Assembly (NCBI GenBank): GCA_902514645.1
Contig: CABXRO010000005.1
Coordinates: forward strand, 1 to 60,692
DNA: 60,692 nt
Direction: 5' to 3'
Origin: an uncultured SAR86 cluster bacterium
Lineage (GTDB): Bacteria; Pseudomonadota; Gammaproteobacteria; Magnimaribacterales; AG-339-G14
Part shown: piece by piece, positions 1-60,692 of the stretch
Numbering within the stretch: position 1 is the first letter of the stretch
How the letters are laid out: every line of letters begins with the position of its first letter
The notes under the pieces: model-generated
What the model saw: only the letters and a program-made list of their open reading frames with translations
What the model was told of the DNA's origin: nothing
Database searches by the model: none
Translations under genes and position numbers: made by a program

Positions 1-721
1 CTGCTTTAGACATTGCCCTAAAAGCACTTAAAGGGTGAAGAATAATGCTTATGCCTGCTTTTTTTAGTTCATCCTTTTTGAATAGCGGTGTCATTCCAAA
101 TTCAGTTATGTTTGCCAGAATGGGCACGGAAACTGCATCTGATAAAGCTTTATAATCTTCAAGAGAGGTTATCGCTTCGGGAAATAGTGCATTTGCACCA
201 GCCTCGATATATTTTTCAGCTCTTTCAATAGTGCCGTTCAAGCCCTCGTTTGCAAAAGCATCCGTTCTTGCCATAAGCATAAATTCTTGATCAGAGATTG
301 CATCTCTAGCGGCTTTCATTCTGTCGCACATTTCTTCAGAAGAAACAATTTCTTTATTAGGTCTGTGACCACATCTTTTTTCTGAAACTTGATCCTCGAT
401 ATGTATTCCAGACGCGCCGGCAGAAATCATCTCTTTTGTAGTTTTTGAGATATTTAAAGCAGAGCCCCACCCTGTGTCGCAATCTACTAAAATGGGAAGG
501 CTACTAACTCCTCTGATTCTTCTTAAGTCTTCCAAAACATTATCTAACGATGTTAAAGCTAAATCTGGAAGGCCAAATGAAGCATTTGCAACGCCTGCGC
601 CTGAAATATAAAGGGCTTTTATGCCAGATTTTTTTGCCAATAATGCTGAGTATGGATTTATAGCGCCAGCAACCGATATTGGTTTTTCATTTTTTAAAGT
701 TTCAAAAAAAGAAACACTCAC
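1..721 (-). CDS. prpB: 2-methylisocitrate lyase-like protein (PrpB), C-terminus cut by window start
   Basis: Not in the ORF track because its stop lies outside the window. Reading the minus strand from a GTG at 721-719 gives about 240 residues of an isocitrate lyase/PEP mutase superfamily barrel. Recognisable pieces are AGAINPYSALLAKKSGIKA near the N-terminus, VDCDTGWG (metal-binding aspartates), the signature KRCGHRPNK, and LHPLSAFRAMSKA at the truncated end, all closely resembling PrpB. PrpB splits 2-methylisocitrate into pyruvate and succinate in the methylcitrate cycle for propionyl-CoA. Family length is about 290-300 aa, so roughly 50 residues are missing. The GTG overlaps the thrH stop (TAGTG), and GAGGAG sits 8 bases upstream inside thrH, which supports this start and translational coupling. 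A related lyase of the same superfamily cannot be excluded. Confidence 0.85.
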   Translation of the reverse strand, partial: MSVSFFETLKNEKPISVAGAINPYSALLAKKSGIKALYISGAGVANASFGLPDLALTSLDNVLEDLRRIRGVSSLPILVDCDTGWGSALNISKTTKEMISAGASGIHIEDQVSEKRCGHRPNKEIVSSEEMCDRMKAARDAISDQEFMLMARTDAFANEGLNGTIERAEKYIEAGANALFPEAITSLEDYKALSDAVSVPILANITEFGMTPLFKKDELKKAGISIILHPLSAFRAMSKA

Positions 722-1317
722 TAAATATGCTCCTCTAAAATTTTCTTAAGTTCATCATGAGAAGAAGCTGTAAGGAGATGAGGATACTCTTCCTTTATGT
801 GTTTTGGCGCCTGAAAAAATATTCCCAAGTCTGCAGTGTTTAACATGTTGATATCATTATAAGAGTCACCGGAGGCAAAAACTTTAAATTTCAGTGATTG
901 TAATGCCTCAATTACTTTTTGTTTGTTATTGGGCTGTCTAAGCTTGTATCCTCTAATTTTATCGTTTTCCACTGTCATGTTGTGACAAATAATCGAGGGA
1001 TAGCCTAATTTTTCTACTAGAGGCCAAGCTAATTCGTAAAAAGTGTCAGAAACTATGGTGACTTGGAATTTTGATCTTGCCCAATCTAAAAATTCTTGGG
1101 CTCCATCGAACGGAGCTATGTCTCTAACTATTTTTTGGATATCGGTTAGTTTAATATTTTTTTCATTTACCACCTTCATTCTTAGAGACATAAGCTCGTC
1201 ATAATCTTTAAGATCTTGAGTAGTTAACATTAAGTCGTCTGAATTAACTTCTTTGGCGAGACATTGCCAGATTTCAGGAATAAGAACTCCTTCAAAATCT
1301 AGGCAAAGATGAACCAT
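721..1317 (-). CDS. thrH: ThrH: phosphoserine phosphatase / homoserine phosphotransferase (HAD family)
   Basis: A 198-aa HAD-fold phosphatase. The N-terminal motif is CLDFEGVLIPEIW, in which the usual second aspartate of DxD is glutamate, exactly as in ThrH (CLDLEGVLVPEIW). Further ThrH-like segments are ILSDTFYE-type (VTIVSDTFYELAWPL), RGYKLRQ, and the metal-binding motif GDSYNDINML. ThrH proteins dephosphorylate phosphoserine and can transfer the phosphate to homoserine, linking serine and threonine synthesis; they act in the cytosol. Length agrees with the family (about 205 aa). It lies 2 bases after cysB and overlaps the prpB start by one base, so the three are probably one transcript. 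Function in vivo is inferred from homology only. Confidence 0.9.
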   Translation of the reverse strand: MVHLCLDFEGVLIPEIWQCLAKEVNSDDLMLTTQDLKDYDELMSLRMKVVNEKNIKLTDIQKIVRDIAPFDGAQEFLDWARSKFQVTIVSDTFYELAWPLVEKLGYPSIICHNMTVENDKIRGYKLRQPNNKQKVIEALQSLKFKVFASGDSYNDINMLNTADLGIFFQAPKHIKEEYPHLLTASSHDELKKILEEHI

Positions 1318-1319
1318 CC

Positions 1320-2294
1320 TTACCTTCGGATTAGTTTAATACTGTCGAATACTTTATCTAAATCTTTTTTAGATTTCGTCGCACAAGCTTTAGCAACAAT
1401 TTTTTTTGTAAGGTGTGGAGCAAACATATTGATGAATTCAAATAAATGACTTCTGAGATAGGTTCCTCGTCTAAAACCCATGTAAGTAGTTCCTGAGTCA
1501 AAAAGATGATTAGCAGGAATCGAAACTAAATCTTTATCTTCATCTTCGTTGAATGCCATGCTAGCGATAATACCTACTCCGGTTCCCATTTTTACATAAG
1601 TCTTGATAACGTCCGCATCTGTTGCTGTGAATACAACGTTTGCCTTCAAGCCTCTTTCAAAAAATGCTCTATCCAAATCATTACTACCTGTAAAACCAAA
1701 TACGTAGGTAACTATAGGATATTGTGATAAGTCTTTTAATTTAATTTTAGGAATAGCAGCTAATGGATGCCCTTTAGGAACAATAATACTTCTAGACCAT
1801 TTATAACATGGCATTTTCACTAGGTTTTCGCCTTTTTCAGTTGTCTCAGTCCAAAGTGCGATATCAACTTCTCCTTTAGCCGCCATTTCTACAGATTCGT
1901 CTGGAGTGCACTGGTGCATTTGAAAGTGAACATTGGGATACCTTTTTACAAACTTATCAACTACTTTAGGTAAAGTGAATTTAGCTTGTGTGTGTGTAGT
2001 TGCAATGCTTAAAGTACCGTATTCCTCGTCGGAAAATTCAGTAGCAGCATGTTTAATACCATCAACTAGAGCAAGAATTTCTTCAATTTGTTCAAGAATT
2101 CTCTCTCCTACAGGAGTTATGGCCACAAGATGTTTCCCTGACCTTTCAAAAAGTTCTACATCTAGCTCTTCTTCTAAGAGCTTAATTTGCTTACTTATTC
2201 CAGGTTGTGAAGTAAAAAGAGTTTTTGAGGCTTTGGAAACATTTAAATTGCTTCTAGCTACCTCTCTAACATAAACAAGTTGTTGAAATTTCAT
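1320..2294 (-). CDS. cysB: CysB, LysR-type regulator of sulfur assimilation
   Basis: A 324-aa LysR-family regulator, the same length as the E. coli CysB. The N-terminal winged helix-turn-helix carries SKASKTLFTSQPGISKQIK and LEEELDVELFER. The effector domain shows the CysB-type segments ATTHTQAKFTLP and GEVDIALWTE, and MGTGVGIIASMAF. CysB activates cysteine biosynthesis and sulfate uptake genes in response to N-acetylserine. It is divergent from lexA, sharing a 114-base intergenic region. The downstream genes thrH (2-base gap) and prpB are not classical cys-regulon members. The close relative Cbl also fits the fold, but length and motifs favour CysB. Confidence 0.9.
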   Translation of the reverse strand: MKFQQLVYVREVARSNLNVSKASKTLFTSQPGISKQIKLLEEELDVELFERSGKHLVAITPVGERILEQIEEILALVDGIKHAATEFSDEEYGTLSIATTHTQAKFTLPKVVDKFVKRYPNVHFQMHQCTPDESVEMAAKGEVDIALWTETTEKGENLVKMPCYKWSRSIIVPKGHPLAAIPKIKLKDLSQYPIVTYVFGFTGSNDLDRAFFERGLKANVVFTATDADVIKTYVKMGTGVGIIASMAFNEDEDKDLVSIPANHLFDSGTTYMGFRRGTYLRSHLFEFINMFAPHLTKKIVAKACATKSKKDLDKVFDSIKLIRR

Positions 2295-2371
2295 CTCTAA
2301 ACCTACTTTACTATATTTCGCTTAATTATAAAAAAATTTATTTTAAACACTTTTTAAAAATATATGAAATT

Positions 2372-2401
2372 TTTACAAAAAGTACAAATACTGTATATAA
2401 T
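2372..2401 (+). promoter_or_regulatory. lexA promoter, -35 TTTACA / -10 TATAAT
   Basis: TTTACA at 2372-2377 and a perfect TATAAT at 2396-2401 are separated by 18 bases. Transcription would be expected to start 6-8 bases after the -10, at about 2407-2409, which coincides with the A of the lexA ATG at 2409. The -10 box lies wholly inside the SOS box, so LexA binding should block RNA polymerase directly. The prediction is by consensus match alone. Confidence 0.7.
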
Positions 2402-2406
2402 TACAG
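2391..2406 (+). promoter_or_regulatory. SOS box (LexA operator) controlling lexA
   Basis: CTGTATATAATTACAG matches the gammaproteobacterial LexA operator CTGT-N8-ACAG exactly at both half-sites. It is directly upstream of the lexA start codon and overlaps the -10 element, the arrangement expected for autorepression. It lies on the lexA side of the cysB/lexA gap. Confidence 0.9.
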
Positions 2407-2408
2407 TC

Positions 2409-3011
2409 ATGAAAAATCTTACAAAAAGACAAGCTGAAATTTTTAATTACATTAAAGAAGAAATTGAAAATAACGGTTATCCCCCTACTCGTTCAGAAAT
2501 TTCTAAAACATTCGGATTTAGATCGCCCAATGCTGCAGAAGAACATTTGAGAGCTCTAAAGAAAAAGGGCGTTCTTGATTTAGCTGCAGGTACATCTAGA
2601 GGTATTACTCTTTCAGACCAGACATCAGGAATTCCAGTAGTTGGATTAGTTAGTGCCGGAGGGCCTATTTTGGCTGAAGAGAACATAGAAAAAACTGTCC
2701 CCAAGAATCCTGGAATTTTATCTCACGGTGTAGATTTTTATTTGAAAGTTAAGGGAGATAGCATGATAGATGCTGGTATATTTGAAAACGACCTTATCGC
2801 TATCAACAAAAATATACCTGTTAAAACAGGATCTATAGTTGTTGCAAGAATAAATGACGAAGTAACAGTTAAAACGCTTTCGAAAATGTCGGAATCCAAG
2901 GTTGTTTTGAAGCCAGAAAACTCTTCTTACTTGGATATAGAAGTGGATCCAAAAAAAGATAATCTTGTGTTTGAGGGAACTTGTGTAGGTCTTTTAAGAG
3001 ATTTGTCTTAA
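2409..3011 (+). CDS. lexA: LexA repressor, SOS response regulator
   Basis: I start at ATG 2409 (200 aa), not the track's 2364. The upstream ATG precedes the promoter and SOS box, and the resulting protein MKNLTKRQAEIFNYI aligns end to end with E. coli LexA (202 aa). The N-terminal winged helix contains FGFRSPNAAEEHLRALKKKG. The self-cleavage bond is Ala83-Gly84 in VSAGGP, with the catalytic dyad Ser118 (KGDSMID) and Lys155 (EVTVKTL). RecA-stimulated autoproteolysis derepresses DNA-repair genes. No Shine-Dalgarno fits between the SOS box and ATG, so the message may be leaderless. The gene converges on topA with a 4-base stop-codon overlap. Confidence 0.95.
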   Translation: MKNLTKRQAEIFNYIKEEIENNGYPPTRSEISKTFGFRSPNAAEEHLRALKKKGVLDLAAGTSRGITLSDQTSGIPVVGLVSAGGPILAEENIEKTVPKNPGILSHGVDFYLKVKGDSMIDAGIFENDLIAINKNIPVKTGSIVVARINDEVTVKTLSKMSESKVVLKPENSSYLDIEVDPKKDNLVFEGTCVGLLRDLS

Positions 3012-5581
3012 AGTTTTTGGTATTCGTCAATTGAAAAAGCTTCCTTAACTAAATTATCCTGCTCTTCTTCTTCTAATTTATAAAAATCGTTAGGACATTC
3101 AAATTCTTTTTCGCCGCATTTTATAAATTTCACGAATTTAAAGGCTTTTCCAGGTTTTCTGATTTTTATTCCTATAGGTCTTTTATCTTTGGGGTGAAAT
3201 CCTAAAATCCGTAAAGATCTTAAGACAAATAATTTTGTATCACTATTTTCGTAATCCATTTCATGAGGATTGTAATAAGAGACTTTAGGATTCTTAGGTT
3301 TGTCTTCAGGAGGAAGCTTAGATGCTTTATTGAAACCATCAAATTCGGTATATTCACCGAATCTACCGTTTTTTAAAAATATCGGAATTCCGCTATTTTC
3401 TTCAATAAACAATATATTCTCCCCAGAATCTCGTTCGATAAGTTCTACTGCTCTATTTAAGCCAATATCTAAAATGTTTTCGTCTTCATCTGGGCTACCG
3501 AATATTTTTTTATCATTTCTCGTTGTCCAAACACATGGGCCATTAATACTCATATCAGCAAAAATAGGTTCATTTAAGTCAGGATGGTTGCCTAATTCTT
3601 TTGGAAGTTCTTTGTAGGTTTCCCATGAAGTTGAGAAATCGAAAGGCTTTTTTGTCCATTTGCATTCAGAACAGCCTACAAAATATCCAAACTTCCCCTT
3701 TTTTAAACTTGTTTGGTTACTACATTTAGGACAATCTCTTACTATTTTTTCGGATTCGTTTCTGGGAAAAATAACTTCTTCTAATTCTTCATTTAACAAA
3801 TCTAAAACCTGTCTTGTTTTAAAATTATCTCCATCATTAAGAGCAATCCCATCAATCTTTTTGCTTAAATAATTCTGAAGTTCTAACCAGAACTTATCCA
3901 GAACTTCCGTCCAAGAAATACTACCTTCTGCTATCTTATCTAGTTCTGTTTCGAGCTCAGCAGTAAACTTAGTTTCTATAAAAAATTCTTTATAAACCCC
4001 ACACAGATATGAATTTAAAACCCTACCAAGATCTGATGGAGCTATTGACTTGGCGCCATATGCATATTTTTTGTCTCTGAGGCCCTTCACGGTTGACGCA
4101 TAGGTAGAAGGCCTTCCAATTCCGAGCTCTTCCATTTTTTTTATAAGCGAAGCTTCAGAATATCTATTAGGAGGTGAAGTGAACTTCTGATCAGAAGTAA
4201 ATTCTGTGAGATTTACTTTTTCGTTTTCTTTTAACTTATCAGGAAATTCTATAACTTCTGAAAGTTCTTTTTTTGATAGAGTTTCGAAACCTTCAAAAAG
4301 AGTTTTTCTTGAGGAAGCATTGAAAATATATTTATTGTTTGCTGAATAAATTACTATTTTTTTTCTTTCATGTAGAGAGTTGGACATTTGACTAGATATA
4401 GTTCTATTCCAAATAAGGGTATAAAGCTTTTGTTCATCTTGGCCAAGATTAATATTTTCCGGATAAGTCTTAATGTTGGTGGGTCTTATAGCTTCGTGGG
4501 CTTCTTGAGAATTCTTTACTTTAGATTTATAAATCCTCACCTCTTTAGATAAAAAATCATTGCCATATTTTTCTAATATTACATTTCTTATTTCTTCTAA
4601 TGGCGGTGGTCCAGGATTTTCTTCGCTAAAGGGTTCGCCAGTATTTGGAGAAGTACTAATATTAATACCATCTGTTCTCAGATATGTAATTAAGCCAGCT
4701 TCATATAGACTTTGAGCTGATCTCATGGTTCTATCTGCTGTAAAACCTAAAAAGCTACTTGCAGTCATTTGAAGTGTCGATGTTCGAAAAGGCGGATTCG
4801 GAGAACTACTTTGAGGTTTTGTTTCAATAGAATGAATATGAAACTCTAAAGATTTTAATTCAGACTCAATTTGCTTTACCTCCTTTTCTGAAGAAATAGG
4901 ATTTTTCTTTAAATCTATATCGTCTAACTTAGTAAGTTCGGCATCAAATACAAAACCTTCAAAATCAAAATTACTGGAAATAGGCCAATACTCTTTTTTA
5001 ATATGTCTATCTCTTTCTGTTTCTCTCTCGCAAATAATTCTTAAAGATGGAGACTGAACTCGTCCGGCAGATTTTGCTGGAGGAGCATGCCTCCACACTA
5101 AAGGTGAAACTTTAAAACCAATCAAATGGTCTAAAATTCTTCTTGCTAAATACGCATCAACTAAATCTTGATCAATTTCTCTAGGAGAATTAACAGCCTG
5201 CTTAATTGCTGAAGATGTAATTTCATTAAAGGTAATTCTTTTAATCTCTCTATCTTTTAATAATTTTTTTTCTGAAAAATCAGACAAGAGATGCCATGCA
5301 ATTGCTTCGCCTTCTCTATCAGGATCTGTAGCTAAATAAATTGTATTAGTTGTTTTACAAATCTTCCTCAATTCTTTTACCGTTTTTTTTCCTTTTTTAG
5401 TTTCCTCCCAAGACAAATCAACCCAATTTTCTGGATTTACGGCATTCTCGTCATCAGGAAGATCTCTAATGTGGCCCATACAAGCTGCAACTTCCCATTG
5501 TTGATCAGGAAAATTTTTATCTAAATATTCTGTTATCTTTGTAGCTTTTGCGCCAGACTCTACAATCACTAAGTTTTTCAT
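3008..5581 (-). CDS. topA: DNA topoisomerase I
   Basis: An 857-aa type IA topoisomerase that relaxes negative supercoils. The TOPRIM domain begins at the N-terminus (LVIVESGAKATKI) and contains the acidic triad segment TDPDREGEA at about residues 85-93. The active-site tyrosine is Tyr300 in GLITYLRTDG. RHAPPAKSAGRVQSPSLR and GRPSTYASTVKGLRDKKY are further family motifs. The C-terminus has one clear four-cysteine zinc ribbon (CPKC...CSEC, about residues 636-660) followed by topoisomerase C-terminal repeats with NGRFGEYTEF. It follows pyrD by 34 bases in the same direction, and its stop overlaps that of the convergent lexA. Compared with E. coli TopA (865 aa), only one zinc ribbon is recognisable. 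Confidence 0.97.
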   Translation of the reverse strand: MKNLVIVESGAKATKITEYLDKNFPDQQWEVAACMGHIRDLPDDENAVNPENWVDLSWEETKKGKKTVKELRKICKTTNTIYLATDPDREGEAIAWHLLSDFSEKKLLKDREIKRITFNEITSSAIKQAVNSPREIDQDLVDAYLARRILDHLIGFKVSPLVWRHAPPAKSAGRVQSPSLRIICERETERDRHIKKEYWPISSNFDFEGFVFDAELTKLDDIDLKKNPISSEKEVKQIESELKSLEFHIHSIETKPQSSSPNPPFRTSTLQMTASSFLGFTADRTMRSAQSLYEAGLITYLRTDGINISTSPNTGEPFSEENPGPPPLEEIRNVILEKYGNDFLSKEVRIYKSKVKNSQEAHEAIRPTNIKTYPENINLGQDEQKLYTLIWNRTISSQMSNSLHERKKIVIYSANNKYIFNASSRKTLFEGFETLSKKELSEVIEFPDKLKENEKVNLTEFTSDQKFTSPPNRYSEASLIKKMEELGIGRPSTYASTVKGLRDKKYAYGAKSIAPSDLGRVLNSYLCGVYKEFFIETKFTAELETELDKIAEGSISWTEVLDKFWLELQNYLSKKIDGIALNDGDNFKTRQVLDLLNEELEEVIFPRNESEKIVRDCPKCSNQTSLKKGKFGYFVGCSECKWTKKPFDFSTSWETYKELPKELGNHPDLNEPIFADMSINGPCVWTTRNDKKIFGSPDEDENILDIGLNRAVELIERDSGENILFIEENSGIPIFLKNGRFGEYTEFDGFNKASKLPPEDKPKNPKVSYYNPHEMDYENSDTKLFVLRSLRILGFHPKDKRPIGIKIRKPGKAFKFVKFIKCGEKEFECPNDFYKLEEEEQDNLVKEAFSIDEYQKL

Positions 5582-5615
5582 CTTTTTTTAATATGGAGTA
5601 TTTTTTACAGTTTTG

Positions 5616-6641
5616 TCAAGAAGACGCAATTTTAAGAGCTGCTTTCAATAGAGAATTCCCATAATAAATGTATCCTGTATAAAGCTGAACTAAATCTGCA
5701 GAATTGCTAAATCTTTCTTTAACATCCTCTGCGTTCATTATTCCGCCAGATGCTATCAAAAGAGAACTATCTTGTTTCAGACTAGCTACTTTTTTTTGAA
5801 GATTTTGTGCTTTTTCACCAAGCAATGAGCCGCTCATACCTCCCTTTTTTGGGTAATTGTGATTAGTTGAAGTATTGGAACATATGAACCCATCTAAATT
5901 ATTTCTTTCTGAAATTTCGATTATTTTTTTTAAATTAGAATCATCTTCATCGGGTGAAAGTTTTAAAAATATCGGCGTATATTTCTCATGCATTTGTTCT
6001 AGTTGGATTTTTTTTTGAGCGATTTTTTTTAATAAAAATTCAAGGTTTTCATCTGAAGATAACTCCCTTAGGTTTTCAGTATTTGGTGATGAGATGTTTA
6101 TAGCCAAGTAATCTGCAACAACATAAAAGTAATCCATGAGATGAAGATAATCTTGCCAAGCATTTTTATTTTTTGTATTTTTACTTTTTCCAATACTTAC
6201 ACCAAGAACTCCATCAAACTTTTTTTTATTTTTTTTAATATTTTTTAAAGCTTTCACCGATCCAGAGTTATTAAATCCTAGGGAATTTACTAATGTTTTG
6301 TCATTTGGAAATCTAAATATTCTTGGTTTAGGATTGCCCTTTTGAGGTTCTAAGGTAATTGTGCCTACTTCTATAAAGCCAAAACCTAGTAAACCAAATA
6401 TATGAAAATATTCTGCGTTCTTGTCTAAACCTCCGGCAATTCCAATTCTATTTTTAAAAAATAAATTTCCTAGAACAATTTCTTTTGAGCTTGCATCTTG
6501 TTGAGCAGAAAAAAACCTAATAAGTCTTAAGTAATAAAGAAGCTTGAGAAATTTTAAGGTAAAATTTTTAGAAAATTCTGCTGGAAAAAATCTTAAAAAA
6601 GCTAAAAAAAAATTTTCAATTAATTTTCTTAAGTTAGTCAA
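5616..6641 (-). CDS. pyrD: Dihydroorotate dehydrogenase (quinone), class 2
   Basis: A 341-aa FMN enzyme oxidising dihydroorotate to orotate in pyrimidine synthesis. It is class 2 and membrane-associated, as shown by the long amphipathic N-terminus (LIENFFLAFLRFFPAEF) that forms the quinone tunnel. The barrel starts with GIAGGLDKNAE, continues through EVGTITLEPQKGNPKPR and NSLGFNN, and has the catalytic-serine loop INISSPNTENLREL at about residues 181-194. SNTSTNH and ASGGIMNAED complete the FMN site. Length matches the family (about 336 aa). It sits 16 bases after nadK and 34 before topA, in a run that probably shares a transcript. Confidence 0.95.
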   Translation of the reverse strand: MTNLRKLIENFFLAFLRFFPAEFSKNFTLKFLKLLYYLRLIRFFSAQQDASSKEIVLGNLFFKNRIGIAGGLDKNAEYFHIFGLLGFGFIEVGTITLEPQKGNPKPRIFRFPNDKTLVNSLGFNNSGSVKALKNIKKNKKKFDGVLGVSIGKSKNTKNKNAWQDYLHLMDYFYVVADYLAINISSPNTENLRELSSDENLEFLLKKIAQKKIQLEQMHEKYTPIFLKLSPDEDDSNLKKIIEISERNNLDGFICSNTSTNHNYPKKGGMSGSLLGEKAQNLQKKVASLKQDSSLLIASGGIMNAEDVKERFSNSADLVQLYTGYIYYGNSLLKAALKIASS

Positions 6642-6658
6642 TGTAAAAATTTAAAAAA

Positions 6659-7492
6659 TTATTTAACAATTGGTAGTCCCCAATATAGCTTCGATCTACA
6701 AGCATCGAAATAGTCATAATCAGAGGGATGAATTAATTTATATCTTGTAGGACTGTTTTTTATCTTCAAAGAATCCCCAGAATCTAGATCAAACTCATTG
6801 TGTCCATCCAAAATTACCTTCGCTTTTTCGTTATGCTCATATTTCAACTCTAATTCACCTTCAGCAGGAATAATTAATGGTCTTGTAGAAGAACTGTGAG
6901 AGAACATAGGCATTATTGCAAATACATCTAATGTGGGATAAAGAACAGGGCCGCCTCCAGAGTACATGTAGGCAGTCGATCCAGTTGCAGACGAGACAAT
7001 CAAACCATCCGATTTGTGATTTGCGATAAGATTGTTATTTTTAAAAAGACTAAAGCTTGTCATTTTAGCAAGTTCTCCAGAATGCATTACCACTTCATTA
7101 ACAGCTAGAAATGATTTTTTACTATTAGAGATTTCCAAGAGATTCCTTGATTCCTCTTGATATTGGCCTTCAAGAATCTTTGGCAACTCAATCTCTAAAG
7201 AGTCTAATTGAAGATCAGTCAAAAAACCTAATTTTCCAATGTTTACTCCTAAAAAAGGAATGTCAAGATGGCATAGATCTCTTATAGCTCCAATCATAGT
7301 GCCATCTCCGCCAATTACGAGTACCAGATCATCAGAAGGATCTAATTTTTTTAATTCTTCAATCGATTTATTAGCAACAATATGGTTGATCCCAATATTT
7401 TGTTTTAGGATTGTCTTTTTACATCTATCTAAGGTTTCTTTGTAATCCCTAGTTGATGAGTGAACTATGCTGATTGAAGAGATCTTATCCAT
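6659..7492 (-). CDS. nadK: NAD kinase
   Basis: A 277-aa ATP-dependent NAD kinase, making NADP. The diagnostic GGDGT motif is at residues 61-65 (VLVIGGDGTMIGAI), followed by FLGVNIGKLGFLTD, the NE pair at residues 132-133 (VNEVVMHSG), and the glycine-rich SSATGSTAYMYSGGGPV. Length is close to the E. coli enzyme (292 aa). Its start overlaps the end of the upstream transporter gene by 8 bases, indicating translational coupling; pyrD follows. Confidence 0.95.
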   Translation of the reverse strand: MDKISSISIVHSSTRDYKETLDRCKKTILKQNIGINHIVANKSIEELKKLDPSDDLVLVIGGDGTMIGAIRDLCHLDIPFLGVNIGKLGFLTDLQLDSLEIELPKILEGQYQEESRNLLEISNSKKSFLAVNEVVMHSGELAKMTSFSLFKNNNLIANHKSDGLIVSSATGSTAYMYSGGGPVLYPTLDVFAIMPMFSHSSSTRPLIIPAEGELELKYEHNEKAKVILDGHNEFDLDSGDSLKIKNSPTRYKLIHPSDYDYFDACRSKLYWGLPIVK

Positions 7493-8225
7493 TAGTTGTC
7501 TGCAAATCTTTGGGGTTAAAGTTTCTCACGAAATAAATAAAAATTGTATCTACAATTGCTATAAAAAACTTAAAAACATACTTAGTTAAAGCTATGCCCA
7601 ATGCTACTTTAAAAGACATTTGTCCAGCCAATACCCATACAAAAGTATAAATGAAAGTATCAAGTGCTTGAGAGCTAAGAGTTGAAAGATTGTTCCTCAA
7701 CCAAAGGTATTTTCCTCCTGTTAAAGTTTTTATCTTATGAAAAATCCACACATCAAAAGTTTGGCTAATTAAGTATGCTGTAATTGATCCTATGACAAAA
7801 ATTGGAGAGTATAAAGCCAATGTCGAAATTGCTTGATGAACATCGTCAGCTGAAGAAGCTACGCCTGATGGGAGATAGTAAGTACTCAAAACAAGAGTAA
7901 ACATAACAATCACATTTGCTACTGCCCCAATTATTACTGCTCTACTTGCTTCAGCTCTCCCATATTTTTCATTTAGAAGATCAGTAGCAAAATATATACC
8001 GGAATACATTATTGCTCCCATACTGACTATGAAAGTGTTTCCAAAAATATTAAGCTCGCTTACCTTTCCACCTTGCAAATTTGCAAGAATGATTCCTAAA
8101 ATAACTGCCGTGTATAGCCCATTTTTACCAAAGAAATAAAATAAAATTATTACAAGGGTAAGGTCATAAAAAACAGTAAATATCCACAATAATTCTGGAT
8201 TTTGGACAAAAAAATCTAAGTTCAT
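7485..8225 (-). CDS. Queuosine-precursor transporter, YhhQ/VUT family
   Basis: A polytopic membrane protein with about six hydrophobic segments. The central motif ATDLLNEKYGRAEASRAV resembles the conserved ATDLxxxxFG of the COG1738 queuosine-precursor transporters, and SSQALDTFIYTFVWVLAG and KYVFKFFIAIVDTIFIY match the C-terminal part. These carriers import preQ0/preQ1 for tRNA queuosine. The track starts at 8282, but that ATG is only 16 bases from the divergent gene and leaves no room for a promoter. The in-frame ATG at 8225 (MNLDFFVQNPELL, 246 aa) is preferred; neither start has a convincing Shine-Dalgarno. The gene is translationally coupled to nadK. Substrate is inferred from family only. 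Confidence 0.8.
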   Translation of the reverse strand: MNLDFFVQNPELLWIFTVFYDLTLVIILFYFFGKNGLYTAVILGIILANLQGGKVSELNIFGNTFIVSMGAIMYSGIYFATDLLNEKYGRAEASRAVIIGAVANVIVMFTLVLSTYYLPSGVASSADDVHQAISTLALYSPIFVIGSITAYLISQTFDVWIFHKIKTLTGGKYLWLRNNLSTLSSQALDTFIYTFVWVLAGQMSFKVALGIALTKYVFKFFIAIVDTIFIYFVRNFNPKDLQTTNG

Positions 8226-8298
8226 GGCTGAATAATAATCAAAAATTGCTACAATTAGACACTTTATAAATAAAAAAATCATTTAAATTAAGGAAATT

Positions 8299-9516
8299 AT
8301 GGAAAAATTAAATCAATTTAGAGAAGAAACAAAAATCTGGCTAGAAGAAAATTGTCCTCCTGAGATGAGAAAGCCTATGGGTCCTGGAGATGTTGTTTGG
8401 GGAGGAAGAAAATGTAAATTCCCTCATGCGGATGCAAAATTGTGGTTGGAAAGAATGGGAGAAAAAGGTTGGACATGTCCCACTTGGCCAAAAGAATATG
8501 GTGGTGGCGGATTAAGTTTTGATGAAAATAAAATCCTCCAAGAAGAATTAATGGCTATTAAAGCTAGACCGGCTCTTTCAAGCTTTGGGATCTGGATGTT
8601 AGGGCCTGCTTTGCTTGAGTTTGCATCTGAAGAACAAAAGAAAAAATATATTCCAGAAATCGTAAAAGGAGAGATTAGGTGGTGTCAAGGCTATAGCGAA
8701 CCTGGATCTGGATCAGACTTGGCCAGTTTGAAAACAAAAGCTGAAGATAATGGAGATCATTTTATTGTAAATGGTCAGAAGGTTTGGACATCTTATGCAG
8801 ATGATTGTGACATGATTTTTACTCTAGTTAGAACTGGGCCACAAGAGCCTAAACATGACGGTATTAGCTTTTTACTTATTGACATGGATCAGCCAGGAGT
8901 TACAACTAAACCGATAAAGCTGATATCTGGCAAATCTCCGTTTTGTGAAACTTTTTTTGATAATGCAATTGTTCCTAAAGAAAACCTAGTTAGTGAATTG
9001 AATAAAGGTTGGGACGTTGCTAAAAGACTTCTTCAACACGAGAGAAATATGATTGCTGGAATGGGTCTTGGAGGAGGAGGTTCTGCTAAAAAGAAAAAAA
9101 ATCAGGCAATTACCTCTGGAATGGCTACCATGGCAAAAGCATATGTTGGAGAGAATGAAGGAAAATTGGCAAATCCAGGTTTGAGACAGAAGATTGCGTC
9201 TTTTGATATTAATTCGCATGCATTTTCTCTGACTATGAAAAGAGCAAGCGAAGAAAGCAAGTCTTCTAACTCTGGGCCGAGCCCAGCATCTTCAATGTTT
9301 AAATATTATGGCAGTGAAAGTAATAAACTCAGATACGAGTTAATGCTCGAGGCAATGGGTACTAAAGCTCTTGGTTGGGAAGGAGAAGGTTTTGGCCCTG
9401 CTGAGCTTGCAATTACTAGAGAATGGCTAAGAACGAAGGCTAATTCGATTGAAGGTGGGACTTCAGAAGTTCAGCTAAACATTATTGCCAAGCGAGTCTT
9501 AGATCTACCTCAATAA
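8299..9516 (+). CDS. Acyl-CoA dehydrogenase, catalytic-type subunit
   Basis: A 405-aa FAD-dependent acyl-CoA dehydrogenase. AAGGA lies just upstream of the ATG. Family segments are PKEYGGGGLSFDENKILQEEL, the flavin/substrate loop WCQGYSEPGSGSDLASLKTKA at about residues 131-151, and the C-terminal IEGGTSEVQLNIIAKRVL, where the glutamate before GGTS is in the position of the catalytic base of many family members. These enzymes insert the alpha-beta double bond in acyl-CoA oxidation. It is followed 23 bases later by a second, divergent acyl-CoA dehydrogenase, an arrangement seen for heteromeric enzymes acting on branched or ring substrates. The glycine- and lysine-rich loop GGGGSAKKKKN is unusual. 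Substrate unknown. Confidence 0.9.
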   Translation: MEKLNQFREETKIWLEENCPPEMRKPMGPGDVVWGGRKCKFPHADAKLWLERMGEKGWTCPTWPKEYGGGGLSFDENKILQEELMAIKARPALSSFGIWMLGPALLEFASEEQKKKYIPEIVKGEIRWCQGYSEPGSGSDLASLKTKAEDNGDHFIVNGQKVWTSYADDCDMIFTLVRTGPQEPKHDGISFLLIDMDQPGVTTKPIKLISGKSPFCETFFDNAIVPKENLVSELNKGWDVAKRLLQHERNMIAGMGLGGGGSAKKKKNQAITSGMATMAKAYVGENEGKLANPGLRQKIASFDINSHAFSLTMKRASEESKSSNSGPSPASSMFKYYGSESNKLRYELMLEAMGTKALGWEGEGFGPAELAITREWLRTKANSIEGGTSEVQLNIIAKRVLDLPQ

Positions 9517-9539
9517 AAAAACTTCTTTGGGAGAAAAAA

Positions 9540-10676
9540 ATGTCATTAGTTTTGAATGAAGAGCAAATCTTTCTTAAAGATAGTGCTAAAAAATTTGCGT
9601 CAGAAAAAACCCCCACTACTCATTTTCGTAAAGTTAGGGATAGTGAAGTTGAAAACTGTTATGACGATAAAATTTGGCAGGAAATGGTATCACTAGGTTG
9701 GACCGGTATTTTAGTCCCTGAAGAGTTTGGAGGCTCTAATTTTGGAGTAGCCGGCATATCTTCTATCCTAGAAGAGCTAGGTAAGACGCTCACTCCTTCA
9801 CCTTTATTTTCAACGGCAGTTGTAGGTGTCAGCTTGATTAAGTATGCATCAGATGACGTAAAAAAAGATATTCTTTCAAAAGTAGTTCAGGAAGGTCTAA
9901 GACTTTGCTTTGCTATCGAAGAGAGCAATCATCATGATCCACTAAAAATAACTTGCAAAGCAATAAAAGATGAAAAAAATTTCATTATCTCGGGCGAAAA
10001 ATCCTTTGTAATTGATGGTGGTTTTGCAGAAAAAGTCATTATTGCTTGTAGGACTTCAGGTGAGGAAGGAAGTAAGGACGGCCTGTCTCTTTTTGTTTTG
10101 GATTCAGATACCAAGGGTTTAACTGTTACTCCTACAAAAATTGTAGATTCTAGAAACGCAGCGAATATGAAATTTGATAATGTAAAAGTATCCTCAGATA
10201 TGTTGATTGGTAAAGAGGATAATGCCTATGAAATTATTGAATCTGTATTGGATATTTCAAGAGCTGCAATTTCTGCAGAAATGTTAGGAAGTGCTCTTCA
10301 AGCATATGAAATCACACTTGATTATTTAAAGGAAAGAGAACAATTTGGTTCAAAAATTGGGTCCTTTCAAGCTCTTCAGCACAGAGCTGCAATTATGTTT
10401 TCTGAATTAGAACTATGTAAGTCATGTGTCATCGAATCTATTACCTCCTTTGATGAGGGAGGAAATGATTCTGAGAGATTGGCAAGTCTTTCAAAAGCGA
10501 AAGTTGGAGAAGTGTTTCATTTAATTTCGAACGAATCAGTTCAAATGCATGGTGGAATAGGTGTTACAGATGAGTACGATATTGGACTTTATCTTAAAAG
10601 AGCTAGAGTAGCTGAACAAATTTTTGGAGATTCTAATTTTCACAAAAATAGATATGCTGAATTAACTGGCTATTAA
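9540..10676 (+). CDS. Acyl-CoA dehydrogenase, partner-type subunit
   Basis: A 378-aa acyl-CoA dehydrogenase homologue. GGAG precedes the ATG. It has the flavin-contact segments REQFGSKIGSFQALQH and QMHGGIGVTDEYDIGLYLKRA. At the C-terminal position where the catalytic glutamate motif (EGT) normally lies it reads FGDSNFHKN, so the canonical base is absent. The substrate loop is also atypical (AIEESNHHDP in place of a TEPxxGSD motif). This pattern fits the non-catalytic or flavin-completing half of a heterotetramer with the preceding gene. That pairing is inference from adjacency and motif loss; a stand-alone enzyme using another base is possible. Confidence 0.85.
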   Translation: MSLVLNEEQIFLKDSAKKFASEKTPTTHFRKVRDSEVENCYDDKIWQEMVSLGWTGILVPEEFGGSNFGVAGISSILEELGKTLTPSPLFSTAVVGVSLIKYASDDVKKDILSKVVQEGLRLCFAIEESNHHDPLKITCKAIKDEKNFIISGEKSFVIDGGFAEKVIIACRTSGEEGSKDGLSLFVLDSDTKGLTVTPTKIVDSRNAANMKFDNVKVSSDMLIGKEDNAYEIIESVLDISRAAISAEMLGSALQAYEITLDYLKEREQFGSKIGSFQALQHRAAIMFSELELCKSCVIESITSFDEGGNDSERLASLSKAKVGEVFHLISNESVQMHGGIGVTDEYDIGLYLKRARVAEQIFGDSNFHKNRYAELTGY

Positions 10677-10685
10677 AATTAAATC

Positions 10686-11069
10686 GTGGATGAAAATAAA
10701 ACGGAAAAACTTCTTAAAATTATTTCTGAATTGAGGGATCCTATTTCCGGGTGCGAATGGACTAAATCTCAAACTTCAAAAACTCTCCTACCTTTTATAA
10801 TAGAAGAAGCTAAAGAAGTCCTTGATGCTTTTAAAAAAGAAGATAACGAAAATCTTAAAGAAGAATTAGGCGATCTTCTGTTACAAATAGTTCTTCAAAG
10901 TAAAATTGCTGAAGAAAATAAACTATTTTCTTTTAATGAAGTAATTGATAATTTATGTGAAAAGTTGACTAGAAGGCATCCCTATGTTTTTCACGATAAA
11001 AGGCCTCATACAATTGAAGAACAAAGAGAAGCATATTTTAAAATTAAAGAATTAGAGAAGGCAAAGTGA
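10686..11069 (+). CDS. MazG-like nucleotide pyrophosphohydrolase, single domain
   Basis: A 127-aa all-alpha NTP pyrophosphohydrolase. The start is GTG at 10686; the nearby ATG is out of frame. The metal-binding signature is visible as EEAKEVLDAFK (Glu40, Glu41, Glu44) and KEELGDLLLQI (Glu60, Asp63). The C-terminal RRHPYVFHDKRPHTIEEQREAYFKIKE is typical of MazG domains. E. coli MazG has two such domains (263 aa); this is a single one. Likely role is hydrolysis of non-canonical or excess NTPs. It is 9 bases after the acyl-CoA dehydrogenase and overlaps the next gene by 4 bases (GTGA). Confidence 0.85.
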   Translation: MDENKTEKLLKIISELRDPISGCEWTKSQTSKTLLPFIIEEAKEVLDAFKKEDNENLKEELGDLLLQIVLQSKIAEENKLFSFNEVIDNLCEKLTRRHPYVFHDKRPHTIEEQREAYFKIKELEKAK

Positions 11070-11947
11070 AATTTTTACTTGAGAATTTAATAGGAATTAC
11101 ATCTTTTACTATTTTAGTATTGAACACAATTATCTTGTCATGCTTGTTAATACCTTTGGGAATAATTAAATTTCTCTTACCAATCACAACACTAAAAATA
11201 TTATTCACTAAATTTATTATAAAAGTTGGTGAATTATGGATTTTTACAAATAAAATTTGGGTGAAGGTACTGCACAATCCGAAGTGGCAAATAATAGGTA
11301 AAGAAAATATCAAGTCCGATGGTTGGACAGTTGCAACTTCAAATCATCAATCATTTGCAGACATATTTTTGTTACAAGATATCACTAATAGGAAAATGCC
11401 TATGCTTAAATTCTTTATGAAATATGTTCTTATTTATGTTCCAGTTATAGGTCTTTCTTGGTGGGCTTTAGATATGCCTTTTCTAAAAAGATATACAAAA
11501 GAACAGCTAGAAAAGAATCCCAAACTAGAAGGAAAGGATGTGATAGAAATGAAAAGAGCTTTGAAACATTACGCTCTTTATCCTGTAACTGTATTCAGTT
11601 TTTCTGAAGGAACAAGATTTACTTTAAAAAAACATCATAATCAAAATAGTCCTTTTAAAAATCTTTTAAAGCCAAAAGAAGGTGGTTTGGCAACAGCTTT
11701 GAGCCTTGTAAGCAAAATTGATTCTTTGATTGATTTTACGATTAAGTTTGATTCAAAAAAAAGAAGTTTTTGGGATTATCTTTGTGGAAGAATGAGTTCA
11801 GCAAAAATTATCATCAAAGAGATAAAAATTCCAAAAAAATTTCTTAATGAAAATTTATTAGACAACAAATCTTTAAGGTCTGAATTCAAGGAATGGATAA
11901 ATTTATTATGGATTGAAAAAGATAAATTGCTCAGTAATAGAGAATAA
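11066..11947 (+). CDS. PlsC/YihG-type membrane acyltransferase
   Basis: A 293-aa acyltransferase beginning with GTG inside the mazG stop (GTGA). Residues about 8-40 form a strongly hydrophobic membrane region. The two family motifs are present: SNHQSFAD (His94, Asp99, the HX4D catalytic pair) and FSEGTRF (residues 179-185, phosphate binding). The long tail and the segment YVPVIGLSWWALDMPFLKRY resemble YihG-like proteins more than PlsC proper. The likely reaction is transfer of an acyl chain to the sn-2 position of lysophosphatidate or a related lipid at the inner membrane. The exact acceptor is not visible from sequence. Confidence 0.85.
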   Translation: MKFLLENLIGITSFTILVLNTIILSCLLIPLGIIKFLLPITTLKILFTKFIIKVGELWIFTNKIWVKVLHNPKWQIIGKENIKSDGWTVATSNHQSFADIFLLQDITNRKMPMLKFFMKYVLIYVPVIGLSWWALDMPFLKRYTKEQLEKNPKLEGKDVIEMKRALKHYALYPVTVFSFSEGTRFTLKKHHNQNSPFKNLLKPKEGGLATALSLVSKIDSLIDFTIKFDSKKRSFWDYLCGRMSSAKIIIKEIKIPKKFLNENLLDNKSLRSEFKEWINLLWIEKDKLLSNRE

Positions 11948-11951
11948 ATCC

Positions 11952-13991
11952 ATGATACTCAAATTAAATAAATTTCTTGTTCTTTTAATTTTCTTTCTGG
12001 CTTCACTAGGTATTACAAGTGAAGAGTCTTTTGGAATAAAGAATGAATATGGGCCAGTTGTAAATGAAATCATCGAAATTCTTAACCGTAATCATTTTAA
12101 AAAGAATATTGAAATAAATGAGCAAAAAGTTATTGATAACTTTTTAGTAAATTTAGATAAAGAAAAAATTGTTTTCACTTCTGGAGAGTTCGTGTCATAT
12201 TCGGCAAAATTTAAGAATATCTATAACTTAGATGAAATATTTAAAATTTATGAAAATTTCTCTTATAGATCACTTGAGTTAATAGCCTATCAAAGAGATG
12301 TAATTTATTTGATAGATAATTCGAACGACTTAGATACATCTGAATTTATTAAAAAAAGCAGAGAAAATGAAAAAAGATTCGATTCTTTAGATGCCATCAA
12401 GAATTATCATGCTCTTTTAATAAAAAACGAGTTTATAAATATTCTTTTATCAAATAATGACTTTGAAAACTCTAAGTCAAAACTTCTCAAAAGACTCAAC
12501 AATAGAGTCAAAAGTTTAAAAAGAATAAAGTCAGATGATATCTTTTCTTTGTATTCAAATTCAATAACCTCTCTATATGACCCTCATACAAATTATTTAT
12601 CTCCAAAATCTCAGGAGGACTTTGAGATAAACATGAGTCTTTCTCTTGAAGGTATTGGAGCAATTTTATCTACAGAAGATGGTATCACCAAAATAGTCAA
12701 GTTAATCCCAGGAGGACCTGCTGATAAATCGGGCCTGTTAAAAGTAAATGACAAAATTGTAGGTGTAGCTTCTCTACCAGAAAATGATATGGAAGACGTA
12801 AGAGATTGGAGGATAGATGAGGTGGTTCGACTCATTAGAGGTCCAAAAAATACCAAAGTAAGGCTTGAAGTTATTCCTAATTCTTCTCCAGACGATGTCT
12901 TAGGAAGAGTGATAGAAATTACTAGAGGATTGGTAAAACTTGAAGATCAAGCTGCAAAGAAAAAGAAGGTGGAGATATACAAACCGAATAAATCTTACAA
13001 TATTGGCGTGATAGATTTGCCTGCTTTTTATATGGATTTTGATGCCTTTAGCAAAAATCAATTTAACTATAAAAGCAGTTCGAAGGACGTCAGGAATCTC
13101 TTGAGGGAATTAAAAGAAGAAAAAGTGGATGGAGTTATTCTTGATTTGAGAGGAAATTCCGGCGGTTCTTTATATGAAGCTTACTCGCTTGCAAAGCTTT
13201 TCATTGGAAAGGGAAGTATAGTTCAAGTAATGGAGTCGAATGGCTCGATTCAGCCTTTAGGTCATACAAGAGGAATTCAAAACTATGAAGGACCGGTTAT
13301 GATTTTAGTTGATAAATTAAGTGCATCGGCTTCAGAAATTCTTGCAGGAGCTTTTCAAGATTACAAAAGAGGATTAATTGTAGGCTCAAATACTTTCGGT
13401 AAAGGAACGGTTCAAAGGCTAGAAAATCTTTCATATGGACAATTAAAATTCACGGAACAAAAGTTTTATAGAGTCTCCGGAAAGAGTACTCAAAATTTAG
13501 GGGTTATCCCTGATATTAACCTACCATATGTTTTTGATAGTGAAGAAGTTGGAGAAATGGCCCTTGAAAACTCTCTTCCATATGATGATATTTCATCTTT
13601 AGAGTTTGAGCCTTTTAATTCAACTTCTAATATAGAGATGATTCAAAATTTCTCAAAAAAAAGAGTATCCGATTCAAACTTGAATGAGTACATTAAAGAT
13701 CAAAAAATTCAAAGCAAAAACGAATTGGATAAAAAATTGATTCCCGTAAATTATTTAGTAAGAAAATCTGAAAAAAGAGCACAAGAGGAAAAAAGACTAT
13801 TCATTGAAAATAGATTTAGAGTTTCTGTAGGTTTAAAACCTTATTTAAATTTTCAAGAGTTTTTAGATGCTGATCCTGAAGAATTAAATGAGTTTTCTGA
13901 AAAAATGGTTTTAGAAGAAGCAGCGAGAATTTTAATTGATCAAATAAATTTTAATAAGCCCAAAAGACTTTCCAGTTCAGACTTCAGATGA
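11952..13991 (+). CDS. prc: Carboxy-terminal (tail-specific) protease Prc/Tsp
   Basis: Start set at ATG 11952 (679 aa), because the track's TTG at 11913 lies inside the preceding gene, while this ATG begins a good signal peptide (MILKLNKFLVLLIFFLASL). Length matches E. coli Prc (682 aa). Domains are an N-terminal alpha domain, a PDZ domain around GIGAILSTEDGITKIVKLIP, and an S41 protease core with LDLRGNSGGSLYEA. The Ser-Lys dyad is Ser459 (LSASASEILAGAF) and Lys484 (TFGKGTVQ), spaced 25 residues as in E. coli. The C-terminal domain is also present. Prc is a periplasmic protease that degrades tagged or misfolded proteins and trims lipoproteins and penicillin-binding protein 3. xthA overlaps its stop by 4 bases. 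Confidence 0.95.
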   Translation: MILKLNKFLVLLIFFLASLGITSEESFGIKNEYGPVVNEIIEILNRNHFKKNIEINEQKVIDNFLVNLDKEKIVFTSGEFVSYSAKFKNIYNLDEIFKIYENFSYRSLELIAYQRDVIYLIDNSNDLDTSEFIKKSRENEKRFDSLDAIKNYHALLIKNEFINILLSNNDFENSKSKLLKRLNNRVKSLKRIKSDDIFSLYSNSITSLYDPHTNYLSPKSQEDFEINMSLSLEGIGAILSTEDGITKIVKLIPGGPADKSGLLKVNDKIVGVASLPENDMEDVRDWRIDEVVRLIRGPKNTKVRLEVIPNSSPDDVLGRVIEITRGLVKLEDQAAKKKKVEIYKPNKSYNIGVIDLPAFYMDFDAFSKNQFNYKSSSKDVRNLLRELKEEKVDGVILDLRGNSGGSLYEAYSLAKLFIGKGSIVQVMESNGSIQPLGHTRGIQNYEGPVMILVDKLSASASEILAGAFQDYKRGLIVGSNTFGKGTVQRLENLSYGQLKFTEQKFYRVSGKSTQNLGVIPDINLPYVFDSEEVGEMALENSLPYDDISSLEFEPFNSTSNIEMIQNFSKKRVSDSNLNEYIKDQKIQSKNELDKKLIPVNYLVRKSEKRAQEEKRLFIENRFRVSVGLKPYLNFQEFLDADPEELNEFSEKMVLEEAARILIDQINFNKPKRLSSSDFR

Positions 13992-14800
13992 AAATTTTTT
14001 CTTTTAATGTAAATGGCCTAAGAGCTAGGCTGCACCAGATGAGTGCTTTAATTGACAAACACTCGCCAGACATTATCTGTCTGCAAGAGACAAAAGTAGA
14101 CAATGAAAATTATCCCATGGAGAGCATAAATGAATTAGGTTACAAAGCTATAATTAACGGGCAAAAAGGACATTACGGAGTATCAACTCTCTATAAATCA
14201 GAACCCTTGGATTTCCAAATAGGCTTTCCGACAGATGAAGAAGATGCGCAATGTAGGCTAATTTCTTCAAGGCACAAGTTTTCTTCTCAAGAAGTAACAA
14301 TTATCAATGGGTATTTTCCCCAAGGAGAAAGCAGAGATCATCCAAAAAAATTTCCTTATAAAGAAAAGTTTTTTAAGGACTTGATGATCTATTTAAATGA
14401 AAATTTTGTTCCAGAGGACAATATTATTATCTTGGGAGACCTAAATATTTCTCCGGAAGATATTGATATAGGTATTGGAGAAAACAATAGAAAAAGATGG
14501 TTAGCAACTGGAAAATGCAGCTTCCTACCTGAAGAAAGAGAGTGGTTAGAAAAAATAAAAACTTGGGGATTTTTTGATTCTTACAGAAAGTTTTTCCCAG
14601 ATTCCAATGATAAGTTTAGCTGGTTTGATTACCGAAGTAGAGGGTTTGATGATAATCCAAAAAGAGGCTTAAGAATTGATCATCTTTGGGTGACAAAACC
14701 TCTTTTAGAGATGGCAATTGAATCTGAAATAGATTACGAAATAAGAGGTATGGAAAAACCTTCCGATCATGCTCCAGTTTGGACTGAATTTAAAATCTAA
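13988..14800 (+). CDS. xthA: Exodeoxyribonuclease III
   Basis: A 270-aa AP endonuclease/3' exonuclease of the EEP fold, used in base-excision repair. Motifs are FNVNGLRAR, CLQETKV (metal-binding Glu), INGYFPQGE, LGDLNISPEDIDIG (Asp/Asn), RIDHLWVT and the catalytic SDHAPVW near the C-terminus. The ATGA overlap with prc indicates coupling. It converges with tadA with a 4-base stop overlap (CTAA), leaving no room for a classical terminator. Confidence 0.95.
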   Translation: MKIFSFNVNGLRARLHQMSALIDKHSPDIICLQETKVDNENYPMESINELGYKAIINGQKGHYGVSTLYKSEPLDFQIGFPTDEEDAQCRLISSRHKFSSQEVTIINGYFPQGESRDHPKKFPYKEKFFKDLMIYLNENFVPEDNIIILGDLNISPEDIDIGIGENNRKRWLATGKCSFLPEEREWLEKIKTWGFFDSYRKFFPDSNDKFSWFDYRSRGFDDNPKRGLRIDHLWVTKPLLEMAIESEIDYEIRGMEKPSDHAPVWTEFKI

Positions 14801-15264
14801 TTTCTCCTTTCTTGAAAAAATTTTTTTAATAACTCAGAGCTTTCGGTTGCAAGGATTCCACTTGAAACTGAAATTTGATGGTTAAAGAAACTCTCCTCTT
14901 TTAGATTCAAATTATTTATAACCACTCCTGATTTTTGGTCCTCTGTAGCAAAGATTAATCTATCTATTCGAGCATGAATGCATGCTCCAAAACACATCAA
15001 GCAAGGCTCTAAAGTAACGTAGAGACTAGCTCCATTGAGTCTATAGTTATCTATTTTTTTTGCTGCATCTCTCAGCGCATTCATTTCTGCGTGCCCGGAA
15101 GGATCATTTTTGCTTATTGATTGGTTATGCGAACGAGAAATTACTTCATCGTTTTTGACCAAAACCGCACCAACTGGTACTTCATTCTCTGAATAAGCCA
15201 ATTTGGCCTCATCTAAAGCCAATTTCATGTAAATAAAATCCTTTTCGTTTTGCAAGTTATTCAA
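14797..15264 (-). CDS. tadA: tRNA(Arg) adenosine-34 deaminase TadA
   Basis: A 155-aa zinc deaminase that converts A34 to inosine in the tRNA-Arg ACG anticodon. The zinc site is complete: His58-Ala-Glu60 (GHAEMNALRDA) and Pro87-Cys88...Cys91 (EPCLMCFGAC). VPVGAVLVKNDEVI and the ARIDRLIFA segment are typical of TadA. Length is near the E. coli protein. It is the last gene of a minus-strand run and starts 8 bases inside the preceding SRPBCC gene. Confidence 0.93.
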   Translation of the reverse strand: MNNLQNEKDFIYMKLALDEAKLAYSENEVPVGAVLVKNDEVISRSHNQSISKNDPSGHAEMNALRDAAKKIDNYRLNGASLYVTLEPCLMCFGACIHARIDRLIFATEDQKSGVVINNLNLKEESFFNHQISVSSGILATESSELLKKFFQERRN

Positions 15265-15640
15265 GAATCTTTTTAATCATCTCGATGGATGATTCCATAC
15301 CATCTGAGATTAATTTTTCAAATTCGTCTGGTTCAACTTCAGAAGTCCAAACTAGTTTTGAGAAATTATTATCTTCAAGCACTGTAACTTTAGCTAAATG
15401 GTGATTCAATGGTGCGGGGGATTTTATGACGCTATAAGTCAATGATTTATTGGCCTGATCCTTTTCAATGATTTGTTCCTTAATTTCTCCAACGCCATCC
15501 ATTTTGAAAGTCCTTACATCATTTTCAAGAACAATTTCGTTTGCAAAAGGCACCCAATCAGATCTCGTAACTTCTGCAAAAAGTTCCCAAAGTGAATCTG
15601 CCGAACATTTAATATGTTTTTCTATTTTAATTTTTTTCAT
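15257..15640 (-). CDS. SRPBCC (START/polyketide-cyclase fold) protein
   Basis: A 127-aa single-domain protein beginning KKIKIEKHIKCSADSLWELFAEVTRSDWVPFANEI, the usual first strand, helix and loop of SRPBCC proteins, and ending with a long C-terminal helix (FEKLISDGMESSIEMIKKIL). These bind hydrophobic ligands or lipids in a helix-grip pocket. No catalytic residue is diagnosable. It overlaps the APH-like gene by 14 bases and tadA by 8, so the three are co-translated; its ligand may be related to the substrate of the kinase upstream, which is inference. Confidence 0.75.
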   Translation of the reverse strand: MKKIKIEKHIKCSADSLWELFAEVTRSDWVPFANEIVLENDVRTFKMDGVGEIKEQIIEKDQANKSLTYSVIKSPAPLNHHLAKVTVLEDNNFSKLVWTSEVEPDEFEKLISDGMESSIEMIKKILE

Positions 15641-16697
15641 TAAATTCCTGTCTTAAGTAATTTGATACGTGATTATTGACGTGAAAATCGCTATCTAAAG
15701 GCATTATTTCATTATGAATTAATTTTTTTGCAACTCTAATCATTATCACGGAAAATTTAAATAGACATAATATTCGGTAATAAAAGAAATTGTCAGCTGA
15801 ATAGCCGGTCTTTATTTCCCAAAATTTTATTGCTTCTTCATTTGAAATAGATCCTGGAAGCTTTTCAATATTTAGTCCGTAGCTACTGACATCATCGGTT
15901 GTAAGTCCCCAAGCTAAATCACATAAAGGATCTCCAATGGTTGCCATCTCCCAGTCGAGTAAACTCTTTACCTGAAAATTTTCAAAGAGTACGTTTCCTA
16001 TTCTTGAGTCTCCCCAACAAAGTTTTTTTGGATTCGGGTTAGAAGGAAGATTTTCTGATAACCAAAGAAAAACTTCTCTTAGAAATACATTTTCTTCTCC
16101 GTCCATACCCCATTCCATGAATGATTTGTAGTATTGGAGATCAGACAGTAGATGAGAGCTTTCATTGTCTCTTTTATCGATCAAACTCAATTCTAAATCC
16201 TCATAATTTATTTTATGAAAAGATACTAGGTTTTCTAACCAACCAAACCAAACTGATCTAATTTGATCTGGAGAAGCTCTCCCCATCATACCTTCAGGAT
16301 CCATATGGTATGGTGGATTATCGGAAGGTGCCTCTCCGCTGACATATTTCATTACATAAAATTCTGATCCAATGATTTCTTTATTTTGTTCAGAAAACAA
16401 AATTTCCGGTACAGGAAATCTAAATTGTTTTAATTGCTTCATGATTTCGACTTGCAACCCAAGATCGTATTCAGGAAATACTTGAAAACCGGTTGGCTTT
16501 GTTCTTAATACAATATCTTCATCAATGTTTTTCCCTAAAACTTTGCAAGAGAAAGTTTCATTTGAAAAACCACTTGCCTCTGACGATTCGTGTGGCTGTA
16601 TTGAAATATTTTGTTTCTTATAACGCTCTTTCGTTTCGAGCCAGCTTTTAAAAATTGATAATTTTTTTTGGAAATTTTTTTCTGAAGAAACAGGCAT
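15627..16697 (-). CDS. APH-family phosphotransferase (ACAD10/11-type kinase fold)
   Basis: A 356-aa aminoglycoside-phosphotransferase-like kinase. Visible features are a nucleotide-binding N-lobe ending in LRTKPTGFQVFPEYDLGLQVE, the hinge FYVMKYVSGEAP, the catalytic loop CWGDSRIGNVLFEN (Asp and Asn retained, the usual His before GD replaced by Trp) and the metal-binding LLDWEMATIGDPLCDLAW. In many marine and soil bacteria this subfamily occurs with acyl-CoA dehydrogenases and is thought to phosphorylate hydroxylated acyl-CoAs or other small molecules, not antibiotics. It lies 2 bases after the CrtC-like gene. Substrate unknown. Confidence 0.8.
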   Translation of the reverse strand: MPVSSEKNFQKKLSIFKSWLETKERYKKQNISIQPHESSEASGFSNETFSCKVLGKNIDEDIVLRTKPTGFQVFPEYDLGLQVEIMKQLKQFRFPVPEILFSEQNKEIIGSEFYVMKYVSGEAPSDNPPYHMDPEGMMGRASPDQIRSVWFGWLENLVSFHKINYEDLELSLIDKRDNESSHLLSDLQYYKSFMEWGMDGEENVFLREVFLWLSENLPSNPNPKKLCWGDSRIGNVLFENFQVKSLLDWEMATIGDPLCDLAWGLTTDDVSSYGLNIEKLPGSISNEEAIKFWEIKTGYSADNFFYYRILCLFKFSVIMIRVAKKLIHNEIMPLDSDFHVNNHVSNYLRQEFNEKN

Positions 16698-16699
16698 TA

Positions 16700-17797
16700 T
16701 TAGGGCTTATCGAAAAGGTCCTTAAACCCACTAGGCTCGTGAGGCCCCAAAAACAATTGTTCTAGAACACCCCGACCTTGAAGCTCTTTTTCAGGAGTCT
16801 TAAGCTTAACTTCACACAATGATTGAATGTGAAGAAATGGCGGATCTTGCGGATCGTCATTCAAATCATAGGTGTCGTAGTGAGTTTCTAATTCTCCTTT
16901 GAATTGGCCATGGCCCCAATCAGGGTGCATGTACCCTAAGCCACACATAAACATATTCACTTTAGGAGTAATTTGAAATTCAAATAAATCCTCTTGTGAA
17001 GTTTTTAAGTTCAAAGACAACGATTCAACTCTTCTTGTTTTGGGTAAGTAAGAGATAGACTTTTGATGTGAAACAAAATTAGACTGTTCTTTTCCGTCAT
17101 CGAATTGTATTTTTGCGAAAGCATTATCAGCTTCTCCTTTTTCATTATCAATGTAATAAATGTGTGTTGCTAACTCATCAAAATGAACGGGAGCCCAAAG
17201 CCAAAAAAATTGGGGCATTTCAAAAGGCACCATAGGTTGACTATCGCCCGCACCAACAGGCCTAACCCCCCAAGATCTGTCTCTAGTTCCAATAAATTCT
17301 TTTGGAGATATTTTGATAACTTCATCTTTTATTTTAATTTCTCCAGACCAATTTCCATGCTGAGTTAACCTACAGGTATCCATTATTTTTCTTGGGCCAT
17401 TAAAAAGAGTCATATTTGGCTCCTGCATGGGTTCAAATCTTTTGGTGAATTCTAGCTTTGCTGTAATGTCTGAATCATTATTTGTCAGTTCAACTGAAAG
17501 CTTTTCTAAAGGCTCAAGAACTTTAACTTCAATAGGGCCTACTTTTGTATCAAGTCTTTCGAGTCCCAAAATTCTTGAAGATCTTATATTATGCTGCTTT
17601 CCATCAACGGCTATGGTGAAAGAAGCATCCATGATGTTCAAATTAGGATACAAGCAAAGTACAGCAGCAAAATAAAAATCTTCTTTTTTGGAATACCCAT
17701 TAAAAAAATATCGATCATAAAAATTTCTTTCTGTACCAACTTCTGAAACAGGATGGGGTAGTTGGTGAATTGGATAATCGTCTGCTTTAGTAATCAT
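16700..17797 (-). CDS. CrtC/AttH lipocalin-like protein of unknown function
   Basis: A 365-aa protein without signal peptide. The segments GTRDRSWGVRPVGAGDSQP and FFWLWAPVHFDELATHIYY recall proteins once labelled hydroxyneurosporene synthase-like, which adopt a doubled lipocalin fold. The central charged motif RDRSWG is the best-conserved-looking feature. It sits 2 bases upstream of the APH-like kinase and 14 bases after CIA30, so it probably works on the same small hydrophobic substrate; that is inference. No pathway can be named. The carotenoid hydratase activity of CrtC should not be assumed. Confidence 0.6.
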   Translation of the reverse strand: MITKADDYPIHQLPHPVSEVGTERNFYDRYFFNGYSKKEDFYFAAVLCLYPNLNIMDASFTIAVDGKQHNIRSSRILGLERLDTKVGPIEVKVLEPLEKLSVELTNNDSDITAKLEFTKRFEPMQEPNMTLFNGPRKIMDTCRLTQHGNWSGEIKIKDEVIKISPKEFIGTRDRSWGVRPVGAGDSQPMVPFEMPQFFWLWAPVHFDELATHIYYIDNEKGEADNAFAKIQFDDGKEQSNFVSHQKSISYLPKTRRVESLSLNLKTSQEDLFEFQITPKVNMFMCGLGYMHPDWGHGQFKGELETHYDTYDLNDDPQDPPFLHIQSLCEVKLKTPEKELQGRGVLEQLFLGPHEPSGFKDLFDKP

Positions 17798-17811
17798 ATT
17801 TTTTAATTTTA

Positions 17812-18354
17812 TTATTTAGAAAAGCTCATCGAAGCTATATCAATTTCCATATCAAAATCCCTTCCAGAAGCTTCAACGCCAATAAGTTTTATTTTTTTAG
17901 GGTTAAGGTTCCTTTTTTTTGGGCTTTTATTACTGTATCGAATGAATTCATTAAATTCAATTTCAAAATCTTGCCATTCATTAGTGACTTCAAATTCGCT
18001 GAGATATCTCACCCAAGGAAAGATCGAGCCTCTGGTTTTTATATGGATAAAATACTTTTCGTTATTTCCTCTTGCCTTGAATTTTATTTTAGAAAAGTCA
18101 CTTAAATTATTCGCATCAATTTCTTTTCTGAACATTAAAAACCCTCCACCATCGGTAGAAACATTTCCTTTTGCAGAGATAAAATCAAAACTTTCATTTG
18201 TAGATTCTTTTAATGCCATCGAACCATCAGATTTGCCTCCCATGACTTGATCTTTTACAAAACGCCAAGCATCTATATCGATATTTTTTTTGGGCAGAAT
18301 TTCAAAAGAAAGCATATTAAAAGACAAAAAGATTAATAAAAAATATTTCAGCAT
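17812..18354 (-). CDS. CIA30-family protein with signal peptide
   Basis: A 180-aa protein with an N-terminal hydrophobic segment (MLKYFLLIFLSFNMLSF) followed by a domain resembling complex I intermediate-associated protein 30, a carbohydrate-binding-like jelly roll. Typical segments are WRFVKDQVMGGKSDG near the start, GFLMFRKEIDANNLSDF, and IKLIGVEASGRDFDMEIDIASM at the end. Bacterial members are exported proteins of unknown role, not known to take part in NADH dehydrogenase assembly. It starts 3 bases after def. Confidence 0.75.
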   Translation of the reverse strand: MLKYFLLIFLSFNMLSFEILPKKNIDIDAWRFVKDQVMGGKSDGSMALKESTNESFDFISAKGNVSTDGGGFLMFRKEIDANNLSDFSKIKFKARGNNEKYFIHIKTRGSIFPWVRYLSEFEVTNEWQDFEIEFNEFIRYSNKSPKKRNLNPKKIKLIGVEASGRDFDMEIDIASMSFSK

Positions 18355-18357
18355 AAT

Positions 18358-18918
18358 TTAGTCTAAAAGTTTTCTTGACGCTATGTTTGTTAATTCTTCT
18401 TCAAAAACTAAGTCTTTTGTCGAATTAAGTCTATCGACATATAAAAATCCAAATAAATGATCAAGTTCATGTTGAAATACGGTTGCTAAAAAATCTTCAA
18501 CAATTACTTCTTTTTCATCGGCATGTTCGTTGAGATAATTAATTTTAAGCTGTCGTGGCCTTTCAACATATCCTCTTAAGCCAGGAACACTCAAACAACC
18601 CTCCCAAAAGCCCTGTTTTTGATGATCAATTACTTCTAGTTTTGGGTTAAATATGACAAATTCCTCAGAATTTTCTAAATTATCATATCTTTCTGATTCA
18701 CTTTCCAATTTTATAACCGCTAATTGGATAGATATTCCTATTTGGGGTGCAGCCAAGCCTATTCCACCAGCTTTTTTCATAACATCCCACATTTTAGGAA
18801 TTAATTCTTGTATTTCGGAAGATAAGATTTCTTTTTTAGTAAGTTCTTTTGCAGTTTGTCTTAAAACAGGATTACCTAATTTTAAGATTTCGAACTCATT
18901 TTCAGAAATTTTTGTCAT
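18358..18918 (-). CDS. def: Peptide deformylase
   Basis: A 186-aa metalloenzyme that removes the formyl group from nascent proteins. All three motifs are intact: GGIGLAAPQIG (residues 51-61), EGCLSVPG (Cys108, metal ligand) and FQHELDH (His150, Glu151, His154). It is the first gene of the run down to tadA. The fmt gene usually found beside def is not next to it here, so there may be another def-fmt locus elsewhere; this cannot be checked in the window. Confidence 0.93.
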   Translation of the reverse strand: MTKISENEFEILKLGNPVLRQTAKELTKKEILSSEIQELIPKMWDVMKKAGGIGLAAPQIGISIQLAVIKLESESERYDNLENSEEFVIFNPKLEVIDHQKQGFWEGCLSVPGLRGYVERPRQLKINYLNEHADEKEVIVEDFLATVFQHELDHLFGFLYVDRLNSTKDLVFEEELTNIASRKLLD

Positions 18919-18960
18919 AAAAATACTTATTTATATTGTTAAATTTAGCTTTCACTAAAA

Positions 18961-18989
18961 TTGACTTAAGTTTTTAAAGGTCTTAAACT
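18961..18989 (+). promoter_or_regulatory. Promoter for the 19032 lipoprotein gene
   Basis: TTGACT at 18961-18966 and TAAACT at 18984-18989 are spaced by 17 bases, a good match to a sigma-70 promoter, in the 113-base gap divergent from def. AGGAG is present about 9 bases before the downstream ATG. Predicted by consensus only. Confidence 0.6.
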
Positions 18990-19031
18990 TGCCGTCGTAA
19001 AGGCATATTAAGTGTCTTAGGAGATTTATCA

Positions 19032-19517
19032 ATGATTTTAATCAATTTAAAGAATTTTTTTGGTCAATTTTCAAAACTATTAGTTTTGATGGTTTTCTTT
19101 GTTGGCTGCTCTAGTACTCCTTTTATGCAGAACAATATTGTTGCTACAAAATATCTTTTGGATAGTTTTGTTGAAGATGCTGGAGGAAAAGGACAAGTTA
19201 ATGCTGAAACTTATCATTGGGAAGTCGATGCTTCTGCTTTAGGTTGTGCTGAACTTCAAGCTGAAAGAATAAGACATTCTGCTTTAATTGATAGTGTTGC
19301 TGAAAAAGTAATAGAAAATTCATCCAGATCAACCAGTTACGCATCATACGGTCTGGAAATGCATGATCCAACTTTAGGCACCAGTTTTGTGGGTGTTAAA
19401 TCCACAGGATTAAACCCTGAGGTTTCAGAGTACAGAAAGTTAAAATTAGCAGTTGAAAAGTTGAAGTCTGCTTCAATTGATAAATGTACTTCTGCTGAAG
19501 TAATGAGAACTCCCTAA
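19032..19517 (+). CDS. Predicted small lipoprotein of unknown function
   Basis: A 161-aa protein with a lipoprotein signal peptide: hydrophobic LLVLMVFFVG followed by Cys26 (VGC lipobox). The residues after Cys are Ser-Ser, which predicts outer-membrane sorting since there is no Asp at +2. The mature part contains DASALGCAELQAERIRHSALIDSVAEKV and one further Cys near the C-terminus (DKCTSAEV), so a disulfide with the internal Cys is possible. I do not recognise the family. It has its own promoter and is flanked by genes on the other strand, so it is probably monocistronic. Confidence 0.75.
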   Translation: MILINLKNFFGQFSKLLVLMVFFVGCSSTPFMQNNIVATKYLLDSFVEDAGGKGQVNAETYHWEVDASALGCAELQAERIRHSALIDSVAEKVIENSSRSTSYASYGLEMHDPTLGTSFVGVKSTGLNPEVSEYRKLKLAVEKLKSASIDKCTSAEVMRTP

Positions 19518-19530
19518 CTAAGGGAAAACT

Positions 19531-21045
19531 TTAATTAGTTTCCAAAGCTTTCAAAATTATCGACCTAGTATCAGCTGGGTCGATAACTGCATCTATCTCT
19601 AATTGAGTGGCGGCCTCCAATGCTTTTCCAGCATCGTACATTTTTTGAACAAGCTTGTTGAATAATTCTTCTCTTTCCTTTTCATCTTCAATGGCTTCCA
19701 GTTCTTTTTTATAGCCGAGTTTTACTGCTCCTTCTAGGCCCATTCCTCCGAACTCTCCTGTTGGCCAAGAAGCGGTAAAAATGGGTATGTAAAAACTTCC
19801 TCCAACCATAGCCATTGCGCCCAGTCCATAACCTTTTCTTAAGAAGATTGCTACCAAAGGAACTGAGATATTTGCACCTGCGTTGAATAGACTACCCATT
19901 TTCCTTACAGCTCCTTCTCTTTCACTATCAACACCAACCATAAAGCCAGGAGTATCTGCTAAAGAAACTATTGGAAGATTGTGTTCATTACAAATTGAAA
20001 TAAACTGTCCAGCTTTTTCAGCTGAAGTTGCATCCACAGCTCCGCCCAGATGCTGACAATCGTTTGCAATAAGGGCAACTGGCTTACCCTCTAATCTTAT
20101 AAACCCAGTAATTACACTTCGACCATAAATTTTTCTGACTTCCAGAAAGGAATCTTTATCGGCAATGATTTCTATAATATCTCTGACTGAGTAAGCCATC
20201 CTTCTATTTTCTGGAATGAGGTTTCTTAAAATCGACTGATCTTTAGTTTCCCATTTATTTAAACTTCCCTGAAAGTAAGAAAGTAATTTTTTTGCAAAAC
20301 TTGTTGCCTCTGCTTCGTTCTCCGCAAGGTAGTCTATAACACCTAATTTTTCTTGTTCTTCAGCTGGACCAATATCCTTTGGATTTACCTTTCCAAGTCC
20401 TCCACCTTCTATCATTGCCGGTCCTGCCATTCCCAACCAAGAATTTTTTGTAGAAATGCAAAAATCAGCAGTTCCAAATAATGCAGCATTGCCAGCAAAG
20501 CAATATCCATTATTGACAGCGATTCTTAGGCTTTTTCCTTTTAATTTAGCCCAATTACTAAATGAAGGAATATTTAATCCTGCAAATTGAACATGTACAT
20601 CCGTATCGCCTGGCCTACCTCCGCCTCCTTCTGTATACATTACGACGGGTAAATTTTGTTTTTCAGCTGTCTCGCAAATCCTATCTAGTTTTTTGTGGTG
20701 ATAATAACCTTGAGTTCCTGCCAAGACTGAATAATCATTGATGATTATTGCAGAAAGAGCTTTTTTATCATCTAAGATTTCACTATTAATTTTACCAAAT
20801 CCAGTGATTATCCCATCAGCAGCTGTTTCGGTTCTTAGCTCTTCAAGTTCCCTTCTACTTTTTTGCGCTGCAATAGCAAGTTGGCCATATTCTACAAAGG
20901 AATCTTTATCCACTAGATCATCAAGATTTTCTCTAGCTGTTCTATAACCTTTTTCGTATCTTTTCTCTCTTGCTGCTCCCCTTTCTTCATCTAGAGTTTT
21001 AGATAATCTTTTATGAAGTTCTATGAGCTCTGATCTTTTTGACAT
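19531..21045 (-). CDS. Biotin-dependent acyl-CoA carboxylase, carboxyltransferase (beta) subunit
   Basis: A 504-aa carboxyltransferase of the PccB/MccB/AccD fused type. The N-terminal half carries EGGGGRPGD and GLGKVNPKDIGPAEEQEKLGVIDY, and the C-terminal half carries HLGGAVDATSAEKAGQFI, ADTPGFMVGVDSEREGAVRKMGSL and the oxyanion segment RKGYGLGAMAMVG. It moves CO2 from carboxybiotin to an acyl-CoA such as propionyl- or methylcrotonyl-CoA. No biotin carboxylase or biotin carrier gene is nearby, so the partner must be encoded elsewhere. It starts immediately after the stop of the acyl-CoA ligase (TAAATG, no gap), which suggests the ligase supplies the substrate. Confidence 0.88.
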   Translation of the reverse strand: MSKRSELIELHKRLSKTLDEERGAAREKRYEKGYRTARENLDDLVDKDSFVEYGQLAIAAQKSRRELEELRTETAADGIITGFGKINSEILDDKKALSAIIINDYSVLAGTQGYYHHKKLDRICETAEKQNLPVVMYTEGGGGRPGDTDVHVQFAGLNIPSFSNWAKLKGKSLRIAVNNGYCFAGNAALFGTADFCISTKNSWLGMAGPAMIEGGGLGKVNPKDIGPAEEQEKLGVIDYLAENEAEATSFAKKLLSYFQGSLNKWETKDQSILRNLIPENRRMAYSVRDIIEIIADKDSFLEVRKIYGRSVITGFIRLEGKPVALIANDCQHLGGAVDATSAEKAGQFISICNEHNLPIVSLADTPGFMVGVDSEREGAVRKMGSLFNAGANISVPLVAIFLRKGYGLGAMAMVGGSFYIPIFTASWPTGEFGGMGLEGAVKLGYKKELEAIEDEKEREELFNKLVQKMYDAGKALEAATQLEIDAVIDPADTRSIILKALETN

Positions 21046-22587
21046 TTATGATATTGCTGGAGCCGATTTTCCGAGTTTTTGTTCTCTTAAGGTTCTTTTC
21101 AAAACTTTCCCTGTAGCGTTTCTTGGTAAGGCTTCAACAAATTCCACACTTTTTGGTATTTTGAATTTTGCTAAATTTTTAAGACAATGATTAATAATAT
21201 CCTCACTAGATAAATTTTCATTAGGCTTTAAAGCAATAAAAGCTAGACCAACTTCTCCCCACTTTTCATCAGGTATACCTATGATTGCAGCTTCAGTAAT
21301 TTGAGGTAATTGGTAAAGCACATTTTCTACTTCAGCTGGATACACATTTTCACCGCCAGAAATATACATATCCTTTTGACGGTCTACAATATAAATAAAA
21401 CCTTCATCATCCATTTGTGCAGCATCTCCTGTCTTAAGCCAACCATCCACAAAAGAGTTTTTAGTGGCCTCCTCATTATTCCAATATCCTGGTGTGATAT
21501 TTGGACCTTTAATAAATATTTCTCCTACTTCGCCTTGCTTTACTTCATTGCCCTTTTCATCGACTATTTTTACCTCTGTATGTAACAAAGGTTTTCCTGC
21601 CGAGCCAATTTTTCGTGCAGAATCGTCACCAGATAATCCAATTCCGCCAGGACTGGTTTCTGTCATTCCCCAGCCTTGCCATAGTTCTACACCCTTGTTT
21701 TGCCAAGTTTCTATGATTACTTCGGCGCATGGTGCTCCACCTACTCCGGCTCCTTCTATTCTTGAAAAATCTGTTGTCGCAAAATTTGGATGTTGCATCA
21801 TAAACTGGAAAGGTGCAGGCACAGCAAAAAAATGTGTAATTCCAAAATCGGGGTTATCAATAATTTCCAAAGCTTTTCCTGGATCAAACTCTTTCATCAG
21901 TACAATTTGGCCACCATTATGCAAAATTGGATTTGCGTAACAGTTCATGCCGCCTGTATGAAATAATGGCAAAACAACAAGTTGAATTGTTTTATCAGTA
22001 ATTCTTGCAGTAGCACCTAAATTTACAGTATTGAAAAATTGCATTTGATGATTAATCATGGCGCCTTTCGGGTGACCAGTCGTACCGGAGGTATACATCA
22101 ACATAATTAAGTCATCATGATTACTTTCTACGGTTTCAAGATCATTATTTTCTATAATAGCTTGTTCATATTCACTGCCAAAATTGTTTTCTTCGATCAT
22201 CAAAGAGCTTTTTATTTCGCAATCTTTTATTAGTTCTTGAGCAATATCCTTAAACTCAATTGAATAAATCAAACTCATTGGCTTGCTATCATTCAAAATG
22301 TATTCAAGTTCTGGCTTAGTTAGCCTCCAGTTAAGAGGTAATTCAACACCGCCAATTTTTCCACAGGCAAATTCAAGTTCAAAAACTTCGGCGCAGTTAT
22401 GGGCTAAAATCGCGACTCGGTCCCCTTTTTTCAAACCTTTTTTTTGCAACCAACCCGCTAATGATTTAGATCTTTCATTCAATTCATAATAAGAGGTTTC
22501 TCGACCATTTGAGATCTCTTTGATAGCAATTTTTTTTGGCCTAAAGTTAGATTGATACTCTACCCAGTCGTAATATTTTACAGTCAT
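21046..22587 (-). CDS. AMP-forming acyl-CoA ligase
   Basis: A 513-aa member of the ANL adenylating family that activates a carboxylic acid to its CoA thioester through an acyl-AMP. The phosphate loop is MYTSGTTGHPKGAM, followed by GWGMTETSPGG, the ATP-binding GWLKTGDAAQMDDEGFIYIVDRQKDMYISGGENVYPAEVE, and the catalytic lysine near the C-terminus in PRNATGKVLKR. Length fits medium/long-chain ligases. It is directly joined to the carboxyltransferase gene, so both probably act in one acyl-CoA pathway. The 178 bases upstream of its start hold no other gene until the small plus-strand ORF at 22766. Confidence 0.9.
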   Translation of the reverse strand: MTVKYYDWVEYQSNFRPKKIAIKEISNGRETSYYELNERSKSLAGWLQKKGLKKGDRVAILAHNCAEVFELEFACGKIGGVELPLNWRLTKPELEYILNDSKPMSLIYSIEFKDIAQELIKDCEIKSSLMIEENNFGSEYEQAIIENNDLETVESNHDDLIMLMYTSGTTGHPKGAMINHQMQFFNTVNLGATARITDKTIQLVVLPLFHTGGMNCYANPILHNGGQIVLMKEFDPGKALEIIDNPDFGITHFFAVPAPFQFMMQHPNFATTDFSRIEGAGVGGAPCAEVIIETWQNKGVELWQGWGMTETSPGGIGLSGDDSARKIGSAGKPLLHTEVKIVDEKGNEVKQGEVGEIFIKGPNITPGYWNNEEATKNSFVDGWLKTGDAAQMDDEGFIYIVDRQKDMYISGGENVYPAEVENVLYQLPQITEAAIIGIPDEKWGEVGLAFIALKPNENLSSEDIINHCLKNLAKFKIPKSVEFVEALPRNATGKVLKRTLREQKLGKSAPAIS

Positions 22588-22765
22588 TATTTATCTACAT
22601 TTATGAAAATCAGTCGTTTAACTATGCTTCAAATAAATTTTGGATGCAATAATTTAGAGTTGTATTAATTTGTAATAAAAAATTTTTTTTTAATAAATTT
22701 TATATAAAGGTATAAGCAAAAATCACCTGTTGATTGTCTATTATATCAGTCCTTTTAGAGATGAG

Positions 22766-22873
22766 ATGATTAGTGAATATTTAAAATCAGTTTGGAATTT
22801 TTGTAGGGATTATCCTTTTTATGCAGTTGCCTTTTTCTATGGCGGCTACTTAATAGGTGTAGTCTACTTTTAG
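22766..22873 (+). CDS. Candidate 35-aa single-pass membrane protein
   Basis: Too short for the ORF track. ATG at 22766 opens MISEYLKSVWNFCRDYPFYA followed by VAFFYGGYLIGVVYF and TAG. Residues about 17-35 form one hydrophobic, tyrosine- and glycine-containing helix after a short mixed-charge head, a layout common in small inner-membrane proteins. It lies in an otherwise empty gap, preceded by AT-rich sequence and a weak purine-rich site (TAGAGATGAG). Its stop overlaps the stop of the convergent phyH by 4 bases, the same geometry as lexA/topA and xthA/tadA here. I do not recognise the protein. Confidence 0.5.
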   Translation: MISEYLKSVWNFCRDYPFYAVAFFYGGYLIGVVYF

Positions 22874-23766
22874 TTTTTTGTAGATTTTTGAACCAGTTCC
22901 TTAGGGTCTGGAATATCAGAGTACTCGTCAAAAGCCCTATCCTTAAATATGTTTTCTGGCGAAACAGATTCATATTCTGCATTTTCATCTAATGGATCAG
23001 AATAGAAACCAAGTACGTATCCTCCCTTAGAGTATCCTATTAAAGATCTTATTTCAGGCGAAATATCTTTTGCAATCTCAGGAGGACAGGATAGATATTG
23101 ATTTTCTTCCTGACGCAGCCAATTAAGAGCATAATGCAAAAAAATTCCAGTTCGAATATCATTTTTAGAAGTATTTTCTCCTCCGCCATGCAATACAGTT
23201 CCAGTATAAAGAAGTACTGATCCCGCTTTCATTTCAGCATAAGCTATTTCATCGTCATTAGGAATTCGGTCTTTTTCCCAGAGATGAGATCCAGGGACAA
23301 TCTGGGTGGCTCCATTTTCCTTAGTAAAATCTGTTACCGCCCAAATGGTACTCATAAGTGGTTCAACTTTCCTGGGTAGATAACCGCCCCAAATTCCTCT
23401 ATCTCTATGAAGAATTTGTTTACTTTCTCCTGGGCCAATACTTACTGCAGAAGTGAAATGCAGTTGATAACCATCACAGAAAGGAGATAAATACTTTTCG
23501 GAAACTTCATTAATTAAAAGATTTAATGCCAATTCTCTACATGCTTCAGATCTCGCAATTAATGCCCCAACTCTTTTAGTTTTAAATCCAGTAAATTCAT
23601 CCCTACCAAAAACATCATGTTTTAAATACGGTTTAAGATCTTGATTTATTCTAGAAATATCATCTGAGTGCAGGAGGTTATCAATTATCACTCCAGCATC
23701 CTTGTTAAGAACATCGATAATCTCTTCCGAAGAAGCTGAGTTTGAGAGGTGAACTAAATCAGCCAT
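22870..23766 (-). CDS. Phytanoyl-CoA dioxygenase (PhyH) family protein
   Basis: A 298-aa Fe(II)/2-oxoglutarate oxygenase. The iron ligands are visible as His120-x-Asp122 (ILHRDRGIWGG) and the distal His193 (GTVLHGGGENTS), with Arg205 (IRTGIF) as the likely 2-oxoglutarate carboxylate ligand. SHLWEKDRIPNDDEI is the usual segment following the double-stranded helix core. Family members hydroxylate acyl-CoAs or diverse small molecules. It follows the outer-membrane protein gene by 30 bases on the same strand, and the VOC gene lies one further upstream. Substrate cannot be read from sequence. Confidence 0.85.
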   Translation of the reverse strand: MADLVHLSNSASSEEIIDVLNKDAGVIIDNLLHSDDISRINQDLKPYLKHDVFGRDEFTGFKTKRVGALIARSEACRELALNLLINEVSEKYLSPFCDGYQLHFTSAVSIGPGESKQILHRDRGIWGGYLPRKVEPLMSTIWAVTDFTKENGATQIVPGSHLWEKDRIPNDDEIAYAEMKAGSVLLYTGTVLHGGGENTSKNDIRTGIFLHYALNWLRQEENQYLSCPPEIAKDISPEIRSLIGYSKGGYVLGFYSDPLDENAEYESVSPENIFKDRAFDEYSDIPDPKELVQKSTKN

Positions 23767-23796
23767 TTAAGAAATATACTATCAAAAGCAAGAAAC

Positions 23797-24828
23797 TTAA
23801 AAAGATTTTTGAAAACCAAATACTATATTGGTTTTGTCTTTCATCTGGAGACCATTTTTTTCATTGATTATTGAGTTAATAATCTCCAAAGCAAGTCTGT
23901 CTTCAGATCCAGGAAAGATTTTTGTAAGAAAATTAAAGCCCAAACCTATTTCAGCTGTAAAACCGCCATAATTTGATGTTATGGAGGTCTGAATTGGAGC
24001 TGTGATATTTGGATCAAGGCCTGAAATTTCTTTTTGATGGTTTAGTCTCAACCTCGATGAAATAGAAAAATTTTTGCTAAATGAATATTGATACCAAGAA
24101 TCAAAATAAGTTTTATCACCATAATGCCACTCCTTTGATGAAATATTTTTAAAGAACCTAATTTGATTTCCAAAAACATGTTCATCAGATAATGTATATA
24201 GGTTGGTGAAGCCAATAATCAAAGCAACAGATTCGTCTCCTGATTGCATACCATAAGGTAAAATCATTTCCATATTTGTATTCATGGGAGTAAGAACCTT
24301 GCCTTTTTCGTTTTTATCTCCAACAGAAAACTTTAAGCCAATTTCTCCATGCCACCTGCTTTTATCTTGCTCATCAATTTTTACTAATGCAGAAAAGGAT
24401 AAGCCAGACAGGTCCGATGAAGATGAATTGAATGAACCAATATTATTTCTCGTCATTGCGTGATAAGTATTTAAATTCATGGATTTATCCATAAACATTG
24501 TCATGAACATTAAAGTAACATCATCTGATGGAGCATACATGCCTCCAAGCGTTAACATTTTCATGCTCATTTTGATTGGAATAACACTAAGTTTTACTGG
24601 TGAGTTCGAATGTGGATTGTCTATAACTAAAATTTCGCTATCTGAGATTGAACTTCCGTCTAAAGAATTACTTTTCATTTTCATGTAAGAGGCTTTCAAA
24701 GAAATCATTGATTCTCCTTTTTTGTGCATATGATCGGCCATAACTCCAATAGGCGCATGGCCAATTGCTTGAGAACCAAACATCGATATCGAGAAAACTA
24801 AAAGGATAATTAAATGAATAGAGCGCAT
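23797..24828 (-). CDS. Methionine-rich outer-membrane beta-barrel protein
   Basis: A 343-aa exported protein with signal peptide (MRSIHLIILLVFSISMFGSQAIG). The mature part alternates polar and hydrophobic residues as in transmembrane beta strands and ends in phenylalanine (FGFQKSF), the usual barrel-terminal signal. It resembles the broad group annotated as phenol-degradation MetA-like or transporter-like outer-membrane proteins. The first half is rich in Met and His (GVMADHMHKKGE, MKMSMKM, MFMTMFMDKSM), which could bind copper or another soft metal; that is inference. It lies between the VOC and PhyH genes on the same strand. Confidence 0.7.
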   Translation of the reverse strand: MRSIHLIILLVFSISMFGSQAIGHAPIGVMADHMHKKGESMISLKASYMKMKSNSLDGSSISDSEILVIDNPHSNSPVKLSVIPIKMSMKMLTLGGMYAPSDDVTLMFMTMFMDKSMNLNTYHAMTRNNIGSFNSSSSDLSGLSFSALVKIDEQDKSRWHGEIGLKFSVGDKNEKGKVLTPMNTNMEMILPYGMQSGDESVALIIGFTNLYTLSDEHVFGNQIRFFKNISSKEWHYGDKTYFDSWYQYSFSKNFSISSRLRLNHQKEISGLDPNITAPIQTSITSNYGGFTAEIGLGFNFLTKIFPGSEDRLALEIINSIINEKNGLQMKDKTNIVFGFQKSF

Positions 24829-24855
24829 TTAGAGTACATTCTATCTTATTAAAAT

Positions 24856-25602
24856 CTAAGAAAGTATGAAGTTTACTCCGCCAATATGAATTAAATCGTT
24901 TTTTATCAGGCCAAGTCTTTCTGCTTTTTCTAAAACTATTTCCTTATTTTTTACTGATAATTCAAAAGCATTGATTCCTTCGCCCCTATCATCAAGATCA
25001 TCTACGAATTTAATTCTGGACTCTGTGAAGTTTATTTGAAGATCTTCATCTGCTTTAACCCCAAAAGCCTTTTCCCATTTTCTACAAAGAGCAGATTTAT
25101 CATTAGATTGCATCACAACTCCGCTTAATCTCTCTGCATTATCATTTTTTGATACACACTTTTCCCAATCTAGGCCTGCCCAGAGCCAAGCTGATTCGGG
25201 TTCCATTTTATCTATTGAAACTATTGCACCGCCAATATGTTTAGGATGCAAATGAATAGTTTTTCCAGTTACGTGACCTTCACTTCTCTCAACTTCATAA
25301 ACAATTCCGATATTTTCATTAGTTACTCGCTCTTTTTCTTTGGCAACATCATCGCAATCTACAATTACCATGTAACCGCCATTTCCTCCTCTGCGATTAA
25401 GAAATCTTTCTGCAGTAGTATTTTCTTTCACAGGAGTAACTATCTCTATAAAAGTATCGCCCAAAGGAATTAATGAATTTATAAGTCCAAAGTGAATAAG
25501 ACCATCATCATGAAAAGCTACTTTTAAGTCAAATACGTCACAAATTTGATTTGCAACAGAATCCCTTTCTTCAGCAACAATAACTAACTGTCTTAATCTC
25601 AT
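24856..25602 (-). CDS. VOC/glyoxalase-like domain protein
   Basis: A 248-aa protein of the vicinal oxygen chelate superfamily. The N-terminal LRQLVIVAEERDSVANQICDVFDL opens a first beta-alpha-beta module, FIEIVTPVKENTTAERFLNRRGGNGGYMVIVDC closes it, and a second half carries RLSGVVMQSNDKSALCRKWEKAF, so two modules are present as in bidomain glyoxalase-like proteins. Metal ligands are not certain. Together with the barrel and PhyH genes downstream it may form a small catabolic operon. Divergent from the enoyl-CoA hydratase across 46 bases. Confidence 0.7.
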   Translation of the reverse strand: MRLRQLVIVAEERDSVANQICDVFDLKVAFHDDGLIHFGLINSLIPLGDTFIEIVTPVKENTTAERFLNRRGGNGGYMVIVDCDDVAKEKERVTNENIGIVYEVERSEGHVTGKTIHLHPKHIGGAIVSIDKMEPESAWLWAGLDWEKCVSKNDNAERLSGVVMQSNDKSALCRKWEKAFGVKADEDLQINFTESRIKFVDDLDDRGEGINAFELSVKNKEIVLEKAERLGLIKNDLIHIGGVNFILS

Positions 25603-25648
25603 AATATTTGTAAAATAATACTTTAAGGATAAATAAAAGGAGAGAAAA

Positions 25649-26464
25649 ATGAAAGAAATAGATATGGGAACAGATCACCTTAAAGCTCTTAAGGGAGACG
25701 GTTTAGGAAAGATTATTATGAACAGGCCTGAAGCTAGAAATGCTATGTCAGATGAAATGAATGCAGCAATGATGGCGGCCTTAGATGACTTTGAAAATGA
25801 TTCTGAAGTAAGAGCGGTCATTCTTACAGGCTCTGAAGGTGCTTTTTGTGCTGGTGGAGATGTAAAAGGTATGGCTAATAAAAAAGATGATCCTAAACGA
25901 ACAATTGATATAGCTATTCATGAGCAAAGGATTCACCAAAGGGGTACCTCGGGTAAATTATTCAAAATGCCTAAACCGACAATTGCCGCGGTGAATGGAC
26001 CTGCAGCTGGAGCCGGAATGTCATATGCTCTATCTTGTGACCTTAGAGTAATGTCCGATAGTGCTTTTTTTACTACTGCTTTTGCAAAAGTAGGCTTTTC
26101 TGGTGACTATGGAGGATCTTACTTTATGACTCAGCTCGTGGGTTTATCAAAGGCAAAAGAACTTTATTTTTTATCAGACAAAATTCCTGCTGAAGAAGCG
26201 CTTAAACTTGGTCTTACTAATTGGGTTGTAAAACATGAGGAGCTTGAAAATAAAACTCTAGAAATAGCCAAACAACTTGCTGAAGGTCCTGCAGTTGCTT
26301 TTCGATACATGAAAGAAAATCTAAATAGAGCTGTAAGTGGAGAAGTAGATGATTGTCTTGATCTAGAAGTCACGCATCATGTTCATTGTGGTCAAACAGA
26401 AGATCACAAAAATGCTACGAAAGCTTTTGTTGAAAAAAAACAGCCCGTATTTAAAGGTCGATAA
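25649..26464 (+). CDS. Enoyl-CoA hydratase/isomerase
   Basis: A 271-aa crotonase-fold protein with AGGAGAG just ahead of its ATG. Oxyanion-hole segments are GAFCAGGDVKGM and NGPAAGAGMSYALSCDLR. The second catalytic region reads FAKVGFSGDYGGSYFM: the position of hydratase Glu164 is Asp, as in isomerase-type members such as PaaG, so hydration may not be the reaction. It abuts the stop of the MDR gene with no gap (26464/26465) on the opposite strand. Role in acyl-CoA breakdown is likely, exact step unknown. Confidence 0.85.
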   Translation: MKEIDMGTDHLKALKGDGLGKIIMNRPEARNAMSDEMNAAMMAALDDFENDSEVRAVILTGSEGAFCAGGDVKGMANKKDDPKRTIDIAIHEQRIHQRGTSGKLFKMPKPTIAAVNGPAAGAGMSYALSCDLRVMSDSAFFTTAFAKVGFSGDYGGSYFMTQLVGLSKAKELYFLSDKIPAEEALKLGLTNWVVKHEELENKTLEIAKQLAEGPAVAFRYMKENLNRAVSGEVDDCLDLEVTHHVHCGQTEDHKNATKAFVEKKQPVFKGR

Positions 26465-27598
26465 TTACTTATGTGGAGTAACTAAATACTTTTGTCCGGT
26501 CGCCTGTTTAGCATAGTTTTTGAGAATCTCTGGATCAAGCATTTCTTCAAGAGAAATTTCAGCAGTATAAAAGCTTGAAAAAGTTGTAGTAATTTCATTT
26601 GCTACTCTGTCTCTCATTTTTAAGAAAATTTCTGGTCCTGCTTTCCCAATGAACGGTGTTAAAAGCCATCCTCCTAAACCCCATTGCAATCCATAAGATC
26701 TATTCAATACTGTTGGCGTCGGGTCAAGGCCACCATAAATATAAAGTTGTTTATAGGTATCTGAACCGTATCTGCTGTATTCAGATGCCTTCTTATTTGC
26801 AGAGATTTCCATTGCAGATAAAATCTGTCCAGCTAATTTTCCTTCATTTCCTCCTCCGGTAGCATCAAATCCTAAGGTTGCACCAGAGGCATCAATTGCA
26901 TCTATTAAATCAGCCATGAAAGAATCTTCGCTCATGTTACAAACATATTCAGCACCAAGATCTTTCAAAAGATTTACGTGTTCTTCTTTTCTTACGATAT
27001 TTACCAAAGGAATATCATCGGCCTTACATATTTTTACTAACATCTGACCCAAATTTGAAGCAGCAGCAGTGTGGATCATAGCTGTATGATTTTCCATTTT
27101 CATGGTTTCTGTAAATCCAAGAGCAGTCAAAGGATTTACAAATGAGGAAGCAGCCTCTTTTGGGGTAGTCCCTTCATTCATAACGAGACAACTATCAACG
27201 GGTACGCATCTATATTCAGAATACATAGCTCCACCTGCTACTCCTACAATTTTACCAATTAGACCCTTTCCAGCCTCTCCAGCATCGACAACAACTCCGC
27301 CTCCTTCGTTTCCAACTTTCATGGATTTATCAAATCTTGCAGTCATAGTTTTATGTAATGCAGGCAAAATGCTCATTGTTGTAACCTTGTCATTTCCAGA
27401 ACCTTCTGTATTTATAGAACCAAGATCTGCTGCAAAGCTTATCAATAAGCCAAGATCAGATGGATTAATGGGAGAAGCTTCAACTTTCAATAAAACCTCA
27501 TGATCTTTGGGCGTTGGCATTTCCACGCTTTCAATAGATAGCCTTAACTGACCATCACTTGTTACTTCAGAACGAATTTCTCTCGATGTATTGGACAT
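26465..27598 (-). CDS. Medium-chain dehydrogenase/reductase (quinone oxidoreductase type)
   Basis: A 377-aa MDR-family protein. The N-terminal GroES-like domain has VLLKVEASPINPSDLGLL and VGNEGGGVVVDAGEAG. The nucleotide-binding domain starts at TAMIHTAAASNLGQMLVKICK. The cysteine and histidine zinc ligands of alcohol dehydrogenases are absent, so this is a zinc-free NADPH-dependent reductase of the quinone-oxidoreductase or enoyl-reductase kind. An insertion around ISFAADLGSINTEGSGNDKVTTM is longer than in QorA. It is followed upstream on the same strand by the CmcJ-type gene (40-base gap) and the FMN oxidase. Confidence 0.82.
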   Translation of the reverse strand: MSNTSREIRSEVTSDGQLRLSIESVEMPTPKDHEVLLKVEASPINPSDLGLLISFAADLGSINTEGSGNDKVTTMSILPALHKTMTARFDKSMKVGNEGGGVVVDAGEAGKGLIGKIVGVAGGAMYSEYRCVPVDSCLVMNEGTTPKEAASSFVNPLTALGFTETMKMENHTAMIHTAAASNLGQMLVKICKADDIPLVNIVRKEEHVNLLKDLGAEYVCNMSEDSFMADLIDAIDASGATLGFDATGGGNEGKLAGQILSAMEISANKKASEYSRYGSDTYKQLYIYGGLDPTPTVLNRSYGLQWGLGGWLLTPFIGKAGPEIFLKMRDRVANEITTTFSSFYTAEISLEEMLDPEILKNYAKQATGQKYLVTPHK

Positions 27599-27638
27599 TT
27601 CTTCTCCTATGTTAATTTTATAATTTTTTAACCTTTAC

Positions 27639-28451
27639 CTATTCAAATAGGCAGATTGCTCTAACTTCAATGCTCTCACGAGGCGAAACCTTTATATCGC
27701 AACTTAAATCATCAAAAGCGCTATGCAAAGTAGGCATAAAAGGATTCTCATCAGAATCGTAAGTTTTGAACATCACTACTTCATCTCTATTCATTTTTGG
27801 ATAAAAGTACCATTTATGACTATCACTATTCATTGATTGATAAATTTCAACGGTAAATCCATTCTCGTCGGCTAAAGTTTCAGTTTTTTCTTCATCTTTC
27901 CCATAATTAAATAAATCTGTAGGAATTAATTCTTTTTCGGAAACTGTTCTAGAATCACAAAGAGCAAACGGAGCATCCATACCGTCTTTATCGAAACGTC
28001 TCCATAAATTATAGACGGTGACTCTACTGGGATTGGAATTATTCTCGTCAAGCAATGGTTGAATGGTTTGCCTGAAATTTGGAGTAAAGTCGTTATGAAC
28101 CAATCTATGAGCACCTAATCTTTTACCTTCAGCGGCTTCAGCCTCATTTCTTGTTATATGACTTACGATGAAGACCTGATTCGCCCCAATCTGCTTTTTA
28201 ACCAAATCTGCCATTTCTTCGTAGTAAACTTCTGTTACTTCTTTGTCATTATAAAAATCAGTCATTGACGATTTATGATTCAATAAAATAAAACCGGACT
28301 CGGTTAAGGAGTGCTCTTCTTCTCTTGCATTTAAAACTTCTTTCATGAAGCCCTTGTGATCTGGCCTATCTGGATCAGGTTCCTTAACTCCAAAAGCTGG
28401 CTTTGATTCGCCTTGTTTTAATGGATTTCTGTAAAAAAATTCTGCTTTCAT
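27639..28451 (-). CDS. CmcJ/NvfI-family oxidoreductase
   Basis: A 270-aa protein of the CmcJ/AsaB/NvfI group. Diagnostic segments are VHNDFTPNF, the tryptophan-arginine motif TVYNLWRRFDKDGMDAPFALCD, and the C-terminal PFMPTLHSAFDD...SPRESIEVRAICLFE. Several members are Fe(II)/2-oxoglutarate oxygenases or act with one in secondary metabolism (for example 7-alpha methoxylation of cephalosporins); biochemical data are sparse. It lies between the FMN hydroxyacid oxidase (29 bases) and the MDR reductase (40 bases), all on the minus strand, suggesting a three-gene oxidation module. Confidence 0.8.
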   Translation of the reverse strand: MKAEFFYRNPLKQGESKPAFGVKEPDPDRPDHKGFMKEVLNAREEEHSLTESGFILLNHKSSMTDFYNDKEVTEVYYEEMADLVKKQIGANQVFIVSHITRNEAEAAEGKRLGAHRLVHNDFTPNFRQTIQPLLDENNSNPSRVTVYNLWRRFDKDGMDAPFALCDSRTVSEKELIPTDLFNYGKDEEKTETLADENGFTVEIYQSMNSDSHKWYFYPKMNRDEVVMFKTYDSDENPFMPTLHSAFDDLSCDIKVSPRESIEVRAICLFE

Positions 28452-28480
28452 AACTTATTTTGCATATTCTATGCTAAAAA

Positions 28481-29635
28481 CTATCTCTTTCGAAGCATAT
28501 GTGGTTTTAAATCTTTTAACTGATTTACTCCCATTAGTTTCATATCTCTTTCGATTTCATTTTTCATATTGCCTAGAGCTTTTTCGACTCCGTCTTGACC
28601 AGCGGCAGCTAAGCCAAAAAGATACATTCTCCCCCCCGAGCAAGCTGTAGCTCCCATCGCCATTGCCTTGAGAACATGCGTACCTCTCTGTATGCCTCCA
28701 TCTAAAATAACATCTATTTCACCACCTACTTCTTGAAGAATCTCATCGAGTTGATCAAAGGAACTTCTTCCTCCATCAAGTTGCCTTCCTCCATGATTTG
28801 AGACCATAATTGCATCAGCTTTCATTTCTACTGCTTTTCTGGCATCTCTAGGACTCATAATGCCCTTGAGACAGAATTTTCTTCCCCAGTTTTCTTTTAG
28901 CCTTATGACATCATCCCACGTCATACTTTGATCCAGCATGGTAGAAAAATAATCTCCAACAGATATAGAGATATTTGTTCCCTCATTGACATGACTTGAT
29001 AATTGAGAAAGTTCAAACTTTTCTCTAAACAAATAATTTAAAGCCCAAGCAGGTTTAATGCCAAATTGAAAAATACTTTTTGGCGTTAATTTTGGAGGAG
29101 TAGTGAAACCTGTTCGCAAGTCTCTCTCTCGATTGCCTCCAGTAATGGTATCAACAGTTAAAGTTAAAATTTCAAAATTGGCCTCTTGAGCCATTGAAAT
29201 CATCGAATCATTTAAGCCTCTATCCTTATGAAAATAGAATTGAAACATCTTAGGAGTCTTGATCAATTCATCTATATCTTTAAGTTTCACTGTCCCTAAA
29301 GAAGATACGCCGAATAAGGTATTGAACTTTTCAGCAGCTTTTGCAACAGCCCTTTCCCCTTGGTGATGAAATAATCTCTGTAAAGCAGTTGGAGAACAAA
29401 AAATTGGTAATCCTAACTTGTAACCCATTACCTCTACTGACATATCAATATTTTCCACTCCAGCAAGGACATTTGGAACTAAATCAACATCTTGGAATGC
29501 TTCTGTATTTCTTTGATATGTAGTTTCATCTTCTGCTGCCCCATCTATATAATGAAAAATCGGGCCAGGTAATCTTCTTCTAGCTAAGTCTTTTAAATCT
29601 TGAAAGTTGTTACAGTTTTTTAGTGATCTAGGCAT
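28481..29635 (-). CDS. FMN-dependent alpha-hydroxy-acid dehydrogenase/oxidase
   Basis: A 384-aa FMN barrel enzyme of the LldD/glycolate oxidase/mandelate dehydrogenase family. FMN and substrate residues sit in FCSPTALQRLFHHQGERAVAKAA, the active-site loop MVSNHGGRQLDGG (catalytic His), and VILDGGIQRGTHVLKAMAMGA. The N-terminus FQDLKDLARRRLPGPIFHYIDGAAEDE is typical. A disordered loop (about residues 170-215) could contact the membrane as in quinone-coupled members. It oxidises a 2-hydroxy acid to the 2-oxo acid; lactate is only one possibility. First gene of a minus-strand run. Confidence 0.88.
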   Translation of the reverse strand: MPRSLKNCNNFQDLKDLARRRLPGPIFHYIDGAAEDETTYQRNTEAFQDVDLVPNVLAGVENIDMSVEVMGYKLGLPIFCSPTALQRLFHHQGERAVAKAAEKFNTLFGVSSLGTVKLKDIDELIKTPKMFQFYFHKDRGLNDSMISMAQEANFEILTLTVDTITGGNRERDLRTGFTTPPKLTPKSIFQFGIKPAWALNYLFREKFELSQLSSHVNEGTNISISVGDYFSTMLDQSMTWDDVIRLKENWGRKFCLKGIMSPRDARKAVEMKADAIMVSNHGGRQLDGGRSSFDQLDEILQEVGGEIDVILDGGIQRGTHVLKAMAMGATACSGGRMYLFGLAAAGQDGVEKALGNMKNEIERDMKLMGVNQLKDLKPHMLRKR

Positions 29636-29708
29636 GATATTTTAAAAATCTATTTTAAACGGCAATCTTCTTATGTAATAGTAATGATTAAAAAAAACAG
29701 AGGTAAAA

Positions 29709-30488
29709 ATGTCAGAATACAAAACACCAAACTTTTCTATAGATTTGTCAGGTCAGATTGCCTTGGTTACAGGGGCATCTTCAGGTCTGGGATACCGTTT
29801 TTCTAAAGTATTAGCTTCCTGTGGAGCGAAGGTTGCAATATCTGCTCGAAGGAAAGAGAAACTGGAATCGTTAGCTGAAGAAATAAAGTCTGCTGGAGGC
29901 GAATGCATGGTTGTGCCAATAGATATGACTGACAGAAAAAGTATTAAGTTAGCGGTAGATACTGTTTCTAAAGAAATGGGCACTATTGATACTTTAGTAA
30001 ATAATGCTGGCATCCCAGATGCACAATGGGCTATTAAACAATCTGAAGAGTTGATCGATAATGTAATGGAAACCAACCTTACAGGTCCATACATTCTCTC
30101 TTGTGAAGTAGCAAGAAAATTAATTGAAGAAAAAAAATCTGGCAGGATGGTAAATATTGCTTCGGTCGCAGCTTTCAATACCACACCACAATCAGCAGCT
30201 TCTCTTTATTCGATAACTAAAAAAGCTGTAGTGAGAATGACTGAGGCTTTAGCTGTTGAATGGTCAAAAAGTTATATAAATGTGAATGCTATTGCCCCAG
30301 GTGCTTTTTCGTCAGAAATGCTAGATGGGATGATAGAAAGAGTCGGTGACTTTAGCCAAGCATTTCCAAGAAAAAGGATTTGTACTCCTGAGCAGATGGA
30401 TTCAACTTTATTGTTTTTAGTGTCTCCTTCTTCAGAGTGCGTCACTGGAACTTGTATAAAGATTGATGATGGACAAGGTCCAAGGTAA
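29709..30488 (+). CDS. Short-chain dehydrogenase/reductase
   Basis: A 259-aa classical SDR. The cofactor motif is TGASSGLGYRF near residue 20, NNAGIPDAQW marks the core, IASVAAFNTTPQS contains the catalytic serine and YSITKKAV the Tyr-x3-Lys pair. Arginines after the first Rossmann motif (SARRKEKL) favour NADPH. AGAGG precedes the ATG. It is divergent from the FMN oxidase across 73 bases and converges on the PhoD-like gene with a 2-base gap. Substrate unknown. Confidence 0.88.
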   Translation: MSEYKTPNFSIDLSGQIALVTGASSGLGYRFSKVLASCGAKVAISARRKEKLESLAEEIKSAGGECMVVPIDMTDRKSIKLAVDTVSKEMGTIDTLVNNAGIPDAQWAIKQSEELIDNVMETNLTGPYILSCEVARKLIEEKKSGRMVNIASVAAFNTTPQSAASLYSITKKAVVRMTEALAVEWSKSYINVNAIAPGAFSSEMLDGMIERVGDFSQAFPRKRICTPEQMDSTLLFLVSPSSECVTGTCIKIDDGQGPR

Positions 30489-30490
30489 TT

Positions 30491-32086
30491 TTATACTTTA
30501 AGATTTATTACCTCTTTGACAGATCCATCATCTTCTTGAGACCCTTTGTGTCCTCCGCAGATATGAAGATTAATATTAACTTTTTGGCTTGTTATATTTA
30601 TTAAAGAGAAACCGTTTTCCTCTTTGATTTTTAATTTTTCAGTTACCTCAAGAAATTCTGGCTTGTTTGCAACAATTCCTCTAGCTGCAGATGGCCAGGT
30701 ACCTGTAGAACTACTGATAGGGCCGACTAAGGTTGATAATATTGGCTTCCTAAGTAAATAATCTCCACTTTTGACGATTTGATTAGATCCTACAGCGTGA
30801 ATATCGCCAGAAAAAGTAAAGCTACTGTCTTTTCTATCAGATAGACCTTTCAAAAATCTTTGATGTTGTAAAAACCAACCCTTTTGCCATAAATATTTTT
30901 CTGCTTTGGTAGTTAGTTTCCCTTTTTTTCCAGATAAGAGTTCATTCATAATTATTCCCTCCTCTTCATCAGAAGCTACTACGTCTGGATACCATTCTCT
31001 CCACTTTCCTGCTGTGTATCCCAGAGGGTGTGAAGGAATAAATGCAAGGTGCTTTGCTGATGAGTTTTTAAAACGAGATAAAATCCAGTCTTCATTTTTT
31101 GAATTAATCAAACCTGCTTCTTTTCCTCCTAATGACATATCGCCAGCACAATCTGCAAGTAGGCCTTCAAAAAGATTCCCATAGCGAATTCTTCCAATTT
31201 TTCTTTCAGTTGCTTTGTTGGGACAATCTAAAAGAGGAGGATAAAACAAATCAGCCATTCTTTTGAAAGCACTTTTACTAAATTCATTTGCAGGGAAAGT
31301 AACTAAATTTTCTTCAGCATCATCGTTTTCAAAATAATCATGGTCATCGGGTAGAAAGAAGATTGGAATACTTTTGAAGCGTTTTCCATATAGAGATGCT
31401 ATTTGATCATTACCAATATTTTTAAGAACCATTTCATTATGCTCACTTAGTCCATCTTCGTTTCTATTGAAAGACCCGTATAAAAACTTGAGCAAGCTGC
31501 CTATTAAAAATTTTATGAATGCTGATTGCTGTCTACCAAAAGGAGGTAAGTCTCCCCCCCTTAAGTCCCAATATACGTGGTCTCCTATTGCTATTGCTAT
31601 GTCAGGTTTTTTGCTAATACCTTCATCAAACATTTTTTGTCTAAAAGCATAGGGTTTAAAAAATTCCTTTCCTCCAAAAGAAGATCCATCTCCTCCACCA
31701 GCACAAGTAAATGCCATTATTTTTAGATTACTAACTTTTTCATTTTTACTAGGTAAGGTTTTGAGCGGCCAGTCTGGTTCCAATATCTCATCTTTGGAGA
31801 CTAAACAAAGGGAGTAAGTTTTATTGGATCTTAAGTTTTCACAAATAAACTGCCAATGTTTTCCTTCTCTATCTACCTTTGTGCCACTAAAAATCTCTTC
31901 ATCAACTTTAAGAGATACTTCGCTAATTCCTATATTCAGAGATACCGTTGCCGATAATTTTTCACTGCTTGTAGAGCATAATATGTGGAGTACCTTTGGT
32001 TTTCTAAACCAGGAAAATAAAGATCTTGAGGCTAAGAGAACTATTAAAAGGCCAGATAACTTTAAAAAAGTTCTTCTTGAAATCAA
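30491..32086 (-). CDS. PhoD-like alkaline phosphatase/metallophosphoesterase, Tat-exported
   Basis: A 531-aa protein with an N-terminal twin-arginine signal (SRRTFLKLSGLLIVLLA), so it is likely exported folded. The metallophosphoesterase residues are in IAIGDHVYWDLRGGD, FLPDDHDYFENDD, HPLGYTAGKWREWYPD and TFSGDIHAVGSNQI. These match the PhoD group, which takes phosphate from phosphodiesters or monoesters outside the cytoplasm. It could help phosphorus scavenging; no Pho box was recognised. It lies 9 bases after the SnoaL-like gene. Confidence 0.8.
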   Translation of the reverse strand: MISRRTFLKLSGLLIVLLASRSLFSWFRKPKVLHILCSTSSEKLSATVSLNIGISEVSLKVDEEIFSGTKVDREGKHWQFICENLRSNKTYSLCLVSKDEILEPDWPLKTLPSKNEKVSNLKIMAFTCAGGGDGSSFGGKEFFKPYAFRQKMFDEGISKKPDIAIAIGDHVYWDLRGGDLPPFGRQQSAFIKFLIGSLLKFLYGSFNRNEDGLSEHNEMVLKNIGNDQIASLYGKRFKSIPIFFLPDDHDYFENDDAEENLVTFPANEFSKSAFKRMADLFYPPLLDCPNKATERKIGRIRYGNLFEGLLADCAGDMSLGGKEAGLINSKNEDWILSRFKNSSAKHLAFIPSHPLGYTAGKWREWYPDVVASDEEEGIIMNELLSGKKGKLTTKAEKYLWQKGWFLQHQRFLKGLSDRKDSSFTFSGDIHAVGSNQIVKSGDYLLRKPILSTLVGPISSSTGTWPSAARGIVANKPEFLEVTEKLKIKEENGFSLINITSQKVNINLHICGGHKGSQEDDGSVKEVINLKV

Positions 32087-32095
32087 TTTACAAAA

Positions 32096-32530
32096 CTAGC
32101 CTTGAGATGCTTTCAGCTTTTCAAGCATATCTTGCATTTGTTGGTGCAATTTATTGACTGCTTGAAGGGGTCTTATAATAACTTTGAACTCCGTGATTTT
32201 GTTTTCTTCGTTCCAAGTCATTAAATCAATACCATTTACATAAATTCCATCGATCTCTGTTTCAAATTCAAGAACTGCTGAGTTTTCACCAATGATTTCT
32301 TTAATGTATCTAAATTTCGATGGACTTTTTTCATCTAGGATTTCTTTGGGTGAATCTTCCCCTCCGAAAACTCCGCCTGCTGCCATCAAATACATTTTGG
32401 TTATCTCCCTTCCTCTTTGAGGTGTGTAGACTACTGGGGAATAAAAAATACAATCCTCAGCCAAAATCTCATCGTATTTATCTGGATTATCTGATTTGAT
32501 AACCTCGTACCATTTTTCTATCGCATGCAT
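32096..32530 (-). CDS. SnoaL/NTF2-like protein
   Basis: A 144-aa cone-fold protein. The start HAIEKWYEVIKSDNPDKYDEILAEDCIFYSPVVYTPQRGREIT has the pattern of SnoaL-like proteins (helix, loop with FYSPV, then Gly-Arg-x-x-I). EFKVIIRPLQAVNKLHQQM is the usual final strand. Function of such proteins ranges from isomerase to carrier and is not predictable here. AGGAG is in place before the ATG. Probably co-transcribed with the PhoD-like gene. Confidence 0.75.
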   Translation of the reverse strand: MHAIEKWYEVIKSDNPDKYDEILAEDCIFYSPVVYTPQRGREITKMYLMAAGGVFGGEDSPKEILDEKSPSKFRYIKEIIGENSAVLEFETEIDGIYVNGIDLMTWNEENKITEFKVIIRPLQAVNKLHQQMQDMLEKLKASQG

Positions 32531-32612
32531 TTTTATCTCCTAATATGAATTCAAAAAATTTTTGAAACTCTATGTTAATCTTAATTCAAACTTTCTTTTT
32601 TTGGGAGAGAAT

Positions 32613-33995
32613 ATGGACGAATTAGTAAAAAAAGGTGCTGTTGAATTAAGTCGACTTATTAAAAATGGAGAAACTTCAAGCGAAGAAGTCGTAAAAGCTC
32701 ATCTGAAGAGAATAAAAGAAGTAAATCCAGAAATTAATGCTATTACAATTTCTTTGGAAGAATCTGCTTTGGAATTAGCTATCAAAAGTGATAATGCCTC
32801 TAAAGAAGAAAAAGCAAGACCTCTTCATGGAGTTCCTTTTACGATAAAAGAAAATATAGATTTTGAAGGCTTGCCTACAACTAATGGGTTACCATTTTTT
32901 GCCGAAGAATTTCCGCCAAAAAACGCTCCTATCGTTGATCGAATGTTGAGTGCTGGAGCTATTCCAATAGGCAGAACCAACTTGCCTGAGATGGGTTTGC
33001 GCTTGGATACCGATAATCCTCTAAGAGGTCGAACATTCAATCCGTGGAATAAAAAATTAACTCCAGGAGGATCAAGCGGTGGAGAAGCGGCGGCAATTGC
33101 AACTGGAATGTCTCCTATTGGACTAGGAAATGATGTTGGTGGTTCTCTTAGAAATCCTGCTTATTGCTGTGGGATAAGTTCAATCAAACCAACTGTAGGC
33201 AGAGTTCCAGGAGTACATAGCGGCGCTATGGAAAATATTGGTTTGATTGCACCTTTTTTGACTGATGGACCGATGGCAAGAAAGGTTGAGGATATTAAAG
33301 CTGGTCTTTCAATTTTAGCAGGCAGACATGTTGATGATCCAAATTCAGTTGACGTTCCATTGGAAGGAAAAATGCCAGAGAAATTTAAAGCTGCCCTAAT
33401 AAAAGAAATAGATGGTATTGAACTTCCACCAGCGACAGTTAAAGAGATTGAAGAAGCTGGAAAAATTCTTTCTGAAAATGGTTGGGATGTTGAGGAAATA
33501 CAGGCTCCAGAATTAGATAAGGTCTTTGACATGTGGGGAGTAATTCTTGCCGAGGGTGGTATGGAACTTGCTCCTAAAGAGCTTTTTAAACCAGAAACTG
33601 CTGCTTATCTAGATAGATGGTCTGAAACTTTCAGTCATATAAATTTGTCAATGGATGAAAAGTTCATTGAGAGATTTAGACTGAGAAAAGTTTGGTCAAA
33701 TTTTCTGAACGAATATCAAGTTTGTATCGGTCCCACTTGGTGTAATTTACCTTGGCAAATTGACACAGATTTAGATCCAAAATTAGGAGATGATGCGCTA
33801 AAAAAAAGTTTTTACTTTATAGCCCCTGCTAATGGCTTGGGATTACCTGCCGTGGCTTTGGCTACTGGTGTTTCTGAGGGTATTCCCACAGGTATTCAAA
33901 TATATGCTGATTTATTCAGAGACGATTTAGCTTTGTTAGCAGCAGAAATAATTGAAAAAGAAAAACCATGTCCTTCGCCAATAAATCCTGTGTAA
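32613..33995 (+). CDS. Amidase signature family hydrolase
   Basis: Start taken at ATG 32613 (460 aa), preceded by GGGAG; the track's upstream start adds 17 unlikely residues. The amidase signature is complete: Lys79 (FTIKENID), cis-Ser155 (PGGSSGGEAA) and nucleophile Ser178 (DVGGSLRNPA), the Ser-cisSer-Lys triad. Length and the C-terminal PANGLGLPAVALATG fit acylamidases or fatty-acid amide hydrolases more than GatA, since no gatB/gatC is nearby. It cleaves an amide bond of an unknown substrate in the cytosol. The methyltransferase gene follows by 36 bases. Confidence 0.87.
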   Translation: MDELVKKGAVELSRLIKNGETSSEEVVKAHLKRIKEVNPEINAITISLEESALELAIKSDNASKEEKARPLHGVPFTIKENIDFEGLPTTNGLPFFAEEFPPKNAPIVDRMLSAGAIPIGRTNLPEMGLRLDTDNPLRGRTFNPWNKKLTPGGSSGGEAAAIATGMSPIGLGNDVGGSLRNPAYCCGISSIKPTVGRVPGVHSGAMENIGLIAPFLTDGPMARKVEDIKAGLSILAGRHVDDPNSVDVPLEGKMPEKFKAALIKEIDGIELPPATVKEIEEAGKILSENGWDVEEIQAPELDKVFDMWGVILAEGGMELAPKELFKPETAAYLDRWSETFSHINLSMDEKFIERFRLRKVWSNFLNEYQVCIGPTWCNLPWQIDTDLDPKLGDDALKKSFYFIAPANGLGLPAVALATGVSEGIPTGIQIYADLFRDDLALLAAEIIEKEKPCPSPINPV

Positions 33996-34031
33996 GTAAA
34001 ACTTTTAATTTATAATCTTTTTTTTAAAAAA

Positions 34032-34694
34032 ATGATTATAAATTTTCATAACATAGAACTCGAAAGCTCTGAAGATGCATTTCGTCCTACTCTAATAAGC
34101 GAAGAATGTGCTCTGAAAGCTGATTTCAAAAACAAAAAAGTCTTGGATATGGGATGCGGCATTGGGCCTCTTGCAATTTATTTCGCAAAAAATGGAGCTG
34201 CTGAAGTAGATGCTTGTGATATCTATGATAAGCACTTAGAACTTACCAGACTTAATGCAAAACGAAATGATGTTTCAATAAACATTATTGAATCAGACTT
34301 ATTTCAAAATGTGACCAGTAAATACGATTTAATTTGCTGTGATGTTTCAGGAGTATCAAAAAATATTGCCGAAGTAACTGGTTGGTTCCCGACAGAAGTT
34401 CCTAAGGCAGATGATACCGGATCAAATTTGATTGTAAGAGTTGTTGAAGGAAGTCCAGAACATCTTAAGGAAGGTGGCTGTTTAAATATTTGCACAACCT
34501 CTTTTTCAAATATTCAAGAAATTGAAAATACTATGCAAAAATCTTTTCCAGATAAATGGGAGAAGATCTTAGAAAAAGAGGTGCCTTTCTCAAAGCGTTT
34601 GATAGCAAATATAGATTTATTGAAAGATGAAATGTATTTAGAAAAAGATGGAAATTATTTCTGGATATTCTCTATGTACAAGTTAAGTAAATAA
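34032..34694 (+). CDS. Class I SAM-dependent methyltransferase
   Basis: A 220-aa protein with the SAM-binding motif KVLDMGCGIGPLAIYFAKNGA and acidic residue at the end of strand 2 (DACDIYDKH). It resembles the HemK/RsmC-type small methyltransferases, but the catalytic NPPY is replaced (YDLICCDVSGVSKNIAE), so target amino-nitrogen methylation is uncertain. No Shine-Dalgarno is evident before the ATG. It overlaps the convergent aldo/keto reductase by 12 bases. Confidence 0.78.
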   Translation: MIINFHNIELESSEDAFRPTLISEECALKADFKNKKVLDMGCGIGPLAIYFAKNGAAEVDACDIYDKHLELTRLNAKRNDVSINIIESDLFQNVTSKYDLICCDVSGVSKNIAEVTGWFPTEVPKADDTGSNLIVRVVEGSPEHLKEGGCLNICTTSFSNIQEIENTMQKSFPDKWEKILEKEVPFSKRLIANIDLLKDEMYLEKDGNYFWIFSMYKLSK

Positions 34695-35660
34695 ATTTTT
34701 AAGTTCTTTTAATTGTTCTTCGCTTAACTCACTCATATTTTCAGTATCTAAACATTCTTTTAACTCTTGAGTATTTTTTACCCCCAAAATCACTGAGCTT
34801 ACTTTTTTTATCGAAAGAGCATAACGATGTGCAAGAGATGCTGGAGATTCGCCCCATTCTTTTGCAAGTTCTCTAAAAGGCTCTGCTCTTTCATAATCAT
34901 CAAAGTCAGGTTTGTCTCTTCCTGATGGATGAGGTTCACGATCCATTTTTGACGTTAATGCTCCTGCTTGAACAGCTCTTATAGCTAAAATGGGGATATC
35001 TTTGTCCTGACACTCTTTAAGAATTCTATTTGGGTCGGGTTTTTTACTTATGTAGCCAATAGCTCCAATAGAATTTATCACATTCACTGCGCACTGCATG
35101 GCCTTGGGTTGTTTTTCATGATTTATTGCAGAAATTAAAGCTTCTTCTTCGCCCAACCCTATTCCCCAAGAATCTATCTTTCCTTCAGACTTTAATCTTT
35201 CGAAAGCTGGAATCACAGAATCATAATAACAAGACAAAGAAGTTGTAATTGAATTTCTTAAATCATTTAAAACAGGGAGCTGATAGTCATCCTTGATCAA
35301 TTGAGAGTGTAAAAGGAATAAGTTCACCTTGTCTATTTTCATTCTCTCAAAACTTTCGATAAGAGATTCGTTGAGTCTTTCATAAACTTTATCGTGCGGA
35401 AGAGTGCCCAACTGACACTTGGTTGTAATGTTCAAATCTGATAAATCTCTATCTTTTAAAGCTTCTCCGACGACTAACTCAGCCTCTCCTCTACCATACA
35501 TTGGAGCCATATCGAGATGATTGATACCTGAATCAATCGCATGAAGAACGGTATCAACTGCCTCTTTTCTGGTAGTTTTGCCCCAAACATTTCCTATCCC
35601 GCCTCCACCTAAAGTTAAAGTACTAACTGATCCAAAAGGCGTGAAGTCTCTGTATTTCAT
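34683..35660 (-). CDS. Aldo/keto reductase
   Basis: A 325-aa NAD(P)H-dependent reductase of the AKR barrel family. The active-site segment is NHLDMAPMYGRGEAELVVGEAL (Asp, Tyr), the lysine is in ITTKCQLG, and the histidine region in NLFLLHSQL. The cofactor-binding C-terminus reads SSVILGVKNTQELKECL. Closest in style to the D-threo-aldose (L-fucose) dehydrogenase group. Its physiological substrate is unknown. It follows the broken FAD monooxygenase by 21 bases on the same strand. Confidence 0.85.
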   Translation of the reverse strand: MKYRDFTPFGSVSTLTLGGGGIGNVWGKTTRKEAVDTVLHAIDSGINHLDMAPMYGRGEAELVVGEALKDRDLSDLNITTKCQLGTLPHDKVYERLNESLIESFERMKIDKVNLFLLHSQLIKDDYQLPVLNDLRNSITTSLSCYYDSVIPAFERLKSEGKIDSWGIGLGEEEALISAINHEKQPKAMQCAVNVINSIGAIGYISKKPDPNRILKECQDKDIPILAIRAVQAGALTSKMDREPHPSGRDKPDFDDYERAEPFRELAKEWGESPASLAHRYALSIKKVSSVILGVKNTQELKECLDTENMSELSEEQLKELKNLFT

Positions 35661-35681
35661 AAGTGTGTCCTAGTAAGAAAT

Positions 35682-36858
35682 TTATTTTGAGATAGCATCG
35701 TATTTATAAAAACTATCCATAATTTTTTTTAGAAAAAATTTCATCACCACGTTTCTGAAAATAGCAAAGAAACCTGAAAGATGGAAAATTGTTGCGTTTC
35801 TGGTGGCAGTTCTTTGTGCACTTGCCGTTCTGTATTTTCTTTTATTCTCATAATCATTAAGTCCTAATTTAACACTATCAAAATAAGAGAGGCTTGAAGC
35901 CAAAACAATACCATCCTCAATAGCCATGGCAGCTCCTTGAGCAACAAACGGTAACATTGGATGAGCGGCATCCCCAAGTAAACTAATTCTTCCTTTACCC
36001 CATTTTTTCATCGGTGTCCTATCGTGTAACCCCCACTTATATAAGCTATCGGGTTTTGTGCTTTCTAAAATGTCTTGAATTTCAGGATGCCAGTCAGAAA
36101 AAATATGCTTAAGTTCAGAGATATCTCCTTTTTCAGACCAATCTTCATTTATCCAGTCGTTTTGTTCTACAAGACATACACAATTTAAAAAATTTCCACC
36201 TTTAACCAAATATTGTACAAAGTGCTTTTTAGGTCCCAGCCAAACTTTGGTATTTTGTTGTAAAAATTTTGAAGATATTTCTTCTTTAGGGACTAGCATT
36301 CGCCATGCTACATTTCCTGTATATCGAGCTTGATCATCCCCCCCAAAGCTTTTTTCTTACAATTGAATGAATCCCATCTGAACCGATCACAACATCCGAA
36401 GGAATCACCCTTTCTTTAGTTTTAATAAAGGCATGATTTGCATCTTCATATAAGTCTAAAATTTCAGAATTTTTTTCAATCTGAATTCCTTCTTTATTGA
36501 TAATTTTTAAAAGAGCTTTTTGTAAATCAGCTCGGTGAATATCGTAATTTGGAGAACCATATATCTTTACTGAAGAATTTTTTAAAGCCCGTTGAGCTAA
36601 AACTTTTCCAGTTCGATAATGAACAAATTGAAAAGCCTCCGGTTCATAAACATCTGCCTGCAATTCCTCCATAACGCCAAGATGTTTGAGTACCTTGTTA
36701 GCATTTGGCGAAAGCTGAATTCCTGCCCCAAGTTCACTTAAAGATTCTGTCTTTTCGTAAATTATTGGTTTGTGCCCTCTTTTTTTCAAAGCCAAAGCAG
36801 CTACCAATCCTCCTATTCCAGCTCCAACAATTGAGATTTCTAATGATTTAGATTTCAT
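35682..36858 (-). pseudogene. FAD-dependent monooxygenase split by a 1-base frameshift
   Basis: Two adjacent ORFs are the halves of one salicylate-hydroxylase-like flavoprotein of about 391 aa. The N-terminal half (36858-36334) has the Rossmann motif GAGIGGLVAALALKKRGHKP and GSDGIHSIVRKKLWG; the C-terminal half (36299-35682) has the second FAD motif LLGDAAHPMLPFVAQGAAMAIED. They are out of frame at a run of seven Gs (C7 on the plus strand, 36338-36344). Removing one G gives KKLWGDDQARYTGNVAWRML, a seamless family-like join. Both halves look otherwise intact, so the lesion is recent, a sequencing error, or bridged by slippage. The enzyme would hydroxylate an aromatic or similar ring using NAD(P)H. 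Confidence 0.85.
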
Positions 36859-36870
36859 AAAAATTAACAG

Positions 36871-37320
36871 TTAGAGAACAGGAGAAGAATGATGAATCTT
36901 TATCTTAACTTCTCCTTCTTCAAGACAAAAAACAAATGTGAAAGCAACTAAAGTCGTCTCGATTGATGAGACTGGTTTAAATGAAAACGTACCCATTGCA
37001 GTAGATAAGTTTTTCTCATTTAAAATATTCAATTCTTGGAGATTTATTTTTTCCCATGGCTTTAAAGCGAAGCCGTTATCTTCTGAAAATTTTCCCTTAA
37101 CGAAATAAGATAAAGCATCTTCCAAGCTATTTCTAAATACTTTTTCTTTGGTAAAAGTAGGTTTAAAAAGTATCTCTTGAGTTTTAAAAGCGTAGTGCTT
37201 GGATAAAAATTTCAAAGCTTCTTTTTCAAAATCTTCTTTTTTTGAATAAGCTTTTCCTATCTCAATTACTCCTTTGGTCCATGAATCAAGAAACTCTTTA
37301 ATTTTAGATTCGTTCATCAA
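36871..37320 (-). CDS. NTF2-like (CaMKII-association-type) small protein
   Basis: A 149-aa protein. FLDSWTKGVIEIGKAYSK starts a long helix, RNSLEDALSYFVKG and GFALKPWEKI form the middle, and the end VKIKIHHSSPVL resembles the HHSS motif of the calmodulin-kinase-association branch of the NTF2 fold. Such proteins are common in marine microbes and are sometimes mislabelled phosphoribosyl-AMP cyclohydrolase. Function unknown. It lies 12 bases upstream of the monooxygenase on the same strand and is divergent from the SDR. Confidence 0.65.
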   Translation of the reverse strand: MMNESKIKEFLDSWTKGVIEIGKAYSKKEDFEKEALKFLSKHYAFKTQEILFKPTFTKEKVFRNSLEDALSYFVKGKFSEDNGFALKPWEKINLQELNILNEKNLSTAMGTFSFKPVSSIETTLVAFTFVFCLEEGEVKIKIHHSSPVL

Positions 37321-37369
37321 ATAATGATAATTAATTTATTTAGGTATTGAAACTTAGTAAGATGAATTC

Positions 37370-38194
37370 ATGAGTACATATAAAGATAAAAAAGTCCTAA
37401 TCACAGGCGCATCAACTGGAATAGGCTTTGCCTTGGCTGAAGAATTAAATAAACGAGGTGCAGAAGTTATTTTAACTGCAAGATCAAAGGATAAATTGCA
37501 TGCACTTGCTAAAAAAATTAAGGAATCTGGTGGAAAAGCGCATGTCTTTATAGAAGATCTTTCTATTCAAGGTTCTGCTGAAGCTTTATACAACAAAATA
37601 AAATCCCAAAATTTATCTATCGATATCTTAATTAACAATGCGGGATACGGTAGATGGGGAGAATTAACTAACTTTGAAAGAGATGATTATGCAGAGATGC
37701 TGCAACTTAATGTTATAACGCTGACAGATCTTTGCCATTTGTATTTGCCAGATATGGTTCGACAAGGTGGTGGTGGCATCATAAATGTTGGCTCTATGGC
37801 CTCTTTAGCACCGATACCATATGCAAGTATTTATTCTTCTTCAAAAGCCTATGTTTTGATGTTCTCTGAGGCCATAAGGTATGAATATCAAGATAAAAAT
37901 ATCAAAGTTATGGCGCTTCTTCCTGGAGGAACTGAATCAGAGTTTGCCCGAGTAGCTACAGAAAAATCTGAGGAACTAACTGAAAGATATCAAAATCGAG
38001 ATAGCTCAGCATCTGGAGTGTCTATGCAAACCTCTCATGATGTTGCTCTTGAATGTCTAGAGGGTTTTGAAAAAGATAAACAATTCGTCTTATGCGGCAG
38101 AAGCAATAGAATTTTGAATTTCGTTACTGGCTTTATGAGCAGAAAAGCTGTTCTTAATTTAACCGGTAAAATGTTTAAACGCATTGCAGGTTAG
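37370..38194 (+). CDS. Short-chain dehydrogenase (DltE-like)
   Basis: A 274-aa classical SDR: TGASTGIGFALAEELNKRG, NNAGYGRWGELTNF, NVGSMASLAPIPYASIYSSSKAYV with the catalytic Ser, Tyr and Lys. TARSKDKL after the first Rossmann unit suggests NADPH. The C-terminal extension (CGRSNRILNFVTGFMSRKAVLNLTGKMFKRI) is hydrophobic and basic, as in SDRs that associate with membranes or act on lipids. Monocistronic by context. Substrate unknown. Confidence 0.87.
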   Translation: MSTYKDKKVLITGASTGIGFALAEELNKRGAEVILTARSKDKLHALAKKIKESGGKAHVFIEDLSIQGSAEALYNKIKSQNLSIDILINNAGYGRWGELTNFERDDYAEMLQLNVITLTDLCHLYLPDMVRQGGGGIINVGSMASLAPIPYASIYSSSKAYVLMFSEAIRYEYQDKNIKVMALLPGGTESEFARVATEKSEELTERYQNRDSSASGVSMQTSHDVALECLEGFEKDKQFVLCGRSNRILNFVTGFMSRKAVLNLTGKMFKRIAG

Positions 38195-38216
38195 CAAAAA
38201 CTTTAAAAATTTACTT

Positions 38217-38969
38217 TCAGCTCAAATTAGAAGCTATTTCATTCAAATGACTGAAAGTCTCTAAATTAGCTTTCATGATAATTTCCATTTCGGGGACTGT
38301 TTCACTTATATCTCCCATTTTTGTTAATACCATGTGAACGTCATCATGATAAGGAAGCTTGCTCATATCCTCGAGCCAACGACTTAAATTTTTAAAGTCG
38401 CTATAATCAAATAGATTAGTAAATTGCGAATTCAATTGAGCAATTTCAACATAAGCTGAAAAATCGGCAATAGTGACATAGTCTCCTGCAATAAATTTAT
38501 TTTTTTTAAGCCACTGATTTTCTAATGCTTTGAGGGCATTATTAAACATTTTTTGAGACATATTGATTAGGTCTTCTGAAAGCCCCAAGTCAGGTCTTAA
38601 AATTGGTGCAAAATAACCAGTTGATGCCTCTTTAATGCTTCGATGATGATAGTGAAGGTAATGATCGACCTTTCCTCTCAGTTCAGGATCTTCTGGGTAC
38701 AAATCATCCCATTTATGTTTGTTACACAAGTAACACATGATTGCTATCGATTCCGATAACAAATATCCAGTTTTAGGATCTTCCAAGCCGGGAATAGTTC
38801 CATTTGGATATTTTTCCAAAAAAGAAGGATGACGAGTACCATTTTCTTTTGGAGAACCTGGTGCAGTGATAATCAATTCGAAAGGTAATTTTTTATAAAG
38901 CATCATCCATAGAACTGTCCTTACAGCTTGAGACATTGGAACGCCAAAAATTTTAAGTTTACTGCTCAT
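38217..38969 (-). CDS. Glutathione S-transferase family protein (first of four)
   Basis: A 250-aa GST. The thioredoxin-like N-domain begins KLKIFGVPMSQAVRTVLWMML, with Ser in the usual activating position, cis-Pro in PNGTIPGLED and the glutathione-binding SESIAIMCYLCN. The helical C-domain includes FIAGDYVTIADFSAYVE, the conserved N-capping box. It is 2 bases after yghU and the end of a run of four thioredoxin/GST-fold genes. Likely conjugates or reduces an electrophilic substrate with glutathione in the cytosol. Confidence 0.87.
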   Translation of the reverse strand: MSSKLKIFGVPMSQAVRTVLWMMLYKKLPFELIITAPGSPKENGTRHPSFLEKYPNGTIPGLEDPKTGYLLSESIAIMCYLCNKHKWDDLYPEDPELRGKVDHYLHYHHRSIKEASTGYFAPILRPDLGLSEDLINMSQKMFNNALKALENQWLKKNKFIAGDYVTIADFSAYVEIAQLNSQFTNLFDYSDFKNLSRWLEDMSKLPYHDDVHMVLTKMGDISETVPEMEIIMKANLETFSHLNEIASNLS

Positions 38970-38971
38970 TT

Positions 38972-39814
38972 TTAATCAAGATCACTGGCATCATGCCTTT
39001 CAGGAATCGCATTGTCTTCTGGTCCACTTGGAGGTCGCCCTACTCTAGCTCCTCTTTTAAAGGCGGGTCTTTCGGAAATTTCCTCAGCCCAACGAACAAC
39101 GTTTTTGTAAGATTTCACATCTAGAAATTCTGCTGCATTGTATGCATTTTTTAGTACCAAATAACCATACCAAGGATGAATTGCCATATCAGCAATGTTG
39201 TATTCATCTCCGCAAATGAATTTTCTATTTTCTAAATTTTTATCTAAGACGTCCAACTGACGTTTAACTTCCATGGCAAAATGATTAATGGGATATTCAA
39301 ATTTTTCTGGAGCATAGGCATAAAAGTGTCCAAATCCTCCACCTAAGTATGGAGCGCTTCCCATTTGCCAAAAAAGCCAAGACATGCATTCAGCCTTAGC
39401 AGCTGGATCGTTTGGAATGAACTCCCCAAACTTCTCAGCAAGGTAAACCAAAATTGCGCCAGATTCAAAAACTCTCGTATGCGGCTCTGAACCTCTATCT
39501 AAGAGAGCAGGGATTTTAGAATTTGGATTTATTCCAACAAAACCACTTCCAAATTGATCGCCGTTTCCTATATTAATTAGATATGCATCATACTCCGCGC
39601 CTTCGTATCCTAAAGCCAAAAGTTCTTCTAGAAGAACAGTGACCTTAACTCCATTTGGAGTTCCAAGTGAATAGAGTTGTATGGGATGTTTTCCCACAGG
39701 CAAATCTTTATCATGCGTTGCACCAGAAATCGGTCTGTTTATATTTGCAAATTTACCGCCACTTTCTTGATCCCAAGTCCATACTTTTGGGGGTGAATAC
39801 TTTTCATCTGACAT
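38972..39814 (-). CDS. yghU: YghU-type glutathione-dependent disulfide-bond oxidoreductase
   Basis: A 280-aa protein that matches E. coli YghU along its whole length: KVWTWDQESGGKFANINRP, LPVGKHPIQLYSLGTPNGVKV, INPNSKIPALLDRG, FESGAILVYLAEKFG, GGGFGHFYAYAPEK and the C-terminal PERHDASD. YghU binds two glutathiones and has disulfide-bond reductase activity with little classical transferase activity. It lies 42 bases after the next GST gene and 2 before the previous one, on the same strand. Confidence 0.93.
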   Translation of the reverse strand: MSDEKYSPPKVWTWDQESGGKFANINRPISGATHDKDLPVGKHPIQLYSLGTPNGVKVTVLLEELLALGYEGAEYDAYLINIGNGDQFGSGFVGINPNSKIPALLDRGSEPHTRVFESGAILVYLAEKFGEFIPNDPAAKAECMSWLFWQMGSAPYLGGGFGHFYAYAPEKFEYPINHFAMEVKRQLDVLDKNLENRKFICGDEYNIADMAIHPWYGYLVLKNAYNAAEFLDVKSYKNVVRWAEEISERPAFKRGARVGRPPSGPEDNAIPERHDASDLD

Positions 39815-39856
39815 TGGACCTCTCCGTTTTTTCTTGATTGAATTAATTATACTTAG

Positions 39857-40483
39857 TCATTCGTTCTGCATGCTAGGTCTTGAAGAAACCTCCTCATACC
39901 ATCGCTTCAGATTCTTTAAATCTTCATCTGGTTTTAAATCTACCATTTCAGAAGCAAAATCTACTGCCGATACTAGAGAAATGTCTGCAATAGTAAAGCG
40001 TTCTCCTGCGACAAAACTATTTGAACTAAATTCTTGATTTAACCTCTGATAAAAAGATCTAACATTTTTATCGCTTGCTGCTTTTGCATCAGGTATTTGA
40101 TCAAACAGATCCAAACTACCTACTATGGGGCCGTTTACCCAAGAAATTCCTATTTGGGTCCAAAGTTCGAATTCGATATGCCTATTTCGACTTTCAATGT
40201 AGGCAATTTCATAAGCGCCTTTACCAAACAAATTAGGCTCAGGCTTTATAAGTTCCAAGTAACGACAAATGGCAACAGATTCAGAGATACATTCACCATT
40301 ATCAAGTTCCAGCACAGGAATCTTTCCGCTGGGATTTTTGATTAAAAACTCAGGAGTTTTGTGTTCTCTTTTTGTCATATCGCAATTTATAAGTTCCAAT
40401 TCAATGTCCTTCTCATGAGCAAATATTTTTACTCTTCGGGGGTTCGGGGCTTTTGGAAAATCATGCAGTTTCATTTTTTTCAT
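39857..40483 (-). CDS. Glutathione S-transferase family protein (third of four)
   Basis: A 208-aa GST. N-domain: MKLHDFPKAPNPRRVKIFAHEK, then NPSGKIPVLELDNGECISESVAICRYLE, the typical cis-Pro and Glu-Ser glutathione contacts. C-domain: FVAGERFTIADISLVSAVDFA and WYEEVSSRPSM. The active residue near PNPRRVK is not a clear Tyr or Cys; Ser or Asn types are possible. Its start overlaps the stop of the 369-aa gene by 4 bases (ATGA), indicating coupling. Confidence 0.87.
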   Translation of the reverse strand: MKKMKLHDFPKAPNPRRVKIFAHEKDIELELINCDMTKREHKTPEFLIKNPSGKIPVLELDNGECISESVAICRYLELIKPEPNLFGKGAYEIAYIESRNRHIEFELWTQIGISWVNGPIVGSLDLFDQIPDAKAASDKNVRSFYQRLNQEFSSNSFVAGERFTIADISLVSAVDFASEMVDLKPDEDLKNLKRWYEEVSSRPSMQNE

Positions 40484-41589
40484 TCGTTTACTCCGAGCAT
40501 CTTTCTATCTGCTTTAAAGGGTAACCCTTCTTCTTGATCGTCCATCAAAGGAAGGTTTTTATCTTTCCATAAAGGCTCCCAGCATCCAAACTCTTTAAGA
40601 AGAATTTTTACTTGAGTTTTGTCCTGTCCACTTAGTCTGTTGTAACGATCTCTTAACTCTTTCAGACACCATACTCTATATAGTGAGTATCTTGCATTTT
40701 TTAGAAAGACATTTCCAAATTTAAAATCAAATTTAGTTTTGTTATGTTTTACAGCATCCACATTTGCTGATAAATAGGGCAAATAGATCTTTCCTATTTC
40801 TCTAAACAATGGTTCCAGGTCTTTAGGAATCCCCTCTTCAAAACCATCATCTATTTTTGATAATCTTGCATTCCATAAATTACTCACCCAGCTCAAAACG
40901 TAAGGCGCCTTTTGGCGAATAATCTCTAATGGAACAGGGTCTAAAGCGAAATGTCTAAAGAAAGGACCAGAAAAACCAATATCAGCTATTGAAGGGCGAT
41001 TTCCGAATAGAAACTTTCTTTTTTCCAAAATATTGCTGAGATTTTCTAATAATTTTAAAAAATCATCTTCAACTGTTTTTAAATTTTCTTTTGTTATCCC
41101 ATCTCCGGTTGTATAACCATTCCTTTGCCTTCTGGTTAAGAATATTTTTTTCATCCAAATAGGCAAAGGTACAGAGCTTAATAATTCCTCAGCCAAATGT
41201 CTGGATGCGAAATGTGAACCTTCAGAATAATGCCAGCGGTAATGCATAGCGGTTCTCCACCACCACTCATCTGCCCAATCCTCTAATAAAAAAGCAAAAA
41301 AAGCTTGAACTGGATCTTCAGGAATGATTTTATTATTTGTAATTTTGGACTCAAACCATTGAATCATTTTAGTAGTATCGGTCATCCATCTGCCATCTGG
41401 TAACTCAACTGCTGGCATTTGATTGATACCGACTTTTTCTTTCATGGTTCTTTCAAATTTTGGATAATTCAAAACCTTTTGCTCGTAAGAAATTTCTTTA
41501 ACTCTGAAGTAGTTTTCCATCTTGCCAGTAAAATAAGAAATATTTGAGCCATAAAGAAGAATTGGCTTAGAAAGATCTAGGTCATTCAT
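40480..41589 (-). CDS. Large GST-fold protein (fourth of four)
   Basis: A 369-aa protein, much longer than ordinary GSTs. The N-terminal thioredoxin fold is recognisable in ILLYGSNISYFTGKMENYFR and GINQMPAVELPDGRWMTDTTKMIQWFE. A helical GST-like C-domain follows (LEDWADEWWWRTAMHYRW; KRKFLFGNRPSIADIGFSGP). About 130 extra residues at the end (from about 240) have no assignable domain. No cysteine is evident at the GST active position. It may be a cofactor-less relative of the GSTs that follow it. Starts 13 bases after the PAP2 gene. Confidence 0.75.
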   Translation of the reverse strand: MNDLDLSKPILLYGSNISYFTGKMENYFRVKEISYEQKVLNYPKFERTMKEKVGINQMPAVELPDGRWMTDTTKMIQWFESKITNNKIIPEDPVQAFFAFLLEDWADEWWWRTAMHYRWHYSEGSHFASRHLAEELLSSVPLPIWMKKIFLTRRQRNGYTTGDGITKENLKTVEDDFLKLLENLSNILEKRKFLFGNRPSIADIGFSGPFFRHFALDPVPLEIIRQKAPYVLSWVSNLWNARLSKIDDGFEEGIPKDLEPLFREIGKIYLPYLSANVDAVKHNKTKFDFKFGNVFLKNARYSLYRVWCLKELRDRYNRLSGQDKTQVKILLKEFGCWEPLWKDKNLPLMDDQEEGLPFKADRKMLGVNE

Positions 41590-41602
41590 GTAATTGTTCT
41601 AT

Positions 41603-42460
41603 TCAGTTTGCAAGGTTAAACAATTTCCAAAATCTTGGAATGACCCAAGAAACAAAAATCGAGAAGAATAAACCTAAGGAATAACTGAACAAAACAGACA
41701 TTAATCCGGATAACTCGATAAGTCCTTCAAGTTGAAAGAGAAATATCATAGTAAAAAAAACTGCTACTGTGCTTATTAAAGACAATAGGAGTTTAATTAA
41801 ATTATTTGATGCAATGACTAAGTTTGATGCTCCCAGAAACCATCCAGTCATAGCTCCCAATAACCAATTGGATATCTCATGCCCCTCATGTGATGGATAG
41901 AACAAATGAATAAAAAGTTGAAAAGCGATAATAATAAAAAACCAAGTTAAATTATCAAATTTTTCATAAAGTTTATAAACGACAGCATAATGCCAAAGCA
42001 AAAGGATAAAACCACCAATTAAAAGTCCTGCAACCACATCTCCTAAATCATGCACGCCTAAATACATTCTGCTAAAGGCTACTAATAAGATAAAAGTTAT
42101 AGCTCCTATGGATATGAATTTATTTTTTAGTTCGTAAGCCAAAAGTCCCCAAAGAGTTACGGCAATTTGAGCATGGCCACTAGGCCAACCATAACTAGTT
42201 CCAGTTCCTTCATCCAACATGAATTCTGCTGGAGGTCTTGGATCTTGAAAGAGATCTTTTAAAAAACTATTTATTACTGCAGAGATGAATAAGAGCATAG
42301 CAACTCTAGAAAATCTTTGAGGCGACCAAAAAAAATACCCAAAGGCTATAAATAGAAATAAAAAGATTGGGTATCCAGTTAAAGATACATTGTAAAAAAA
42401 GAAATTGAAAAAAGGAGTTCTTATTCCTTCAACCCATGATAAATCGTTCCAAATGGACAT
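41603..42460 (-). CDS. PAP2-family membrane phosphatase
   Basis: A 285-aa polytopic membrane protein with all three acid-phosphatase motifs: KDLFQDPRPP (K-x6-RP), WPSGHAQ (PSGH) and SRMYLGVHDLGDV (SR-x5-H-x3-D). About seven hydrophobic helices are visible. Family members dephosphorylate lipid phosphates such as undecaprenyl pyrophosphate or phosphatidylglycerophosphate at the periplasmic face. Which lipid is used here is unknown. First gene of the run leading into the GST genes. Confidence 0.87.
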   Translation of the reverse strand: MSIWNDLSWVEGIRTPFFNFFFYNVSLTGYPIFLFLFIAFGYFFWSPQRFSRVAMLLFISAVINSFLKDLFQDPRPPAEFMLDEGTGTSYGWPSGHAQIAVTLWGLLAYELKNKFISIGAITFILLVAFSRMYLGVHDLGDVVAGLLIGGFILLLWHYAVVYKLYEKFDNLTWFFIIIAFQLFIHLFYPSHEGHEISNWLLGAMTGWFLGASNLVIASNNLIKLLLSLISTVAVFFTMIFLFQLEGLIELSGLMSVLFSYSLGLFFSIFVSWVIPRFWKLFNLAN

Positions 42461-42612
42461 TTTTTCCTTTAAAGCTCCGCTTAAATATTTAAGAGTAAAT
42501 TAAACATATTAAAGATTATTTACAAGGATAATTTCTAAAAGAATTAGGAACTTCGATCGCATAATAACTTTTCTTTTATAGTAAGATTATTAAAAAATAG
42601 AAAGAATTTGTT

Positions 42613-43335
42613 GTGATCGAGCTAGAAAAAAAAGATTCCATTTATCATTTGTGTATGAACGCTGGCGAAAACCGCTGGAATACTTCATTTGTGAAAGAGT
42701 TTGCTAAAGCATTAGATGAGATTGAAAAAGACGAAGGCCCAGGGGCATTAATAACTTCTTCTAATGATCCAAAATTTTTTTCAAATGGTTTAGATCTTGA
42801 TTGGATGCAAGATCCAGAGAAATACTCTGAAGGAGGAGCAAGAGAAGTTTTTGGCGAAGAATTTATGTATTTGATGGGAAGAATAATTACCCTTCCCATT
42901 CCAAGTATTTGTGCAATCAATGGTCATGCCTTTGGGGCAGGATTTATGCTTGCTCTTTCTCACGATGTAAGATTGATGAGAGAGGATAGAGGTTTTTTGT
43001 GTGCTAATGAAATGCAACTTGGTTTTAAAATCCCTAGACCAGAATTAGCATTATTTCGTCATAAAATTCCCGCTAATTATTTTTTTGAAACTGTTCAATT
43101 ATCTAAACGCTGGACTGGAATAGCTGCTTTAGAAGCTGGCATTATTCAGGGAATCGGGTCTTATGAAGATTTACCTGATATAGCAACTGAAAAAGCCTTA
43201 GAATTGGCTCCGCTTGCAAAAGACAGAGATCACTATTCAGAACAAAAAGAGATGCTGTATGGAGAAAATGCAGCTATAAATTTAGCTCATGGTCCTGCTC
43301 ATATGCTAAAAAATTCAAAAAAATTTGAAACTTAA
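42613..43335 (+). CDS. Enoyl-CoA hydratase/isomerase (ECI-like)
   Basis: A 240-aa crotonase-fold protein starting at GTG 42613. The oxyanion loop is KFFSNGLDLDWMQD and the second glycine-rich segment INGHAFGAGFMLALSHDVRLM. FSNGLDLDW resembles the eukaryotic delta3-delta2-enoyl-CoA isomerases more than bacterial hydratases, suggesting double-bond shifting in unsaturated fatty-acid oxidation. The 152-base gap on its left shows only AT-rich sequence without a clear promoter. It stands alone between the PAP2 gene and the polysaccharide region. Confidence 0.83.
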   Translation: MIELEKKDSIYHLCMNAGENRWNTSFVKEFAKALDEIEKDEGPGALITSSNDPKFFSNGLDLDWMQDPEKYSEGGAREVFGEEFMYLMGRIITLPIPSICAINGHAFGAGFMLALSHDVRLMREDRGFLCANEMQLGFKIPRPELALFRHKIPANYFFETVQLSKRWTGIAALEAGIIQGIGSYEDLPDIATEKALELAPLAKDRDHYSEQKEMLYGENAAINLAHGPAHMLKNSKKFET

Positions 43336-43427
43336 AATTATTTCTACCTATTTATAAAACTGGTTTGTGAAATCGATTTATCAAAACTTTATAAAATAAA
43401 ATATAAAAATCTTAATTTTGTCTAGGG

Positions 43428-44567
43428 TCATATAAATTTATTTAAGCTTGGACTCTTATCTATTTCAGAGAATATATCCTCTTTGATAGGCGCATCTAAA
43501 GACTGAACTAGTTTTATGGCTTTTTTAGAACAATCTTTATCTAAATTGAATAATCTTTTTTTCAAAAAAGGAAAATTAAGTTCTTTTATTAAAAAATCAA
43601 TTAATGAAAAAACAATTATCTGCCTTGAAATTACAGTCATGATAAGAGAAATTAATTCTTCTTTTGAAAAAATTTCTATAGATTTTGAAAATTTGTTTAA
43701 TAACTTTTTCACTGAAACTGAGTTTACAATCATATTTTGTGTAACTTCGAACAGTTTTTCTCTTGAATGGTTGTTCAATAGCTCAGAGATTTTTGAAGAG
43801 TCAATTAGTGAGCCATGCGTATAACTGCCATTCTTTATAACCCATTGGGATATTCCAATTTCACAATTTCTAACTATTACATTGTAAGTATTGGATAATC
43901 TTAATTTTTTCCAGAATCTAAAAAAATTCTTATCTTTCGTGATCTTATTTGAAAAACTTAGTGCATAAGAAGCGTAATGAAAGTTCTTACTTTTTAAATT
44001 GAATTTAAATTTAGTTTTTAATTTTTCTCTTTTAGTAGGTATTCGTGGTCTTTCCAACCCATAATGTGAAGTAGCCCCAACGAAGTCTAGTTTTGATTCT
44101 TGAATAAAATTTACAAAATCATTGCCCTTGGTCACAGGAAACCATGTTGAATCATTCATGAGGATTAAATTTTCTAGCATTGTAAGTTTTTCCCTTAAAA
44201 AGATGATCCCATCGCGCCATCCACCAAAGTCATAGCCATAGTTTTCTCTTTCGATTAAGAAGCTGCTTTTATTTTTTATTTTTTCTTGATCTTCTTTTTT
44301 AAGCTTTATGTTTGATACTACGATTGGAGAATATCCTCTATTTAGAAAATAATTGAGAGTTCTTAAATGAAACTCATTCAAACCATTTGTTGGGAAAATT
44401 ACATAGATTAATATTTTTGCCTTTAAAGAAATACTTCCTGAATAAATCTTTTTTTTATTAGAAAGAAAAAAATCATAAAAGTAAGTACTAAAAAGGTATC
44501 CAAAAATATTAAATGGAAGGAAAAAAAATTGTTTGAATATCCTTTTAATCTCTCTCAAAAACTTCAT
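43428..44567 (-). CDS. RgpF-like polysaccharide (rhamnan) synthesis protein
   Basis: A 379-aa protein resembling the rhamnan-synthesis F family of glycan-assembly proteins. Hallmarks are ERENYGYDFGGWRDGIIFL and ENLILMNDSTWFPVTKG, followed by FVGATSHYGLERPR. An N-terminal hydrophobic stretch (FFFLPFNIFGYLFSTYFYDFFL) may anchor it to the membrane. Members act in assembly of rhamnose-rich surface polysaccharides, probably as glycosyltransferases. It marks the start of the surface-polysaccharide region and has very AT-rich codon use. The 92 bases downstream hold nothing recognisable. Confidence 0.8.
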   Translation of the reverse strand: MKFLREIKRIFKQFFFLPFNIFGYLFSTYFYDFFLSNKKKIYSGSISLKAKILIYVIFPTNGLNEFHLRTLNYFLNRGYSPIVVSNIKLKKEDQEKIKNKSSFLIERENYGYDFGGWRDGIIFLREKLTMLENLILMNDSTWFPVTKGNDFVNFIQESKLDFVGATSHYGLERPRIPTKREKLKTKFKFNLKSKNFHYASYALSFSNKITKDKNFFRFWKKLRLSNTYNVIVRNCEIGISQWVIKNGSYTHGSLIDSSKISELLNNHSREKLFEVTQNMIVNSVSVKKLLNKFSKSIEIFSKEELISLIMTVISRQIIVFSLIDFLIKELNFPFLKKRLFNLDKDCSKKAIKLVQSLDAPIKEDIFSEIDKSPSLNKFI

Positions 44568-44583
44568 TGTTCAGATTAAAAAA

Positions 44584-45132
44584 TTAAAAACTCCTTTCAA
44601 CTTTTACCAAAATTATCAAATCTGGTTTATCTTGGCTTTCTGCCAGCAATGATGGTGCTTCATTAAGTTTATCATCTAAGTGTCCGATATAATGGACTTC
44701 AGAAAAAGTTCTGTTTAAAAAAGGTCTTATCCTATCAGTAAACGAATCTCCTATAACCCAGACTTTTTTATTTGAGGCTGGATTTGAGTTAACAACAATT
44801 TCTTGCTTGCCAAATGGGGTTGCATTTTCTCGGGGAAGAGAAACCCAACCAAAAACCAATGTAGCAATCAAAACGACAATAAGTGCAGGAAAAATTCTTC
44901 TTATTCGGCGTTGGAAGAAATTAATTAGGCTAAATTGTTTTCTATCTAAACTTTCAAAAATATGGCTGGTTATCAAAAAACCACTTATTACAAAAAAAAT
45001 ATCTACCCCGACAAAGCCTCCTTCAAATAAATTAGGAAAGGCATGAAATGCAATCACCGATAAAACAGCAAATGCACGTAGTCCGTCTATTTCAGAACGA
45101 TAATCTTGAGTTTGCATTGTTTCTGCTTTCAA
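44584..45132 (-). pseudogene. Deleted acyltransferase-3 / AlgX-type SGNH chimera
   Basis: A 182-aa ORF whose first about 100 residues are the start of an OafA/YrhL-type membrane O-acyltransferase (YRSEIDGLRAFAVLSVIAFH, GGFVGVDIFFVISGFLIT, RRIRRIFPALIVVL) but whose last about 75 residues are the C-terminal part of an AlgX/AlgJ-like SGNH domain (KKVWVIGDSFTDRIRPFL, PDLIILVKVERSF). Acyltransferase-3 proteins have about ten membrane helices and 350-650 residues; here only two or three helices remain. The simplest reading is an in-frame deletion that fused two formerly separate genes for polysaccharide O-acetylation. The product is probably non-functional, though the SGNH piece is uninterrupted. 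Confidence 0.7.
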
Positions 45133-45203
45133 ATCATCTAAAAAATAATTAAAAAATAAAATCTTTGAAGATAACTTATTATAAATAAATTAGAATAATT
45201 AAA

Positions 45204-46352
45204 ATGCAAATAAAAGATGAATTGAAAGAAGTTTTTAGAGTTGTTGCTTCTGAAATTCCTGATCCAAAAGATTGGATTCATTATCTCAAACCATCAATTG
45301 ATAAAAATTGGTATACAAACTTTGGTCCAGTTAATGAAGATTTTGAAGAACGTATTAAAAATAAATATTGTGAAAAAAATGAAGTTGCAATTACTGCTTC
45401 AAGCGCTACGTCTGCGTTGAGTGCTTGTTTAATTTCTGAAGGCATCTCTGGTGAAGTACTGTGTCCAGGTTTTACATTTCAAGCAACAGCTTCGTCAATA
45501 TTGGGAGCAAACTGTAATCCGATAATAATTGATGTAGACAAAAATTCTGGAGTCGTATCTCCTCAGATTTTAAAGGAAGGTTTTTTAAATTCTAAAGCCA
45601 AGGCTGCCATTTTACTTGCGCCTTATGGAATCTCTGTTGATTTCCATGAGCATGAAAAAATTTGTCATGAAATGGAGAAAATATTAATCATAGATAACGC
45701 TGCGGGTCTTGGAATAAAAAGGGAATCTAAGTTTTTCAGTGGGAGTTATGAAAATGTAATAGAAGTATTTTCTTTACATGCTACCAAACCCTTTGGAATC
45801 GGTGAGGGAGGATTGATAATTGCCCCTTCCTCAAAAGAATTTTCTATAAGGTCGGCAATGAATTTTGGATTACAGACGCACGCCAATACAGGAAGTACTT
45901 CTTCTCCTTTTTGGGGTATTAATGGGAAAATGTCTGAATTTCATGCTGCAATAGGTCTAGCGGTTCTTGAAACAATAGATAAGAGAATATTCCAAAGACA
46001 AGAAATGGCAAAAAAATGGATAGATAGTCTTATAAATATTGATCTTAATCTTAATATTTTTACTCATGAAATTGATAATTCTCCTTGGCAAATCTTTCCC
46101 ATAGTTCTTGAATCTGAAAAAATAGTAGAAAAAGTTTTAAAAATTGCCTTAAAAAATAAATATGAACTTAGGAGATATTATTATCCTAGCCTAGGAAATT
46201 GTCATGGAATGAAAAGCATTGGTATGTGTGAAAATTCAAATAATCTTTCAGCAAGGGTATTAACTTTGCCTGTAAGGTCATGGATAAAAAAAAATGATCA
46301 AGAAAATTTAATTACAAGCATCATGGATATTCTTAAAGAAGGATATGGTTAA
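45204..46352 (+). CDS. DegT/DnrJ/EryC1/StrS-type sugar aminotransferase
   Basis: A 382-aa PLP enzyme. The substrate/cofactor segments are SSATSALSACLISEGI, CPGFTFQATASSILGANCNPI, IIDNAAGLG (Asp for the pyridine nitrogen) and SLHATKPFGIGEGG, with the PLP lysine. These enzymes transaminate nucleotide-linked keto-sugars for surface glycans. A PglD/NeuD-like acetyltransferase lies 3 kb downstream on the other strand and could acetylate the amino sugar formed. Followed after 52 bases by the GT2 gene on the same strand. Confidence 0.87.
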   Translation: MQIKDELKEVFRVVASEIPDPKDWIHYLKPSIDKNWYTNFGPVNEDFEERIKNKYCEKNEVAITASSATSALSACLISEGISGEVLCPGFTFQATASSILGANCNPIIIDVDKNSGVVSPQILKEGFLNSKAKAAILLAPYGISVDFHEHEKICHEMEKILIIDNAAGLGIKRESKFFSGSYENVIEVFSLHATKPFGIGEGGLIIAPSSKEFSIRSAMNFGLQTHANTGSTSSPFWGINGKMSEFHAAIGLAVLETIDKRIFQRQEMAKKWIDSLINIDLNLNIFTHEIDNSPWQIFPIVLESEKIVEKVLKIALKNKYELRRYYYPSLGNCHGMKSIGMCENSNNLSARVLTLPVRSWIKKNDQENLITSIMDILKEGYG

Positions 46353-46404
46353 AATAGTGGTAGTCTCTTCAGTAGTTTTTAATTAAAAAATCTAATATTT
46401 CTAT

Positions 46405-47301
46405 ATGAACGAACCCCTGAGAAATAAAATCTTTTCTGATGAAGAAATAAAGATTTCAATATGTTGTATCACTTATAACCATGAAAAGTTTATTGAAAAA
46501 TGCATAGAAGGTTTTTTAGAGCAAGAATGTAATTTCAGAGTTGAAATTATAATTTATGATGATGCTTCAACTGATCAAACTTCAAAGATAGTTAAACAAT
46601 TTGCCGAAAAATATCCCTCCATAATTCAACCAATTTTTTCAGAAAAAAATCAATTCTCTCTCGGTGTAAATCCTTATTATGCTTATGTTTTTCCAAAGGC
46701 GAGAGGAAAATACATAGCAATCTGTGATGGTGACGATTTTTGGAGTGATAAAAGAAAATTGTCAATCCAGTATGAAGAACTAGATAGAGATCCTAATCTA
46801 GTTATAACTTACGGTAGAACAAGAGCAATCAAGGCTGATAAGGTAATAGAAAATTTTAAATCGGGAGCGGAGAAAAATTTAACTTCTGAAGATCTTATGT
46901 TGGGGGTGGGAATAAATACTCTAACAACTTGCTTTAGAAATGTTTTTAAAGATAAAAAGCCACCTAAATTTCTTCGAAATTCTCCGATCGGTGATATAAC
47001 TGTTTGGGGCATACTTGGATATTATGGATATGGAAAATTTTTACCTAACTTAAAAAAAACAAATTATAGAATACACGAAGATGGAATTCTGTCTTTGGTA
47101 AATAAAGAAAAAGCAAATTTAATGACAGCATTAGCTCAACTTAGTCTAGCTGCCTATCATTATGAAAATGGTAAAATTAACGAATCACAGAAATGTATTG
47201 TTCGCGTTCCAAAGTATTTAAACGTAATTAAAAAAATATACCTATTTAATCTAGGTTATTTGAGGCCTTTTAGAAGTATTATTAGACTTTTCCAAAAATA
47301 G
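46405..47301 (+). CDS. Family 2 glycosyltransferase
   Basis: A 298-aa GT-A fold enzyme. The nucleotide-binding start is ISICCITYNHEKFIEKCIEGFL, IIYDDASTDQTSKIV is the first acidic motif, and YIAICDGDDFWSDKRKL holds the DxD-like metal site. RIHEDGILS is the usual C-terminal contact. The tail ends in basic residues (KKIYLFNLGYLRPFRSIIRLFQK), which may bind the membrane. Transfers a sugar to a glycan or lipid carrier; donor and acceptor unknown. Confidence 0.88.
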   Translation: MNEPLRNKIFSDEEIKISICCITYNHEKFIEKCIEGFLEQECNFRVEIIIYDDASTDQTSKIVKQFAEKYPSIIQPIFSEKNQFSLGVNPYYAYVFPKARGKYIAICDGDDFWSDKRKLSIQYEELDRDPNLVITYGRTRAIKADKVIENFKSGAEKNLTSEDLMLGVGINTLTTCFRNVFKDKKPPKFLRNSPIGDITVWGILGYYGYGKFLPNLKKTNYRIHEDGILSLVNKEKANLMTALAQLSLAAYHYENGKINESQKCIVRVPKYLNVIKKIYLFNLGYLRPFRSIIRLFQK

Positions 47302-47376
47302 CTTCAGGTTCATATCTTTTCAGTTTAATATTTAAAAAACTATATCTTCTTATTGAAGTCATAAAAAATATTTAAT

Positions 47377-48486
47377 TTAATCGCAATATAAAATCGTTTC
47401 TCCACCGAAGCCGGTAGTACAATCTAAGTAAAACTTATAGTCATCTCTTATTCGATTTATCAGTTCAGGAATGACTATAAAATCATCCTTTAAATGATAA
47501 ATACTTATAGCAAGCTTAGGCTTAAATTTTCTTATTGTCTTTTCTGCTCCTTTTAAAGCATCTCTCTCAGCTCCTTCTATATCCATCTTTATGAAATCTA
47601 TTATAGAAATACCTTTTTTCTCAACAAAAGTATCAATTTTGATGGAAGATACTTTGAACTTAGTCTCATAATCTACAATTTTTGCGCCTGGACTAGGATC
47701 GGTCGTGTAAAAAAATCTATCATCTTGATCTGTAACTGCTTTGTGAACCTTTTCTATGTTTTTTACTTCTGGATTAATTAACATTTGTTGATCTAAGGCA
47801 TCAAAAGAATCTTGCAATATATCAAAAGCAAATAACTTTCCTCCGCTTTTGGAGCTGGATAAAGATGCTAAGTACATTGTAGTATCGCCCCAGCCAACTC
47901 CACAGTCTATAACGTTATCGCCGGATTTTACTGAAATAGATGTGCCTTTATTGTTATAAGCATAACATCTATTAGACTCAATCATATTCAGGATCTCAGG
48001 AGCAGTATATATTTTAAAATTTGTCTCATTAGGACTGATTTTTTTTAAAATCCACTTAAATACTTTCAAAGATTCTGTTGATGTTGTCAGTCTTTCAGAT
48101 GCGCTTTCATAATTGTTAATAAAATCACTTGTGAAAGAAGAAAGTTCAACTTTACTCTCTCCAAAATATCTAGAAATAAGAATCTCACAATATAAATTTT
48201 TTGAATAGTCATCTGATAATAAGTTATAAGTAGGTAAAAATTTCTTAAATTTATTTTCCAGGAAAGAAAGAGAAGATTTATTTTTTCTCAAATGAAAACT
48301 TAAAAAATTAGTAATTTTTTTTAGGATTGGGTTTCGATTTGCCTTGTTGAAAAGAATATCTTCTGAATTGTCTACTACATGTCTTGAATCTCGACCCCAA
48401 CTAAAATAGTCGGTATCAACTTCTCCATAATTTTTAGTTTTATTGACAATTTTTTTTAAGTGAGTTGCAAAGGCTTTGTCATTCAT
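47377..48486 (-). CDS. FkbM-family methyltransferase
   Basis: A 369-aa SAM-dependent methyltransferase. The SAM motif is NVIDCGVGWGDTTMYLASL, preceded by a long N-terminal helical extension (about 170 residues), and the FkbM C-terminal signature reads IDFIKMDIEGAERDALKGAEKTIRKFKPKLAISIYH. FkbM enzymes O-methylate sugars or polyketides; beside glycosyltransferases a sugar role is likely. The first 140 residues lack a recognisable domain. Confidence 0.85.
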   Translation of the reverse strand: MNDKAFATHLKKIVNKTKNYGEVDTDYFSWGRDSRHVVDNSEDILFNKANRNPILKKITNFLSFHLRKNKSSLSFLENKFKKFLPTYNLLSDDYSKNLYCEILISRYFGESKVELSSFTSDFINNYESASERLTTSTESLKVFKWILKKISPNETNFKIYTAPEILNMIESNRCYAYNNKGTSISVKSGDNVIDCGVGWGDTTMYLASLSSSKSGGKLFAFDILQDSFDALDQQMLINPEVKNIEKVHKAVTDQDDRFFYTTDPSPGAKIVDYETKFKVSSIKIDTFVEKKGISIIDFIKMDIEGAERDALKGAEKTIRKFKPKLAISIYHLKDDFIVIPELINRIRDDYKFYLDCTTGFGGETILYCD

Positions 48487-48578
48487 AAACTAATTGTAAT
48501 TTATTTTTATTAAGCTAAGGATAGCTAATTCATAAAATCCTTTTCAAGAAATTAGCAAGATATTTTAAGAAACTTTGA

Positions 48579-49238
48579 TTATAAGTATTTCTGGCCTAAC
48601 GTGTGATCTCTAACAAATTTTGCGGGTGTACCGAAATAAACTGAGTTAGATTTTGTATTTTTATTAACCATGCTGCCTGCACCAATAATACAGTTGTCTT
48701 CAATTGAAATGTTCTGAAGGATAGAGGCACTAATTCCAATCGCTGAAAATTCTCCAACCTTAACGTTTCCAGCCGTGACAGCATTTGGAGCCAAGCTTGA
48801 AAAATCTAATAGTTTATTATCGTGATCAACAGAACAATTTGTGTTTAAAATGCAATGATTTCCAATCTTTGATGAAGTGTTTATTGTTGCTCCTGCCATT
48901 ACTACATTTCCTTCTCCTAGTGATACATCGAAAGCAATTGATGACATAGGATGAATGCAGTTTATAAATTTAAACTCTTTGCGAAGCTTTTTTATTTTTT
49001 TTGCTAGAAGACTCCTAGAGTAATTATCCCCAATTGCAATAATTCCGCCAAAAATATCATGCTTTGACATTAAAACATTTAGGTCATCTTCATTACCAAG
49101 GACCTCATAACCTAAAATCTTTTTTCCTTTTTTTAAAGAATTATCTAAAAACCCTAAAATTTCGAATTTGTTTTCTTTTTTGATAATATCAATTACAACT
49201 TTGGCATGACCACCAGCACCTATAATTAAAATTTTCAT
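48579..49238 (-). CDS. PglD/NeuD-type sugar O/N-acetyltransferase
   Basis: A 219-aa protein of the left-handed beta-helix acetyltransferases. The N-terminal Rossmann-like domain is ILIIGAGGHAKVVIDII, followed by hexapeptide repeats (GNVVMAGATINTSSKIGNHCILN, VKVGEFSAIGISASILQNISIEDNCIIGAGSMV), with the catalytic His in NCSVDHDNKL and FGTPAKFVR at the end. These acetylate UDP-amino-sugars (PglD) or sialic acid (NeuD). It pairs logically with the DegT aminotransferase. The 92 bases between it and the FkbM gene show nothing recognisable. Confidence 0.85.
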   Translation of the reverse strand: MKILIIGAGGHAKVVIDIIKKENKFEILGFLDNSLKKGKKILGYEVLGNEDDLNVLMSKHDIFGGIIAIGDNYSRSLLAKKIKKLRKEFKFINCIHPMSSIAFDVSLGEGNVVMAGATINTSSKIGNHCILNTNCSVDHDNKLLDFSSLAPNAVTAGNVKVGEFSAIGISASILQNISIEDNCIIGAGSMVNKNTKSNSVYFGTPAKFVRDHTLGQKYL

Positions 49239-49268
49239 GTTAATTTTTTTTGATAATAATTAATTATT

Positions 49269-50033
49269 TTAAATTGAAATTTTTTTTGCAAGAGCATAAA
49301 AATCTCTTTCTGTAGAACCGATATCAATTATTTCGAAATTAGTATAAGCAAGTATTTCCTTCAATAATTTATTACTATACACGTGATGATGTAAACATCT
49401 ATTTTGAAAGTTAAGTAGACTTCTTTTTCTAAACTCTTCGAATGTTCTTACTCCAGGGTCAAGATCTATATCATGACAATCTAATATTTCCTGTAAATTA
49501 GATAAATCTGACTCGTCAAAATTATTTGTATAAGCGTTAAGGATAGTTTCAAACTTTGTATCTAATCTTTTATGATCAAAATTTGACTCTTTGCATGGAA
49601 CCACCAAAATTATTTTTCCATGATCCTTAAGAACTCTTCTCCACTCTAAAATAGCTTTTAGGGGATTAGCAGAATGTTCTAAGCAGTTTGATGATACGAG
49701 AAATTCATAATGGCCATCGCTTATTTTACTAAGATCGGTTGCTTCTGAAATATATTGATATCCTGGTGGCTTCTTTTTGTAAAAATTATAATTTTCTCCC
49801 TCCGAGATAGAGCCCTGCCAAATGGTATTATTGCTAAAATTCACTCCATCCAGCTTTTTTATAAATCTATAAACCGGAATTTCCTTGTGAAAAATTTTAC
49901 TGGGACCCCCTACTTCTATTCCACTTTTATTTTGTATAGCTTGTTTATACAGATCAAAGTTAGCGATATTTTTTATTAAAATATCTCTGTAAATTCTTAA
50001 CTCTTCGCGAAAATTTTTTATTAAGCTTTTCAT
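49269..50033 (-). CDS. Class I SAM methyltransferase of the polysaccharide region
   Basis: A 254-aa protein with QNKSGIEVGGPSKIF as the SAM-binding strand and turn, and FLVSSNCLEHSANPLKAILEWRRVLKDHGKIILVVP as the methyltransferase-11 motif with post-motif helix. KESNFDHKRLDTKFE follows. Its position beside the PglD-like gene and the kinase fusion suggests a glycan or glycolipid head-group target. Substrate unknown. Confidence 0.78.
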   Translation of the reverse strand: MKSLIKNFREELRIYRDILIKNIANFDLYKQAIQNKSGIEVGGPSKIFHKEIPVYRFIKKLDGVNFSNNTIWQGSISEGENYNFYKKKPPGYQYISEATDLSKISDGHYEFLVSSNCLEHSANPLKAILEWRRVLKDHGKIILVVPCKESNFDHKRLDTKFETILNAYTNNFDESDLSNLQEILDCHDIDLDPGVRTFEEFRKRSLLNFQNRCLHHHVYSNKLLKEILAYTNFEIIDIGSTERDFYALAKKISI

Positions 50034-50099
50034 CGGAAATCTTGATTCGTCTATTTTAACAGTCTTTCTATAAAATTTTGCCTATCCTGGAAAGACCAA

Positions 50100-52220
50100 T
50101 CAATGGGGAAAACCTGCTGATACTTTACTTGTTTCTTTAAAGTTAAATTCCTGATAACCGGTTTTTAGTTTTTCTATATAAACAACTTCGCCGGTTATAT
50201 TTATAACCGGTGAGTTTTTTGTATCTATGATCTTTCCTCTTATATCAAAAATTTTTTGACTTGGATTGCTTTTAAAATGAGCATTTTTTTCACTAGACCA
50301 AATAGCCTCAATAATTGTTTCTTCTTTCTCAATGACAAAACAAAATAGGTTTTTCTTTCGTAACAATTTTTTAGTTTTACCGCCTGTAAGTAATGCGACT
50401 AAGAACTTAAAGCAATAGTAAGCATCTCGTTTAATTATTTTTCCATTAAGATTATTAATAAGGCCATAGCCTGGTGCAATCAATTGGTGCCAATAACACT
50501 TTTTTACTTTTCCAGAGGCTAACATTAAGAGAAAATAACGAACTAGGTAACTTGACTGAAGAGATTCCTCTATTAAGAAGTTTTTTGCAGGAGCCCAAGG
50601 TGCCATATTGGCTAAGGGCCAATTAACTTCAGTAATGTATATGTTATTTGATGTTTTAACACTTGCATCAGCCAAAGCAGCATATGTCCTAATTTTTGCT
50701 AAAGTGTCGAATCCAAACTGTAAGTTTTCTGGATTTCCTCTTCGGTCAACATAAAGCTGGGTTGCAACCCCATCATAAAATATAGACTTGAAATGAAAGA
50801 CTGACCTAGCAAAGAAAGGAACATCGAAATCAATAATATTGCTCCCCAGCAGCTTTATTTTTGTAAATTTATTTTTTTTTAGATCATATGCAACTTTAAA
50901 AAATGAAAAGTATTCATCGACGGATAAAAATGCCCATTTTTTTCGGTTTATTGAATTTCCTATTTGGAATTCGCTAACAAAACCTTCAAGCCTACTAAAA
51001 ATAAAGTCTAATCTTTGTTTCAATAAATCTAAATTACAAATATGCTCCCTGTCTTGTAACAGGCAAACTAAAACATTTTTATTATGAAGTTGTTCGATGA
51101 AATTGAAATATTTTTCAATATTACTGAAATCGGATAAAGGTATTCTGACTAAAATATTATCGATAGATAGTTCTTCTATCATTTCGATAAGTTCATCATT
51201 GTTTATTAATTTTTGCGATTCAATTGGCTTATCGATGTTGACGCACAAACCAAAGCTATCAATTTTGTTCCCATATGCCTTGCTATTTTTTAAATAAAAA
51301 ATAGGAATCATCAATAATGCATAAAAAGTGGCTAATAAGATTTTTATATTTGAGTACCATGTTAAAAGATAAATTTTTATTTTAAGACGCCTATTATTTA
51401 TTGCATGTGGCTGATTAGAGTGGTGATCCCAAGCGTAAATTGAATATGGGATTCTTTTTTTACCTTGGAAAAGATTTTTTAAAAAACTTTTAAGCTTTAA
51501 CCTTTGTTCGTCACGGTTTGCAGACTTTATGAGATATTTGTAGGAATTTGAAAAAGGAATAGAGGTTTTATTTGCATACTCATCGGCAAGAATTTTAAAA
51601 ATTTCTGAATTCTTACTTATTCGAGCTAGATTTTTTACACCTGTTTTTGGCTTAACGATACCTTTATAAAATCTGTTTAGGTCTACTAGGTAGAAATCAT
51701 ATCCTTTTTTCGTTCTCTTAATACATACATTCCCTACCACATAATCAAGATGCATTAGATTTTTTTTATGCATCATATATGTGAAGTCAATAAAACTTTT
51801 AAGAATACTTTTATAGTCTGTTACTTTTTTTTCTGTTGCAAAATCAAGAGTGAAGTCATATTCAATTTTACGAGATATGTAATAACTCTGAAGAAGTCTA
51901 AATTTATCGAACACTTCAATATAACCGAGCGGCTCTGGGGTTTTGATCCCATTTTTATTCAAAAGGAATGAATACTCATACGATCGTCTTGCTTTACTTT
52001 TTCTAAAGAACTTGTAAATGACTCCTTGTATAAAGTTTGGAGTCTTGAACGATTTCGTAACTGTTTCTATTTCGCCGAGGCGTAAAACTTTTACGACGTT
52101 TCTGTCATTTTTTAGAATATTTTGATCTCGGTCAAATTCCTTTTCAAAAACTTCAAGAGAAAAACCATTTGGGAAGATATCTCTGGCATAGTGAGCGTTT
52201 TTGGACTTTTCTGTTTTCAA
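50100..52220 (-). CDS. WaaP/InaA-like kinase fused to glycoside-hydrolase-like domain
   Basis: A 706-aa single ORF with three parts. Residues about 40-250 resemble lipopolysaccharide kinases: invariant-lysine region VVKVLRLGEIETVTKSFKTP, catalytic loop MHLDYVVGNVCIK (His157, Asp159, Asn164) and the metal-binding VDLNRF (Asp180). Residues about 293-311 form one hydrophobic segment (ILLATFYALLMIPIFYL). Residues about 320-610 look like a TIM-barrel glycosidase, with FQIGNSINRKKWAF where an acid/base motif would be and IYITEVNWPL (Glu531) as likely nucleophile; a short beta domain ends the protein. The kinase would act on LPS core or another cell-surface sugar. The joint architecture is unusual; activity of the second domain is uncertain because the expected NE pair reads NS. 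Confidence 0.7.
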   Translation of the reverse strand: MKTEKSKNAHYARDIFPNGFSLEVFEKEFDRDQNILKNDRNVVKVLRLGEIETVTKSFKTPNFIQGVIYKFFRKSKARRSYEYSFLLNKNGIKTPEPLGYIEVFDKFRLLQSYYISRKIEYDFTLDFATEKKVTDYKSILKSFIDFTYMMHKKNLMHLDYVVGNVCIKRTKKGYDFYLVDLNRFYKGIVKPKTGVKNLARISKNSEIFKILADEYANKTSIPFSNSYKYLIKSANRDEQRLKLKSFLKNLFQGKKRIPYSIYAWDHHSNQPHAINNRRLKIKIYLLTWYSNIKILLATFYALLMIPIFYLKNSKAYGNKIDSFGLCVNIDKPIESQKLINNDELIEMIEELSIDNILVRIPLSDFSNIEKYFNFIEQLHNKNVLVCLLQDREHICNLDLLKQRLDFIFSRLEGFVSEFQIGNSINRKKWAFLSVDEYFSFFKVAYDLKKNKFTKIKLLGSNIIDFDVPFFARSVFHFKSIFYDGVATQLYVDRRGNPENLQFGFDTLAKIRTYAALADASVKTSNNIYITEVNWPLANMAPWAPAKNFLIEESLQSSYLVRYFLLMLASGKVKKCYWHQLIAPGYGLINNLNGKIIKRDAYYCFKFLVALLTGGKTKKLLRKKNLFCFVIEKEETIIEAIWSSEKNAHFKSNPSQKIFDIRGKIIDTKNSPVINITGEVVYIEKLKTGYQEFNFKETSKVSAGFPH

Positions 52221-52321
52221 TTGCAGTTACATCCTTAGTTAAAATGACAGTGAAATATTTTTGGATTAATAAAATTTTAGTTTAGAACCCTTTGAATCTC
52301 AATATCTCATTGAGAAAAATA

Positions 52322-52933
52322 CTAGTTTGAAGGGTATTTACATATTCTCTCAGTTCGAGTTTCTGTCCCATCAATAAAAGTAAAAATCATTTCTTCTCCA
52401 TCCATCTTACGGGAGACCGTATCAAATAAATTAAATAATCTAAAAATCATTACTTCATCTTCAACGTGAATTGCTGAACTAAAGTTATTACAAACTACAC
52501 CTACATCTCTAGCTCCGTTTTTTAATGTCCCATCAAGACGAAAATCATGGATGACATGCTCGACTGTAATTACGACACGATTTCCGCATTGCTCTATTCT
52601 TTCTAGATGACCATTACGTCCAGATACTTTTTGCCAAAGACCCCTTATATCGACTACTCCCTTTGCGAGTGGTTCAGTGCATTCGGATAAAATAGGCATT
52701 GGTATCTCTGTAAAACCGCATCCAGGGGTGTATGCCTTAGGAATTTCATCGGCTAACTTTCCAGTACCATCAAGCTTTGGAAGTTTACAGTAGTCAATTG
52801 TTTTACCATCATTGAGAAAAATTGAAGGATCGGTTGTATCTAAGGGTCTTGGAATGATAAAAGCATAAATCAGCAGATAAATGACTAAAAAAAATAATAA
52901 ACCCAAAAAAAATAAAAATGTTCTAAATATCAT
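52322..52933 (-). CDS. Membrane-anchored protein of unknown function
   Basis: A 203-aa protein with one N-terminal membrane helix (FRTFLFFLGLLFFLVIYLLIYAFII), predicted to leave the rest outside the cytoplasm. The soluble part contains several cysteines (YCKL, GCGF, SECTEP, EQCG, VVCNNF, RICKYP) that could form disulfides, and the segment VVDIRGLWQKVSGRNGHLERIEQCGNRVVIT, reminiscent of small beta-barrel lipocalin-like domains. I do not recognise the family. It sits 36 bases after the GST-like gene on the same strand. Confidence 0.6.
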   Translation of the reverse strand: MIFRTFLFFLGLLFFLVIYLLIYAFIIPRPLDTTDPSIFLNDGKTIDYCKLPKLDGTGKLADEIPKAYTPGCGFTEIPMPILSECTEPLAKGVVDIRGLWQKVSGRNGHLERIEQCGNRVVITVEHVIHDFRLDGTLKNGARDVGVVCNNFSSAIHVEDEVMIFRLFNLFDTVSRKMDGEEMIFTFIDGTETRTERICKYPSN

Positions 52934-52969
52934 TACTACACAGCCTAATTATCTGAAAAATTATTCTTA

Positions 52970-53785
52970 TCATAGTGGATCTCCGCCTAAGACTGCTGGA
53001 GTTTCGCAATATGTTTTCAAAATGTATTGCTGATGTAGCTCAATTCTCTTTGAAAGAGCATCCTTGATCAAAGTAAGTTTTGCGTTTGACTTAAAATACA
53101 TGAGCATTCCCTGATTCTGCTGAGTTCTTGGCATTATTTCAGGAGGAGCAGGAAGTACAGTCATACTCATTGTCGCCCAATAAATATCAGCTGCCGAAAG
53201 CGAATCGCCTAAAAGGTAGGGAGAACCAAGCATTTCTTGCTCTTTAAGACAATTATCAATCAAGGTTAGCACCTCAGCAATCTTTTTAGGAGCAACATTA
53301 CTTGCTTCTTCGCTGTATCCATACTTCGCTCCCAAAGGACTATCTATAAGAATTCTCATATTCCAAACCAATCCATCTTCAGCCAAAATGATTGCACAAA
53401 GACCGAACATTTCTGCTCGTAACTTAAAATTTTCTGGAATAAGAGACGGGCTGTCTTTTGAGCCAATCTTTTCGGCTAAAGCAAGCTGCTCAATCCAAAC
53501 ATTTCTCGGTCGCTCTTTATTATGAAACATAGTTGGTAAGCTTGTCTGACTGGTGAGTTCATAAAGTTTTGCTTGCCGATCCCTTCCAGTTTTTTTATCG
53601 AAACCCATTTGAGGATGAAGTACTCTAATAAGCGGTATTTTTTTTACATAGCAAATATTTTTTAATGCTTCTGCATACATAGCCTGCATTCCAGGGACAA
53701 AGGTCACTCTGGTTCCTTTTTCCATTTCAGCGGCTTCCTCTATTGTTATAAAATTAAGATCGCCTGTATGTTTAGTTTCATTCAT
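52970..53785 (-). CDS. GST-like protein
   Basis: A 271-aa protein with a GST-type helical C-domain: SPYLLGDSLSAADIYWATMS is the conserved N-capping segment. The N-terminal half is a degenerate thioredoxin fold (RVTFVPGMQAMYAEALKNICYVKKIPLIRVL) in which SLPTMFHNKERPR would correspond to the cis-Pro region. Glutathione-binding residues are not clearly conserved, so activity is doubtful. It is the fifth GST-fold gene in the window, about 11 kb from the other four. Confidence 0.68.
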   Translation of the reverse strand: MNETKHTGDLNFITIEEAAEMEKGTRVTFVPGMQAMYAEALKNICYVKKIPLIRVLHPQMGFDKKTGRDRQAKLYELTSQTSLPTMFHNKERPRNVWIEQLALAEKIGSKDSPSLIPENFKLRAEMFGLCAIILAEDGLVWNMRILIDSPLGAKYGYSEEASNVAPKKIAEVLTLIDNCLKEQEMLGSPYLLGDSLSAADIYWATMSMTVLPAPPEIMPRTQQNQGMLMYFKSNAKLTLIKDALSKRIELHQQYILKTYCETPAVLGGDPL

Positions 53786-53939
53786 GATTTTTTACCTTTT
53801 TTTATTTATATTGTTCAGTTATATTTTTCTGAAAATGATTTTGTCTATTTTTTTAGCGTCAAATAGAATTGATTAGTTTATTTTAAAATTACTATCGAAT
53901 ATATTTGATTTGTTATGAATCTTCTAGTTAATTTGTTTC

Positions 53940-54779
53940 GTGGAAAATAAAAAAACTGCTTTGATTATAGAGGGTGGTGGTCAAAGGGGAGTATTTTCCT
54001 TTGGAATAACTGATACTTTTATAAATAGGAATTATGATCCATTTAGTATTTATATTGGCGTTTCAAACGGCGTAACTGTTCTTTACTGGTACCTTATTAA
54101 AGAAACGGATAATAATTTAGATAAAATGTTATATGCTGCTTCGGGTAATTACTTTAGTTATAAAAATATTTTTCTTGGTAAAGACATATTTAAATTTCAT
54201 CAGATGTACGAAGACGGTGAAAAAATATTTAAACCAAATATTGAAAAGATTAAACATAACTTAAATGGAAAAGATTACTTTGCGGTTGTAACAGATGCGA
54301 TGGACGCAAATCCTGAATATTATGCTTTTGGAGATGATAATTGGATGCCAAAAATGATTGCATCTGGAACTCTTCCTGTATTAGTAAGAACACCGAGCTT
54401 AATAAATGGTCGCAGAAAATTTGATGGAGGTATCGCAGACCCCTTACCGGTAAAAAAAGCTTATGAAATGGGAGCGAAAAAGATAATTGTAATCAGAACA
54501 CATGAAAAAGAATTTAGAAGGAAGCTAAAGCTTGAAAATTACATTGGCGCTTTAATGTTACGAGAATATCCTAAACTGAGAAAAGCGTTATTAGAACATG
54601 ATAAAACTTATAATCGAGCACTGGATTTTATGAAGGATCCTCCGCATGATTGTAAAATTGTCCAGCTATGTCCTCCAACAAAGTTAAGGTCAAAAAGAGA
54701 TTCAAAAAATATTGAGATTTTAAAAGCGGACTATAAATTAGGAAAAACAGTTGCTGAAGATTATTTAGTTAGTCTTTAA
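53940..54779 (+). CDS. Patatin-like phospholipase (YjjU type)
   Basis: A 279-aa patatin-fold hydrolase starting at GTG 53940. The oxyanion motif is EGGGQRGVFSFG (residues 11-22), the nucleophile is Ser42 in GVSNG (GxSxG) and the catalytic aspartate is in RRKFDGGIADPLPV. Thus the Ser-Asp dyad is intact. Such proteins cleave acyl chains from lipids. The 154-base gap on its left contains AT-rich sequence only. No secretion signal, so it acts in the cytosol or at the inner membrane. Confidence 0.85.
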   Translation: MENKKTALIIEGGGQRGVFSFGITDTFINRNYDPFSIYIGVSNGVTVLYWYLIKETDNNLDKMLYAASGNYFSYKNIFLGKDIFKFHQMYEDGEKIFKPNIEKIKHNLNGKDYFAVVTDAMDANPEYYAFGDDNWMPKMIASGTLPVLVRTPSLINGRRKFDGGIADPLPVKKAYEMGAKKIIVIRTHEKEFRRKLKLENYIGALMLREYPKLRKALLEHDKTYNRALDFMKDPPHDCKIVQLCPPTKLRSKRDSKNIEILKADYKLGKTVAEDYLVSL

Positions 54780-54893
54780 GACTCTCTATCAATTTTTTTT
54801 ATAGGTTAAGATTATTATCATAAAAAAAATAATATCTATAACTTAAAATTATAATCTTTGTAATAAAGTAAATAAAACATATACAATTAATTT

Positions 54894-55322
54894 GTGAAGC
54901 AATTTTTTGTAGCAAGTAAATTAAACACTCTCATTCATTCTTTGAACAGTTTTGGTTTATCTATTGTATACACTATTGGGCATATTATAATTTCTTGGAT
55001 TTGTGCAACCATAATATTTGACGTTGATTTTCTCCTAGCGTCTGCAGATGCCATCATCGAACCAGTGATAAATGGGTTCTGGTTTTTTATTCTTCACAAA
55101 TACGCACATGACAAATTAAGACCTACCGCACTTGCGGTCGTTTATACTCTTGGTCATATTAGTATCGCAACGGCTTGGAGTTATACTTTTATAGATGTTA
55201 CCCTGAACCTTGCAGTCTTAGATGCCATTATTGAGCCTATCCTTAACGGTTTTTGGTTTTTTGCACTTATGCACTATTGGAATCTCCAGGAAAAGACAAG
55301 TCAACAATTTATCAAGAATTGA
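54894..55322 (+). CDS. DUF2061 membrane protein with two tandem repeats
   Basis: A 142-aa hydrophobic protein, GTG start. It consists of two copies of a DUF2061-like unit. The first is VYTIGHIIISWICATIIFDVDFLLASADAIIEPVINGFWFFILH, the second VYTLGHISIATAWSYTFIDVTLNLAVLDAIIEPILNGFWFFALM; the shared core is VYTxGHI...DAIIEPxxNGFWFF. Each unit has two membrane helices. DUF2061 proteins usually carry one unit of about 60 residues. Function unknown. The 114 bases upstream are AT-rich with no clear promoter. Confidence 0.8.
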   Translation: MKQFFVASKLNTLIHSLNSFGLSIVYTIGHIIISWICATIIFDVDFLLASADAIIEPVINGFWFFILHKYAHDKLRPTALAVVYTLGHISIATAWSYTFIDVTLNLAVLDAIIEPILNGFWFFALMHYWNLQEKTSQQFIKN

Positions 55323-55388
55323 TTCCAAGGTTTTTACTTATTGCATTATTATTCTCAGCCAATAATTTAAATCCTTATGATAATTAGG

Positions 55389-55406
55389 TTTTCAGGGCGC
55401 TGAAAA
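55389..55406. terminator. Possible hairpin terminator between convergent genes
   Basis: TTTTCAG-GGCG-CTGAAAA is a perfect 7-bp stem with a 4-base loop in the 112-base gap between the convergent DUF2061 and GNAT genes. The stem is flanked by A and T residues, but neither strand has a strong U tract after it, so a rho-independent terminator is plausible only as a weak, bidirectional one. Confidence 0.35.
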
Positions 55407-55434
55407 ATTTAATGAATTTTGTGTGATTTAATAT

Positions 55435-55872
55435 CTATAGAGACTGTCTCATCTCTTCTCCAACTTTTATGAAACCATATTTTTCATAAAAAGTTTGATT
55501 GTGTTTTGTAGATTCAAGTAAGTAAAGTCCAAATTCCTTGCAGCCTCTATTTTTGGCTAATCTAAGAGTTTCTTCGATTAATAGTCCTCCAACATTCTTT
55601 CCTCTGGCATCTTGATCAACAACTAACTCTTCCAATTGGCAATATTCTCCGTTATATCTTAGAGCAAGATTGAAAGAAATAGATGCCATGCCAAGGATGA
55701 TTCCATTGTCCTCCGCAATAATTAAACTACCTCTCTCGTTGGAAATTAAATTACTAAAAGTATCTGAATCAAAAATTTTATGTGGATCTGATGTGGCTTT
55801 AGCCAAAATATTAAGTAACTCTGAGCATCTTAGCTGATCTTCTGGTTTAGCAAGTCTTATATTTATTGACAT
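55435..55872 (-). CDS. GNAT-family N-acetyltransferase
   Basis: A 145-aa GNAT fold protein. The acetyl-CoA loop is VVDQDARGKNVGGLLIEETLRLAKNRGCKEFGLYLLES, with the usual R/Q-x-x-G-x-G/A pattern (DARGKNVGG), and HNQTFYEKYGFIKVGEEM is the typical C-terminal FYxxxGF. Acceptor unknown. It faces the DUF2061 gene and is followed, on its upstream side, by 100 bases without a gene. Confidence 0.85.
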   Translation of the reverse strand: MSINIRLAKPEDQLRCSELLNILAKATSDPHKIFDSDTFSNLISNERGSLIIAEDNGIILGMASISFNLALRYNGEYCQLEELVVDQDARGKNVGGLLIEETLRLAKNRGCKEFGLYLLESTKHNQTFYEKYGFIKVGEEMRQSL

Positions 55873-55972
55873 TACTTATCCTCTTACTTCTTAATAAATA
55901 ATTCAACCTGAAACCGTATCAAAAAGTTTTCAAAAAATTTTGTATTAACAATACGAACTCTCATTTAAAAAT

Positions 55973-56977
55973 CTAAATCCGAAAATTACTCAAAATAGCA
56001 GGAATTATTTTAGGTAAAAGTTGGTCAGGGATCTCGTGACCAACTCCATCAAGGATTAATTTTTTTGAATTTGGAATGTTGTCGAACAAATATATTCCAT
56101 GATCAACTGGTATTAGGGGATCTTCAGTGCCATGGATAACTATAGTGGGTTTTTTAATAAGTTTTAAATTAGAGGCTCTATTTGGGCTAGCTCCCACTGC
56201 AGCTATTTGAGCATTTGCTGTATTTATTCCTTGTTCTATCCTAATTTTTGCATCATTAACGAAAAGTTCTTCATCAAATAGAAAGCGAGAACCTCTGAGA
56301 GATCTTTCAGTTACTATTAAGGCTTCTTCTTCTTTACCATTCAAATTTAAAATAAAAGATTCTTTCATAGACTTCTTAAAGCGGACACTTGGGCCAGACA
56401 AGCCGGGGGTGTCGAACCCTGGAGTTGTAAAAAAAAGTGTTAGTGACTTAACCCTTTCAGGATGCTCTAAGGCCATTACCTGAGCAATCATTCCACCCAT
56501 AGATGCTCCAATGATGTGGGCTTCATCAATACCAATATTCTCAAGCAACAAGACTCCATCATTTGCCATATCACTTAAGTTATATTCTGCTGGAGCTGGA
56601 TTTTCCATGTTGAATTGACCGTCTTCATTAAAAATAAAACCAAAAATAAATTCAACAAAATATTCTTTCAGAAAATTAGGTAATATTTTGATAAAGCTTA
56701 TCAATCCTGGTTCTTCTGTAACCCAGGTACTCTTTCCAATGTCTCGATTGTCAAAAACAATGACATGCAAATCATTACTAACTAATTCCTGGATGAACTT
56801 TTCAGACCAAACTTTACTGTTTGAATTCAATCCCATGATCATCAAAACTGCAGGATCTTCTGGATTTCCAAAGGCGTTCCACCAAATGTCTAAACCATTT
56901 ATTTTTGAAATATTTCCCTCTTCTGAAGCAAGATTCATGCAGACAAGAGTACAAATTAAAATAAATGATTTCTTCAT
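55973..56977 (-). CDS. Exported alpha/beta hydrolase
   Basis: Start taken at ATG 56977 (334 aa), because it opens a signal peptide (MKKSFILICTLVCMNLAS) and is preceded by GGGAG; the track's 57010 start adds 11 residues upstream. The nucleophile elbow is IIGASMGGMIAQ (Ser), with the acid in HGTEDPLIPVDHG and the histidine in LDGVGHEIPD. LMIMGLNSNSKVW is the oxyanion strand. The GGGAG used as its ribosome site lies within one of the guaA-like repeats (56986-56999). A periplasmic esterase or lipase is likely; substrate unknown. Confidence 0.85.
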   Translation of the reverse strand: MKKSFILICTLVCMNLASEEGNISKINGLDIWWNAFGNPEDPAVLMIMGLNSNSKVWSEKFIQELVSNDLHVIVFDNRDIGKSTWVTEEPGLISFIKILPNFLKEYFVEFIFGFIFNEDGQFNMENPAPAEYNLSDMANDGVLLLENIGIDEAHIIGASMGGMIAQVMALEHPERVKSLTLFFTTPGFDTPGLSGPSVRFKKSMKESFILNLNGKEEEALIVTERSLRGSRFLFDEELFVNDAKIRIEQGINTANAQIAAVGASPNRASNLKLIKKPTIVIHGTEDPLIPVDHGIYLFDNIPNSKKLILDGVGHEIPDQLLPKIIPAILSNFRI

Positions 56978-56985
56978 AGTTAATT

Positions 56986-56999
56986 TACTCCCGCTCAAT
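56986..56999 (-). repeat. guaA 3'-end-like repeat, copy 3 (one mismatch)
   Basis: On the minus strand this reads ATTGAGCGGGAGTA, differing at one position from the 14 bases that end guaA (ATTGAGTGGGAGTA). Same orientation as the guaA end. It lies just upstream of the alpha/beta hydrolase and marks the far edge of a 591-base unit (copy 3 to copy 2) containing only the cupin gene. Interpreted as a decayed attachment site; that is inference. Confidence 0.6.
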
Positions 57000-57115
57000 A
57001 GGACTATCACTCCGTAACCATTTATTTATTGGATTTTAATAAAAAATTTGTACAGATTGATTATACAATGCTTTCTTCTTGCAGACTTTACAGTTACTAA
57101 GTTAAAATTTTTAAG

Positions 57116-57565
57116 ATGAATTTGCTCAAAAATACAAATCTCAAGTGGAAGCACTATAATGAAGGCGATAAATTTGATTATCCGATAAATTACTCTGAAT
57201 CTATTCTTGATGCGAGAGAAGATGGGCGTTTGGAGATATTAGTTAAGTGGGAACCAAATTGTTATTGTCATTTTCACAGACATACTGCAGAAATTAGTTC
57301 TGTAGTTTTAGAAGGCGAGCTTCATGTCACCGATATCGACATTAAAACTGGAAAAGAGCTTGGCAAGCGAGTAAGAGTTGTGGGAGATTTTGTACATAAA
57401 GAATCAGGTGATGTACACATGGAACAAGGAGGGCCAAACGGAGCTCTAGTTCTTTTCAATATCTATGCTCCTGAAGGCGAAGGCAAACTAGCAGAATCTT
57501 TGAAAAAAGATGGAAGCGTAATAAGCGCCTCTACTATGGCTAGAATTCTAAGAAAACGAAAATAA
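57116..57565 (+). CDS. Cupin-domain protein
   Basis: A 149-aa small beta-barrel protein. The metal-binding cupin motif 1 is CHFHRHTAEISSVVLEGELHV (His, His, Glu-like spacing) and motif 2 is DVHMEQGGPNGALVLFNIYA. It resembles cupins that store or process small metabolites or act as sugar or acetylacetone dioxygenase-type enzymes, but no subfamily is clear. It lies exactly between two copies of the guaA 3'-end repeat (56986-56999 and 57577-57590), as though delivered by integration. Function unknown. Confidence 0.75.
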   Translation: MNLLKNTNLKWKHYNEGDKFDYPINYSESILDAREDGRLEILVKWEPNCYCHFHRHTAEISSVVLEGELHVTDIDIKTGKELGKRVRVVGDFVHKESGDVHMEQGGPNGALVLFNIYAPEGEGKLAESLKKDGSVISASTMARILRKRK

Positions 57566-57576
57566 TTACCTTTAGT

Positions 57577-57590
57577 TACTCCCACTCAAT
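57577..57590 (-). repeat. guaA 3'-end repeat, copy 2 (exact)
   Basis: Minus-strand ATTGAGTGGGAGTA, identical to the last 14 bases of guaA at 57696-57709 and in the same orientation, 119 bases away. It lies in the gap between the cupin and guaA genes. A perfect 14-base match in this AT-rich sequence is unlikely by chance and fits an att-type scar. Confidence 0.75.
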
Positions 57591-57633
57591 GAGTAATATC
57601 CTCTGAAACCCTTGAATACCAATACTTTCAAAA

Positions 57634-57655
57634 AAGTTTGTATGAAGTTTGTATG
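57634..57655. repeat. Tandem 11-base direct repeat beside guaA
   Basis: AAGTTTGTATG occurs twice head to tail, followed by AAAG, between guaA and repeat copy 2. Short tandem repeats beside an att site can be arm-type recombinase sites, but this is conjecture. A partly similar sequence (TTTCAAAAAATTTTGTAT) occurs at about 55927-55944. Confidence 0.55.
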
Positions 57656-57694
57656 AAAGAAAGTCTTATTTTATAGGGGTTTCAGACCGAAACA

Positions 57695-59248
57695 CTACTC
57701 CCACTCAATAGTTGCAGGAGGTTTGCTAGAAACATCGTAAACAACTCTAGAAACCTTTGGAATTTCATTAATTATCCTATCTGAAACTTTATTTAATAAA
57801 TTATGGTTTAGTTGTGAAGCTTTTGCGGTCATGAAATCAATAGTATCTGCAGCTCTTAGGGCAATCACATATTCATATCGTCTGGCATCCCCCACTACAC
57901 CAACACTTTTAATAGGTAAAAATACTGCAAAAGCTTGGCTGACTTTATTGTAAAGATTTGCCGCTGATAGCTCTTCCATAAAGATATTGTCTGCTTCCCT
58001 TAAGATATCCAATTTTTCTTTAGTAATTTCCCCTATTGTCCTTACAGCTAAGCCTGGACCTGGAAAGGGATGTCTGCCGATCAAAGATTTTGGCAAGCCT
58101 AACGAAAGGCCTATTTTCCTAACCTCATCCTTAAATAAAAAATTGAGGGGCTCTACCAGAGGTAATTTTAAATAGGATGGTAAGCCTCCTACATTGTGGT
58201 GAGATTTAATCACGTGCGCCTTTCCACCTTTGATGCCAGATGATTCAATGACGTCAGGATAAATAGTGCCTTGTGCCAAAAAAGAAACATCTTTTATTTT
58301 TTTGGCTTCCTTCAAAAAAACATCTATGAAATTTTTTCCTATAACTATTCTCTTTTCTTCGGGATCCTTTTTGCCTTTTAGGTTTTTAAGAAAAAATTTT
58401 TCAGAATTAGCAAAGTGAATCTTGATTTTTAAAGCTTTTTTTAAATCTCTAAGAACCTGTTTGGATTCATTTTTTCGTAACAAACCATTATCAACAAAAA
58501 TACATTCCAATTGCTTGCCAATTGCCTTTGATAAAAGTGCAGCAACCACGGAAGAATCAACTCCACCAGAAATACCCAATAGTACTTTTTTCTTACCTAC
58601 CTGTTTTTTTATATCATCAACAAGTTTATCTACTATATTTTTTGGTCTCCATTTCGTCTGACAGCCACATATTTCTCTGACAAAAGTTTTTAAAATTTGA
58701 GCGCCTTTTTCAGTATGTGTTACTTCTGGATGAAACTGTAAGCCATATTTTTTAATTGAATTATTTTCAAAAGCTGCAGTTGGACTATTTTTAGAAGAAG
58801 CAATTTTTTTAAAGCCTTTGGGTAATTTGGTTACTTTGTCCCCATGACTCATCCAAACATTGAGTGTTGATAGTTTTATAGCTTGAAATAACTTGCTTTT
58901 GTTTAATTTAATTTCAGCATGACCAAATTCTCTTTCCTTAGAAGAACTTACCGTCCCTTTAAAGTGTTTTGCCATCAATTGCATGCCATAACAAATCCCC
59001 AAAACAGGTATCTCACTGTCTAAAATTTTAGAATCAACTCTAAGAGTATTTTTTGCATTCACAGACTCTGGACCGCCAGAAATAATAATACCCATGGGAT
59101 TGGTTTCCAGAATCTTTTTATAAGAGGTATTGCAAGAAACAATTTCTGAGAAAACCCCAAGTTCTCTAATACGCCTTGCGATCAATTGAGTATATTGCGA
59201 GCCAAAATCCAGAATGATTATTTTTTCTGAATCAATAGCGGTATTCAC
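57695..59248 (-). CDS. guaA: GMP synthase (glutamine-hydrolysing)
   Basis: A 517-aa two-domain enzyme converting XMP to GMP. The glutaminase domain has the nucleophile Cys86 (GICYGMQ) and catalytic His/Glu in FHPEVTHT. The ATP-pyrophosphatase loop is LGISGGVDSSV at about residues 223-233, with DVIESSGIKGG, HHNVGGLP and RHPFPGPGLAVR following. The C-terminus PPATIEWE is typical. It is 2 bases after guaB, the usual guaBA operon. Its last 14 bases are repeated twice downstream. A short hairpin (GTTTC-N5-GAAAC, 57679-57693) follows the stop. Confidence 0.97.
   Translation of the reverse strand: MNTAIDSEKIIILDFGSQYTQLIARRIRELGVFSEIVSCNTSYKKILETNPMGIIISGGPESVNAKNTLRVDSKILDSEIPVLGICYGMQLMAKHFKGTVSSSKEREFGHAEIKLNKSKLFQAIKLSTLNVWMSHGDKVTKLPKGFKKIASSKNSPTAAFENNSIKKYGLQFHPEVTHTEKGAQILKTFVREICGCQTKWRPKNIVDKLVDDIKKQVGKKKVLLGISGGVDSSVVAALLSKAIGKQLECIFVDNGLLRKNESKQVLRDLKKALKIKIHFANSEKFFLKNLKGKKDPEEKRIVIGKNFIDVFLKEAKKIKDVSFLAQGTIYPDVIESSGIKGGKAHVIKSHHNVGGLPSYLKLPLVEPLNFLFKDEVRKIGLSLGLPKSLIGRHPFPGPGLAVRTIGEITKEKLDILREADNIFMEELSAANLYNKVSQAFAVFLPIKSVGVVGDARRYEYVIALRAADTIDFMTAKASQLNHNLLNKVSDRIINEIPKVSRVVYDVSSKPPATIEWE
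57696..57709 (-). repeat. guaA 3' end, repeat copy 1 (probable attB-type core)
   Basis: ATTGAGTGGGAGTA on the minus strand forms the end of the guaA coding sequence (Ile-Glu-Trp-Glu and part of the stop). The 3' end of guaA is a known integration site for genomic islands in several bacteria, and this sequence is the repeated unit seen at 57577-57590 and 56986-56999. The function here is inferred from the repeats; no integrase gene is in the window. Confidence 0.65.
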
Positions 59249-59250
59249 TT

Positions 59251-60692
59251 TTAACTTATTCTGTAGTTTGGCGCTTCTTTAGTTACGCTAACGTCATGCA
59301 CATGACTTTCATTAATTCCTGCCGATGTAATTTGTACGAATTTCGTTTTGGTTCTCATTGTTTTTATATCTTTGCTTCCGGTATAACCCATGCTTTGTCT
59401 TAAACCGCCAAGCATTTGATGAATGGTAGTTTCCACCCAGCCTTTATATGGCACTCTTCCTTCAATTCCTTCAGGAACAAGTTTCTCAGAACTTGAAACA
59501 TCCTCTTGAAAATATCGATCTCCCGAATTTGTCTCGCCTGACATCGCGCCAACTGAACCCATACCTCTATAAGATTTATAACTTCTTCCTTGAAAGAGCT
59601 CTACCTGTCCCGGAGCTTCCTCTGTTCCAGCTAAAATACTTCCCAACATTACAGTGCTAGCTCCAGCAGCTATAGCTTTTGCAATATCGCCTGAAAATCT
59701 TATTCCCCCATCAGCAATAACTGGAATGTTCTGTTTGCCAATAGCTTTGACTACATTTGCGATAGCAGATATTTGAGGAACACCAACACCAGTAACAATT
59801 CTTGTCGTACAAATTGATCCTGGCCCTATTCCAACTTTTATAGCGTCAGCTCCAGCTTTTATTAAATCCAAGGCACCATCGCCTGTCGCGACGTTTCCGC
59901 CAATAACTTGAATACCTTTTTTTATCTTCTTAATTCTTTTGACACGATCAATGATGCCTTTAGAATGGCCATGGGCACTATCCACAACTAGGACATCAAC
60001 ACCAGCATCAACAAGAGCATCCACCCTTTCATCAGTCTCTTCACCATTACCAACGGCAGCACCCACGAGAAGTCTGCCCTCAGCATCTTTTGAGGCTAGA
60101 GGAAAATCTTTATTCTTATTGATATCTTTCAAAGTTACGAGACCTTTTAAGGAAAAATTTTTATCGACCAGTAAAATTTTTTCTATTCTATTTTTGTAAA
60201 GAAGATTTTTAATGATATCTAACTTTGCATCTTCATCTGCAGTAACCAAACGTTTTTTTGGCGTCATGATGGATTCAACTGGAGCAGACAAGTCAGAAAC
60301 ATTTCGAAAATCTCTAGAAGTCACAATTCCAACTAAATCTCCATTATTCACTACAGGCATTCCTGAAATATTCAATTCTTGTGTAAGTTTTACTAATTCC
60401 CCGACGCTTTTTTTAGAGGAAATAGTTATTGGGTCTCTCACTACCCCGCTTTCAAATTTTTTAACTAAAGAAACTTCTTTTGCTTGATCAGCAATTGAAA
60501 TATTTTTGTGAATTATTCCAATTCCGCCTAATTCAGCCAAGGCAATAGACATTCTGCTTTCTGTTACCGTATCCATTGCTGCGGACACTATTGGAATTTT
60601 TAAATTAACCTCTTTAGTTAATTTTGTGCTTAAATCGGTTTCTTGAGGAAGGACGCTAGAATATTGCGGTACCAAAAGGACATCGTCGAAGG
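59251..60692 (-). CDS. guaB: IMP dehydrogenase, N-terminus cut by window end
   Basis: The track's start (TTG at 60675) is not real: the frame stays open to the window edge, giving [16 protein letters not shown], which matches the start of GuaB. About ten residues are missing. Features are [16 protein letters not shown], two CBS domains (about residues 95-205 by track numbering), [15 protein letters not shown], the catalytic loop [15 protein letters not shown] with Cys, and RGMGSVGAM. It oxidises IMP to XMP with NAD, the committed step to guanine nucleotides, and is followed by guaA after 2 bases. Confidence 0.96.

Follow-up and report, generated by a model that had tools for sequence, protein, structure and literature searches.

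The fusion gene and its conservation

The window analysed here is the whole stretch of 60,692 nucleotides of DNA from an uncultured SAR86 cluster bacterium, whose genome is assembled in 36 contigs (0.94 Mb, 70% complete). On its reverse strand lies an open frame of 706 codons (window 50100..52220 (-), stop included) with a TTG start, which aligns with the ATG starts of the orthologues. The frame and its full-length SAR86 orthologues delineate a protein of 706 amino acids made up of an N-terminal kinase, a hydrophobic segment, a predicted degenerate GH39-like barrel and a C-terminal beta-rich part. A preliminary description of this DNA had reported an uninterrupted 706-codon frame with several motifs, and every one of them was found in frame: HLDYVVGN at residues 157-164, VDLNRF at 179-184, FQIGNSINRKKW at 418-429 and IYITEVNWPL at 527-536.

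Six other SAR86 genomes (G002, G018, G021, G024, G027 and G030) carry orthologues whose parts come in the same order and which are 64-69% identical to the window protein, and the 706-codon fusion is therefore not a product of chance. Five of these are full length, and the copy in G030 is truncated by the end of its contig. Among 199 genomes of the SAR86 order, seven carry the fusion, the window genome counted; an eighth match there is a kinase-only protein. Ratios of dN/dS (NG86, close SAR86 pairs) were 0.12-0.16 for the kinase part and the barrel part alike, and both halves of the fusion are under purifying selection. A misassembly or the accidental joining of two genes by read-through might be suspected in a genome of 36 contigs and 70% completeness, but the conserved orthologues refute it: the seven carriers span two genera and hold the gene in one frame without stops, with purifying selection on both halves, so that the likelihood of an artefact is practically nil. 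In the four carriers checked (G000, G002, G018 and G027) the fusion is the sole PF06293 protein found, and no PF06293 protein was found in two SAR86 genomes without the fusion.

The kinase half

Residues 1-258 (51447..52220 (-)) were annotated as a Kdo/WaaP-family kinase domain based on a Pfam match to PF06293 (E 4.2e-5, 23.5 bits against a gathering threshold of 21.3), 35% identity to a separate kinase (L077:8462-9202) and conserved catalytic motifs (K56, E82, H157-L-D159, N164 and D180-L-N-R183). The match lies above the cut-off and bears out the WaaP-like kinase that had been proposed for this half. Judged by its sequence, the half belongs to the Kdo/WaaP family, with its catalytic motifs intact. 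Within NCBIfam, the window protein missed the cut-off of the KdkA equivalog NF002475 (23 against 142 bits) and gave no match to RfaP (NF011703).

An alignment of the SAR86 kinases with the split-gene and reverse-fusion kinases described below shows H151, D159, N164, D180 and R183 to be invariant, and H157 is invariant within the SAR86 orthologues. By spacing, not by structure, residues were assigned to those of P. aeruginosa WaaP: H157 to H161, D159 to D163, N164 to H168, D180 to D188 and R183 to R191. K56 and E82 were assigned to K51 and E78 by position only. WaaP is essential in P. aeruginosa; K51, E78, the HRD motif, H168, D188 and R191 have been probed in it by mutation, and H168 is required for function (PMC6147952). 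The window kinase resembles WaaP/RfaP, which phosphorylates heptose(I) of the LPS inner core, and the Kdo kinase KdkA, both of PF06293, in its family by Pfam, its HxD motif, its DFG-equivalent Asp, its Lys-Glu pair and its Arg at the position of WaaP R191. It differs from both in having HLD for HRD and Asn for H168, in falling into a separate clade and in its fused GH39-like barrel, and it scores far below the NCBIfam cut-off for KdkA.

The barrel half and its relatives

Residues ~318-616 (50373..51269 (-)) were assigned to a GH39-like (beta/alpha) barrel using the comparison of a family profile with a GH39-type protein and a residue census of 93 barrels. The barrel has its acid/base position at S423 and its nucleophile position at E531, and N425-R426, W429, D464-F465, R493, W534 and W577 are conserved. 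Behind it lies a C-terminal beta-rich part, residues ~617-706 (50103..50372 (-)), recognised from alignment and from predicted strands in models of low to moderate confidence. This part is present in SAR86 and partly in the reverse fusions and one further relative (L041), and it is absent from the aligned stand-alone barrels.

For the barrel half (residues ~318-700), sequence searches of Pfam, NCBIfam and PDB gave no match, and Pfam PF01229 was matched neither by the 11 members scanned nor by the split barrels. A profile of the SAR86 barrels was searched through the class, with two further orders sampled (109 and 63 genomes). The search found stand-alone barrels of ~350-390 residues, one protein of 545 residues, and barrel-kinase proteins of 742-811 residues in which the order is reversed, with the barrel first and a PF06293 kinase second. 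Stand-alone barrels occur in 54 of the 109 genomes of one order. In the other order, 37 of the 63 genomes have barrel-kinase matches. Of these matches, 34 are at or near full length; the remainder are a fragmented gene (G1074), a kinase and a barrel in separate genes (G1059) and a barrel that stands alone (G1068). In the reverse-fusion gene of G1074 (L124, 4544-6767), stop codons separate a barrel, a middle and a kinase fragment, and this is possibly a decaying or frameshifted copy. Across 399 genomes of the phylum the members found are gammaproteobacterial only, and no relatives were found on viral contigs or plasmids. A match in G013 (L012) was rejected as a chance match that overlaps two other genes. 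The 545-residue protein (L041:5278-6915, in G118) is a barrel with an extra N-terminal part of ~130 residues to which no family was assigned, and its gene directly follows one for an O-antigen ligase.

With hhalign, the profile of all 93 barrels matched the GH39-type reference L166 at a probability of 96% (E 3.9e-9) over 235 columns, and the catalytic positions of the two line up. L166 itself matches PF01229 at E 5e-10, and its PDB relatives are beta-xylosidases and PslG. The decoys compared with the barrel profile (the TIM barrels ThiG, IMPDH and GH113, and a shuffled control) all stayed below 1%. The seven-sequence profile of the SAR86 barrels alone misses GH39 (1.2%), and the assignment therefore rests on the wider family. 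GH113 was considered as an identity for the barrel on account of weak Pfam matches (best E 0.012), and failed in the profile comparison (0.1-0.5%). AlphaFold models of the window protein, made from four-sequence alignments, had mean pLDDT of 38 and 51.5. In the better of these, an AF2 model from 4 rows, the initial strands alternate with helices (pLDDT about 57-87), and the best Foldseek matches of this low-confidence model in the PDB are nearly all glycoside hydrolases, at TM <=0.27, a weak indication of the fold. A glycosidase-like second half had been proposed for the protein, and the profile match agrees with it; by this comparison, the barrel family is judged homologous to GH39-type glycosidases.

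Pairing of kinase and barrel

The preliminary description had suggested looking for the two halves as adjacent separate genes in relatives, and such a pair exists in G1059 with two glycosyltransferase genes between its members. On one strand of contig C84 lie genes for a Wzy_C O-antigen ligase, a Kdo/WaaP kinase, a GT2, a GT9 heptosyltransferase-family protein and the barrel, and a further GT9 gene adjoins the cluster on the other strand. The G1059 assembly is fragmented and 77% complete; the linkage of kinase and barrel lies within one contig. The kinase (L077:8462-9202) is 35% and the barrel 39% identical to the respective halves of the window protein.

In a tree of kinase domains, the partner kinases of SAR86, G1059 and the reverse fusions form one clade (bootstrap/SH-aLRT 98/93) that excludes 27 other PF06293-type domains. 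The majority of these 27 come from genomes that also hold partner kinases or from relatives of those genomes, and the remainder come from elsewhere in the SAR86 order. Since the domains were excised with a profile built from the partner kinases, the tree might be biased towards uniting these, although the comparison kinases had been found by a separate Pfam search or by previous searches with the fusion protein. The kinases of SAR86 and G1059 group together at 100/97, and the barrel tree likewise joins SAR86 with G1059 and G1068 (SH-aLRT 91). As the domain orders are opposite, kinase and barrel must have been joined on at least two occasions. These fusions, together with the one gene cluster, show that the pairing of kinase and barrel is real and recurrent.

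The barrel also occurs by itself. Genomes with stand-alone barrels lack a close partner kinase, their other kinases scoring 25-71 bits against 246 in G1059. In 27 of the 50 cases with enough sequence (e.g. L035, L036, L037, L040 and L080-L084), trmB lies directly upstream of the stand-alone barrel on the same strand, sometimes in the order thiG-trmB-barrel. The absence of a partner and this neighbourhood mean that the barrel also has a function independent of the kinase. They also count against an LPS kinase reading, since about half of the stand-alone barrels adjoin trmB and not LPS genes.

The fusion had been described as part of a polysaccharide locus. Glycan genes do lie beside it at window 43428-50033, and encode an RgpF-like protein, a DegT aminotransferase, a GT2, an FkbM methyltransferase, a PglD-like acyltransferase and a methyltransferase. 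However, this stretch is a variable island: it is absent from the syntenic place in G002 (L094), where an ECH gene directly adjoins the fusion, and the conserved neighbours of the SAR86 fusion are not LPS genes. An LPS or glycan context is nevertheless independently supported by the split cluster of G1059. Within the island, a frame of 182 amino acids at window 44584-45132 (-) has the first ~100 residues of acyltransferase-3 (PF01757) followed by another tail, and resembles an OatA-like gene that has been truncated or has lost an internal part.

A kinase that acts not on LPS but on another lipid-linked or soluble sugar or on a protein, with the barrel as an adaptor for that target, would fit the non-LPS surroundings of the SAR86 fusion, the weak SAR86 match to PF06293 (23.5 bits, where the reverse-fusion kinases reach 42-56) and the separate clade of the partner kinases. 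It would also fit the Asn164 that by position replaces H168, the residue needed for WaaP function (PMC6147952). We consider it rather unlikely: the invariant R183 matches the R191 of WaaP-type kinases, and the G1059 cluster is LPS-core-like.

Catalytic positions of the barrel

In the census of 93 barrels, a few of which may be truncated copies of one gene, the acid/base position holds Ser in 7 of 7 SAR86 sequences, Ala in 53 stand-alone or split barrels, and Thr in 32 (31 reverse fusions and the fragment L124). Glu was found there in none of the barrels scored. As the preliminary description had noted, the window protein reads NS instead of NE, with S423 at this position. Ordinary hydrolysis is therefore unlikely, and the glycan cleavage that had been suggested for the barrel is not supported in its ordinary form; the other option then raised, a sugar-binding or differently catalytic domain, is favoured. 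The nucleophile position holds Glu in 7 of 7 SAR86 sequences and in the 53 stand-alone or split barrels. The 31 reverse fusions have lost it, with Ala, Tyr or Asn in its place. They have thus lost both catalytic Glu residues with the kinase still attached, which indicates that the two parts stay paired even where no glycosidase active site is left.

Nonetheless, the nucleophile Glu is kept in every kinase-barrel and every stand-alone or split sequence scored, and this conservation exceeds what pure binding needs. A barrel that hydrolyses with the help of another residue or an external acid, trimming a glycan while the kinase phosphorylates it, comes near to what the preliminary description had proposed and would account for a nucleophile kept in two of three lineages. 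We regard this as very unlikely, given that the acid/base Glu is missing from all scored members and the nucleophile from the reverse fusions. Alternatively, in SAR86 and the stand-alone lineage the barrel might still be an enzyme of another kind, a putative retaining transglycosidase that uses donors whose leaving group needs no protonation and builds the glycan that the kinase phosphorylates. A nucleophile Glu combined with Ala or Ser at the acid/base position is the arrangement of engineered glycoligases, and it is what the 7 SAR86 and 53 stand-alone or split barrels have, along with conserved active-site-like W, N, R and D residues. We judge this unlikely, as all reverse fusions have lost the nucleophile yet keep the pairing with the kinase, and neither donor nor acceptor has been identified. 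We know of no glycosyltransferase activity in GH39. An extended version of this idea, a natural glycoligase-like pair, appears distinctly unlikely: barrels derived from GH39 and lacking the acid/base would transfer a sugar from an activated donor in LPS or glycan assembly and would have been repeatedly fused to the WaaP-like kinase clade that phosphorylates the same glycan, and the barrel of the reverse fusion would then have decayed to a binding module.

The junction between the domains

The junction (51270..51446 (-)) was delineated by alignment with the N-terminal start of the stand-alone barrels and by hydropathy, and contains the motif W264-D-x2-S-x-Q-P and the hydrophobic segment (~292-310). 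The stand-alone barrels start with the motif W-D-x-x-S-x-Q-P and a segment of varying hydrophobicity, and both are found at residues 264-310 of the window protein, so the SAR86 fusion consists of a whole kinase and a whole barrel protein. The hydropathy of the segment (Kyte-Doolittle over 19 residues) is 2.07 in the window protein and 0.9-1.9 in the SAR86 orthologues, and most of the stand-alone relatives listed stay under 1.7. In the reverse fusions sampled, barrel and kinase are joined without any hydrophobic segment. The single membrane helix of a membrane-bound protein that had been claimed here agrees with the strongly hydrophobic segment in the window, but the segment is weakly conserved and lacks a counterpart between the domains of the sampled reverse fusions. 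The drop in hydropathy in orthologues and stand-alone relatives means that a true transmembrane span is not established. The sampled reverse fusions, without such a segment, suggest that the barrel and the ATP-dependent kinase probably sit in one compartment, which we infer to be the cytoplasm. A periplasmic barrel is possible in SAR86.

Proposed function

The loss of the acid/base in the relatives, the fusion in opposite orders and the separate genes beside LPS genes together suggest that the probable role of the barrel is to hold the sugar substrate for the kinase. The explanation we prefer, to which we give about an even chance, is an LPS-core-type sugar kinase whose barrel, derived from GH39 and no longer hydrolytic, recognises the glycan acceptor. 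The N-terminal Kdo/WaaP-family domain would transfer phosphate from ATP to a sugar of nascent LPS or another lipid-linked glycan. The C-terminal half would descend from a retaining glycosidase of the GH39 type and would not hydrolyse by the normal route; most likely it would bind the growing core oligosaccharide at the inner membrane, and present it to the kinase or check its completeness. Glycan binding by the barrel, the LPS core as substrate and a cytoplasmic position of both domains are inferences.

Comparison with known systems

The preliminary description had suggested that the architecture is not a standard one, and Pfam and NCBIfam indeed hold no named kinase-barrel family. A literature search for kinase-glycosidase fusions found nothing relevant, and no separate glycan-recognition partner of WaaP-type kinases was described in the literature searched. 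The architecture and the barrel family are unnamed, and combine known kinds in a new way. They represent a gammaproteobacterial family derived from glycosidases, lacking the acid/base, which is tied to a specific clade of LPS-type kinases by two fusions in opposite order and one gene cluster. The barrel is a testable candidate for how an LPS-type kinase might recognise its acceptor.

The barrel resembles GH39 enzymes (PslG, PDB 4ZN2 and 5BX9; beta-xylosidases) in profile similarity over 235 columns, in catalytic register and, in SAR86, in its nucleophile Glu. The catalytic pair of PslG is Glu165 and Glu276, and the spacing of the two positions is 108 residues in the window protein compared with 111 in PslG (PMC11912335). 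In GH39 glycosidases the acid/base Glu sits on strand 4, in an NE motif, and the nucleophile Glu on strand 7. Unlike them, the barrel family has Ser, Ala or Thr for the acid/base Glu, has no Pfam GH39 match, and has a kinase fused to it or paired with it.

Kdo/WaaP kinase domains also occur in tandem, two or three to a protein, in proteins encoded a few kb from the reverse fusion (L044:10851-13088 and L045:10902-13127). These are likewise multi-domain PF06293 proteins and share their genomes with the reverse fusion, but their extra modules are kinases and not a glycosidase-like barrel.
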